DNA of 40,690 nucleotides, from contig CALMUD010000164.1 in assembly GCA_937872735.1 (NCBI GenBank), positions 1 through 40,690 on the forward strand, written 5' to 3'. A model generated the notes under the pieces. The model was not told the DNA's origin. It searched no databases and saw only the letters and a program-made list of their open reading frames with translations. The translations under genes were made by a program, and so were the position numbers. Positions 1 through 40,690 of the stretch are shown here, in pieces. This DNA comes from an uncultured Bacteroidales bacterium (lineage in GTDB: Bacteria; Bacteroidota; Bacteroidia; Bacteroidales; Paludibacteraceae). Position 1 is the first letter of the stretch. Each line of letters starts with the position of its first letter.

Positions 1-335
1 GCATCTATAAAGGTACAGTGCATCTCGGTTACGACCTGTCAGAAATCAGTAATTCTGCCCTGGTTGTCCATGGCGATTCTGTTTCGTTGTTGTTGCCGAA
101 GATAAAGATACTTGATTCTGATTTTATTGATGAGGCTCATACTCAGGTGGTTTATCAGAGTGGTACGTTTGCGCCGATTGTGATGGAGTCACTCTATAAA
201 AGGGCTCAGTGGAAGATGCGGCAGCGGTGTGTTACTGCCGAAAATTATAAAAGGGTGGCGCAATATGCGTCAGAACAATTTTCTTCCATGTTCAGAGCAT
301 TCGGGTTTAAGTATGTAAAAGTATTGCAATCGTAA
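1..335 (+). CDS. DUF4230 domain protein, C-terminal part (5' end outside window)
   Basis: The reading frame is open from base 3, entering with residues IYKGT before the first in-window GTG at 18, so the gene begins before the window and only about 110 C-terminal residues are visible. The pattern YKGTVHLGYDLSEI, followed by a beta-rich stretch ending in LPKIKILDSD, resembles DUF4230 proteins, which are usually membrane-anchored and of unknown role in Bacteroidota. The rest (about residues 60-105) is helical and charged and ends FGFKYVKVLQS. The stop is TAA at 333-335. The family assignment rests on this short stretch, so it is moderately sure. A possible terminator lies about 150 bases downstream. 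Confidence 0.6.
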   Translation, partial: IYKGTVHLGYDLSEISNSALVVHGDSVSLLLPKIKILDSDFIDEAHTQVVYQSGTFAPIVMESLYKRAQWKMRQRCVTAENYKRVAQYASEQFSSMFRAFGFKYVKVLQS

Positions 336-487
336 TGGACACAGTGCTTTAAAGGTGACAATCTTGTAATAAATATCTTTTTATGTTCAAGGACATATAC
401 TTCCTTGTTTGTATTCTGATAATTTAATTGCACATTTGTAATGCAAACAAAACAGGTAGATTTTTTCATAGTTAAGGTTTATTTATT

Positions 488-521
488 TTAAGGGAGGCTG
501 GGAAGTTTCCCTTAATTTTTT
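488..521 (+). terminator. Possible intrinsic terminator after the DUF4230 gene
   Basis: TTAAGGGA (488-495) can pair with TCCCTTAA (508-515) around a 12-base loop, followed by six T. It lies 150 bases beyond the stop codon, so its link to the upstream gene is inferred. I see no gene in 336-717. Besides this hairpin, the stretch holds only the glyQS promoter and leader. Confidence 0.45.
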
Positions 522-611
522 GTGTTGTGTCTGTTTAGAACTGAAATTTTCTTATTTCTCCGTTTGATTGCTTTTATCTTCGCTTGGTTTCTTAATTCAA
601 AATGATTTCAC

Positions 612-619
612 TACCTTTG
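612..619 (+). promoter_or_regulatory. Promoter -7 element for glyQS
   Basis: TACCTTTG fits the Bacteroidetes -7 consensus TAnnTTTG. Upstream, TTTC at 588-591 sits at the correct distance but is a weak -33 match. Predicted transcription start is near 626, giving a leader of about 90 bases. I saw no T-box or other riboswitch structure in that leader. Confidence 0.5.
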
Positions 620-717
620 TAATTTAGTGATGTCAGCTTAGAACTTGCAGAAAAGTCAGCGCTGTTCATCATCATTTACAGAATGTTTTACAAGAAAATA
701 TAAATTCAAAAAAATTT

Positions 718-2292
718 ATGGCTTCACAAGAAGAGGTTTTCAAGAAGATTGTCGCACATTGTAAGGAGTACGGCTTCGTTTTCCCTTCCAGCGAGATCTA
801 CGATGGATTGGGTGCCGTGTATGACTATGGTCAGAATGGCGTTGAACTGAAAAATAATATCAAGAAATATTGGTGGGACAGCATGCGCTTGCTGCATCGC
901 AACATTGTCGGCATTGATGCTTCCATCTTTATGCATCCTACGGTATGGAAGGCTTCAGGACACGTTGATGCTTTCAATGACCCGTTGATTGATAACCGTG
1001 ATTCAAAGAAGCGTTATCGTGCTGATGTTCTCATAGAGGACCTTATAGCCAAGTATGATGAGAAGATAGATAAGGAAGTGGAGAAGGCTGCCAAACGGTT
1101 TGGTGACACTTTCGATAAGGAAAAATTCATGGCAACAAGCGCCCATGTGCAGGAGCATAAGGCAAAACGTGAAGAAATTCATGCCCGCTACAAAAAGGCC
1201 ATGAACGATATGGACCTCAATGAACTGAAACAGATAATTCTGGACTATGACATCGTTGACCCTATCAGCGGCACCAAAAACTGGACGGATGTCCGTCAGT
1301 TCAATCTGATGTTCTCTACCGAAATGGGTTCAACTTCCGATTCTACCATGAAGATTTATCTTCGTCCTGAAACGGCTCAAGGTATTTTTGTCAATTTCCT
1401 GAATGTCCAGAAAACGGGTCGTATGAAGATTCCGTTTGGTATAGCCCAAATTGGAAAAGCTTTCCGTAACGAGATTGTGGCTCGCCAATTCATATTCCGT
1501 ATGCGTGAGTTTGAACAGATGGAGATGCAATTCTTTATCCGTCCTGGTGATGACAAAAAGTGGTTTGCTTATTGGAAGCAGCACCGTCTGGCTTGGCATA
1601 AGGCACTGGGTTTGGGTGATGCCAAGTATCGTTTCCATGATCATGACAAGCTGGCTCACTATGCCAATGCCGCTACTGATATTGAGTTTGAGATGCCATT
1701 CGGCTTTAAGGAGGTGGAGGGTATCCATTCCCGTACTGACTTTGATTTGAGCAGTCATGAGAAGTTCTCGGGCAAGAGCATTAAGTATTTTGATCCTGAA
1801 CTGAATGAGTCGTATACTCCGTATGTTATTGAAACATCTATCGGTGTGGACCGTATGTTCCTCAGCATTGTATGCTCATCATATAAAGAGGAACAACTGG
1901 AAAATGGAGAGACCCGCGTGGTAATGGCGCTTCCTCCTGTGCTGGCACCAAACAAGGTGGCAATCCTGCCTTTGCTGAAGAAGGATGGACTACCTGAAAA
2001 GGCAAACGAAATCATGGATGACTTGAAGTTTGACTTCAAGTGTGTGTATGAGGAAAAAGACACCATTGGCAAGCGCTATCGTCGGCAGGATGCCATCGGC
2101 ACTCCGTTCTGTGTCACTGTTGACCACCAGACACTGGAGGATGGGACTGTAACGCTGCGCTATCGTGATTCCATGAAGCAAGACCGTGTGAAGATTGAGG
2201 ATTTGCATGACATTATTGATCGTGAAGTCAGCGCCAAGACGCTCTTTAAGAAATTGATGGCAGAAGAAAAGGCTCAAGGTATTGAGATGTGA
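718..2292 (+). CDS. glyQS: Glycine--tRNA ligase (single-chain, alpha2 type)
   Basis: This 524-residue cytoplasmic class II aminoacyl-tRNA synthetase charges tRNA-Gly with glycine using ATP. The N-terminus (KKIVAHCKEYGFVFPSSEIYDGLGAVYDYGQNGVELK) and GHVDAFNDP near residue 85 are typical of the dimeric bacterial and eukaryotic-type enzyme, not the two-subunit GlyQ/GlyS form. RPETAQGIF near 218 and the following motif with RNEI are class II core elements. The last ~100 residues form the anticodon-binding domain, starting near LAPNKVAILPL. The ATG at 718 follows an A-rich leader with no Shine-Dalgarno, usual for this phylum. It is monocistronic, with its own promoter and a terminator right after the stop. 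Length and motifs are complete. Confidence 0.97.
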   Translation: MASQEEVFKKIVAHCKEYGFVFPSSEIYDGLGAVYDYGQNGVELKNNIKKYWWDSMRLLHRNIVGIDASIFMHPTVWKASGHVDAFNDPLIDNRDSKKRYRADVLIEDLIAKYDEKIDKEVEKAAKRFGDTFDKEKFMATSAHVQEHKAKREEIHARYKKAMNDMDLNELKQIILDYDIVDPISGTKNWTDVRQFNLMFSTEMGSTSDSTMKIYLRPETAQGIFVNFLNVQKTGRMKIPFGIAQIGKAFRNEIVARQFIFRMREFEQMEMQFFIRPGDDKKWFAYWKQHRLAWHKALGLGDAKYRFHDHDKLAHYANAATDIEFEMPFGFKEVEGIHSRTDFDLSSHEKFSGKSIKYFDPELNESYTPYVIETSIGVDRMFLSIVCSSYKEEQLENGETRVVMALPPVLAPNKVAILPLLKKDGLPEKANEIMDDLKFDFKCVYEEKDTIGKRYRRQDAIGTPFCVTVDHQTLEDGTVTLRYRDSMKQDRVKIEDLHDIIDREVSAKTLFKKLMAEEKAQGIEM

Positions 2293-2310
2293 TTTTTCTG
2301 ATAAATAAAA

Positions 2311-2344
2311 AAGCCCGCTACTCTTTTGAGTGGCGGGCTTTTTG
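2311..2344. terminator. Shared bidirectional terminator between glyQS and the EamA gene
   Basis: GCCCGCTACTC (2313-2323) pairs with GAGTGGCGGGC (2327-2337, one G-U) around a TTTT loop. An A-run precedes the stem and a T-run follows it, so it can stop transcripts in both directions. It sits in the 66-base gap between two convergent genes. Confidence 0.85.
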
Positions 2345-2358
2345 TTTTATTCTTATGG

Positions 2359-3258
2359 CTATTTTTCTTTGGATTTGCTCTGTGTCACCATGAATACTCC
2401 GACAAAAACCATGGCTGTTGCTATTCCCGCTTTTAGTCCGAAGGTATCCAGACCCAGCCAAACTGCAACTATGCAGGCTATGATGGGTTGTACATAGTTA
2501 TACATGCTGAGAGTGGTGGGGCGGAGTCTCTTTTGGGCGACGGGAATGAGTAGATAGGTGGTAAAGGTGGCCATACCTACCACATAACCAATCCTCAACC
2601 ATTGACTGGTTCCGATAGATTGCCAAGCGGTGGCTTGCAGGTCGTTCCAGCAGAAAGGGAGCGTGACTATGGCAGAGAACAGAAACATCCACTTCATCAG
2701 CGTAATGGGGTGGTGGCGCATTATCAGAGGTTTGCACAGCGTGAGGTATAGTGCGTATGACAATCCCGATAATATGCACATCATGTTGCCCATCAAGGTG
2801 TTGCCTTGTCCTTTGCTGTGTGTGTTGCCCAATATCAGTACCAGTGCCCCGCTCAGTCCTAACAGGACACCCGATGCCTTGAGGCCTGATATGGGTTCTC
2901 TCAATATGATGGCAGCCAGCACCATGGTGATGATGGGTGTAAGTGATACAATGATGGCTGCGGTTACGGGGGAACTGGTGTCCAAACCCTTTACAAACAG
3001 AAATTGATTGAACACTGCCGCCAATAGTCCAGCTCCCATCAGTTTCAAATATTCGCTACCTTGTGGAGCATCGTCAGTTTTTATGAAGACCGATGCTATC
3101 CAGAAGAGGACAGCCGCTCCTATGGCTCTCAGATAATTGAGGGTGAATGGGGTCACGGTGTCGGGCATCAAGGTCTTGCTGATGGGTGTATTCAGTCCGA
3201 ATATGATGTTTACCGCCAGTATGGTCAAGTGTCCCTTATAGTTTCTTTCGCTTTCCAT
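2359..3258 (-). CDS. EamA/DMT-family permease
   Basis: This is a 299-residue, very hydrophobic protein with about ten membrane segments arranged as two EamA repeats. The first is roughly residues 10-140 (HLTILAVNIIFGLNTPISK at its start) and the second 155-292 (MCILSGLSYALYLTLCKP at its start). The drug/metabolite transporter superfamily exports or imports small metabolites such as amino acids and nucleotides. The substrate cannot be read from sequence. The start codon is 3 bases after the stop of the HTCS gene, and an AAGGAGG-like ribosome site lies within the last HTCS codons, so the two genes are probably translated from one transcript. The shared terminator at 2311-2344 ends this run. Confidence 0.88.
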   Translation of the reverse strand: MESERNYKGHLTILAVNIIFGLNTPISKTLMPDTVTPFTLNYLRAIGAAVLFWIASVFIKTDDAPQGSEYLKLMGAGLLAAVFNQFLFVKGLDTSSPVTAAIIVSLTPIITMVLAAIILREPISGLKASGVLLGLSGALVLILGNTHSKGQGNTLMGNMMCILSGLSYALYLTLCKPLIMRHHPITLMKWMFLFSAIVTLPFCWNDLQATAWQSIGTSQWLRIGYVVGMATFTTYLLIPVAQKRLRPTTLSMYNYVQPIIACIVAVWLGLDTFGLKAGIATAMVFVGVFMVTQSKSKEK

Positions 3259-3261
3259 CCG

Positions 3262-6200
3262 TTATCCCTCCTTCTTGACGGGTACTTCCGATGGATTGAT
3301 TCCAATCTGGGCTTTAAAGCATTTGCGGAAGTAGGCTATATCTTTAAATCCCACGTCATAGGCCACTTCCGATATGGTCAATTTACCTTGTTCTATCATT
3401 TGGAAGGCCCTTTTTATTCGTATGTTGCGTATGAATTCTTTGACAGTCATGTTGGTCATGGCATCAATTTTCCGGTATAGTTGCATTCTGCTCACACCCA
3501 CTTCGCTGGCAAACTGTTCAATATCAAAATCCGGGTCCGATATGTTTTTCTCGATGATTTCCATGGCTTTTCGCATAAACCGTTCGTCAGGAGATTCCAC
3601 TTCCACTTGTTTGGGTTGTAGCAGTTGGTCGTATTTGAATTTCTTTTTCAGAGATTCCTGCCGTTCTATCTGGTTATGTAATTTTTGTTCCAGAATGTTT
3701 ATGTCGAATGGTTTTGTTATATAGTCGTCAGCACCCGCTTTCAGTGTTTCTATTTCAGTGTCGTGAGCATTGATGGCAGTCAGCATTATAATAGGGATGT
3801 GAGAGGTCCGCTCGTCTGCTTTCAGTTTCTGGCAAAGCTCGTCACCTTTCATTTTCGGCATAATCAGGTCGGTGAGCACTGCATCTGGTATCTTTTCTGT
3901 TGCCTGTTTCAGTGCCTCCTCTCCGTCAGCCGCTTCTATCACCATGAATTTTTTGCTGAAATATCTTGATATGAAATGTCGAAGGTCTTCATTGTCTTCG
4001 GCTATCAGCAATATTTTGGCGTTCTCTTTGTTCTCCTCTGTAGAAGTTTGTCCAGAGTCCGTATTCGTATCTGTATCGGGGGTGTTATTGATATTTCCTT
4101 CGGTTGATTGTTCCTGAGTCTGAGCATCCGTTGTCAATTCGGGCAGATAGATATGGAAAGTGGTCCCTTTACCAGGTTCGCTATCCACAGAGATTTCCCC
4201 TTCCATCAGTTTGATAAAGTCCCGTGTGATAGAAAGTCCGATTCCTGTTCCTTTTGCACTGTCAGAAGCGGAGTTCTGCTCAAAGGCTTCAAATACTCTT
4301 TCCAGGTTTTCCTTCAGAATGCCCTGACCATTGTCGCTAAAGGTCAATGAGTAGCAGTTTTTGAGGGTCCCGTCCTTTGTTTTGTGCTGCGGAGCGAGGT
4401 TCAGTGTGACATCCACGTGCCCGCCCTCCTGGGTATATTTGATGGCATTTGATAGCAGATTGTTACAAATTTTCTGCATTTTGTCATCATCGAACATCAC
4501 ATACAGATGGTCTACCGCAGAGTGGTATGCCAATGTGATATTTTTGGCTTCGGCCATGCTGGCAAAACTTTTTATTTGGTTGCCTACAAATGAGCTTATG
4601 TCCCCGGCAGAGTAGGACACTTGTATTTTTCCAGCCTCTATTTTTCTGAAATCCAGTAATTGGTTTACCAGTTTCAGCAGTTGGTTGGCATTCTTTTCGG
4701 CCATCTGGGCATCTTCAACAGTTTCATCATCAAGGTTCTTTTTTTGTAAAATCTGAGAAAGTGGCCCCAGAATAAGAGTCAGAGGTGTGCGCAGTTCGTG
4801 TGAAATATTGGTAAAAAATTGGAGCTTCATTTCTTCCACTTCCTTTATTTTTTGAGCCCTGGCTTTCTCCACTTCCAGTGCGTTTTTCAGTTTTGCCTTG
4901 TGTAAATAGAAATTTGCGATGTAGTAAGTCAAATAGGATAGTACGGCGAGCATCAATAGTTCGAACCACCAAGTCCGATAGAAAGGTGGCTCAATTTCTA
5001 TGGTGATGGTCTTTGTGGTAGTGCTCCATTTGCCGTCACAGTTGGCACCTTTTACCATGAAGGTGTAGGTGCCAGGGTCCAGATTGGTGTAGGTGGCGCT
5101 GTTTTTTGTCCCCGATATTATCCAATCCTTGTCAAAACCCTCCATCTTGTACATGTACTGGTTCTTTTGCGATTTGCTGTATGACAGGGCTGCAAATTGA
5201 ATGGTGAACATGTTTTGGTCATATCGCAGCGTTATCTTTTTTGCCGTACTTATGTTCTCTTCCAGCTCTTTGCCGATGCCAATCACCTTGTTGAATATTC
5301 TGAATTCGTTAAGTTCAATAGGGGGTACGAAGGTGTTGTCGTGTACGATATTGGGGTTGAAAATATTCAGCCCGTGTATTCCTCCAAGCAGAATCTCTCC
5401 GTTATGAGTCTTGTATGCAGCGTTATAGTGGAATTGTGCATCTTGCAATCCATCGTTTTTGTCGTAATTCTTTATAGTGTGAGTCTTCTTCTCAAATCTG
5501 GAAAGTCCGTTATTTGTGGTGACCCACAGGTAGTTGCCATTCTCGCTGATAGTCTGTACGCAGTTGTTGGATAATCCTTTATTTTCTCCAAAGTAGGCTA
5601 TGGCTCCTGAATATTTGTTGTAGAGAGCGAGTCCTTTGGTAAAAGTTCCCAACCAGAATCTATTTTCCTTGTCTTGATAAACGACCCGGCATCTTTCGGG
5701 GTATCGGGTTATCCGGTCGGTGCGGGGATTGTATATAATCACCTCGTTATAGGCGCAGAACCAAAGGTCGTGGTCATGGTCCTCAAAGGCATGAACCACC
5801 TCCACATCGTGTGCCAGCTGAGGCATGTGCACGAATCCGCCTTTGCCGTCATATTTGTCTATTCCTTTAGCCGTGGCAGCCCATATTGTACCTCTGCTGT
5901 CTTTCAGCAGAAACCATACATCATCGGAAATCAGAGAGTGGGAATCAGTGGCCTTGCTGCGCAGTATCTTTTTTACGCGCAGACTGTGGCTGTCCACAAT
6001 GTTGATGCCGCCCATATAAGTACCAACCCACATTTCGTTGCCATTATTCAAAAAGCATTTGATGCAGTCGGTACTGAGTCCGTTACTCCGGGTAATGTAT
6101 GTGAAGTTGTCGGTGTGGGGCTGTCTGATATTTATGCCTCCCGATTCCGTACCTATCCAGATACGGCCCTGATTGTCCTCGGCAAAACCATAAACTTCCT

Positions 6201-7281
6201 CGTCATTAAGGTAGTGACTGTCGTTCTTGGCTTCCTGCACGAGATGAAAAATCTGTTTCTCGTGGTTGAGATAGCTGATGCCACCTCTGGTGCCGGCCCA
6301 CAAGTCTCCTTTTGTGTCTATGTATAGCGATAGCACAGAGTTCTGTATCAAAGCGATGTTGTTGCCAATATCTGCTTTGAACACGTTATATTTTCCACTT
6401 GGACGGTCGTAACATATCAATCCACCTCTTGTACCGAACCAGAGGTGTCCCTCTTTGTCCTCTATGATGGAACGGACGGTTGATTGCCGTTCAGATGAAG
6501 GGAAAGAACTCAGAGGCTTTACGGTCAGACTGCCTGTGGGCACATAGTATACTCCTGAATAGTAGGTCCCAATCCATATTATTCCGTCCTTACTTTGATA
6601 GATAGTCTGTACCTCGTCCCCGCGCAGTTTTCCGCCAGGCAAGTCGATGGATTTAAACTCTTTGGTATGGACGTTCAGCCAGAACAATCCCTGCTTTGAA
6701 CTGCCAATCCACAGATTGTTTTGTTTGTCTACCAGTATTTTCTTGATATCAATCAGACCATCGTGCTGGTCTGATTGCACATTGTAATATTGCAGATTAC
6801 CATGATTGTCAAGATAGCAGAGCCCTTGTTCGGTGCCAACCCATAGCCTTCCGTTTCTATCCTCACAGATGCTGTTGGCTGAATATACTTTGTTGCTATT
6901 GCGTATCCTTATTTTTGTGAACGATTCAGTGTGTAGGTCAAATTTGTTCAATCCTCCATTTTCTGTACCTACCCAATAGTTGCCTTTCTTGTCTTGATAG
7001 ACGCATCTGACCAGACTGCCCATCATGGCGTGAGAACTTCCGTCGTCGCTGCGGTAAGTGCGGAATTTGTAACCATCATATCTGTTTAAACCCTGGCTGG
7101 AGCCAAACCACATCCATCCTTCTTTGTCCTGATAGATGCATTGCACCATATTGTTTGATAGACCATCCTCTTGAGTGAAGTTGTCGAATCGGGCTTCGCT
7201 TACAGGTGCGGCCCAGCTCCCGGTTATGGAAGTCAGACAGCAGACGATAGCGATTGTCAATGCTGAAATGGATTTATTCAT
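3262..7281 (-). CDS. Hybrid two-component sensor/regulator (HTCS), one-protein phosphorelay
   Basis: This 1339-residue inner-membrane regulator fuses sensor, kinase and transcription factor. Order: signal peptide 1-24; about a dozen periplasmic beta-propeller repeats (YQDKEGWMWFGSSQGLNRYDG type) to about 670; Y_Y_Y domain about 690-760; one membrane helix 771-793; HisKA with H828 in SHELRTPL; HATPase with N-box NNLLSNAIKYT; receiver with D1138 in LTDLIMP; AraC-type HTH at about 1240-1330. All catalytic residues are present. In Bacteroides, HTCS proteins usually sense oligosaccharides and switch on polysaccharide-use loci. No SusC/SusD pair is in this window, so the target is unknown. It lies 38 bases after a small membrane protein gene downstream of pyrD and 3 bases before an EamA permease gene. 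Confidence 0.96.
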   Translation of the reverse strand: MNKSISALTIAIVCCLTSITGSWAAPVSEARFDNFTQEDGLSNNMVQCIYQDKEGWMWFGSSQGLNRYDGYKFRTYRSDDGSSHAMMGSLVRCVYQDKKGNYWVGTENGGLNKFDLHTESFTKIRIRNSNKVYSANSICEDRNGRLWVGTEQGLCYLDNHGNLQYYNVQSDQHDGLIDIKKILVDKQNNLWIGSSKQGLFWLNVHTKEFKSIDLPGGKLRGDEVQTIYQSKDGIIWIGTYYSGVYYVPTGSLTVKPLSSFPSSERQSTVRSIIEDKEGHLWFGTRGGLICYDRPSGKYNVFKADIGNNIALIQNSVLSLYIDTKGDLWAGTRGGISYLNHEKQIFHLVQEAKNDSHYLNDEEVYGFAEDNQGRIWIGTESGGINIRQPHTDNFTYITRSNGLSTDCIKCFLNNGNEMWVGTYMGGINIVDSHSLRVKKILRSKATDSHSLISDDVWFLLKDSRGTIWAATAKGIDKYDGKGGFVHMPQLAHDVEVVHAFEDHDHDLWFCAYNEVIIYNPRTDRITRYPERCRVVYQDKENRFWLGTFTKGLALYNKYSGAIAYFGENKGLSNNCVQTISENGNYLWVTTNNGLSRFEKKTHTIKNYDKNDGLQDAQFHYNAAYKTHNGEILLGGIHGLNIFNPNIVHDNTFVPPIELNEFRIFNKVIGIGKELEENISTAKKITLRYDQNMFTIQFAALSYSKSQKNQYMYKMEGFDKDWIISGTKNSATYTNLDPGTYTFMVKGANCDGKWSTTTKTITIEIEPPFYRTWWFELLMLAVLSYLTYYIANFYLHKAKLKNALEVEKARAQKIKEVEEMKLQFFTNISHELRTPLTLILGPLSQILQKKNLDDETVEDAQMAEKNANQLLKLVNQLLDFRKIEAGKIQVSYSAGDISSFVGNQIKSFASMAEAKNITLAYHSAVDHLYVMFDDDKMQKICNNLLSNAIKYTQEGGHVDVTLNLAPQHKTKDGTLKNCYSLTFSDNGQGILKENLERVFEAFEQNSASDSAKGTGIGLSITRDFIKLMEGEISVDSEPGKGTTFHIYLPELTTDAQTQEQSTEGNINNTPDTDTNTDSGQTSTEENKENAKILLIAEDNEDLRHFISRYFSKKFMVIEAADGEEALKQATEKIPDAVLTDLIMPKMKGDELCQKLKADERTSHIPIIMLTAINAHDTEIETLKAGADDYITKPFDINILEQKLHNQIERQESLKKKFKYDQLLQPKQVEVESPDERFMRKAMEIIEKNISDPDFDIEQFASEVGVSRMQLYRKIDAMTNMTVKEFIRNIRIKRAFQMIEQGKLTISEVAYDVGFKDIAYFRKCFKAQIGINPSEVPVKKEG

Positions 7282-7319
7282 TTTGGGTTGTTTTGGGTGT
7301 GGTTCAGCTTGCTATATAG

Positions 7320-7868
7320 CTATTTATCGGTCAGTGGCAGTTCCACCCATAGGGTGTCACCTTCTTCTATTTCGGGGCTGATGGCGCATTTAATCCCACT
7401 ACGGGTATATATTTGTTTTAAGTCCGCAATGGATGTTTCCATATTTTTGCTGTTCTGTATTTTTGCCGCATCAAAGCAGAATAAGCCTGTGGCATGGTGA
7501 CTATCTTTTTGGCTGATAGTCAGCGTGTCCGATATACTGCTACCGTTGGCAAATGTAAGTCTGAATCCGATGTGAGCCAAGGTGGTGAGGTCTGTTTTGG
7601 TATCACTCAGTCTTACTTCCATACTGACAGGGACCTTTTCTTCCCCCATTTTTTCGGCAATCATGGCGGTGAGGGCATCGGTGAATGCACTGTCGTTGTC
7701 AATGGGAACACTCAGCACCTGATAGTTGCCGATGCTCTCTATTTTCCATTGGTTAGGCTGCCGAGCCTCCGCAGCAGCTGCCTGTTTCTTCTGATGCCCG
7801 ATATAGAGGTAAATGCCGCCTCCGATACCTACCAATGCTATGATGACTGCAATAATTATTTTCTTCAT
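7320..7868 (-). CDS. Membrane-anchored protein of unknown function
   Basis: I do not recognise this 182-residue protein. It has an N-terminal membrane helix (about residues 3-25, IIIAVIIALVGIGGGIYLYIG), an Ala/Gln/Lys linker, then a soluble domain of about 140 residues with alternating beta strands and acidic loops, likely outside the inner membrane. There is no lipobox. It starts 3 bases after the pyrD stop and ends 38 bases before the HTCS start, so it should be co-expressed with both. Its position next to a sensor kinase allows an accessory-sensor role, but nothing in the sequence proves that. The final GDTLWVELPL loosely recalls histidine-kinase ATPase C-termini. No kinase boxes are present. 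Confidence 0.8.
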   Translation of the reverse strand: MKKIIIAVIIALVGIGGGIYLYIGHQKKQAAAAEARQPNQWKIESIGNYQVLSVPIDNDSAFTDALTAMIAEKMGEEKVPVSMEVRLSDTKTDLTTLAHIGFRLTFANGSSISDTLTISQKDSHHATGLFCFDAAKIQNSKNMETSIADLKQIYTRSGIKCAISPEIEEGDTLWVELPLTDK

Positions 7869-7871
7869 GAT

Positions 7872-8783
7872 TTATACTTCTAAAGCCCCGATTATGTCCT
7901 TTACACTTTTATAATTATGGCGTTCCAGATAATCGTTGATGCCATTGACAACTTTGACCGTGATGGCTGGGTCAATAAAGTTGGCTGTGCCTATCTCGAC
8001 AGCTGTTGCGCCAGCCAGTAAAAACTCGACAGCATCGGTGGCATTCATGATACCACCCAAACCCACGATGGGAATCTGGACAGCTTTGGCCACCTGCCAC
8101 ACCATACGCAGCGCAATAGGTTTGACGCAAGCACCAGATAAACCACCTGTAATGGTGGATAACAGAGGCTTTCTTCTTTCAGCATCGATGGCCATTCCCA
8201 TCACCGTGTTGATGAGCGAAACACTGTCGGCACCCGCAGCTTCGGCCGCTTTTGCTATCTCGGCTATGTCGGTTACATTAGGAGTCAGTTTTACTATCAG
8301 CGTCTTGTGATAGACTTTGCGCACTGCTCCTACAACGTTCTCAACAGAGGCGCAACTGGTGCCGAATGTCATGCCGCCTTGTTTCACGTTAGGGCATGAT
8401 ATGTTCAACTCTATGGCGGGTATTCTGTCCAGCGTGTCAATGCGTTCAGCTGTGGTACAATAGTCTTCCACCGAAGCACCAGAAACGTTTACAACCATTT
8501 GGGAGTCAATATCTTTTATCTCTGGATAGATGTGCTGAACAAAGTAGTCAACCCCTTTGTTCTGCAATCCGACGGCATTCAGCATACCCGACGGTGTTTC
8601 CGCCAAACGGGGATAAGGGTTGCCTTCTCTCTTATTCAGAGTGGTCCCTTTTACTATGATTCCGCCTATTTGGCTCAAGTCAACAAAGTCGGCATATTCT
8701 TTGCCGTAGCCGAAAGTACCCGATGCTGTCATTACCGGGTTCTTCATCGTCAGTTTTCCTATATGTGTTGTTAAATCTGCCAT
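7872..8783 (-). CDS. pyrD: Dihydroorotate dehydrogenase class 1B, catalytic subunit
   Basis: This 303-residue cytoplasmic FMN enzyme oxidises dihydroorotate to orotate in de novo UMP synthesis. The N-terminus has the [12 protein letters not shown] phosphate/FMN loop. [13 protein letters not shown] near 125-137 carries C130, the expected catalytic base of class 1 enzymes. [11 protein letters not shown] and [20 protein letters not shown] complete the TIM-barrel FMN site. Class 1B enzymes pass electrons through PyrK to NAD, and pyrK overlaps this gene by 13 bases just upstream. The overlap implies translational coupling. Length and motifs are complete. Confidence 0.96.
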
Positions 8784-9556
8784 GTCAGTTCATTTATGTT
8801 GAAAACGGGACCCTCGCTGCATACGCATTTGTTGCCCTCTTTGGTTTCAGTCACGCAGCAAAGGCAAGCGCCCAAGCCGCAGGCCATTTTATTTTCGAGT
8901 GATACTTCACATTCCGTTCCGCTCTGTTTGGCGTAGCTGGCTACGGCCTTCATCATGGGAGTCGGTCCGCAGACGTAAATTTTATCGAATTTTTCTTTTT
9001 GCAGCAGGCTGTGATTGGTAACGAATCCTTTTTCGCCATCGCTGCCGTCTTCGGTGGTGGTATATACGGCCCCAATTTTTTTGAATTCGTCCATCTCCAG
9101 CAGAGCGGCTTTATTGCGGGCTCCAATCAGGTATATGGGACTATAGCCGGCGTTTTTCAGTTCCGCTCCCAACATCAGCATAGGGGCAAGGCCAACGCCA
9201 CCGCCAACCAGTAACAATTTTTTTTGTTTGTCGTTGTCGTCGGGCATACCAAATCCATTGCCGAGAGGTAGCACCATATTCAGTGAATCTCCTTTTTTCA
9301 GTTCACCAAGTTTCCGTGTGCCATCACCCACCATTTGTATCAGTAACCACAATTCGTTGTGTTCGCGGTCAACATAGTTGATGGATATGGGCCGACGAAG
9401 ATAAGTACTGGGAGAGCCTTCAATTTTCAGTTCGGCAAATTGTCCAGGCTTCATTGTAGGCAGCGGGGTAGTGCCACCAGTCAGTTTCATCAGTATGTAG
9501 TTGCCGTCCATCCAATCGTTGCTGGTGACGGTCAAGTCCATTATGTATTTTTTCAT
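8771..9556 (-). CDS. pyrK: Dihydroorotate dehydrogenase electron-transfer subunit
   Basis: This 261-residue partner of PyrD carries FAD and a [2Fe-2S] cluster and shuttles electrons from orotate synthesis to NAD. RRPISI (residues 54-59) is the FAD-binding RxYS-type motif. GGGVGLAPM near 118-126 is the NAD-binding glycine loop. The cluster ligands are C226, C231, C234 and C246 (C-x4-C-x2-C-x11-C), all present. The gene overlaps pyrD by 13 bases and starts 36 bases after the nucleotide-sugar dehydrogenase stop, so it fits in the same leftward transcript. I saw no PyrR-type attenuator ahead of it. Confidence 0.95.
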
Positions 9557-9592
9557 TGTTTTTTTGATGTCTCTTTTGATTGTCGCGTGAGG

Positions 9593-10867
9593 TCACAGTC
9601 TGGCGTCCACGAGATTGCGGTCCAACACTCCTTTAACGTCATATATTACGGCTCCGTTTTCCTTTTGTCGTCTGAAGTCGAACGAATTGAATTCCTTGTG
9701 GGCCACAGCCAGAATTACCGCATTGTAGAGTGAATTGTCCAAATTCTCGGTCAGTGCTATGCCATATTCTTTGTTTACTTTTTGTGCATTGGCCCAAGGG
9801 TCGTAGATATCAACATTCAGTCCAAACTCATTCAGAGCGTGGTATATGTCCACAACTTTGGTGTTGCGGGTGTCGGGGCAGTTCTCTTTGAAGGTGATGC
9901 CCAGTATCAGCACCTTTGCCCCTTTAATCTTGAGGTCATGCTGTATCAACAGTTTTACCACTTTGTTGGCAATGAAGTCGGCGATGCTGTTGTTTACCCT
10001 TCGTCCTGATAGAATCACCTCAGGGTAATAACCCACCGATTTCGCTTTGTGGGCCAGGTAGTAAGGATCCACTCCTATACAGTGTCCGCCTACCAGTCCA
10101 GGTCTGTATTTCAGAAAATTCCATTTGGTGGCGGCCGCATCTATCACATCGTTGGTGTCGATGCCGATACGGTCAAAAATAAGCGATAACTCGTTCACAA
10201 ACGAGATGTTGATGTCACGTTGCGCGTTTTCTATTGCTTTGGCCGCCTCTGCCACTTTGATGCTGGGAGCCTTGTAGGTGCCAGCCGTTATAATGCTGGC
10301 ATACAGCTGGTTTATCTGTTCTGCTACTTCGGGGGTAGAGCCGGAAGTCACTTTTTTTATTTTGGTCAGCGTGTTTTCTTTGTCTCCAGGATTGATTCTT
10401 TCTGGAGAATATCCACAAAAGAAGTCCTGATTGTATTTTAGTCCTGATATGGATTCTATGGCTGGCACGCAATCGTCTTCGGTGCAACCTGGATAGGTAG
10501 TCGATTCATAGATTACGATGTCTCCTTTGCTTAGCACGCTGCCTACTATCCGGCTGGCACTTAGCAGCGGTTTCAAATCAGGATTGTTGTATCGGTCAAT
10601 CGGGGTAGGTACTGTCACTATGTAATGATTGCAGTCACGCAGTGCTTGAGGCTCAGTTGTGAGCCTTATGTTTTCCGATTGTAGCAGTGATGCCAACTGT
10701 GACAGGTCTGTTTCACGGGTGTGGTCGGTGTTTTGCTTGAGCTCCAATATGCGCTGAGCGTTGATATCAAACCCTGTCACTGGATATTTTTTTGCAAATT
10801 CCACTGCCAGAGGCAGACCCACGTAGCCCAAACCGATAACTGCTATTTTAATGTTTTTGTTGTCCAT
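9593..10867 (-). CDS. Nucleotide-sugar dehydrogenase (UDP-N-acetylhexosamine 6-dehydrogenase type)
   Basis: This 424-residue cytoplasmic NAD enzyme oxidises the C6 hydroxyl of a UDP-sugar to the uronic acid. The N-terminal Rossmann loop is GLGYVGLP (12-19). The catalytic cysteine is C263 in GGHCIGVDPYYL. The C-terminal UDP-binding domain begins near LILGITFKENCPDTRN. The sequence (VTGFDIN, then LKQNTDHTRE) is closest in feel to TviB/WbpA enzymes acting on UDP-GlcNAc or UDP-GalNAc, rather than Ugd acting on UDP-glucose, but the exact substrate is inferred. No glycosyltransferase or epimerase is adjacent, so it is detached from a normal polysaccharide cluster. A strong promoter lies 35 bases upstream. 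Confidence 0.9.
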   Translation of the reverse strand: MDNKNIKIAVIGLGYVGLPLAVEFAKKYPVTGFDINAQRILELKQNTDHTRETDLSQLASLLQSENIRLTTEPQALRDCNHYIVTVPTPIDRYNNPDLKPLLSASRIVGSVLSKGDIVIYESTTYPGCTEDDCVPAIESISGLKYNQDFFCGYSPERINPGDKENTLTKIKKVTSGSTPEVAEQINQLYASIITAGTYKAPSIKVAEAAKAIENAQRDINISFVNELSLIFDRIGIDTNDVIDAAATKWNFLKYRPGLVGGHCIGVDPYYLAHKAKSVGYYPEVILSGRRVNNSIADFIANKVVKLLIQHDLKIKGAKVLILGITFKENCPDTRNTKVVDIYHALNEFGLNVDIYDPWANAQKVNKEYGIALTENLDNSLYNAVILAVAHKEFNSFDFRRQKENGAVIYDVKGVLDRNLVDARL

Positions 10868-10901
10868 TATTTTTCAATCCCCGCCGAAGCCAAACTTTTT
10901 T

Positions 10902-10933
10902 CAAAGTTAACAATTTTAGGTTGGTTTAGCAAC
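10902..10933 (-). promoter_or_regulatory. Promoter of the nucleotide-sugar dehydrogenase/pyrKD/HTCS run
   Basis: On the minus strand, TAACTTTG (10902-10909) is a -7 box and GTTG (10930-10933) is a -33 box, 20 bases apart. This matches the Bacteroidetes sigma-ABfr consensus well. No other equally good promoter was seen between here and 2359. Confidence 0.7.
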
Positions 10934-11016
10934 GATTTTTTGTTAACCTTCAATCTTGCAGATTTTTCTTTTTATTGCAAATGGCTTTTATGGCAAATAA
11001 ATGGACTGTATGGGCA

Positions 11017-11051
11017 CAAAAAAAGGGTGCTCCAACGGAGCACCCTTTTTT
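11017..11051 (-). terminator. Intrinsic terminator of the cellulase gene
   Basis: GGGTGCTCC (11025-11033) pairs perfectly with GGAGCACCC (11037-11045) around an AAC loop. On the minus strand the stem is followed by a T-run (plus-strand A-run from 11018). It lies 30 bases past the cellulase stop. Confidence 0.88.
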
Positions 11052-11074
11052 AAATATATCAGTCAGGATGTTGA

Positions 11075-13225
11075 TTACTCAACATTCATCTTCTGAGTCT
11101 TAACACCACCTGCAGTCTGGACGCGTACTACGTAAACGCCCTTGTTGAAGGTCTTGTTGATAGTAGTCTTGCCTACGAAAGCCTCAGTGTAAGCAACACG
11201 GCCGGTCATGTCCATTACTGTAACATTGGCAGCATCAGTTGCGTTGCCCAGGTCGATAGTGAAGCTACCGTTGCTTGGGTTAGGATACATTGCGAACTCT
11301 GGAGTAGTAGCAGCTACAGTCTCCACACCTGTTGCATGTGCAGCGATCTCAGCTTTAGAGAAGTTGGCATCAACGAATGTAAACAGAATGTTGCTGAAGT
11401 TGCCTGGAGTAGCATCTGTCTGAGTTTCATTCTTGACAATGTTCAGAGTGATGGTCTGTTCACCCTCATCGTAGAATACGACACCCACGTTGTCAGTAGT
11501 CTCGTTGGCTGGGTCCATAACATCATTCCACTGCCAGCAAAACCAATCCTGAGAACCAGTGTAGCCAGAAATGTTCTTTGCTTTACAATCAGCGGCTGCC
11601 ATAGCCTGCAACTTGAAGTCAGGTCTTGCGGTCAGATCTTCACGGTTGGTCAAATCGCGGATTATATTTCCTCCGTTGGCACCTGCCTTTACTAAACTGA
11701 TGGTACCAGATGTCTTGGTATCTGTAGTGGTCAATACCTGTAATGAATAATAACCTTTCTTGGTAACATTAATGGTGTAGTTAATCCACTCACCACCTTC
11801 TGTCATACAGAGGTTATGGAGGTCTGAACCGCTATTTCCGTAGCCATCGCCTGGGTCACTATAGTTGCCATCCAAGCCAGCGGTAGAAGTTGATACATCT
11901 ACGCACTCGCTATCTGCACGGAAGCATTTTGAAAGGTCTGGCAGATTACCAGAATAAACGGCACCTGCATTGCAGTTAGTGTATTCTGTTCCTGCAGTAT
12001 TCAGAACAGTGCGTTCGTCATCGGTGTATTTTGAAGAGTTTGCATCGTGATAAGCGACGCCTTCACCACCAAGGTCGAAGAAACCAACGTTCAGAACGCC
12101 GATGTATTTTGTACTAGTGCTAAGAATGGCTGAAGGGATTGTCTGTGCAGCACCACCCCATGCTTTTGATTGTGCAATAGTAGGAATAGATGTGGAACCT
12201 GTAAGAACTGGTACAATGTAATTACCTGCTGCGCTCAAAGAAGAAGAAGAGTAAGAATCGCAAGAGGTCAGACAGTTGCTGGCTTCATCTTTCTTACCCC
12301 AAGCCCAATAGCACCAGCTTACAAGCTGTTTGCCGTTGTTGCCCTTGTTGCAATAACCAAGGAATGTGTTACTGTCGGTCAAATCCAATGAACCACTACC
12401 CAGGGCATTAGATGAACCCCACTCAGAGACGAACATAGGAAGACTTGAACAAGCTCCACTGAAGTTGCCTACCAAATACATGTGAGTAGCAGCATAGAAG
12501 TGGAATGCATACATGATGCCTACATTAGGGAATGAAGATTTAGCGATTGGGCTATTTACTGCATCACCAACGTTCTGGTCCCACTGTGGTGTACCTACAA
12601 TACAGATGGCACCTGGATCATTGCTGTTAATTACAGGCAATACATAAGTCGTGGCATAAGTTTTGATAGCGCTCCAAGTAACTCCACTTGGCTCGTTACA
12701 AGCCTCATACAATACGTTGGTATAGCCCTGTGCTTTTGCGAAAGATGCAATATCAGTAAAGAACTGCTTTGCCTGTGTCTGATATTTAGAAGGGTCTCCC
12801 GAGTTGCCGTCACCGTCCAATACGTGCCAATCTACCAACACATACATTTTCAAATCGTGACACCAAGTGATATACTGCTTGACGTTGGTCACTGTTGTAG
12901 TGTAAGTGGTAGACTGAGTGATGTCTCCTTTAGAGTTCTTAGGATAAACGGCCAAACGTACAACGTTTGCGCCCCATGACTTCATGGCAGTAAATCCTGC
13001 TTTGGTCAAGCAAGGCTTAACCTCATCGTAGTTGATAGAGAAAGTACTCCAACCTTTCAGCTGGATAGCTTCTCCACTTTCTGAGCTCAACTGGTTACCT
13101 ACCAGTTTAAGACGACCCCACGTGCCAATGTAATCATTATTGGCAAGGTCAGTCGTGCTCAGTGCTGCATTTGCAGAGAATACACTGCAAAATGCTGAAA
13201 CTAAAAGAAATAATAATTTCTTCAT
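11075..13225 (-). CDS. Secreted GH5 endoglucanase with CBM6-like module and type IX sorting domain
   Basis: This 716-residue exported glycosidase has a signal peptide at 1-20 and a GH5 catalytic domain at about 35-320. The acid/base is E178 (YEACNEPSG), the nucleophile E268 (FVSEWGSS), and HFY at 242-244 is also typical. Then come a Ser-rich linker near 325-332, a beta-rich CBM6/35-like module at about 375-625 (GEWINYTINVTKKGYYSLQV is characteristic), and a type IX type-A sorting domain at about 645-716 (MYPNPSNGSF to KTQKMNVE). It would cleave beta-1,4 glucan or related polymers at the cell surface or outside. Codon use is restricted (GGT, AAC, GTA, GCA), like gapA, suggesting high expression. 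PorQ of the export machinery is encoded at 30730. Exact GH5 subfamily and substrate are not resolved. Confidence 0.94.
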   Translation of the reverse strand: MKKLLFLLVSAFCSVFSANAALSTTDLANNDYIGTWGRLKLVGNQLSSESGEAIQLKGWSTFSINYDEVKPCLTKAGFTAMKSWGANVVRLAVYPKNSKGDITQSTTYTTTVTNVKQYITWCHDLKMYVLVDWHVLDGDGNSGDPSKYQTQAKQFFTDIASFAKAQGYTNVLYEACNEPSGVTWSAIKTYATTYVLPVINSNDPGAICIVGTPQWDQNVGDAVNSPIAKSSFPNVGIMYAFHFYAATHMYLVGNFSGACSSLPMFVSEWGSSNALGSGSLDLTDSNTFLGYCNKGNNGKQLVSWCYWAWGKKDEASNCLTSCDSYSSSSLSAAGNYIVPVLTGSTSIPTIAQSKAWGGAAQTIPSAILSTSTKYIGVLNVGFFDLGGEGVAYHDANSSKYTDDERTVLNTAGTEYTNCNAGAVYSGNLPDLSKCFRADSECVDVSTSTAGLDGNYSDPGDGYGNSGSDLHNLCMTEGGEWINYTINVTKKGYYSLQVLTTTDTKTSGTISLVKAGANGGNIIRDLTNREDLTARPDFKLQAMAAADCKAKNISGYTGSQDWFCWQWNDVMDPANETTDNVGVVFYDEGEQTITLNIVKNETQTDATPGNFSNILFTFVDANFSKAEIAAHATGVETVAATTPEFAMYPNPSNGSFTIDLGNATDAANVTVMDMTGRVAYTEAFVGKTTINKTFNKGVYVVRVQTAGGVKTQKMNVE

Positions 13226-13286
13226 TTGTTTGTTACACTTTAGTTAATAATATAGAATAATAAATATTTGCGTACTTGTATAAGAA

Positions 13287-13303
13287 GGGACTTCGCGAGT
13301 CCC
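13287..13303. other. Hairpin in the nadC-cellulase gap
   Basis: GGGACT (13287-13292) pairs with AGTCCC (13298-13303) around TCGCG. On the minus strand it lies between the nadC stop and the cellulase start, with only a weak T-rich tail (CTTCTTAT). It could be a poor terminator for nadC or a stabilising hairpin in the cellulase 5' leader. Confidence 0.5.
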
Positions 13304-13389
13304 GTTTTTACCCCATTATACATTTGGTACTTTGGCAGCAAATTTGCATCTTTTTTGTTGAATAAAAAAGATTTTGCCTAAAAAAATAT

Positions 13390-13405
13390 CAAATAGTTTT
13401 ATTTG
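13390..13405. promoter_or_regulatory. Palindrome CAAATA-N4-TATTTG upstream of the cellulase
   Basis: Perfect 6-bp inverted half-sites separated by GTTT. A close relative with 2-base spacing occurs at 33504-33517 upstream of pfkA. A possible operator, though AT-rich palindromes can arise by chance. The rest of 13226-13453 holds no gene; I see no clear TAnnTTTG box there. Confidence 0.3.
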
Positions 13406-13453
13406 TATGTTCTATAACATAAAACTGTCACATTCTGCGGAATGAATAAATTT

Positions 13454-14308
13454 TCAATCGGTCGCTTTCAGGCTCATGTCCAGACCTTTTACCGAGTGGG
13501 TGAGCGCTCCCACCGAAATGTAGTCAACACCACATTCGGCATAGCTGCGCAAGGTTTTGAAGGTGATACCGCCAGACGATTCGGTCTCGTATTTTCCGCC
13601 GATACGCTTTACGGCCTCTTTGGTCTGCTCGGTGCTGAAGTTGTCTAGCATGATGCGGTTTACGCCCCCTATTTTCATCACTTGCTCCAATTCGTTCATA
13701 TCGCGTACCTCTATTTCAATTTTCAGGTCTTTGCCCTTGGCTTTCAAGTATTCGTGAGCCTTGTTGATGGCATTGGCTATGCCGCCTGCAAAGTCAATAT
13801 GATTGTCTTTCAACAAAATCATGTCGAACAGACCGATTCTGTGGTTCACGCCGCCACCTATTTTTACGGCCTGTTTCTCAATGATGCGCAGTCCAGGGGT
13901 GGTTTTGCGGGTATCCAGCACGCGAGTATGCAGTCCTTTCAGCTCCTCCACGTATTTGTGGGTCATGGTTGCAATTCCGCTCATGCGTTGCATCAGATTC
14001 AGCACCAGCCGTTCGGTCTGCAGCAGTGACTGTGTTTTGCCCTCTACGTAGAAAGCAATGTCTCCCGGTTTGACAGGGGTGCCGTCATGGAGCAGCACAT
14101 TGACTTTCAGCATCGGGTCAAATTTGTGGAATACCCGCAGCGCCATGTCCACGCCAGCCAGTATGCCCTCTTCCTTCACCAATAGTTTCATTTTTCCTTG
14201 TTCTTCTGCCGGTATGCAGCAGAGGGTGGTATGGTCACCATCGCCAATATCTTCGGCAAAGGCGATGTTCAGCATTCCGTCTATCAGTTCGTCTTCAGTC
14301 ATTACCAT
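13454..14308 (-). CDS. nadC: Nicotinate-nucleotide diphosphorylase (quinolinate phosphoribosyltransferase)
   Basis: This 284-residue cytoplasmic enzyme converts quinolinate and PRPP to nicotinate mononucleotide, CO2 and PPi in NAD synthesis. Recognisable blocks are GDHTT near residue 22, NLMQRMSGIAT near 106, LDTRKTTPGLR near 131, KIGGGVNHRIGLFDMILLKDNH near 150, and the C-terminal ESSGGI with VDYISVGALTHSV. ATG at 14308 is used; an alternative ATG lies two codons in. It overlaps the DUF4783 gene upstream by 14 bases, so the two form an operon. No nadA or nadB is nearby. Confidence 0.97.
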   Translation of the reverse strand: MVMTEDELIDGMLNIAFAEDIGDGDHTTLCCIPAEEQGKMKLLVKEEGILAGVDMALRVFHKFDPMLKVNVLLHDGTPVKPGDIAFYVEGKTQSLLQTERLVLNLMQRMSGIATMTHKYVEELKGLHTRVLDTRKTTPGLRIIEKQAVKIGGGVNHRIGLFDMILLKDNHIDFAGGIANAINKAHEYLKAKGKDLKIEIEVRDMNELEQVMKIGGVNRIMLDNFSTEQTKEAVKRIGGKYETESSGGITFKTLRSYAECGVDYISVGALTHSVKGLDMSLKATD

Positions 14309-14708
14309 TTTCTATTCGTATTTGATGTATTAAATATGTAGTGCTTGAGTTTGTGTCATCCCCATTTTTCAGCAGCAGATATACGCTGTATTTGCCGCCA
14401 TTGGTAAACAGAGTGCCATCAATTGATTCAACGCCATCGCGTAGCGTACGGTGTGTCACGGCAAATCGGGCGACCCTATTGTTCGAAAAAAATCTCGCCA
14501 ATATTTGTCGGCTTTGTTCCTTGCTGTATATGTTGTCGGCTCCTTGTATCCGTAACTGCACATTGCTGTTCATCCTTTCTTCCAATTGCTGGGCATCGCC
14601 TCTGCTTATGGCGGTCTCCACTATCTGGTCGGGGCTTTGCGCATACACAGTATTGGCTGTGATGACCGTTAATGCGGCTGTTATCATTATTTTATACAGT
14701 ATTTTCAT
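14295..14708 (-). CDS. DUF4783 family exported protein
   Basis: This 137-residue protein has a cleavable signal peptide (residues 1-23, ending VYAQ). The mature part is about 114 residues, SPDQIVETAISRGDAQQLEERM at its start and a beta-rich region with KYSVYLLLKNG near the end, matching the DUF4783 (NTF2-like) family common in Bacteroidota. Function is unknown. It is often found just upstream of nadC in this phylum as far as I recall, and here the two overlap by 14 bases. A -7 promoter element lies at 14737-14744. Confidence 0.85.
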   Translation of the reverse strand: MKILYKIMITAALTVITANTVYAQSPDQIVETAISRGDAQQLEERMNSNVQLRIQGADNIYSKEQSRQILARFFSNNRVARFAVTHRTLRDGVESIDGTLFTNGGKYSVYLLLKNGDDTNSSTTYLIHQIRIENGND

Positions 14709-14736
14709 TCTATTTTCCCTTTTTATGAAAACACTG

Positions 14737-14744
14737 CAAAAATA
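14737..14744 (-). promoter_or_regulatory. Putative -7 element for the DUF4783-nadC operon
   Basis: Minus-strand TATTTTTG matches TAnnTTTG and lies 29 bases before the start codon. No convincing -33 box is seen. Confidence 0.4.
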
Positions 14745-14813
14745 GTGCCAAAAAACATATTTTTTCTTGTTATGATATTGTCAGCCAAAATTATTGCTTT
14801 GACCTTCCTCTGC

Positions 14814-14844
14814 TTGCCTTTTTCAGTTAATCTGTCTATATTTG
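14814..14844 (+). promoter_or_regulatory. Promoter of rlmH
   Basis: TTG (14814-14816), a 20-base spacer and TATATTTG (14837-14844) give a very good Bacteroidetes promoter. Transcription should start near 14850, which rules out translation from an earlier in-frame start at 14842 and supports ATG 14863. Confidence 0.75.
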
Positions 14845-14862
14845 CTTATAAAAAAGCGGCTT

Positions 14863-15336
14863 ATGAAAGTCATACTCCTTACGGTTGGCAAAACTAATGA
14901 AATTAATTTTATTAACTCCATTTCAGACTATCAAAAAAGGCTTAATTTTTACATTCCTTTTGAATTGATAGAATTGCCCGAATTGCGCAACACCAAGAGT
15001 CTGAGTGAGGAACAACAGAAACAGCGGGAAGGAGAAATGCTGCTTCAGGCAATTGATGCTGCCGACGATGTGGTGTTGCTCGACGATAAAGGTTCGGAAT
15101 ACACTTCTATGCAGTTTTCTGCCTTTATGCAGCGCAAAATGGCAGGCGGAAGCAAGCGCCTTGTTTTTGTGGTGGGAGGTCCTTATGGCTTTTCACCTGC
15201 GGTGTATAGCCGTGCCAATGGCAAGATTTCTCTCTCCCGAATGACATTTTCGCATCAGATGGTTCGTCTCATTTTTGTGGAACAACTCTATAGGGCTATG
15301 ACCATACTTAGAGGGGAACCTTATCATCACGAGTAG
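14863..15336 (+). CDS. rlmH: 23S rRNA (pseudouridine-1915-N3)-methyltransferase
   Basis: This 157-residue SPOUT-class methyltransferase uses SAM to methylate pseudouridine 1915 in helix 69 of 23S rRNA. MKVILLTVGK at the N-terminus, LLDDKGSEYTSMQFSAF, VFVVGGPYGFSPAVYSRA (the SAM-binding knot) and the C-terminal HQMVRLIFVEQLYRAMTILRGEPYHHE are diagnostic. The chosen start, ATG 14863, gives the standard family length; a longer frame from 14842 overlaps the -7 box. The histidine-kinase gene follows 71 bases later with no terminator between. Confidence 0.97.
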   Translation: MKVILLTVGKTNEINFINSISDYQKRLNFYIPFELIELPELRNTKSLSEEQQKQREGEMLLQAIDAADDVVLLDDKGSEYTSMQFSAFMQRKMAGGSKRLVFVVGGPYGFSPAVYSRANGKISLSRMTFSHQMVRLIFVEQLYRAMTILRGEPYHHE

Positions 15337-15407
15337 TGATTTATGTACAGGCTTTGTCGCGTTTGGTATGTCTTTTGTATCTTTTTTTGATATGATATTC
15401 ATTATAT

Positions 15408-18400
15408 ATGTCTTCTGATTCCGATACAACACTTATTTCGCGAGGTCGTCTGCTCAGGTTGCTGGCTGCCTTTGCTGTTTTTGTGGCCCTTGGGGTCGCT
15501 TTCAATTATATGTATTACCGATTCTCCGACCATGAGCTGGATGTGAAGCATTTTTCCAATACTTTGCATGAGCGGGAGGCGTATGCCGATGCGGAACTGA
15601 AAAAAATAAGGACCCGTGTTAATCAGAATGGTCTTTGGAATGTGGCACATGACCAACATATCTATGATGAATCGGAGAAGAATAATGTAGCCTTTTTTAT
15701 ATTCGATAAGGCAGACCCTGTCTTTTGGTCCAGCAATGCCATTGATGTGCGTTCTGGCGGTGAAGTGCCCTATCAGAAAATTTTTTATCTGATTACCCGT
15801 AATTCATTCTGTATTGGCACGCAGTGTGCTGATTCCCGCTACAGATACGTGGCGTTGATAAAAGTGAAACGGAAAATTTATCCTCGGCGCGACAGTCCGC
15901 AAAATACCTTTATGCCTGGGTTTGATATGCCAGATTATGTGTCTATTGTAGAGCGTTCAGAGCCAGGAAGCATCCCTGTCTCGTCGATTAATGGCACCTA
16001 TCTCTTTTCGTTGCGCAATACAGCGGTCAGCAATCCGTCGCCCGTGCTTCGTTATGCTTGTATGGCATCCATGCTGGTTGCCTTTGTCCTTATGGTCCTT
16101 ATAGTCAGTCGTCTGGTCTCGTTTGTCAGGCGGGGAGCCGTCAGCTGGCCCGTTGTAGCTGCCCTTCTTTTTGTTTTTCTTGCAGTACTGTTTCTTATGT
16201 CCTATTTTCAGTGGCCTGAAATACTGTTTGATAGTGGTTTCTTTTCTCCTATCTATTATGCTTCTGACTTTGCACCGTCGTTGGGTCATCTGGTTCTTTT
16301 CACCTTATTTGTGGGGGCTTATTTTTTTGTGATATTGGGTATGCACATTCCATTGAATGTCCGTCTTGATACATCAGGCCGTCGCATGTTCTTTTTGGTT
16401 GTCAGTCAGTTGCTTTCTCTTGTATTCTTTTTGGGTGTCTATTATCTGTCACTCAATCTTATTTATAATTCGTCGATGGATGTAGCGGTTTCCTATATCC
16501 AGGAAATATCGTCGGTTACAGTTACTTCCATTTTTCTGTTATTGTCGTGGTTTTCATTGTTTCTCTATGTTACTTGGATGTTGGTTACTCATTTTCAGCA
16601 GAATGTCTCGTTGTTGTCAATACTGTTGAGCCGAGGTGTACTGTTGCTGCTATTGGCTGTTCTTGTCCCTTTGATTGGCTCTTCGTCCGATTGGGTTGGT
16701 TTGGCCAGTTATGGGATTATCACAGTCTTTATTGATGTCTTTTGTCATTTTTTCAAGCGGAGACATTTGTCTTTGGTCTCAATACTGGCCTTTTTGTCCA
16801 TCAATTCGGTAGTCTCTATTTGTTATGTTCATTGCGAGGTGCGGAATAGTGACCGATATCAGATGCTGGCTGAGAATATGACGGATGGACAGTCGATGCA
16901 GCAGGATGCCATGGCTGAGTCGCTGATGGAAAGTAACAGCAGACTGATAATGTTTGATACTCAGCTTCATCAACTTGTGATAACGGATACTACACCCCAA
17001 CGGGTGGCCAATGTGGAGAAATATCTTGTGGACAAGTATTTTGATGGATTTTGGGACAAGTATGAAGTGGATGTACAGATATTGCCTCCTGGTCACCCCT
17101 TCCGTGTCCGAAAGAGTGCATTTGGTGCCAGTCAGTTTTTTTATCCAGGATTTATCGAGTCAGAGTGCATCCGTATATCCCAGTCTAGTTTTTATCTCAA
17201 TTCGCGCAATGATATTCCGCTCAGTTATATTGGTGTTTTTGAATTGCCTCACAGTGAGGTGCTGTATATTCTTTTTTACCCCAATCTCAGTTACAATCGG
17301 ACATACAGTCCAGAGCCAACGCGTCATGGCAGGGTGATGGATGTGGCTATGGCCAAATACAATGAAGGACAGCTTATTTATCTTTCTGGTGAATTCCATT
17401 ATCCAAGCACCTCTACCTGGATTCCCAATGTACGCAAGCGGAAATTCCATTTTTATTCGGGAGATTATGTCCATTTTGTGTCCCGTTTCGCAGGTTCCAA
17501 TGGGTATGTTGTGGTGTCGAAGCAGGAGCACCGCAGTTATTCTTATTTCATATTCCTTTCCTATCTGTGTGCGCTGTATGTCATTGTTGCGTTGTCGGTG
17601 ATGGCAATTTTGCGTTTTGGCAAGCGAAAACGGGAGCAGACACATTCCATTATTACCCGTTTGCAGCTATGGCTTCTTATTCCGCTGCTTTTCTGTTTCT
17701 TGGTGACGGGGTCGCTCAGTGTATGGTTTTTCACTTCTCAATTTGAAAAACGCCAAATTGAGGATTTGGGATTCCGTGCGGCTTCAATTCAGCAAAATTT
17801 GCAGATGCAGGTAGGAGAGGCATCAACATTGGCATCGGTCAATCAGACGGCCTTGTCGCAGCAACTGAAGGAACTGTCCAATTTATTCCATACGGATATT
17901 ATTCTTTACGATGATTTTGGGGGGCAGGTTACTTCCTCTCGTTCTACCTATCTGAGCGAGCGCCGACGTACCAGCCGTTTGATGAATCCAGTTCCAAAGT
18001 TCAATTCATCCTCTTCCGACTATTTCCGTCAGGAACATCGAATGGGTGTGGATGTCCTTTCTTTCTATACACGTCTCTATAATCGTAGAAACCAACCAGT
18101 GGGCTATGTAAATATATTGTCGTCGTCGGGTGCCCAGCAAATGCGTAACGAGATATTTAATCTTTTGGTAATTATCATTGATATATATTTGGTGATTGTT
18201 CTGCTATCGGTGGTGGTGACCTGGCTGACTGGGTCGCGATTGGCCAAGCCAATTTCGCTTTTGGCATTGAAATTCCGAGAGGTCAAACTGACAGGCACAA
18301 ATGCAAAAATTGAATATCCTGATAATGATGAGTTGGGGGCGCTGGTTGCACAGTATAACGTGATGGTTGACCAGCTGCAGCAGAGTGCAGAGAAACTGGC

Positions 18401-19100
18401 TAAATCGCAGCGGGAGTTGGCTTGGAGAGATATGGCCAGGCGTATAGCTCATGAAATAAAGAATCCGTTGACTCCTATGAAATTGAGTGTGCAGTTGGCT
18501 TTGCGTAAGAAGCAGCTTGATCCTGAACATTTTGATGAGTATTTCCAGAAAACAGCCAGATTGCTCATCGAGCAGATTGACAATTTGTCTCGTATTGCTT
18601 CTGAATTTTCTACTTTTGCCAAGAATACCATAACGGTGCGTGAGGAAGTTAATTTGGCAGAAAAGGTGGTTTCGGTGGAAAGTCTGTTTGAAAACAATCC
18701 TGAGGGAGTACAGTTTTCCCTTAATATGCATGGCATTGAAGAGGCTAAGGTATGGACAGATGGCAAGCAGATACTCCAAGTATTCAACAATCTGTTCCGG
18801 AATGCCATACAGGCTATACCTGAAGGACAAGAAGGCAAAGTTGAGGTCGATTTCAGTGTTGTTGACGAAAATGTGCTTTTGCGTATTCGCGATAATGGTT
18901 GTGGAATACCGGAAGAAAACAGGGAAAGCATTTTCCAGCCTAATTTTACAACCAAAACGAGTGGAATGGGGTTGGGCTTGTCCATTGTCAAGACTATTAT
19001 CAATCAGTCGGGTGGCGATATTTGGCTGGAGAGTGAAGTGGGTGTCGGCACCACTTTCTTTATCCGTATACCTCTTGTCAAGCCTGGTGAGACCTCGTAG
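15408..19100 (+). CDS. Large multi-pass sensor histidine kinase (NtrY-like)
   Basis: This is a 1230-residue membrane kinase. A first helix at about 13-35 is followed by a ~180-residue extracytoplasmic region. Then comes a block of about seven membrane helices (roughly 215-465), a second large outer region to about 720, and further helices near 725-745, 770-795 and 930-955. HAMP follows (GSRLAKPISLLALKFREVKLTGT), then HisKA with H1015 in RRIAHEIKNPLTPMK and HATPase with N-box NNLFRNAIQAI, DNGCGIPEENR and TKTSGMGLGLS. There is no receiver, so an unlinked response regulator must exist. The HEIKNPLTPMKLSVQ block is typical of NtrY-type kinases, but no nitrogen genes are nearby and the stimulus is unknown. 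Likely co-transcribed with rlmH. Confidence 0.92.
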   Translation: MSSDSDTTLISRGRLLRLLAAFAVFVALGVAFNYMYYRFSDHELDVKHFSNTLHEREAYADAELKKIRTRVNQNGLWNVAHDQHIYDESEKNNVAFFIFDKADPVFWSSNAIDVRSGGEVPYQKIFYLITRNSFCIGTQCADSRYRYVALIKVKRKIYPRRDSPQNTFMPGFDMPDYVSIVERSEPGSIPVSSINGTYLFSLRNTAVSNPSPVLRYACMASMLVAFVLMVLIVSRLVSFVRRGAVSWPVVAALLFVFLAVLFLMSYFQWPEILFDSGFFSPIYYASDFAPSLGHLVLFTLFVGAYFFVILGMHIPLNVRLDTSGRRMFFLVVSQLLSLVFFLGVYYLSLNLIYNSSMDVAVSYIQEISSVTVTSIFLLLSWFSLFLYVTWMLVTHFQQNVSLLSILLSRGVLLLLLAVLVPLIGSSSDWVGLASYGIITVFIDVFCHFFKRRHLSLVSILAFLSINSVVSICYVHCEVRNSDRYQMLAENMTDGQSMQQDAMAESLMESNSRLIMFDTQLHQLVITDTTPQRVANVEKYLVDKYFDGFWDKYEVDVQILPPGHPFRVRKSAFGASQFFYPGFIESECIRISQSSFYLNSRNDIPLSYIGVFELPHSEVLYILFYPNLSYNRTYSPEPTRHGRVMDVAMAKYNEGQLIYLSGEFHYPSTSTWIPNVRKRKFHFYSGDYVHFVSRFAGSNGYVVVSKQEHRSYSYFIFLSYLCALYVIVALSVMAILRFGKRKREQTHSIITRLQLWLLIPLLFCFLVTGSLSVWFFTSQFEKRQIEDLGFRAASIQQNLQMQVGEASTLASVNQTALSQQLKELSNLFHTDIILYDDFGGQVTSSRSTYLSERRRTSRLMNPVPKFNSSSSDYFRQEHRMGVDVLSFYTRLYNRRNQPVGYVNILSSSGAQQMRNEIFNLLVIIIDIYLVIVLLSVVVTWLTGSRLAKPISLLALKFREVKLTGTNAKIEYPDNDELGALVAQYNVMVDQLQQSAEKLAKSQRELAWRDMARRIAHEIKNPLTPMKLSVQLALRKKQLDPEHFDEYFQKTARLLIEQIDNLSRIASEFSTFAKNTITVREEVNLAEKVVSVESLFENNPEGVQFSLNMHGIEEAKVWTDGKQILQVFNNLFRNAIQAIPEGQEGKVEVDFSVVDENVLLRIRDNGCGIPEENRESIFQPNFTTKTSGMGLGLSIVKTIINQSGGDIWLESEVGVGTTFFIRIPLVKPGETS

Positions 19101-19126
19101 TCAATGCCAGATTGACGGAGACAAAT

Positions 19127-19166
19127 AAAGCGCAGTTGCCACGGCAGCTGCGCTTTATCTTTTTTG
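19127..19166 (+). terminator. Intrinsic terminator after the histidine kinase gene
   Basis: AAAGCGCAGTTGCC (19127-19140) pairs with GGCAGCTGCGCTTT (19143-19156), one G-U pair, followed by ATCTTTTTT. It may also act on the convergent PspC gene, whose stop is at 19175. Confidence 0.8.
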
Positions 19167-19174
19167 TCTGTCAA

Positions 19175-19435
19175 TTAATGAATGGAGGAGCCGTTGGTGT
19201 TGGTACCTGAGATGTTGCCGTTGGTACCTGAGATGTTGCCGTCTATATTGTTATTGTCTGGTTCGGGCATAGCAAACCAGCAAACCAAATATGCAACCAA
19301 GGTTATACCACCTAGAAAAGCCAAAACGGCCCATGCAACCCTGACCATGGTGGGGTCTACCCCGAAATATTCGGCTACACCGGCTGCAACTCCTGAAATC
19401 TTTTTGTCTTTTGATTTTATCAATTTCTTTTCCAT
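19175..19435 (-). CDS. PspC domain protein with repetitive C-terminal tail
   Basis: This 86-residue small inner-membrane protein of the phage-shock PspC family has KKISGVAAGVAEYFGVDPTMVRVAWAVLAFLGGITLVAYLVCWFAMP, which covers the PspC helix and one or two membrane helices. PspC proteins sense or counter envelope stress; no pspA, pspB or pspF is nearby. The start MEKKLIKSKDKK (ATG at 19433-19435) is preferred over an upstream in-frame ATG because it matches the family. The tail after MPEPDNNNIDGNISGTN contains two copies of a 7-residue unit (NISGTNG/NISGTNT) encoded by a perfect 21-bp tandem repeat. Confidence 0.85.
   Translation of the reverse strand: MEKKLIKSKDKKISGVAAGVAEYFGVDPTMVRVAWAVLAFLGGITLVAYLVCWFAMPEPDNNNIDGNISGTNGNISGTNTNGSSIH
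19200..19241 (-). repeat. Perfect 21-bp tandem duplication in a PspC gene
   Basis: Two identical 21-base units (19200-19220 and 19221-19241) lie in frame in the 3' end of the PspC gene and encode two GNISGTN heptads. A slippage-prone site that can vary length without breaking the frame. Confidence 0.9.
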
Positions 19436-19487
19436 CTCTTTATTATTTAAATTTTTGCTAAAATACATCATTTTTGTAAATCAGACA

Positions 19488-19520
19488 ATAAAAAAGGCTG
19501 CGTTTGTGGCGCAGCCTTCT
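19488..19520 (-). terminator. Intrinsic terminator of the second PspC gene
   Basis: AAGGCTGCG (19494-19502) pairs with CGCAGCCTT (19510-19518); the minus strand continues with six T. It lies 20 bases past the stop of the PspC gene at 19541 and separates it from the first PspC gene. Confidence 0.8.
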
Positions 19521-19540
19521 ATTTTAAAGGTTATTTACTT

Positions 19541-19753
19541 TCAAGCACATTTTGCCTCGCGGTTCTTTACCATCGCGAACATCAGAATGATGTATGCTAC
19601 AATTCCAGGGGCAAAAAATGTTGCCACTGTGAACACTGCGTACGCTATGCGTGCCAGGTTCACGTCTATGTCAAAGTATTCAGCCAATCCGGCTATTACA
19701 CCTGCAACTTTGACATCTGCTGAGAGTTTGAACTCCTTCTTACCTGTCTCCAT
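19541..19753 (-). CDS. PspC domain protein, short form
   Basis: This 70-residue inner-membrane protein has the PspC signature (LSADVKVAGVIAGLAEYFDIDVNLARIAYAVFTVATFFAPGIVAYIILMFAM). It is almost all PspC domain: an N-terminal amphipathic segment, then two predicted membrane helices. It is a paralogue of the gene at 19175 (shared GVxAGxAEYFxxD and ArxAyAV) but lacks the repetitive tail. The envelope-stress role is inferred from the family. Its promoter region contains a 16-bp perfect palindrome. Confidence 0.87.
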   Translation of the reverse strand: METGKKEFKLSADVKVAGVIAGLAEYFDIDVNLARIAYAVFTVATFFAPGIVAYIILMFAMVKNREAKCA

Positions 19754-19811
19754 AAGCTTAATATTTAATTAGTTTAAAACACTTCGGGATGTTTCCATCC
19801 TTTTTACACTG

Positions 19812-19835
19812 CAAATATATATGTTTTAAAACATA
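19812..19835 (-). promoter_or_regulatory. PspC promoter -7 element with adjoining 16-bp palindrome
   Basis: Minus-strand TATATTTG (19812-19819) fits the -7 consensus. Directly upstream, where the -33/-7 spacer would lie, is the perfect palindrome TATGTTTTAAAACATA (19820-19835). A dimeric regulator bound there would block or modulate the promoter. The remainder of 19754-19950 shows no gene. Confidence 0.5.
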
Positions 19836-19950
19836 ATTGTATAACATTTTATGTTAAATCTTCTTGTGGAGTTCTTTTTTCTTTCTGTCGTAATGTTTTC
19901 GTAATGGGTTTGTCTTATCTTGACTGAAAAAGAGGGAAATACGTCTTATA

Positions 19951-21129
19951 TTATTTTTGTTTTTCAGCGCATTGCACATTGCCGTTTTTCAGATTCACTC
20001 TGAAAGTACAAGGCATCAATGTTCCTTCTGTATTTCCTTTATGGTGTATCTGCAGTACATCAGCGTTGATGTTGATACTTGTTATAAGGTCTTCGCGTAG
20101 CGGAGCATATTGTGTGAAGTCGACCCATGCAACAAAATATTTGTTTTGCTGTTTATCGTGGGCGATTATGCTAAGAGTTCCTTCATATCCTGGCAGGCTT
20201 TTACCCTCTACCACAATGGCTTCAAATAGTCGCCCTCCATCTATGTGGGTAGTGGTTTGCAGCTTGGCCATGCCGTTGTATGTTTGCTCGTCAATGCTCT
20301 TGAATGCTGCCTTCTTGATGTTTTTCAAGTTTTTGCGTGAAATGTAGCCGTATCTTTTTCCTGCAGTAAATTCATCAAGTGTCTCCTTGAATCCTTTGTT
20401 CTGAGGGAGTGGTTCCTCTTTCTGTGCGTTTTGGCTGGTCATGACGCCATTCCGTCGGTCGGTCAGCCATTGCAGCACCAGTTTGTCATTGTCGTCAGCT
20501 ACTTTTGGTCTGCTTTCACCTGTAATGCTGGTCTTGTTTTCTCCATATTGGGTTTCGTTGACCTTGTATATCATAGGTTTCCGGTAGGCAATGTCGTAGA
20601 GGTAGAATACGTCCTCGCAGTCGCTGGAACCATAATTGCCTGGCGTGTACCCCCAATAATGGAAATAGAGGTACTGTTTGTTGCCGATGTTCACAATTTG
20701 GGCTTTCCCTTTCAGTTTCAGGGCATAGTCGCTCTCATCGTCAGCTTTGGTTTCGGCAATTATCTTGTTGTTCTTGTCAAAAATAAGAATACTGAAAGGA
20801 GTTTTGGTCAGGTTGCTGTTGTAGCTTGTATCCTGTGCGTCGTAGGTGCCAAACCACGTCAAACCCACATTCAGCTGTTTCCCGTTGATGTTCAGACTTG
20901 CAGCCTTTACTACAATGGCATCAGGGTCGGAATAATGACTTTTGAAAGCCTCGTAAAGTGAGGTGGAATCTGATTGACTGGATAATCTGTCGCCCAGTGT
21001 ATCCTTTTGCCAAGGGGCACCATTCTGTTTTTTCAGGTTTCCCTGCATCTGGTTGCGTTTACACGATGTTGGCATTGCCAAAGCCAATAGGGCCGCAAGG
21101 GCTATGGTCATGTATTTTGATTTGTTCAT
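19951..21129 (-). CDS. Putative lipoprotein of unknown function
   Basis: I do not recognise this 392-residue protein. The N-terminus is a lipoprotein signal with a plausible lipobox ending MPTSC (Cys at residue 23), placing the mature protein on a membrane facing the periplasm or outside. A Gln/Asn/Lys-rich linker follows. Then comes a beta-rich region with many Tyr and Trp residues (residues 80-230: LTWFGTYDAQD, LYFHYWGYTPGNYGSSDCEDVFYLYD), and an alpha/beta part with KRYGYISRKNLKNIKKAAF near 260-285. Pattern spacing suggests beta-propeller or beta-sandwich folds, but no catalytic motif stands out. It is monocistronic, with 197 bases to the PspC gene downstream. Confidence 0.82.
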   Translation of the reverse strand: MNKSKYMTIALAALLALAMPTSCKRNQMQGNLKKQNGAPWQKDTLGDRLSSQSDSTSLYEAFKSHYSDPDAIVVKAASLNINGKQLNVGLTWFGTYDAQDTSYNSNLTKTPFSILIFDKNNKIIAETKADDESDYALKLKGKAQIVNIGNKQYLYFHYWGYTPGNYGSSDCEDVFYLYDIAYRKPMIYKVNETQYGENKTSITGESRPKVADDNDKLVLQWLTDRRNGVMTSQNAQKEEPLPQNKGFKETLDEFTAGKRYGYISRKNLKNIKKAAFKSIDEQTYNGMAKLQTTTHIDGGRLFEAIVVEGKSLPGYEGTLSIIAHDKQQNKYFVAWVDFTQYAPLREDLITSININADVLQIHHKGNTEGTLMPCTFRVNLKNGNVQCAEKQK

Positions 21130-21379
21130 CCTATTCTGAAGTTTATACTTTCTATCCGTCTCTATGTTTCGTTTTTATATATTTTGGCAAAATAATAATA
21201 AATGGAAGGACTGACAAAAAAATATCACAATTTTTTTATATTTTTTGTTGATGTCAATCTTTGTACCTTCTCTTTTTGACGGATTGTCAATCAGTTCTGT
21301 TTCTGTATTCACACCACGTCCGTTGTTTACTGTCAATAATTTTTGTTATTTTGTAGTCAATATAATTGAGAGTAATATT

Positions 21380-22027
21380 ATGGGAAGAATAAAAGCGGTG
21401 GTTTTTGATATGGATGGCACATTGGTCAATTCATTGCAAGACCTTGCAGACAGCGCTAATGCGGCAGTTGCCGAGCAAGGTTTTCCTATCCATTCGATGG
21501 AAAAGGTGCGCCAGTTTGTGGGCGACGGGGTGCGTATGTTGATCAAGCGTTCATTGCCAGCCACGGTGTCGGATGTTGTTGTTGATTCTTGTTTGTCCCG
21601 TTTTCGTGAGATATATGAAGTGAATAAGCTTAACCATACGGGGCCGTATGAGGGAATGCTGCCTTTGCTCGATTCTCTCAGGGCCAAAGGAATCCTTACG
21701 GGGGTATTGTCAAATAAATATGATTTGGCGGTGAAACAGATATCCTCCCGTCTATTTCCTGGCAAGCTGGATTTGGCGGTTGGTGAAAGCTCAATTATTC
21801 CCCGCAAGCCTAATCCTGCCGGACTTGAGTTCTCTTTGCACACACTAGGCGTATCCGCATCTGAAGCTCTCTATGTGGGAGATTCGGACGTGGATATGCT
21901 CACGGCCTCCAATGCGGGTGTCGAGTCTGTCGGTGTTCTTTGGGGGTTCCGTTCCAAACAGGTTCTGCTAGGGGCAGGCGCATGTCATATCGTAAATGAA
22001 CCCTCTGAAATCTTACAGCTTGTTTGA
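21380..22027 (+). CDS. HAD-family phosphatase, phosphoglycolate phosphatase-like
   Basis: This 215-residue cytoplasmic hydrolase has FDMDGTLVNS at residues 9-18 (two catalytic aspartates, D10 and D12), an alpha-helical cap (about 20-90, with FVGDGVRMLIKRSLP), GVLSNKYDLAVKQI (motif II Ser/Asn), RKPNPAGLEF (motif III Lys) and YVGDSDVDMLTASNAG (motif IV). The cap type and length match Gph/PGP-like subfamily IA enzymes, which dephosphorylate phosphoglycolate or similar small phosphates; the substrate is not certain. ATG 21380 is chosen because MGRIKAVVFDMDG is the family N-terminus; the frame stays open 45 codons upstream, but that extension looks non-coding. Confidence 0.88.
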   Translation: MGRIKAVVFDMDGTLVNSLQDLADSANAAVAEQGFPIHSMEKVRQFVGDGVRMLIKRSLPATVSDVVVDSCLSRFREIYEVNKLNHTGPYEGMLPLLDSLRAKGILTGVLSNKYDLAVKQISSRLFPGKLDLAVGESSIIPRKPNPAGLEFSLHTLGVSASEALYVGDSDVDMLTASNAGVESVGVLWGFRSKQVLLGAGACHIVNEPSEILQLV

Positions 22028-22078
22028 TAAACAACTGGCAATCAATACCTCTGGGATATGTTTCTTTTTAGCCTGATA

Positions 22079-22390
22079 TTATAGAGACTCTCCTTCTGTA
22101 GACTTGTCGCCATCTGTTTCATTTATTGGACCGATTCCGTTAATAAAGCTGATAACATCGTTTAATCCGCTGGTGAATTTTTCAAAGTCCTCTTGGTAAA
22201 GGAAAACCTTGTGGTGTTCAAACGATACGCTTTCTCCATTTTCTCCTCCAATTTTCTTTTTACTTTCGGTGATTGATAAAAAATAATCCCCTTTGAAGTT
22301 TTGTTTTGCATCCAAATAGTAGATTCGTTTACCAGCCTTCACAGCGCGTGAATAAATGATATCTTCCTCTTTGTTTTTTAGTTCGTTCAT
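22079..22390 (-). CDS. DUF3276 (PUR-alpha-like) nucleic-acid-binding protein
   Basis: This 103-residue cytoplasmic protein has one PUR repeat: IIYSRAVKAGKRIYYLDAKQNFKGDYFLSITESKKK, then VSFEHHKVFLYQEDFEKFTSGL. The DUF3276 family is the bacterial relative of PUR-alpha and the Borrelia BpuR protein, which bind single-stranded DNA or RNA and regulate genes. Binding targets here are unknown. It is monocistronic, with a good promoter at 22420-22450, and is convergent with the HAD gene across a 51-base gap in which I see no hairpin. Confidence 0.87.
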   Translation of the reverse strand: MNELKNKEEDIIYSRAVKAGKRIYYLDAKQNFKGDYFLSITESKKKIGGENGESVSFEHHKVFLYQEDFEKFTSGLNDVISFINGIGPINETDGDKSTEGESL

Positions 22391-22419
22391 AATCTTAGTT
22401 AAAAGTCATTTTGTTTAAT

Positions 22420-22450
22420 CAAATGTAAACAAATAATGGCAAATAACAAA
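22420..22450 (-). promoter_or_regulatory. Promoter of the DUF3276 gene
   Basis: Minus strand: TTTG (22447-22450), a 19-base spacer, TACATTTG (22420-22427). This is a near-ideal match to the Bacteroidetes consensus, with transcription starting near 22413 and a leader of about 23 bases. Confidence 0.72.
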
Positions 22451-22468
22451 CAATATGAACGCCTATTT

Positions 22469-24472
22469 TTATCTTTTGTTTTTTCTTGTATTGTTGTTTC
22501 TTCTGCTGTTTTCCCAACTTGCTTTATCCTCTCTTTTGTAAGTGCGTTGTTTATAGTCGTTGCGTCCTTGCTTGTTATTGTGTGCGGAGGTGGCATGGTG
22601 GGGCATTGGCTCGTTTTCGCTTCTTTCCGCCGAGTTTCTGTCAAACAACCGGTCTATCAAGTCTGTCCGGTTCATTTTTCTTAATTCTCTTGTGATCTGA
22701 TTCCGATATTCACCCTTATACCAAAAAAAGAATTGCCTTTGGGCCAGTTTTTCTTCTTTCTCTTTTGCCGTATACACTTTCTCTAGTGTGTATGGGTGCA
22801 GCCCAGTGTAATACATTTCAGTGGAGAGGGTGAGCGGGGTAGGAGTGAAGTCTTGTACTTGTTCCAAGTGGAAGTCTAGCTGCTTGGTAAGGCAAGCCAA
22901 TTCAGCCATATCTTCCAGCTTGCATCCAGGATGACTGGATATGAAGTAGGGTATCAACTGTTGATTCAGATGATACTTTTTGTTAGTAGCGTCAAATATC
23001 CGTTTGAATTCGTAAAACATGCTGAAAGGTGGTTTGCGCATCATTTTCAGCACTTCGCTGGAAGTATGTTCAGGAGCTACCTTCAGTCGGCCAGATACGT
23101 GATTGGCTATCAGTTCCTCCATATATTTTCGATGGCTCTCGTTTACTTTCTCATCAGCATCGGGTGTCAACAGCAAGTCGTAACGGATGCCGCTGCCAAT
23201 AAACGATTTCTTGATTTCTGGCAGCGCGTCAACGGCGTGATAAAGATTGAGCAGCTCGGTGTGGTCGGTGTTTAGATTCTTACAGACGTTTGGCTGTATA
23301 CAGGAGAGTCGGCAACACTTGTCGCAAATCTTTAAATCCTTGCCTCGCATCTTATACATATTAGCCGAAGGCCCTCCCAAATCGCTCAGATAGCCTTTGA
23401 AATCGGGCATGTCTGTTACCTTTTTCACTTCCCGCATTATTGATTCGCGTGAACGGGATACGATGTGACGGCCCTGGTGGGCTGATATGGTACAGAAGGA
23501 GCATCCTCCAAAACATCCTCGATGAATGTTGATGGAAAATTTTATCATCTCGTAGGCTGGAATGGTTTTCCCCTTGTATTTGGGGTGGGGCAGCCGCGTG
23601 AATGGTAAATCGTATGTGGCATCCAGTATTTTACTCTCCATGGGTGGGTAAGGCGGATTGATTACTACTGCACTTTGTGAGTCAATGGACTGCACTATGC
23701 GGCGGGCATGTATTTTGTTCGACTCCTCTTCTACTATTCTGAAGTTTTTGGCTTGTTTTGTTTTGTCGCTCAAGCACTCTTCATGACTGAACAATCTGAC
23801 AGTTTCAGTGCCTTCATATTCAGGAATGGAATCCGGTTCTGACAGATAAGCGCACTGTGGTATGTCGTGCATTTCGCTTATTTTTTTGCCTTCTTTGGCC
23901 TGCTTTACAATTTCTTTTAGTGGCAGTTCCCCCATACCGTATACCAGCAGGTCGGCCTTGCTGTCTTTCAGTATGCAAGGTTTCAGTTCATTGTCCCAGT
24001 AATCGTAGTGGGTGACCCTACGCAATGAGGCTTCGATACCGCCTATCACGATAGGAACATCAGGAAAAATGTTTTTCAGTATATTGGCGTAGACGATAGT
24101 GGCGCGGTCGGGACGGAATCCTGCCATGCCGTTTGGTGAATAGGCATCATCGGATCTCAGTCGCCGGTTGGCGGTATAGTGATTCACCATGGAATCCATG
24201 CAACCGGCCGATATGGCAAAGAACAGACGGGGCTTGCCGAGCTTTTTGAAGTCGCGCAAGTCATCTCTCCAGTTGGGTTGAGGTACAATGGCCACTCTCA
24301 GTCCATAACTCTCGAGCAGGCGGCCCACTACGGCACCAGCAAACGAAGGATGGTCGATGTAGGCGTCTCCCGAAAAGAGAATGACATCCACATAATCCCA
24401 ATTTCTGATTTCCAATTCCCTTTTGGTAGTTGGTAAAAAGTCGGTAAGTTGCACTTGATTGTCTGTCGTCAT
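22469..24472 (-). CDS. YgiQ family radical SAM protein
   Basis: This 667-residue cytoplasmic iron-sulfur protein matches the YgiQ family (UPF0313). The N-terminal domain carries DYVDVILFSGDAYIDHPSFAGAVVGRLLE. The radical SAM cluster motif C320-x3-C324-x2-C327 is in HRGCFGGCSFCTISAHQGR. A second Cys group (CDKCCRLSCIQPNVC) and the C-terminal QVQDFTPTPLTLSTEMYYTG follow. The family's reaction is not established. The chosen ATG (24470-24472) starts MTTDNQVQL; an in-frame start 12 codons upstream would sit inside the gapA terminator and is rejected. The C-terminal tail is Asn/Arg/Lys-rich and looks disordered. Confidence 0.93.
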   Translation of the reverse strand: MTTDNQVQLTDFLPTTKRELEIRNWDYVDVILFSGDAYIDHPSFAGAVVGRLLESYGLRVAIVPQPNWRDDLRDFKKLGKPRLFFAISAGCMDSMVNHYTANRRLRSDDAYSPNGMAGFRPDRATIVYANILKNIFPDVPIVIGGIEASLRRVTHYDYWDNELKPCILKDSKADLLVYGMGELPLKEIVKQAKEGKKISEMHDIPQCAYLSEPDSIPEYEGTETVRLFSHEECLSDKTKQAKNFRIVEEESNKIHARRIVQSIDSQSAVVINPPYPPMESKILDATYDLPFTRLPHPKYKGKTIPAYEMIKFSINIHRGCFGGCSFCTISAHQGRHIVSRSRESIMREVKKVTDMPDFKGYLSDLGGPSANMYKMRGKDLKICDKCCRLSCIQPNVCKNLNTDHTELLNLYHAVDALPEIKKSFIGSGIRYDLLLTPDADEKVNESHRKYMEELIANHVSGRLKVAPEHTSSEVLKMMRKPPFSMFYEFKRIFDATNKKYHLNQQLIPYFISSHPGCKLEDMAELACLTKQLDFHLEQVQDFTPTPLTLSTEMYYTGLHPYTLEKVYTAKEKEEKLAQRQFFFWYKGEYRNQITRELRKMNRTDLIDRLFDRNSAERSENEPMPHHATSAHNNKQGRNDYKQRTYKREDKASWENSRRNNNTRKNKR

Positions 24473-24479
24473 GATGTTG

Positions 24480-24487
24480 CAAAAATA
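24480..24487 (-). promoter_or_regulatory. Putative -7 element for the ygiQ-like gene
   Basis: Minus-strand TATTTTTG matches TAnnTTTG and ends only 8 bases before the start codon. If it is used, the transcript would begin at or within a base or two of the ATG. No -33 box is evident. Confidence 0.35.
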
Positions 24488-24488
24488 C

Positions 24489-24522
24489 ACAAAAAAACGG
24501 GAGCGCATTACTGCGTTCCCGT
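24489..24522 (-). terminator. Intrinsic terminator of gapA
   Basis: ACGGGAGCGCA (24497-24507) pairs with TGCGTTCCCGT (24512-24522), one G-U pair. The minus strand continues with a long T-run, 24 bases past the gapA stop. Confidence 0.87.
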
Positions 24523-24545
24523 CATATTATGGTAAATTCTATAAA

Positions 24546-25574
<1,029 letters not shown>

Positions 25575-25611
25575 TTATATTAATAAAAAGTTTTGTGTTG
25601 TCTCTTTCTTT

Positions 25612-25657
25612 TGAAGTTCAATATAAAACATCAGGCTGATTGTTCTACCTGATGTTT
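25612..25657 (-). terminator. Probable terminator of the small lipoprotein pair
   Basis: AAACATCAGG (25626-25635) pairs perfectly with CCTGATGTTT (25648-25657); on the minus strand TTTATATT follows. The stem overlaps the stop codon of the downstream micro-lipoprotein gene. The T-tail is imperfect, so some read-through into gapA is possible. Confidence 0.6.
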
Positions 25658-25771
25658 GGGAGCAATGTTGCCATAGCTGTTTTTGAAACATTTGCATTCA
25701 GACTTGCAACTGCTCATACCTGCTATTGCCAGCATCACCATTACCAATATGTTGAACATTCTACGCATCAT
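25631..25771 (-). CDS. Micro-lipoprotein 2 (46 residues), CKS-type
   Basis: Read by hand on the minus strand: ATGATGCGTAGA at its start gives MMRRMFNILVMVMLAIAG, then the lipobox GMSSC (Cys 22), then a 24-residue mature peptide CKSECKCFKNSYGNIAPKHQ and VEQSA, ending TGA at 25633-25631. It is therefore a signal peptide plus a very short Cys-rich peptide, presumably anchored by lipid in the outer or inner membrane. The start is 9 bases after the stop of the similar gene at 25781. No function is known to me. Confidence 0.68.
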   Translation of the reverse strand: MMRRMFNILVMVMLAIAGMSSCKSECKCFKNSYGNIAPKHQVEQSA

Positions 25772-25780
25772 TCGCGTCCG

Positions 25781-25924
25781 TTATGCCAATTCAGAAACTT
25801 CAGATTTTTCTACTTCGCCATAGTTGCGTTGTACACCTCCGTATCCAGGACATGTCTGTGATTTGCATGCACTAAACAAGGCTGCACAGATGGCAGCGAC
25901 GATAATCAGTTTTATTGCTTTCAT
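25781..25924 (-). CDS. Micro-lipoprotein 1 (47 residues), CKS-type
   Basis: Minus-strand ATG at 25924 begins MKAIKLIIVAAICAALFSAC; the lipobox LFSAC puts the lipidated Cys at residue 20. The mature 28-residue peptide starts CKSQTCPGYGGVQRNYGEVE and ends in SEVSELA before TAA. It shares CKS-x(1-2)-C, a central NYG/SYG-like block and a Val-Glu-rich tail with the following gene, so the two look like ancient duplicates. A -7 element at 25967-25974 is suitably placed. Confidence 0.7.
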   Translation of the reverse strand: MKAIKLIIVAAICAALFSACKSQTCPGYGGVQRNYGEVEKSEVSELA

Positions 25925-25966
25925 CTTGTTCTATGTGAATATTGTGTTTTTTTTATTATTCCTTTG

Positions 25967-25974
25967 CAAAAATA
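25967..25974 (-). promoter_or_regulatory. Putative -7 element for the micro-lipoprotein genes
   Basis: Minus-strand TATTTTTG matches TAnnTTTG, 43 bases before the start codon. No -33 box seen. Confidence 0.4.
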
Positions 25975-26026
25975 ATCAATTTTAGCTTATTCTGTTACTC
26001 TATTCTCTCTTTTTTTATTTCTTTTT

Positions 26027-27229
26027 TCATGCAGTCCTCTTTTCTGTGTCGTTTGCATTGTTTTTGTAAATCCATGCGGCGCTTAATGCAATCTCAATGA
26101 GCATGATTGGGGCAAAGGCTCCAGCGTAGGCTTGTGGCAACCATAAATAGCCGCTCAATGCTGTCAAATTGCTTGCTGCTATTAATCCGAATAGGTAGAA
26201 ATTGATTTTTCGGAGTTTCTTTATCCATATTGTCAGGACGGGCAGCAACAGCAGCGGGTTGCACCACAATAGGTTGTAGTTGGGATATACGCAAGGATGC
26301 ACGGAAAAGAAGGAAAGAAAAAATACCAATATACCTGTTGTTCCCAGCAAGCCGAATATCAGACTGTAAAACCAGCTGTCTTTTTTGCCAGTCTTGTAGT
26401 AATAGCCTATATGCAAAGTGGTCATTGCAAATATTATCCAAAAAAGCACCATAGGAGTCACATAATCGAATAGACTTTTACTTGGCGCTATTGTTTTGGG
26501 AGTATTCAGTTGCCGGTAGCTTTTTACCAGAGGCTGTATGCTATCGCCTTTCACTATTTTGGCTTGGCTGTATGCTTTCATCATCTCCATGGGGATGAAT
26601 AGTCTGTCTTTATTGCTCATTACCTTATCGGTAGGACTTCCCAGGCAAATGTCAATGCCGAAGGCGTACCATGGCGATGTCTTTAGCAACTGGTGAATGA
26701 CGTCGCGGAATGTTTCGGTGCTGTGTACGGTGGGGTATATGATGGTGCCTGTGGTATGAGTTTTTACCATCTCTCTTGCCCTTGTGGCGCAATTGTCGAA
26801 GAAAAAGTTGTATCGGTAGTATCGGTTTTCAGGCTCATAGTTGACAAGCAGAGCGCTGAACAGTGCCTCTTTTTCATCAGGTGTCAGGTTCAGTTCCTGT
26901 TCGTAATAGGCAGCATTCTTTTCGTCACGAGTCTCGCTGAGTGCGTCTTCATAGCTGCAAGTGCCGAGGCGGTAGTCAGTTTCCCCTTTTACAAACTTCA
27001 CGATAAACCCATCTTGAAAGGTGAAAATGCCGTAATTGAATACTTCGTCCAAACCCAGGGTGGGGCTGCATACCCTGATGGCAGTATGCCCCCATTTGGT
27101 AAATATGGCTTCGTCACTTGGACCACTGGTGAGTATGCTGATTTTTGTGTCTGGAGGCAGCATCCCGGCCTTGGCTATTGCCACTGCTGACAGTATGGTC
27201 AGCAACAAGGTGATTATTCTTTTTTTCAT
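26027..27229 (-). CDS. DUF4105 (Lnb N-terminal-like) membrane protein
   Basis: This protein has 400 residues from ATG 27229 (MKKRIITLLLTILSAVAIAKA, a signal peptide). Residues about 30-185 form the DUF4105/Lnb-type extracytoplasmic domain: ISILTSGPSDEAIFTKWGHTAIRV, then FNYGIFTFQDGFIVKFVKGETDYRLG, and YRYNFFFDNCATRAREMV with a likely catalytic-type His/Cys pair in a papain-like fold (inference). Five hydrophobic helices follow from about residue 255 to the end. The family's role is not known; a cell-envelope peptidase or transpeptidase-like activity has been suggested by fold similarity. The frame stays open 27 codons further upstream, but the promoter -7 box (27253-27260) lies there, so that extension is rejected. 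Confidence 0.87.
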   Translation of the reverse strand: MKKRIITLLLTILSAVAIAKAGMLPPDTKISILTSGPSDEAIFTKWGHTAIRVCSPTLGLDEVFNYGIFTFQDGFIVKFVKGETDYRLGTCSYEDALSETRDEKNAAYYEQELNLTPDEKEALFSALLVNYEPENRYYRYNFFFDNCATRAREMVKTHTTGTIIYPTVHSTETFRDVIHQLLKTSPWYAFGIDICLGSPTDKVMSNKDRLFIPMEMMKAYSQAKIVKGDSIQPLVKSYRQLNTPKTIAPSKSLFDYVTPMVLFWIIFAMTTLHIGYYYKTGKKDSWFYSLIFGLLGTTGILVFFLSFFSVHPCVYPNYNLLWCNPLLLLPVLTIWIKKLRKINFYLFGLIAASNLTALSGYLWLPQAYAGAFAPIMLIEIALSAAWIYKNNANDTEKRTA

Positions 27230-27252
27230 TTTCTCTTTTGTTCTGTTTTGTG

Positions 27253-27260
27253 CAAAGTTA
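27253..27260 (-). promoter_or_regulatory. Putative -7 element for the DUF4105 gene
   Basis: Minus-strand TAACTTTG fits TAnnTTTG, predicting a leader of about 18 bases to ATG 27229. The -33 region is not convincing. Confidence 0.45.
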
Positions 27261-27306
27261 CTAATAATGAGTTTCCGTTGTCTTTTTTGTTTCGGAACCG
27301 TTCTTC

Positions 27307-29163
27307 TCAATCCGCCTGCTTTGCTATTTTCCTGATTAGATTTTTCCCGATATTTGTGTTTGGTACTTTTGTTTTAAACCATTTATGTAGGGGCAGGTCT
27401 ATGCCAGTTCCATTCATATAATTATAGGTGGCAAGACTTAGTCCTGCACCGATTTTATCGGAGTCATAGTCCAGTTCCTCTTCATATTCTACCTCATTGT
27501 TGCTGAATGGATTTGTATTCAGACGGACACGTTTTACCCCGTAATTTTCGGGATGTTGTCCCGATGGACTGTGGAGGGTCATGGCATATCGGTGCCAGAA
27601 GGCAGACTGCACCAACCCTTCTTCAAAGAGTTGGCGTACCACTTCGAGAGCGTCAATGCACTCTTGTAGAGATTCTGTGGGAAATCCGTACATCAGATAG
27701 GCGTGTACCATAATTCCCGCGTCCGTCAGATGTTTCATGGCCATGGTAGTCTGTTCAATGGTAACTCCCTTGTGCATCAATTCCAGCACACGGTTGGATG
27801 CCACTTCCAGACCGCCGGAAACAGCCACACAGCCAGAATCGGCGAGGGATTCGCATAATTCTTTGTTATACGATTTGTCGAATCTGATATTTCCCCAGTA
27901 GCTGGTGGCGATTTGTCGTTTCTTTATCTCATTAGCCACTTCGTGCAGCAATCTGGGGGGCATGGCCTCATCGGTGAAGTGAAATCCGCTTTCGCCAGTC
28001 TGTTTCATGATGCTTTCCATTCGGTCTACCACTATCTGGGCCGAAGGGGCGTCATATCGTTTGATGTAGTCGAGAGTTACATCGCAGAATGCGCATTTGG
28101 CCCAATAGCAGCCGTGTGCCATCACCATCTTGTTCCATTTTCCGCTCGACCATAGCGTTTGCATAGGGTTTGACACTTCGGCCATTGACAGGTACTGGTC
28201 CATTTTCAGCCCATCAAAGTCGGGAGTTCCTATCTCACAGTTGCGTATGTTCTTATTGTCATTGCCGCTGTATGCTATTTTTCCATTCTCAATATAATAG
28301 GTACGGATTAGTTCGTCTTTTTTCGCTTTTCCTTCCAAATAATTGCAAACTTGTGTCAATGGCAATTCCCCGTCATCGAGGGTGATGGTGTCGATGAATC
28401 TGAATATGCGGGAGTCGCTTATTTGTCGTAGTTCTGTGTTGGGATAACCACCACCTATCGTCACATGTATTTCCGGATGATTTTTTTTTATGTATTGTCC
28501 GCAGCGCAGGGCGGCATATAGGCAGCCGGGAAATGGTACCGAAAACCCAATTGCCTGAGGGGTGCATTGGGTTATTTTATCTTCCAACAATTCTGTCATC
28601 CATTGGTCGGTCAGGGTGTAGGACTGTTCCAAGGCTTTTTCTATAGTATCGAAAGTGGGTGCGTATGTTCCAAGATGTTCTGCATATCGCACCAAATCAA
28701 AGTGGGAGTCGACGGTCTCGCGAATGTAGTCCGCAATGTCTTCAATAAAAAGTGTTGCCAGGTATTTGGCCGTATCGGTTGTCCCAGCTGCTCCAAAAGC
28801 CCATTCGGTATCACACATGTTGGCAAATCGGGGTCCCTCGGGCAGAAGGTTGTGGCTGGCTATGCGGCTGGCTATTGTCTGATCTTTGCCTTGCAGAAAT
28901 CTTATGACAGTCTCTACGCAGTTCTCGTAATCGGCTCTTGCCTCATACATAAAAGATTGTCCGTCATTCTTCTTAAGGGGAGCTGAAAAATCGAAAATTT
29001 TAGTCAGTCCATTTCGTGTATAGATGCGGTTGACCAGTTCAATGCCGAGGTCCATTTGCTCGGTAGGGTGTCCGTGAGTCTGCAAATATCCCTTCAATAC
29101 GGTTGTGGCGGGATAAGGTGTGTTTAGTTGGGTCAGCGGCGGGGTAATCAACAGTACTTTCAT
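27307..29163 (-). CDS. B12-binding domain radical SAM protein
   Basis: This is a 618-residue cytoplasmic protein. An N-terminal cobalamin-binding-like domain (MKVLLITPPLTQLNTPYPATTVLKGYL to about residue 280, with IGFSVPFPGCLYAALRCGQYI and VTIGGGYPN) precedes a radical SAM barrel (about 340-570). The cluster cysteines in HGCYWAKCAFCD are C352, C357 and C360, giving C-x4-C-x2-C rather than the usual C-x3-C-x2-C. GGLEVASNRVLELMHKGVT and AYLMYGFPTES are typical of the B12-radical SAM superfamily (methylases and methylthiotransferases among others). The substrate is unknown. It overlaps maf by 4 bases (ATGA), so both share a transcript. Confidence 0.88.
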   Translation of the reverse strand: MKVLLITPPLTQLNTPYPATTVLKGYLQTHGHPTEQMDLGIELVNRIYTRNGLTKIFDFSAPLKKNDGQSFMYEARADYENCVETVIRFLQGKDQTIASRIASHNLLPEGPRFANMCDTEWAFGAAGTTDTAKYLATLFIEDIADYIRETVDSHFDLVRYAEHLGTYAPTFDTIEKALEQSYTLTDQWMTELLEDKITQCTPQAIGFSVPFPGCLYAALRCGQYIKKNHPEIHVTIGGGYPNTELRQISDSRIFRFIDTITLDDGELPLTQVCNYLEGKAKKDELIRTYYIENGKIAYSGNDNKNIRNCEIGTPDFDGLKMDQYLSMAEVSNPMQTLWSSGKWNKMVMAHGCYWAKCAFCDVTLDYIKRYDAPSAQIVVDRMESIMKQTGESGFHFTDEAMPPRLLHEVANEIKKRQIATSYWGNIRFDKSYNKELCESLADSGCVAVSGGLEVASNRVLELMHKGVTIEQTTMAMKHLTDAGIMVHAYLMYGFPTESLQECIDALEVVRQLFEEGLVQSAFWHRYAMTLHSPSGQHPENYGVKRVRLNTNPFSNNEVEYEEELDYDSDKIGAGLSLATYNYMNGTGIDLPLHKWFKTKVPNTNIGKNLIRKIAKQAD

Positions 29164-29753
29164 TTCGGTCGGGTGAGTTGGTCTATCTTTTTCAAATGTT
29201 GGTACAATAGATGTACGGGCAATCCCATTATGTTGTAGTAGCTCCCTTCTATATTTTCAACTCCCACATATCCCATCCATTCCTGTATGCCGTAGCTTCC
29301 CGCTTTGTCCAAAGGATGGTAGTGGCTGATGTAGTGGGCTATTTCATCCTCATCCAGAGGCGAAAATTGTACGGTAGAGTGGGCCACAAACGAATCCTCA
29401 TTGTCGGTCGTTTTGATGCAGACGCCCGTGAATACTTCGTGCGTGTTGCCAGACAGCTGATGCAGCATTTGGCTGGCTGTTTCTTCATCGTGGGGTTTCC
29501 CCATTACTTTTCCGTTGTGCCATACAATGGTGTCGGCCGTTATTATCAGGTCGTTGTGTTGCATGGATGTCAGGTAAGCCTTGGCTTTTTCTTGGGCAAT
29601 GAATAGCGGAATTTCTCCCGCAGTAAGTTCTTTGGGGTAGCTTTCGTTGATGCCAGGTATCACTTTTACCTCGAAAGGCAATTCCAGCCCTTTCAGCAGT
29701 TCTTGCCGGCGTGGGGAGCCAGAGGCTAATATTATATGGTATTTTTCCAGCAT
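29160..29753 (-). CDS. maf: Maf-like nucleoside triphosphate pyrophosphatase
   Basis: This 197-residue cytoplasmic house-cleaning enzyme hydrolyses dTTP/UTP (or modified nucleotides) to monophosphate and PPi. ASGSPRRQELL near residues 10-20 is the Maf phosphate-binding signature, followed by ITADTIVWHNGKVMGKP, HEVFTGV and DKAGSYGIQEWMG. The start is set at ATG 29753 (MLEKYHIILASGSPRR); the open frame upstream runs into the tRNA/SRP terminator. The stop overlaps the start of the radical SAM gene in ATGA. Whether it prefers dTTP/UTP (YhdE type) or other substrates is inferred from motif similarity. Confidence 0.93.
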   Translation of the reverse strand: MLEKYHIILASGSPRRQELLKGLELPFEVKVIPGINESYPKELTAGEIPLFIAQEKAKAYLTSMQHNDLIITADTIVWHNGKVMGKPHDEETASQMLHQLSGNTHEVFTGVCIKTTDNEDSFVAHSTVQFSPLDEDEIAHYISHYHPLDKAGSYGIQEWMGYVGVENIEGSYYNIMGLPVHLLYQHLKKIDQLTRPK

Positions 29754-29772
29754 TGTCTTTTGTTTTGCATAA

Positions 29773-29808
29773 CAAAAAAGGTCCAAAAACGCACTGTCTT
29801 TGAACCTT
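29773..29808 (-). terminator. Terminator of the SRP RNA-tRNA-Thr unit
   Basis: AAGGTCCAAA (29778-29787) pairs with TTTGAACCTT (29799-29808), one G-U pair; on the minus strand TTTTTTG follows. It lies 17 bases beyond the tRNA 3' end. Confidence 0.72.
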
Positions 29809-29824
29809 CTCACTTCTTTTTTTG

Positions 29825-29897
29825 AGCCTCATGTCGGATTCGAACCAACGACCCCGAGATTACAAATCACGTGCTCTACCAACTGAGCTAAAGAGGC
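29825..29897 (-). tRNA. tRNA-Thr(TGT)
   Basis: A cloverleaf folds on the minus strand: acceptor GCCTCTT/ATGAGGC, D-arm GCTC-AGTTGGTA-GAGC, anticodon arm CGTGA-TTTGTAA-TCTCG, T-arm GTTGG-TTCGAAT-CCGAC, discriminator T, no encoded CCA. The anticodon is TGT, reading ACA and likely other ACN codons. Two T-T mismatches are present, at acceptor pair 6:67 and anticodon-stem pair 29:41. It starts 4 bases after the SRP RNA 3' end and is presumably cut from a joint precursor. Confidence 0.9.
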
Positions 29898-29901
29898 AGG
29901 T

Positions 29902-29999
29902 GGGCAAGCGGTCTATGCCACACCGCTCAACCAGTTTACCGCTGCTGCGGTCAAGCTCTGACGGAATTCACCAGGAGCTGGTCGGTATAGGACTTACCC
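29902..29999 (-). ncRNA. ffs: Signal recognition particle RNA, small bacterial type (4.5S)
   Basis: About 98 bases fold as a long hairpin: GGGTAAG at the 5' end pairs with CTTGCCC at the 3' end, then CTATACCG pairs with CGGTGTGGCATAG around bulges. The apical domain IV carries the diagnostic core: CCGT-CAGA-GCT-TGAC-CGC-AGCA-GCGG (minus strand of 29941-29962 and neighbours). The internal loop CAGA/AGCA and the TGAC tetraloop correspond to CAGG/AGCA and GGAA in E. coli; TGAC is of the URRC class. It binds Ffh and targets nascent membrane and secreted proteins. There is no Alu domain. Ends are set by pairing and may be off by a few bases. Confidence 0.85.
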
Positions 30000-30003
30000 G
30001 ACC

Positions 30004-30035
30004 GCAAAATTAGACAATTTATAGTTTTATGCAAA
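30004..30035 (-). promoter_or_regulatory. Promoter of the SRP RNA-tRNA-Thr unit
   Basis: Minus strand: TTTG (30032-30035), a 20-base spacer and TAATTTTG (30004-30011). A start about 6 bases downstream coincides with the predicted SRP RNA 5' end. Excellent consensus match. Confidence 0.8.
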
Positions 30036-30181
30036 ATTTTTATTGTTTTTTTTTGACTTGCATTCTCTTTGTTGATGTAATGATTTGGCTTATATGTTTT
30101 TATATTTGCAGATGGGCTTGCCGCGGTAGAATATTAGAGGGCTAAAGACAAAAATGGATAGTGTTTTCTTTCTCTTTTGTC

Positions 30182-30189
30182 TATCTTTG
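30182..30189 (+). promoter_or_regulatory. Putative -7 element for the MmcQ/YjbR gene
   Basis: TATCTTTG matches TAnnTTTG, 23 bases before ATG 30213. A second match, TATATTTG, lies at 30101-30108; neither has a clear -33 box. 30036-30181 holds nothing else I can identify. Confidence 0.4.
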
Positions 30190-30212
30190 GTTGTCAATAA
30201 AAAAGAAATAAT

Positions 30213-30584
30213 ATGAATGTTGAAGATTTCAGGGAGTATTGTCTGTCTTTTGAGGGTGTGATTGAAAAAATGCCATTTCAGAAATCACATTCGGACTACG
30301 ATAAAGGTATTCTTGCCTTTTATGTGATGGACAAGTGGTTCTGTTTCGCCAATATTGATGTTTTTGACCTTTGTGATGTCAAGTGTGGAGTGGAGAACCA
30401 TGACGAATTGATGGAGAAATACAAAGGAATAGTGCCAGCGTATCACATGAACCATAAGCATTGGATTGGCATCCGTTTCGATATGGATGTTCCCGATTCG
30501 GAAATCAAGCGTTTGGTGGCAGAGTCATATCGTCTGGTTGTAGATTCAGTGCCTGCCTGTAAACGGAAAAATACTGCGGCATGA
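30213..30584 (+). CDS. MmcQ/YjbR family protein
   Basis: This 123-residue cytoplasmic protein has the family pattern: MNVEDFREYCLSFEGVIEKMPF, then DYDKGILAFYVMDKWFCFANIDVFDLCDVKCG, then VPAYHMNHKHWIGIRFDMDVPDSEIKRLVAESYRLV. The MmcQ/YjbR (CyaY-like) fold is found in small proteins thought to bind DNA, but their function is unproven. It is monocistronic between the SRP/tRNA unit and porQ. An inverted TGCGGCA/TGCCGCA pair overlaps its 3' end without a T-run, so it is a poor terminator. Confidence 0.87.
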   Translation: MNVEDFREYCLSFEGVIEKMPFQKSHSDYDKGILAFYVMDKWFCFANIDVFDLCDVKCGVENHDELMEKYKGIVPAYHMNHKHWIGIRFDMDVPDSEIKRLVAESYRLVVDSVPACKRKNTAA

Positions 30585-30649
30585 TGGTTTTATTTTGTTC
30601 CTGCCGCAATCTGATTCCTTATTCCTCCGTTTTTTGTTAAAAAAAGTCT

Positions 30650-30657
30650 TATATTTG
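30650..30657 (+). promoter_or_regulatory. Putative -7 element for the porQ-cmk-ispH run
   Basis: TATATTTG matches TAnnTTTG, about 70 bases before the porQ ATG. The -33 region is weak. Confidence 0.45.
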
Positions 30658-30729
30658 AAATCTGATTTTTTTAGATGGAGGATTGTTTTCCAACATTCAA
30701 TCCGTAATGAGGTTTAGATAAATAAATTT

Positions 30730-31797
30730 ATGAGAAGATACATATTAGCTCTTATATGCGGCATCTCGTTGTCCTTGTCCTTCGGTTTTGCCTCCGATGG
30801 CACCGTCTACAACTTCTTGTCCCTGCCCAATTCGTCAGCAGTGTCGGCTTTGGGTGGAGCCAATGTCTCGTTACAGAACAAGGATGTTACCATGGCGGTG
30901 CAGAATCCAGCTTTGCTGGGGCTGGCTGACGACCGTTCCATTTCATTATCCTATTTCAATTATGTCAGTGATGTGCAGTATGGCTCGGCTTTGTATGGTC
31001 AGGCCATTGACAGTCTCAGTTGGTGGGGTGTCGGCTTCACTTATTTAAATTATGGCACTTTTGACGCTTATTCGGAGTATGATGTCAATGAAGGATCTTT
31101 CTCTGCAGGTGATGCTTGTCTGTCGGCTATATATGCGCGGCGTCTGTTCCGCCATTTTATTGCAGGCTTGTCATTGAAACCGGTTTACAGTTATATTGAC
31201 AACTATACAAGTTTTGGACTTGCGGTAGATTTGGGTGCCAACTATTATCTGCCCGATTATGATTTTTCGGCAGGATTTACGGTTCGCAATTTTGGTGTTC
31301 AGATAACCCCTTATGAGGATACTCGTGAAAATTTGCCTTGTGATGTCCAATTGGGAGTGTCCAAGCGCTTGGCGCATGCTCCTTTCCGTTTTTCTCTGAC
31401 TTATGACAGACTGAATCATTGGAATCTGGATTATGTGAAGGATGGGTCGCTCTATGACGCCACCGAAACGGGAATATCGTCAGACTATAAGCGCAGCGTC
31501 AGTTGGGGCAATATGTTGCTCCGGCACTTTATAGTAGGAGTGGAGTTTCTCCCCTCCAAGAATTTCTCTCTGATGGCTGCGTACAATCATCGGCGTAATG
31601 AGGAATTCAGTATGGATAATATAGGGTCGGGCAGTGGTTTCTCTTTTGGTGGAAATATCAAGGTATACAAGTTCAGTCTTGGTGTTTCGTATGCCATTTA
31701 CGGGCCTTCGGGCAACGTGCTGGGAATCTCGCTCAGTTCTTCGCTCAATTCGTTCCGCAAGTCTGATTCTGCCCACACCGCAGGCATCGATTTGTAA
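30730..31797 (+). CDS. porQ: Type IX secretion system protein PorQ
   Basis: This 355-residue outer-membrane beta-barrel protein has a signal peptide at 1-22. The start of the mature chain (VYNFLSLPNSSAVSALGGANVSLQNKDVTMAVQNPALL) is the PorQ/PorV-type plug-and-first-strands signature. Alternating aromatic strands run to the C-terminus (GGNIKVYKFSLGVSYAIYGPSGNVLGISLS). In Porphyromonas gingivalis, PorQ acts with PorV, PorU and PorZ in releasing and anchoring proteins that carry the C-terminal sorting domain. The secreted cellulase at 11075 is a likely client. cmk follows 45 bases later with no terminator between, as often seen in Bacteroidales. Confidence 0.88.
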   Translation: MRRYILALICGISLSLSFGFASDGTVYNFLSLPNSSAVSALGGANVSLQNKDVTMAVQNPALLGLADDRSISLSYFNYVSDVQYGSALYGQAIDSLSWWGVGFTYLNYGTFDAYSEYDVNEGSFSAGDACLSAIYARRLFRHFIAGLSLKPVYSYIDNYTSFGLAVDLGANYYLPDYDFSAGFTVRNFGVQITPYEDTRENLPCDVQLGVSKRLAHAPFRFSLTYDRLNHWNLDYVKDGSLYDATETGISSDYKRSVSWGNMLLRHFIVGVEFLPSKNFSLMAAYNHRRNEEFSMDNIGSGSGFSFGGNIKVYKFSLGVSYAIYGPSGNVLGISLSSSLNSFRKSDSAHTAGIDL

Positions 31798-31842
31798 ATA
31801 AAGTGCAGTTTGACGAAAGAATGTTATAAACTATAAATATTG

Positions 31843-32532
31843 ATGAAACGTATTACTGTAGCCATTGATGGCTATTCTTCTTGTGGTAAAAGTACTGTGG
31901 CCAAGGATTTGGCGCGTGAGGTAGGTTATGTCTACGTGGATAGCGGTGCCATGTATCGCTCTGTCACTCTATATTGTCAGCGCCATCATCTTATTGAGAA
32001 TGGCAAGGTGGACGAGGAAAAACTGAAATTTCAAATTGGTAATATCAAGATTGAATTCCGTCAGAATGCGCAGTCAGGTCATAGCGATACCTATCTTAAT
32101 GATGAGAATGTGGAAACGGAAATCCGTTCTCTTAAGGTGTCTTCGCAAGTCAGCATAGTTAGTGCCATAGGCTTCGTACGCGAGGCTATGGTCCGTTTGC
32201 AGCAGTCGTATGGTGTCAACAAGGGAGTGGTGATGGATGGCCGTGATATCGGTACGACTGTTTTTCCCGATGCTGAACTGAAAATTTTTATGACAGCCGA
32301 CCCGGAGGTGCGTGCGCAGCGCCGTTTTCTGGAGTTGAAGGAAAAAGGCCAGGAGGAGGATTTTGCCTCCATTCTGGAAAATGTGAAAAAACGGGACTAT
32401 ATTGACGAGCACCGCGAGGTGAGCCCGCTGCGCAAGGCTGCAGATGCAGTTGTACTTGATAATGGACACATAACCAAGGAACAGCAGAAGGAATGGCTTC
32501 TCAAGATTTTCAGAGAACGTACGTCCGACTGA
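31843..32532 (+). CDS. cmk: Cytidylate kinase
   Basis: This 229-residue cytoplasmic enzyme phosphorylates CMP and dCMP with ATP. P-loop GYSSCGKST at residues 10-18; YVDSGAMYRSVTLY near 35; MDGRDIGTTVFPDAELKIF near 130; RRFLELKEKGQ in the lid; RDYIDEHREVSPLRKAADAVVLD near the end. Start ATG 31843 is used; a TTG one codon earlier is in frame. It lies between porQ and ispH (24 bases apart), suggesting one operon. Confidence 0.97.
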   Translation: MKRITVAIDGYSSCGKSTVAKDLAREVGYVYVDSGAMYRSVTLYCQRHHLIENGKVDEEKLKFQIGNIKIEFRQNAQSGHSDTYLNDENVETEIRSLKVSSQVSIVSAIGFVREAMVRLQQSYGVNKGVVMDGRDIGTTVFPDAELKIFMTADPEVRAQRRFLELKEKGQEEDFASILENVKKRDYIDEHREVSPLRKAADAVVLDNGHITKEQQKEWLLKIFRERTSD

Positions 32533-32556
32533 TTCTGTTCAATCTAAATTCGTTGT

Positions 32557-33429
32557 ATGCTGATTGAGATTGATGATAATTCCGGGTTCTGTTTCGGTGT
32601 GGTCACTGCCATTCGCAAGGCTGAGGCCGAACTGCTGAACAGCAAGCCTTTATATTGTCTGGGTGACATTGTGCACAACAGTATGGAAGTGGAGCGTCTG
32701 GCCCAGCAGGGTTTGCGTTCCATTGACCATGAGGAATTTAACCGCCTCAGTAATACCCGAGTGCTGTTGCGTGCCCATGGTGAGCCGCCCTCTACTTATG
32801 TGGCCGCCCAGCGTAATCATATAACCATCATAGATGCTACTTGCCCCGTGGTGCTGCATTTGCAGCAGACTATCAAGAAGGCCTATCAGGAAAGTGACAA
32901 GGCCAATACGCAAATCGTCATTTATGGCAAGATAGGCCATGCGGAGGTGAACGGTCTGGTGGGGCAGACTGAGGGACATGCCATTGTTATAGAAGGCATG
33001 GACGATATTTCAAAAATTGATTTCTCCAAAAACATAGAACTCTTCTCCCAGACTACCAAATCGATAGAGGAGTTCAGACGTATAGTGGCGGCGATTCAGC
33101 AGCAAGTGGACTCTTCTCTTTTTTTTAATTATCACGATACCATTTGTCGTCAAGTGGCTAACCGTATTCCCAAAATTGTGGATTTCGTTTCCCGTCATGA
33201 CTTGGTGTTTTTTGTCAGCGGACAGAAGAGTTCAAATGGAAGGGTCCTGTTTAATGAATGTAAAAAGCATAATGACAATATTTTTATGATTTCGGGCCCT
33301 GCCGATATTGATTTTTCTTTGTTGGGTAGCGTCAGTTCTGTTGGTATCTGTGGTGCGACATCTACCCCGAAATGGTTAATGGAGAAGGTAAAGTCAAGTA
33401 TTGAACAGTATGTGATTCACAATGGATGA
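32557..33429 (+). CDS. ispH: 4-hydroxy-3-methylbut-2-enyl diphosphate reductase
   Basis: This 290-residue cytoplasmic [4Fe-4S] enzyme catalyses the last MEP-pathway step, making IPP and DMAPP. Cluster cysteines are C12 (NSGFCFGV), C96 (DATCPVV) and C197 (HDTICRQV). Substrate-binding histidines are H40, H74 (RAHGEP) and H128, and the catalytic glutamate is E130 (GHAEVNG). SGQKSSNGRVLFNECK and GICGATSTPKWLME near the C-terminus match the family. It likely shares a transcript with cmk and porQ. Confidence 0.97.
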   Translation: MLIEIDDNSGFCFGVVTAIRKAEAELLNSKPLYCLGDIVHNSMEVERLAQQGLRSIDHEEFNRLSNTRVLLRAHGEPPSTYVAAQRNHITIIDATCPVVLHLQQTIKKAYQESDKANTQIVIYGKIGHAEVNGLVGQTEGHAIVIEGMDDISKIDFSKNIELFSQTTKSIEEFRRIVAAIQQQVDSSLFFNYHDTICRQVANRIPKIVDFVSRHDLVFFVSGQKSSNGRVLFNECKKHNDNIFMISGPADIDFSLLGSVSSVGICGATSTPKWLMEKVKSSIEQYVIHNG

Positions 33430-33481
33430 TTTTCTTTAATTAGCAATGCCTTCTTAGCTCATTTGTAACTTACAATTCGTA

Positions 33482-33517
33482 TTTTTACGCGTAAAAAAAA
33501 TGTCAAATAGTTATTTG
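33482..33517. promoter_or_regulatory. Two adjoining palindromes upstream of pfkA
   Basis: TTTTTACGCGTAAAAA (33482-33497) is a perfect 16-bp palindrome, and CAAATAGTTATTTG (33504-33517) is a perfect 14-bp palindrome six bases on. Both precede the pfkA promoter by 60-95 bases and follow ispH. The first could be a weak terminator for ispH (stem too AT-rich) or an operator; the second resembles the palindrome at 13390-13405. Confidence 0.4.
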
Positions 33518-33576
33518 TTATGTATTATTCGATTTATATAGTGAGAATAGTAGCATATTTCGTTGCCATTTTTTAT

Positions 33577-33584
33577 TAAATTTG
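33577..33584 (+). promoter_or_regulatory. Promoter -7 element for pfkA
   Basis: TAAATTTG fits TAnnTTTG, with transcription starting near 33590 and an 18-base leader to ATG 33608. A TTG lies at 33563-33565 but too close for a good -33 box. Confidence 0.5.
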
Positions 33585-33607
33585 CATTGTCTAAAAATTA
33601 TAAAGTT

Positions 33608-34588
33608 ATGTATCAGATTAATTGTATTGGAGTTCTTACATCAGGTGGCGATGCCCCCGGCATGAATGCTGCGGTACGTGCCGTCACCCGTTCTGCCATT
33701 TATAATGGAATCCGGGTAAAGGCCATATATCGTGGATATAAAGGTCTGATTGCGGATGAGGTAAAAGAATTTAAAACCCAGGATGTTAGTAATATCATCC
33801 AGCAGGGTGGCACCATCATTAAGACGGCCCGTTGTGCTGAGTTTCCTTCGGCTGATGGACATAAAAAAGCCTACGAAACAATGCAGAAAGAGGGTATTGA
33901 TGCCCTGGTGGTTCTGGGTGGTGATGGTACTTTTACTGGTGCAAATGATTTTGCCAAGGATTGCAATGTTCCTGTTGTGGGAGTCCCTTGTACCATCGAT
34001 AATGACCTTGCTGGTACAGACTATACAATAGGTTATGATACTGCATTGAATACGATAGTTGAGGCAGTCGACAAAATTCGTGATACCGCCAATTCGCATG
34101 AACGTTTGTTCTTTATAGAGGTGATGGGACGTGATGCTGGATTCCTGGCTCTTAATTCGGCTTTGGCATCAGGAGCTGAGGCTGCCATCATACCAGAAAT
34201 ACACACCGAGACTGACCAGTTGGAGGAACTTATCAAGAATGGTTTCCGCAAAACTAAAAACAGCAGTATCGTTATTGTTGCCGAAAGTGATGTTACGGGT
34301 GGCGCCATTGGTGTAGCTGAACGCGTAAAGAAAGAGCATCCTGAGTATGATACGCGTGTCACTATTCTTGGCCACATACAGCGTGGCGGTTCTCCTACTG
34401 CACAAGACCGTATTTTGGCCAGCCGATTGGGCGCCGCCGCTATTGATGCCCTGCTTGAAGAGCAGCGCAGCATTATGGTGGGTGTGCAGAATGACAAGAT
34501 TGTTTATGTTCCATTCAACAAGGCAATCAAACATTCAAAGACGGTCAATATGCACAAGTTGGATGTGCTGAAGACCCTGTCTATCTAA
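33608..34588 (+). CDS. pfkA: ATP-dependent 6-phosphofructokinase
   Basis: This 326-residue cytoplasmic glycolytic enzyme phosphorylates fructose-6-phosphate. [20 protein letters not shown] (7-26) is the ATP loop. GGDG at 104-107 favours ATP rather than pyrophosphate as donor. [21 protein letters not shown] (129-149) holds the catalytic Asp near 131. [11 protein letters not shown] and [21 protein letters not shown] follow. ATG 33608 is preferred because [14 protein letters not shown] is the family start and the promoter lies upstream of it; the frame is open 15 codons further upstream. A terminator follows directly. Confidence 0.96.
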
Positions 34589-34616
34589 TAAGACTGAAGA
34601 TTTATTATAATATGGA

Positions 34617-34646
34617 GGGACGTGCTGTCAAGCACGTCCCTTTTTT
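34617..34646 (+). terminator. Intrinsic terminator of pfkA
   Basis: GGGACGTGCT (34617-34626) pairs perfectly with AGCACGTCCC (34631-34640) around GTCA, followed by TTTTTT. Confidence 0.9.
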
Positions 34647-34683
34647 ATAATGCCGAATCAGTTTCGTTTTTTCTTTATGTATC

Positions 34684-34732
34684 TACAAAAAAATCAGTTT
34701 CAGAGAATTATCTCTGAAACTGATTTTTTTAT
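34684..34732 (-). terminator. Terminator of the MarR-efflux operon
   Basis: A perfect 16-bp stem AAATCAGTTTCAGAGA (34691-34706) / TCTCTGAAACTGATTT (34711-34726) around ATTA, with A- and T-runs on both sides so it can work in either direction. It lies 28 bases past the last permease gene stop. Confidence 0.85.
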
Positions 34733-34753
34733 GTTCAATATCTGTTACTCAGG

Positions 34754-36034
34754 TCAGGAATCTTCTTGTTCCCTGGCATCGCCTTCTTTCTCAAGTCGTT
34801 CAATCAAAGCTTTTTGGCGAAGTTCCCTGCGTTCTTTCCGAAGGAACAACCGCTGACTGCGGGCAACTTGCAGGCGATAAACCGCACAAGCCGTCAGGAA
34901 GTAAACAAGTACTTGTATGCACATTTTTATCAATTCTCCTGATACGTCAGCAATGGTGGCGCCCATGCAGTTCACTTTTACGAAACCCTGTATGCCCAAA
35001 CTGGACGGGAATATGTAGGATACCCATATCCAAAATTTTGGTATCGCAGTCTGTGGCCATGAAAGTCCAGAAAGGAACAGCAGAACTACCGAGGTGAAAA
35101 CCACCACCACAAATACAGACTCTCTATCCCTTATCAGAACAGAACACGTCATGCCAAAAAATATACACGACAATAAGAATGGAAATACGATGGCTATCGT
35201 GTTGAAAGGGTTTCCTACTTGTGGTAGATTGAATATGAGTGGTATCAGCCATAACAAATATACAGCCAGCAATAGCCATACCATCAGGTAACATAAGGCT
35301 TTTCCGAATACAATTCGGAAGGTTCCCAGATGTGATCGCTGTATAGGCACCAGCTCGTGGTAAGCGTTCTTGTCTCTATCTGTTCCTGCAGCCATGCCTA
35401 TACCCAATATCATCATTTGCTGCACAATCAGAATCAGTACACCTGGTATCAAGAAACTTGCATAACCATTTTTCGGATTGAAGTAGTTGATGTGCTCATA
35501 TTTTAGGGGTGCGCACGATATTTCCTGCATACGTTTGCTGTCACTCGAAGATCTTTGTCTTTGTATATCCTCGTTCATGTCCAGCGAAACATTGGTTGCT
35601 GCCAGCAGAAAGGCTTTGTAGTAAAGCATGCAGCACATATCAGAGTAAACACGTACGCAGGTCTGCTTCCCTCGTACAATGTCTTTGCTGAAACTTCGTG
35701 GTATTTCCAATATGCCGTAGGCATCATGCTCTTTTACTGCTTCTTTAGCCTCGTTCAAGTTGGCGCAAACGCCTACAATCTTTACATCCTGAGTCGCATC
35801 CATTTTTCTTCTGAATTCACGGCTTTCTTTGCTGTTGCATGGGTCTACCACCACCATCTTGACATCAGTGGTAGCTTCTGCATTATACATGAAGGAGTAT
35901 AGTATAGGGTACATTAGTGGCCCTATCAAAAAGAATATCTGAACCCCCGCATCACTGAGCACTTTTCTTATTTCATCGCGCCAAATGATGAAGGTGTAGA
36001 AAAATCCTTTTCTTATGATTCTTTTGATTGACAT
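34754..36034 (-). CDS. ABC-2 type permease (second of pair)
   Basis: This 426-residue inner-membrane protein has one helix at about 30-50 (IFFLIGPLMYPILYSFMY), a large extracytoplasmic domain at about 55-200 (MVVVDPCNSKESREFRRKM), and five or six helices at about 205-400 (NGYASFLIPGVLILIVQQMMILGIGMAAG; FPFLLSCIFFGMTCSVLI; TSVVLLFLSGLSWP). The Arg/Glu-rich cytoplasmic tail (RLFLRKERRELRQKALIERL) may be coiled. The layout matches ABC2_membrane_3/YbhR-type permeases of drug or lipid exporters. It is last in the marR-tolC-hlyD-permease-permease operon, 43 bases after its partner. No ATPase gene is in the operon. Confidence 0.88.
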   Translation of the reverse strand: MSIKRIIRKGFFYTFIIWRDEIRKVLSDAGVQIFFLIGPLMYPILYSFMYNAEATTDVKMVVVDPCNSKESREFRRKMDATQDVKIVGVCANLNEAKEAVKEHDAYGILEIPRSFSKDIVRGKQTCVRVYSDMCCMLYYKAFLLAATNVSLDMNEDIQRQRSSSDSKRMQEISCAPLKYEHINYFNPKNGYASFLIPGVLILIVQQMMILGIGMAAGTDRDKNAYHELVPIQRSHLGTFRIVFGKALCYLMVWLLLAVYLLWLIPLIFNLPQVGNPFNTIAIVFPFLLSCIFFGMTCSVLIRDRESVFVVVVFTSVVLLFLSGLSWPQTAIPKFWIWVSYIFPSSLGIQGFVKVNCMGATIADVSGELIKMCIQVLVYFLTACAVYRLQVARSQRLFLRKERRELRQKALIERLEKEGDAREQEDS

Positions 36035-36077
36035 CTCTTTCTTTTTTTACGTTGTTGACATTCTACCCTTTATCGAG

Positions 36078-37253
36078 TTATGGAATGTACTTCATTTCCC
36101 TATAAGCTCTGCGCAAATTAGGCATCACAAAAATAGGCAGCAGTGTCATTATCAACATCAAAACGTAGTTTATCCATGTATAATATAAACTTCTTCCGTT
36201 TAGAGCCTGGTCAACGTATAAGTTGAAGTAGGGGTGCAGCGGAAAGAAATTTGCCCACATCTGCAATGTCGGGTGCATGGCTGATACGGGAAATGTGAAT
36301 CCTGACAGAGATATTGATAACACACTCCAAAAGGCTGCCATGCTGAGCGAATACCTTGTTATTGGTATTAACCCGAAATAGAATATGGCCATCGATTGAC
36401 TTGATATGACCAATAAGAAACTATTAATCATCATTAGGCCTATTCCGCATTTGCAGGGAAATCCCAAGTATTTATACAGAACAACGTCCATGGCAATGGT
36501 CATTAGCGTCAGCAGAGCCGTTATTGGAATCAACTTGGCGGTTATTGCGACACCGATGTCGTTATGTGCTATTCTTAGCAGTCCCCGTGATTTTCCTAAT
36601 TTTACTTCCTGCCCTAATATGTACACAGTAAGTATCATTATCAGGATGTTGTAGATACCAGGAAGCAGAATGTTATTCAGATATACCGAATAGTTCAGCC
36701 AGGGGTTGCCAATAGGGTGACAGTCTACTGCTATGGGTTGCAGTATGGCCGTTACTTGTTCCTTGGTTGCACCTTTGGCCTCCAGTACTGATTTCCCCAC
36801 AGCAGCCTGACTCAGAACGCTCATTGTTTTCATATCGCTCATCAGCAGGGAACCAGGAATTAAAAAAGCAGAGTTCGTATAAAATGATACGGTGGGCTGT
36901 CTGAATGCCAGTAGGTTTTTCTCGAAATTATTGGGTATATAATATATGCCATAAATTTCGCCTTTCTTCATTGCCTGTCTGGCTTCATTGAAGTCTTTGG
37001 CGTGAAAAACCACCTCATTGGCCTTAAATGCGTCCAGCGTATGAATGATGTTGCGTGAGGTCTTTGTATTATCGTTGTCAACTGTTGCTACGGGCATATC
37101 GGTAGGTGTGCCCGAATCCATTAGCGATAGGAAGAATATGGCAAGAAATACAGGAACCAGTACCATCGTTATCAGGTACATGGGGCGGGATACAAGTTCT
37201 CTGCATTCCCTCACTATTATCATCCAGTATCTGTGAATTAAACTGTATTCCAT
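36078..37253 (-). CDS. ABC-2 type permease (first of pair)
   Basis: This 391-residue inner-membrane protein is homologous in layout to the following permease. Its N-terminal helix is at about 22-45 (MYLITMVLVPVFLAIFFLSLM), the extracytoplasmic domain at about 50-170 (VATVDNDNTKTSRNIIHTLDAF), and about six helices at 185-385 (LLPGIYNILIMILTVYILGQEVKLGKSRG; ISLSGFTFPVSAMHPTLQMWANFFPLHPYF). LGQEVKLGKSRGLL is a typical cytoplasmic coupling loop. It probably pairs with the other permease as a heterodimer working with HlyD and TolC. Gap of 36 bases from hlyD. Confidence 0.88.
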   Translation of the reverse strand: MEYSLIHRYWMIIVRECRELVSRPMYLITMVLVPVFLAIFFLSLMDSGTPTDMPVATVDNDNTKTSRNIIHTLDAFKANEVVFHAKDFNEARQAMKKGEIYGIYYIPNNFEKNLLAFRQPTVSFYTNSAFLIPGSLLMSDMKTMSVLSQAAVGKSVLEAKGATKEQVTAILQPIAVDCHPIGNPWLNYSVYLNNILLPGIYNILIMILTVYILGQEVKLGKSRGLLRIAHNDIGVAITAKLIPITALLTLMTIAMDVVLYKYLGFPCKCGIGLMMINSFLLVISSQSMAIFYFGLIPITRYSLSMAAFWSVLSISLSGFTFPVSAMHPTLQMWANFFPLHPYFNLYVDQALNGRSLYYTWINYVLMLIMTLLPIFVMPNLRRAYREMKYIP

Positions 37254-37289
37254 TTTTCGTTTTATTAATGTAAGACCTTTTTTGCTGTC

Positions 37290-38285
37290 TTACTTCAGCA
37301 CAACCGTCATTCCTGGTATCAGACCATCAACGTGTTCCACTGGGTCTGCTTTTATTTCAAAGGTTTTGGAGTCGTATTCTCCTCTCATCTTGGTAGCTTT
37401 CCATGCTGCGAATGAACCCAGATCTTTGGCACTTCTGATTTTCAGTTTGATGGCCTTGTTGTTGAGTGCTGGTATGAAAGCATCAATGATTTTGCCCTCG
37501 CTCATGCGCTGATAGTCTTTCTCTCTTACGTTGAATGTAACCCAGCAGCTGCTCATATCTTGCAGGTTCATGATAGGAGAACCTGAACCCACCAATTCGC
37601 CTCTCAAAGGGAAAATGTCACTGATTTTTCCGTTGATAGGAGCGAACAGTACGGTCTCTTTCAAGTAGGATTTAACCTCAGCAATAGCACCTTGGGCTCT
37701 GCTTACCTGAGCTGCTGCAGCTTCCTTATCTTCTTTTTGAGCTCCGTTCATGGCCATGTCGTATTGCGATTTTGCGGCTTGCGCTGTTGCTACAGCGGCT
37801 TTGTATTGAGCTTCCACTTCATCCCGCTTCTGGGCAGGCAGCACACCTTTGTTGAATAGACTCTGTACTCTGTCATACGATTTTTTTGCTACATCTTGGC
37901 CAGCCTTGGCTTTCTGCCAGATTTCGTAGGCTCCGCGTATCTGTTCTTCTCTTGCTCCATTCTTGGCCTTGTCACTCACGGCAGCGGCAGCCGCTTCGGC
38001 AGCCATTGCCTGTTGCAGTTTTGCCTCTATCTCAGGACTGTCGAGAACTACCAGTGTGTCTCCAACTTTTACGTTGTCTCCTTCTTTTACGCAGAACCTT
38101 GATATTCTGGCTGGTACCTTACTCGAAATTCTCATTTCGTCTACTTCAACCTCGCCTTCAATTATTTCAGGGTCCGGTTTCATTACAAAGGCACCCACCA
38201 GCGTAATCACTACTATTATCACCAATAGCACCACAAAGGCAACTATCAGATTTGAGTTACTTGATTTTGAATTTTTGCTGCTCAT
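37290..38285 (-). CDS. HlyD-family periplasmic adaptor protein
   Basis: This protein has 331 residues from ATG 38285. Anchor helix at about 13-35 (NLIVAFVVLLVIIVVITLVGAFV); N-terminal biotinyl-lipoyl half (MRISSKVPARISRFCVKEGDNVKVGDTLVVLDSPEIEAKL); long Ala/Lys/Gln-rich coiled coil (about 85-210); second lipoyl half (LFAPINGKISDIFPLRGELVGSGSPIMNL); beta-barrel ending GLIPGMTVVLK. It bridges the inner-membrane permeases to TolC. A TTG start at 38330 overlapping tolC by 11 bases is possible, but the ATG is favoured. Confidence 0.9.
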   Translation of the reverse strand: MSSKNSKSSNSNLIVAFVVLLVIIVVITLVGAFVMKPDPEIIEGEVEVDEMRISSKVPARISRFCVKEGDNVKVGDTLVVLDSPEIEAKLQQAMAAEAAAAAVSDKAKNGAREEQIRGAYEIWQKAKAGQDVAKKSYDRVQSLFNKGVLPAQKRDEVEAQYKAAVATAQAAKSQYDMAMNGAQKEDKEAAAAQVSRAQGAIAEVKSYLKETVLFAPINGKISDIFPLRGELVGSGSPIMNLQDMSSCWVTFNVREKDYQRMSEGKIIDAFIPALNNKAIKLKIRSAKDLGSFAAWKATKMRGEYDSKTFEIKADPVEHVDGLIPGMTVVLK

Positions 38286-38319
38286 ATTATTGTATTCTTT
38301 TATTTCTTCTTTGAATTCT

Positions 38320-39801
38320 TTATTTTCCAAGATTTCCGCCGGCTCTTCTCAGATAAATACCGTTTATCTTGGCATCAATTTCAGCATCGATTTTGTCAGA
38401 CTGCGCACCCAGCCAAGCTGTTTGTGCTTCCAGCAGGTTTGACGTGGATATGACACCAGCTTCAAAACTCAGTTGCGCCATACGCAGGTTCTCCTGTGCC
38501 TCATCCATGTTTTTGTTGGCGACGTCAAGTTTGCGCAAAGCTTCGGTCTGTTTGTAAGAATATTGGTTCACTTGCAGGTTTACCTTTTCTTCAGTGTCAT
38601 CGTATTGCAGTTTTGCCACTGTCGCCTCGCTCTTGGCAGCCTGCCATTTATAATAGTCTGCTCCGAAATGGAAGAGAGGAATGTTTACCACAATGCCTAT
38701 GTTCCATTCATATCCGAATTTGTTTTCAAATCCATCATAGCAGTTGGGGTTTGATGCCAGATAATTGGCTGTCAAGGCTACTGTAGGCAATAGGGCAGCG
38801 CGGGCAATGGTCGTTTTTTGATCATATAAGGCGTTAGCCAGTTCCAAACTTTTGAGCTCGGGCCTATTGTTTTTGACTTCATCGGATGAAGGCTTTGGCT
38901 CTTCCTTTACAGGAATATCCTTGAGGTCTTTGTCTGCAATCTCGTAATCCTCTTCAATGGGGAGACCACAATATTGAGCCAATTGCATCTTATAGAGTTT
39001 GATGCCGTTGTCCACCTTTACCATAGTCATCTTAGCTTCATTGCGTTTTACGGCCACAGTCAGCTGGTCTTTTTTTGTGGCAACTCCTTCATCCACCATC
39101 TCGTTCACATTGTTCTGCATGGTGTCCAGAAGGTCAATCAGTCCTTGAACGGCTTTCTTTTTGCTGTATAGTGATACGGTGCGCCAGTAAGCCTCATCCA
39201 CATTTTTCAATACCTCCTGTCGGCTGGTTTCTTTTTTTGAATCGGCCAGTTCTTTCTTTAAGTCGCACACCTTGTTGTAAGCAACAATCTTACCTCCCAT
39301 AAAAATGGGCTGGGTCAGATTGAGCACTCCTACATAAATGTTGCGGGTGTCAAACGTCATCTGGTCTTTAGGAATGGTGGTGTAGTTTTTCCAGATTATC
39401 TTTTCTGGATTTTTAGTGGGGTCAAAAGGCTGTCCATTGGCATCCAATGGAACATAACTGCCGTTATAGGCTACCATTTTATTGGCAATCTGGCTCTGAT
39501 CCACAGCTATGCTTCCGTCAGCACCACCAGCGTAGCATATTGGTAAATATTGGTCTTCACCAAGCAGCGCCAATTGTTTCTCATTTCTCAGGTAGCCTCC
39601 CTTGATGGAGATGTCGGGGAAGTATTGTGCGAAAGCCGATTTCTTTTCATATTCAGCTTGTTTTACTTCTTCGTCGGCAATTTGCTGGTCTTTGTTGTTT
39701 TGCAGAGCCAGTGCCTCGCACGAGTCCTGATTGAGTGTGCGTTGCCCGTATAGGGTGGCGCAGGCAATCAAGGCCATTACTGTACAACTGATTTTTTTCA
39801 T
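38320..39801 (-). CDS. TolC-family outer-membrane efflux protein
   Basis: This 493-residue protein has a signal peptide at 1-19 (MKKISCTVMALIACATLYG). The mature part has two outer-membrane-factor repeats of long helices plus beta hairpins: LNQDSCEALALQNNKDQQIADEEVKQAEYEKKSAFAQYFPDISIKGGYL in the first, and NRPELKSLELANALYDQKTTIARAALLPTVALTANYL in the second. VLNLTQPIFMGGKIVAYNKV is a typical barrel segment. It forms the trimeric exit duct for substrates delivered by the HlyD protein and permeases. The spacing to marR is 53 bases, with no terminator. Confidence 0.93.
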   Translation of the reverse strand: MKKISCTVMALIACATLYGQRTLNQDSCEALALQNNKDQQIADEEVKQAEYEKKSAFAQYFPDISIKGGYLRNEKQLALLGEDQYLPICYAGGADGSIAVDQSQIANKMVAYNGSYVPLDANGQPFDPTKNPEKIIWKNYTTIPKDQMTFDTRNIYVGVLNLTQPIFMGGKIVAYNKVCDLKKELADSKKETSRQEVLKNVDEAYWRTVSLYSKKKAVQGLIDLLDTMQNNVNEMVDEGVATKKDQLTVAVKRNEAKMTMVKVDNGIKLYKMQLAQYCGLPIEEDYEIADKDLKDIPVKEEPKPSSDEVKNNRPELKSLELANALYDQKTTIARAALLPTVALTANYLASNPNCYDGFENKFGYEWNIGIVVNIPLFHFGADYYKWQAAKSEATVAKLQYDDTEEKVNLQVNQYSYKQTEALRKLDVANKNMDEAQENLRMAQLSFEAGVISTSNLLEAQTAWLGAQSDKIDAEIDAKINGIYLRRAGGNLGK

Positions 39802-39854
39802 CGCTATTTTGTACTTTTTTTGTTTTTCTGTCTTGTGGGGCTGTATAAACCTGT

Positions 39855-40331
39855 TTATATTGAACCTTCGCTCATTTCCAGATTGTTGAATATCATCTTC
39901 ATCAGGCGTTGAACATCGGAAATCTCTTTATCGTCAAGTCCTTTGAAAGCATCGTTTACAGTCTGTCGTGCCACCTCTTTCACCTTCGTTTTCATCTGCT
40001 GGGCCTTTTCTGTCAGAAATATTCGGTTTATCCTTCGGTCCTTTGGTGCTTTTTTCCGACAGACCAGTCCCATTTTTTCCATGTTGTCTATAACTCTGGT
40101 TATGCTGGGTTTGTCCTTATAGGTGGCTGTGGATATCTTTTTTTCTATGATGCCGTCGTTGCGCCATAATACGAATAGTATGTTGGCCTGTGCTGGTGAT
40201 ATGTCTATTTGGGCCTTGTGCAGGTCTCTTGATAGTCTGCGGTTTATTGCATTGGTCACCTTTCCGCTCATTAGTGCCAATACAATTTCTACATCAATTT
40301 CTTTCTCGATGTCATCAATCTGTTCTATCAT
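39855..40331 (-). CDS. MarR-family transcriptional regulator
   Basis: This protein has 158 residues from ATG 40331 (MIEQIDDIEKEID). Winged helix at about 35-125: ISPAQANILFVLWRNDGIIEKKISTATYKDKPSITRVIDNMEKMGLVCRKKAPKDRRINRIFLTEKA. The DRR wing is canonical. Dimerisation helices flank it. MarR proteins usually repress efflux operons and release DNA on binding phenolic or other small ligands; here the gene heads the tolC-hlyD-permease operon and likely regulates it. The open frame extends 16 codons upstream to a TTG, but that stretch holds the promoter -7 box. Confidence 0.93.
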   Translation of the reverse strand: MIEQIDDIEKEIDVEIVLALMSGKVTNAINRRLSRDLHKAQIDISPAQANILFVLWRNDGIIEKKISTATYKDKPSITRVIDNMEKMGLVCRKKAPKDRRINRIFLTEKAQQMKTKVKEVARQTVNDAFKGLDDKEISDVQRLMKMIFNNLEMSEGSI

Positions 40332-40358
40332 ATTCTGTCTTTTTCGTTTTTCTTGTTG

Positions 40359-40379
40359 CAAATGTAGTTGTTTTGACAA
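40359..40379 (-). promoter_or_regulatory. Promoter -7 element and candidate MarR operator
   Basis: Minus-strand TACATTTG (40359-40366) is a -7 box giving a leader of about 20 bases. Just upstream, TTGT-TTTG-ACAA (40368-40379) is an inverted repeat in the -33/-7 spacer, a usual place for an autoregulatory MarR site. No -33 box is obvious. Confidence 0.5.
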
Positions 40380-40584
40380 TATAGTGTTGATTTATTTTGG
40401 CAAATAAGACTTTTAGAATATCAAATGTGAACTTTTAGATAGTGGCCTGGTTCCCTTTTATTTATTTGTTCCTGATTTGATTGAAAGCCTGTCTTTCCCT
40501 TTTTAAGGGACTTGCAACTATATAAACGGATAAATTTAACATCATTCCGAAATGTTTATGAAATGATATTCTTAATTGCTGAAT

Positions 40585-40624
40585 AAAGACAAAAAAAGAG
40601 ACTCGAAAAATCGAGTCTCTTTTT
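40585..40624 (-). terminator. Terminator of tRNA-Gly
   Basis: AAAAGAGACTCGA (40594-40606) pairs perfectly with TCGAGTCTCTTTT (40611-40623) around AAAA; the minus strand then has a T-run. It lies 14 bases past the tRNA 3' end. 40380-40584 shows nothing else I can support. Confidence 0.85.
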
Positions 40625-40637
40625 GCTTGCGCATTAG

Positions 40638-40690
40638 AGCGGAAGACGGGATTCAAACCCGCGACCCTCAGCTTGGAAGGCTAATGCTCT
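40638..40690 (-). tRNA. tRNA-Gly(TCC), cut by window end
   Basis: On the minus strand the sequence reads GAGC-A-TTAGC-CTTCCAA-GCTGA, then T-arm GCGGG-TTTGAAT-CCCGT and acceptor 3' half CTTCCGC plus discriminator T. The anticodon is TCC. The 5' acceptor half and most of the D-arm lie beyond 40690. CCA is not encoded. Confidence 0.9.

What the first reader, a model, noticed from the sequence alone, without database searches (positions are those of the whole stretch)
25631..25924. Tandem pair of tiny Cys-rich lipoproteins upstream of gapA
Two ORFs of 47 and 46 codons, 9 bases apart, each carry a lipoprotein signal and mature peptides starting CKSQTC and CKSECKC with a shared YG block. Short length would hide them from many gene callers. 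They could be envelope toxins, metal binders or signal lipopeptides; none of this is proven.
Basis: partly seen in the sequence, partly recalled or inferred. Interest (0 to 1): 0.6.

Follow-up and report, generated by a model that had tools for sequence, protein, structure and literature searches.

The report
Paired mini-lipoproteins of a Bacteroidota-wide family
Two tiny genes beside a sugar-metabolism gene make very small lipid-anchored peptides; they are real, have been conserved by selection, and belong to an overlooked family found across the Bacteroidota, but what they do in the cell envelope is still unknown.

Summary
Window 25781-25924 (-) encodes 47 aa (lipo1) and 25631-25771 (-) encodes 46 aa (lipo2), 9 bases apart, each with a lipoprotein signal, between lnb (lipoprotein N-acyltransferase) and gapA. 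Both frames are under purifying selection, and the pair occurs in all 61 Paludibacteraceae loci read (these include overlapping retrievals; 26 distinct lipo1 sequences). gapA is the next gene wherever the contig continues. A conserved TAnnTTTG promoter box precedes lipo1 (24 of 26; about 1 expected). lipo1 and lipo2 are paralogs. One genus carries a single gene combining their motifs, and in another the mature lipo2 is only 8-9 residues. lipo1 belongs to a wider, unannotated Bacteroidota family of about 35-47 aa lipoproteins, C-x(3-7)-CP[AG]Y(G), with no Pfam or NCBIfam model and no PDB homolog. Elsewhere in Bacteroidales the gene usually precedes an uncharacterised ~255-aa predicted outer-membrane barrel ('c1', absent from the window's family) and/or gapA. 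Toxin and leader-peptide readings fit poorly; metal or thiol chemistry is open. Best guess: periplasm-facing, outer-membrane-anchored mini-lipoproteins whose short conserved peptide docks on an envelope protein, in the manner of LptM. The identity is solid; the function is inferred.

The parts
25781..25924 (-). lipo1, 47-aa prolipoprotein; mature CKSQTCPGYGGVQRNYGEVEKSEVSELA; member of the CP[AG]YG mini-lipoprotein family
   Evidence: conserved CK...CPGYG in 15 aligned members; purifying selection
25865..25876 (-). lipobox of lipo1 (F-S-A-C; Cys20 is the lipidation site)
   Evidence: sequence; Cys20 invariant in alignment A5
25631..25771 (-). lipo2, 46-aa prolipoprotein, paralog of lipo1; mature CKSECKCFKNSYGNIAPKHQVEQSA
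   Evidence: CKS-C-C invariant in 15 members; purifying selection; paralogy
25706..25717 (-). lipobox of lipo2 (M-S-S-C; Cys22 is the lipidation site)
   Evidence: sequence; Cys22 invariant in alignment A4
25967..25974 (-). TATTTTTG, Bacteroidetes-type -7 promoter box (TAnnTTTG) 50 nt upstream of the lipo1 start
   Evidence: present in 24 of 26 distinct lipo1 loci, 1.05 expected from dinucleotide shuffles
25626..25657 (-). hairpin overlapping the lipo2 stop codon, possible attenuator or weak terminator before gapA in this genome only
   Evidence: -14.6 kcal/mol, z = -2.4; not conserved in the genus; not a consensus terminator
24546..25562 (-). gapA, glyceraldehyde-3-phosphate dehydrogenase, next gene downstream
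   Evidence: TIGR01534, PF02800 and PF00044; next gene in 27 of 27 family loci with sequence downstream
26027..27229 (-). Lnb-type lipoprotein N-acyltransferase, next gene upstream
   Evidence: PF13387 and PF25221 above cut-off; NF051878 best model but below its equivalog cut-off; immediately upstream in 24 of 32 family loci

Best explanation
lipo1 and lipo2 are genuine, constitutively retained mini-lipoproteins of the cell envelope. Shown by sequence: each is a signal peptide with a lipobox followed by a short conserved peptide; both are under purifying selection; both follow a conserved promoter box; they are paralogs; lipo1 belongs to a Bacteroidota-wide family C-x(3-7)-CP[AG]Y(G). Inferred: they are diacylated by Lgt, cut by LspA, N-acylated by Lnb, carried to the outer membrane by the Lol pathway and left facing the periplasm, since they lack the acidic surface-export signal. 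Inferred, and the committed guess: the membrane-proximal CPxYG (lipo1) or CKSxCxC (lipo2) block docks on an envelope protein and helps its assembly or stability, in the manner of LptM on LptD. In most Bacteroidales the candidate partner is the adjacent ~255-aa predicted outer-membrane barrel c1. In the window's family c1 was not found, the lipoprotein has duplicated, and the partner is unknown.
For: Coding and selection. Pair retained and syntenic. Promoter. Paralogy: plus the single-gene genus g15 with CKSGCGCPGGAGYG. Family breadth: order and other orders of the phylum. Neighbour c1 is single-copy per genome in 66 of 119 Bacteroidales genera. The lipoprotein lies directly upstream of c1 on the same strand in 46 of those 66: 25 by matching coordinates, and 21 by reading 40 upstream stretches (one spurious hit removed). 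Conservation is concentrated in the first ~12 mature residues, and in one genus only 8-9 mature residues remain, which suits a docking peptide better than a folded domain. No acidic export signal of the form C-X-K-(D/E)2 or SDDDD (PMC5080379). LptM is a precedent for a small lipoprotein that assists assembly of an outer-membrane barrel complex (PMC10567701).
Against: No direct evidence of expression, lipidation, location or a partner. c1 was found in none of 120 genomes searched in the window's family (the same profile scored in 66 of 119), so c1 cannot be the only partner. Neighbours differ between orders, as for an autonomous gene. c1 being a barrel is inferred from its signal peptide and sequence pattern only: no Pfam, NCBIfam or PDB match. 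Export signals have not been tested in this family.
Confidence: 0.35

Rival explanations
1. Thiol or metal function: the invariant non-lipidated Cys (CP in lipo1, CxC in lipo2) binds a metal or haem, or takes part in disulfide exchange at the membrane.
For: The second Cys is invariant in 35 of 35 lipo1-family members, and both extra Cys are invariant in 15 of 15 lipo2. In genus g27 lipo2 is reduced to CKSGCGCF or CKSSSCGCF, keeping essentially only the Cys motif. One class-level family (f121) has the gene next to a protein that reads like YtxJ (reading by eye).
Against: One Cys in lipo1 is a poor metal site on its own; no metal-transport or redox gene is consistently adjacent; the equally conserved PAYG after the Cys suggests more than thiol chemistry.
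Confidence: 0.25
2. Entericidin-like tandem lipoprotein toxin and antidote, or another envelope toxin.
For: Tandem pair of about 45-aa lipoproteins resembles the ecnA-ecnB layout (own knowledge).
Against: No entericidin family match in Pfam; a single weak NCBIfam hit by one family member (E = 0.041), most likely the signal peptide. Single-copy, syntenic, purified by selection across genera, unlike sporadic toxin loci. Most relatives in other families are single genes with no mate.
Confidence: 0.05
3. Leader peptides that regulate translation or transcription of gapA rather than functional proteins.
For: gapA is the next gene in 27 of 27 family loci and in several other families; a hairpin overlaps the lipo2 stop in the window.
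Against: Lipobox, signal peptide and mature motif are conserved with low pN/pS; most relatives outside the window's family are not directly before gapA; the hairpin is not conserved in the genus.
Confidence: 0.06
4. Accessory factors or model substrates of Lnb, the adjacent lipoprotein N-acyltransferase.
For: lnb lies immediately upstream in 24 of 32 family loci, and the products are lipoproteins.
Against: lnb is absent from that position in genus g19 and in the other families of the order, and the pair has its own promoter box.
Confidence: 0.08

Closest known systems
LptM (YifL), Enterobacteriaceae mini-lipoprotein of the LPS translocon (PMC10567701)
   Same: Small lipoprotein; proposed to work through a short peptide docking on an outer-membrane barrel assembly.
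   Different: No sequence family match above cut-off (NF047847: one member, E = 0.024); different phylum and motif; partner unknown here.
Entericidins EcnA/EcnB
   Same: Tandem genes for lipoproteins of about 40-48 aa (own knowledge).
   Different: No family match; vertical single-copy conservation; most relatives have no mate.
PG1828-family lipoprotein (NF050142)
   Same: Small Bacteroidota lipoprotein, 59-position model.
   Different: Matches mostly confined to the signal-peptide region and far below the cut-off (at most 22 against 50 bits).
Surface-exposed Bacteroidota lipoproteins such as BamH-K (PMC12578637)
   Same: Lipoproteins associated with outer-membrane barrels in the same phylum.
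   Different: BamH-K are much larger proteins carrying acidic residues near the N-terminus; the matches here are signal-peptide only.

Membership tests
CP[AG]YG mini-lipoproteins of Bacteroidota (defined here) | About 35-47 aa, lipobox Cys, then 3-7 residues, then CP[AG]Y(G) | tested here: met
   lipo1: C20-KSQT-C25PGYG; found by profile in order and phylum
CP[AG]YG mini-lipoproteins of Bacteroidota (defined here) | lipo2 is a member by descent | tested here: met
   hhalign lipo1 against lipo2 profiles E = 5.8e-14 (signal peptide included); mature-only shuffles z of about 2-6 in 10 of the 11 full-length pairs tested; combined-motif gene in g15; but lipo2 lacks the CP[AG]YG string itself
Lipoprotein (Lgt/LspA substrate) | Basic n-region, hydrophobic core, lipobox ending in Cys | tested here: met
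   Sequence inspection; Cys invariant in all aligned members
Lipoprotein (Lgt/LspA substrate) | Lipidation in the cell | not testable with these tools
   needs mass spectrometry or globomycin
Surface-exported lipoprotein (LES) | C-X-K-(D/E)2 or S-D-rich stretch after the Cys | tested here: not met
   CKSQTC and CKSECK lack an acidic cluster; signal definition from PMC5080379
Entericidin | Match to an entericidin family model | tested here: not met
   no Pfam match for either window protein; one weak NCBIfam hit by one relative, E = 0.041
LptM | Match to NF047847 | tested here: not met
   one relative at E = 0.024 only; none for the window proteins
Lnb (upstream gene) | Lnb_N and 5TMH_Lnb domains | tested here: met
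   PF13387 79.6 bits and PF25221 90.7 bits, above cut-off; NF051878 307 of 550 bits, below equivalog cut-off

The most novel reading that the evidence does not exclude
A phylum-wide, previously undescribed class of mini-lipoproteins whose mature part can shrink to 8-9 residues acts as a docking or assembly subunit of an uncharacterised outer-membrane barrel system in Bacteroidota; in Paludibacteraceae it has become an obligate two-peptide pair.
Probability: 0.25. Interest if true: 0.75.

Novelty: new variant of a known kind. Interest (0 to 1): 0.5.

Why it matters
Bacteroidota dominate animal guts and build their outer membrane with machinery that differs from that of E. coli. A tiny lipoprotein family kept by selection across the phylum, missing from the family libraries and usually paired with an uncharacterised barrel gene, is a direct handle on envelope components that annotation has overlooked. 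A mature lipopeptide of 8-9 residues would be among the smallest lipoproteins known (own knowledge, not checked). The question becomes testable by deleting or tagging one small gene in a culturable relative.

Tried and rejected
(1) NCBIfam hits to BamK, BamJ and PG1828 looked exciting, but cover essentially the signal-peptide region and are far below cut-off. (2) A RiPP reading, from the B12-binding radical SAM gene upstream of lnb: that gene is next to lnb only in the window and one other locus, so dropped. (3) c1 as the window pair's partner: c1 was not found in the window's family. (4) The hairpin before gapA as a conserved attenuator: not conserved in the genus. (5) PDB searches for the lipoprotein and c1 profiles: nothing credible. 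(6) PHROGs: only a weak lipoprotein match, E = 0.0085, to lipo1. (7) Literature: no paper found under the motif string; no small-protein or ribosome-profiling study of this family found; the primary Lnb paper is not held.

Full report
WHAT IS THERE. On the minus strand the window carries, in this order, lnb (26027-27229), lipo1 (25781-25924), lipo2 (25631-25771) and gapA (24546-25562). lipo1 and lipo2 are 47 and 46 aa, separated by 9 bases; each has a basic start, a hydrophobic core and a lipobox (FSAC, MSSC). The predicted mature peptides are CKSQTCPGYGGVQRNYGEVEKSEVSELA and CKSECKCFKNSYGNIAPKHQVEQSA. The upstream gene has both Lnb domains above the Pfam cut-offs, and the NCBIfam Lnb model is its best match although below that model's strict cut-off; Lnb is the enzyme that adds the third acyl chain to lipoproteins in Bacteroidota (PMC13103446).

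IS IT REAL. Four of five other genomes of the genus have both genes in tandem in the same place; the fifth, 71% complete, gave no match. Across 61 Paludibacteraceae loci with lipo1 (overlapping retrievals included; 26 distinct nucleotide sequences), all 61 have lipo2 directly downstream on the same strand. Pooled pN/pS in four genera is 0.21, 0.10, 0.20 and 0.20 for lipo1 and 0.45, 0.18, 0.41 and 0.35 for lipo2; the same number and type of changes placed at random give 0.67-0.83, and no null replicate of 200 reached the observed value in any of the eight tests. Pairs share ancestry, so this is a test of coding selection, not a precise dN/dS; synonymous sites are near saturation for lipo2 in two genera.

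EXPRESSION UNIT. A TAnnTTTG box, the known Bacteroidetes -7 element (own knowledge), lies 32-64 nt upstream of lipo1 in 24 of 26 distinct loci, against about 1 expected from dinucleotide shuffles. So the pair probably has its own promoter, separate from lnb. Several loci also have such a box between lipo2 and gapA. In the window a hairpin (-14.6 kcal/mol, z -2.4) overlaps the lipo2 stop; it is not conserved.

NEIGHBOURHOOD IN THE FAMILY. Of 32 Paludibacteraceae loci tabulated, gapA is the next gene in all 27 that have sequence downstream, and lnb is immediately upstream in 24. lnb is missing from that position in genus g19, so gapA is the steadier neighbour. Named relatives are mostly metagenome assemblies from herbivore guts, among them Candidatus Physcocola equi. 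Its contig has the same length, 104,704, as contig G001:C1 of a genome in the window's genus, so the window's organism is probably a Physcocola-like Paludibacteraceae bacterium.

PARALOGY AND MINIMAL FORM. The lipo1 and lipo2 profiles align over their length with E = 5.8e-14; part of that comes from the signal peptide, but mature parts alone beat shuffles kept identical at CK in 10 of the 11 full-length pairs tested (p of 0.034 or less). In genus g15 one gene carries both motifs, CKSGCGCPGGAGYG; in one of those loci (L194) antisense gapA start sequence can be read next to it. In genus g27 the mature lipo2 is only CKSGCGCF or CKSSSCGCF and its start usually overlaps the end of lipo1.

WIDER FAMILY. 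Profiles find the same kind of gene across Bacteroidales, typically MKK...SSCKSxxxCPAYGExxxxxEQ, 40-47 aa, and in other orders of the class, for example CSNKLCPAYGSYPNHR. Raw genome tallies at the thresholds used include many signal-peptide-only matches in long frames, so I count only the short frames that were read. No Pfam or NCBIfam model covers them and no solved structure matches. Tandem pairs recur outside the window's family (L105, L129, L135, L202, L203, L222).

A CANDIDATE PARTNER ELSEWHERE. Outside Paludibacteraceae the gene is most often followed on the same strand by c1, about 255 aa with a signal peptide and a strand-rich pattern that suggests an outer-membrane barrel. c1 has no Pfam, NCBIfam or PDB match. 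It is present once per genome in 66 of 119 Bacteroidales genera. In 46 of those 66 a CPxY-type mini-lipoprotein lies just upstream: 25 by comparing the coordinates by hand, and 21 from 40 upstream stretches read (its count of 22 includes one spurious frame). In four loci the order is lipoprotein-c1-gapA, and in four more lipoprotein-gapA. c1 was not found in 120 genomes of the window's family. Thus the gapA linkage of lipo1 looks ancestral and c1 was lost or never gained there.

MECHANISM. Shown: real genes, lipoprotein architecture, selection, shared descent, promoter box. Inferred from established pathways: Lgt, LspA and Lnb processing and Lol transport. Without the acidic export signal (PMC5080379) they should face the periplasm. 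With so few residues after the lipid, conserved mostly within the first dozen, a docking peptide is more likely than an enzyme or a fold. LptM (PMC10567701) shows how such a mini-lipoprotein can work. I give this 0.35. Thiol or metal chemistry at the invariant second Cys is the main rival (0.25). Leader peptide, toxin and Lnb-accessory readings are each below 0.1.

VERDICT. The function is not established.

Noticed in passing
L104:5131-5961, L115:4231-4989 and similar (alignment A6): c1: single-copy ~255-aa predicted outer-membrane barrel family in about half of the Bacteroidales genera sampled, with no Pfam, NCBIfam or PDB match, usually directly downstream of a CPAYG mini-lipoprotein.
   Followed up: partly
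L031:1622-1717, L040:1377-1472, L033:1622-1723: In genus g27 the lipo2 gene predicts a mature lipopeptide of only 8-9 residues (CKSGCGCF or CKSSSCGCF), with its start overlapping the end of lipo1.
   Followed up: partly
L191-L195 (genus g15): A single mini-lipoprotein that combines both motifs, CKSGCGCPGGAGYG...NA or close variants; gapA start sequence is readable next to it in L194.
   Followed up: partly
L129, L135, L203: Tandem pairs in other families, one CPAY and one CPVY mini-lipoprotein.
   Followed up: no
window 27307-29163 (-): B12-binding radical SAM protein upstream of lnb, resembling RiPP C-methyltransferases below cut-off; next to lnb only in the window and L073.
   Followed up: partly
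L143-L149: Outside the order, in family f121, the mini-lipoprotein lies between genes that read by eye as ribH and a YtxJ-like protein.
   Followed up: no
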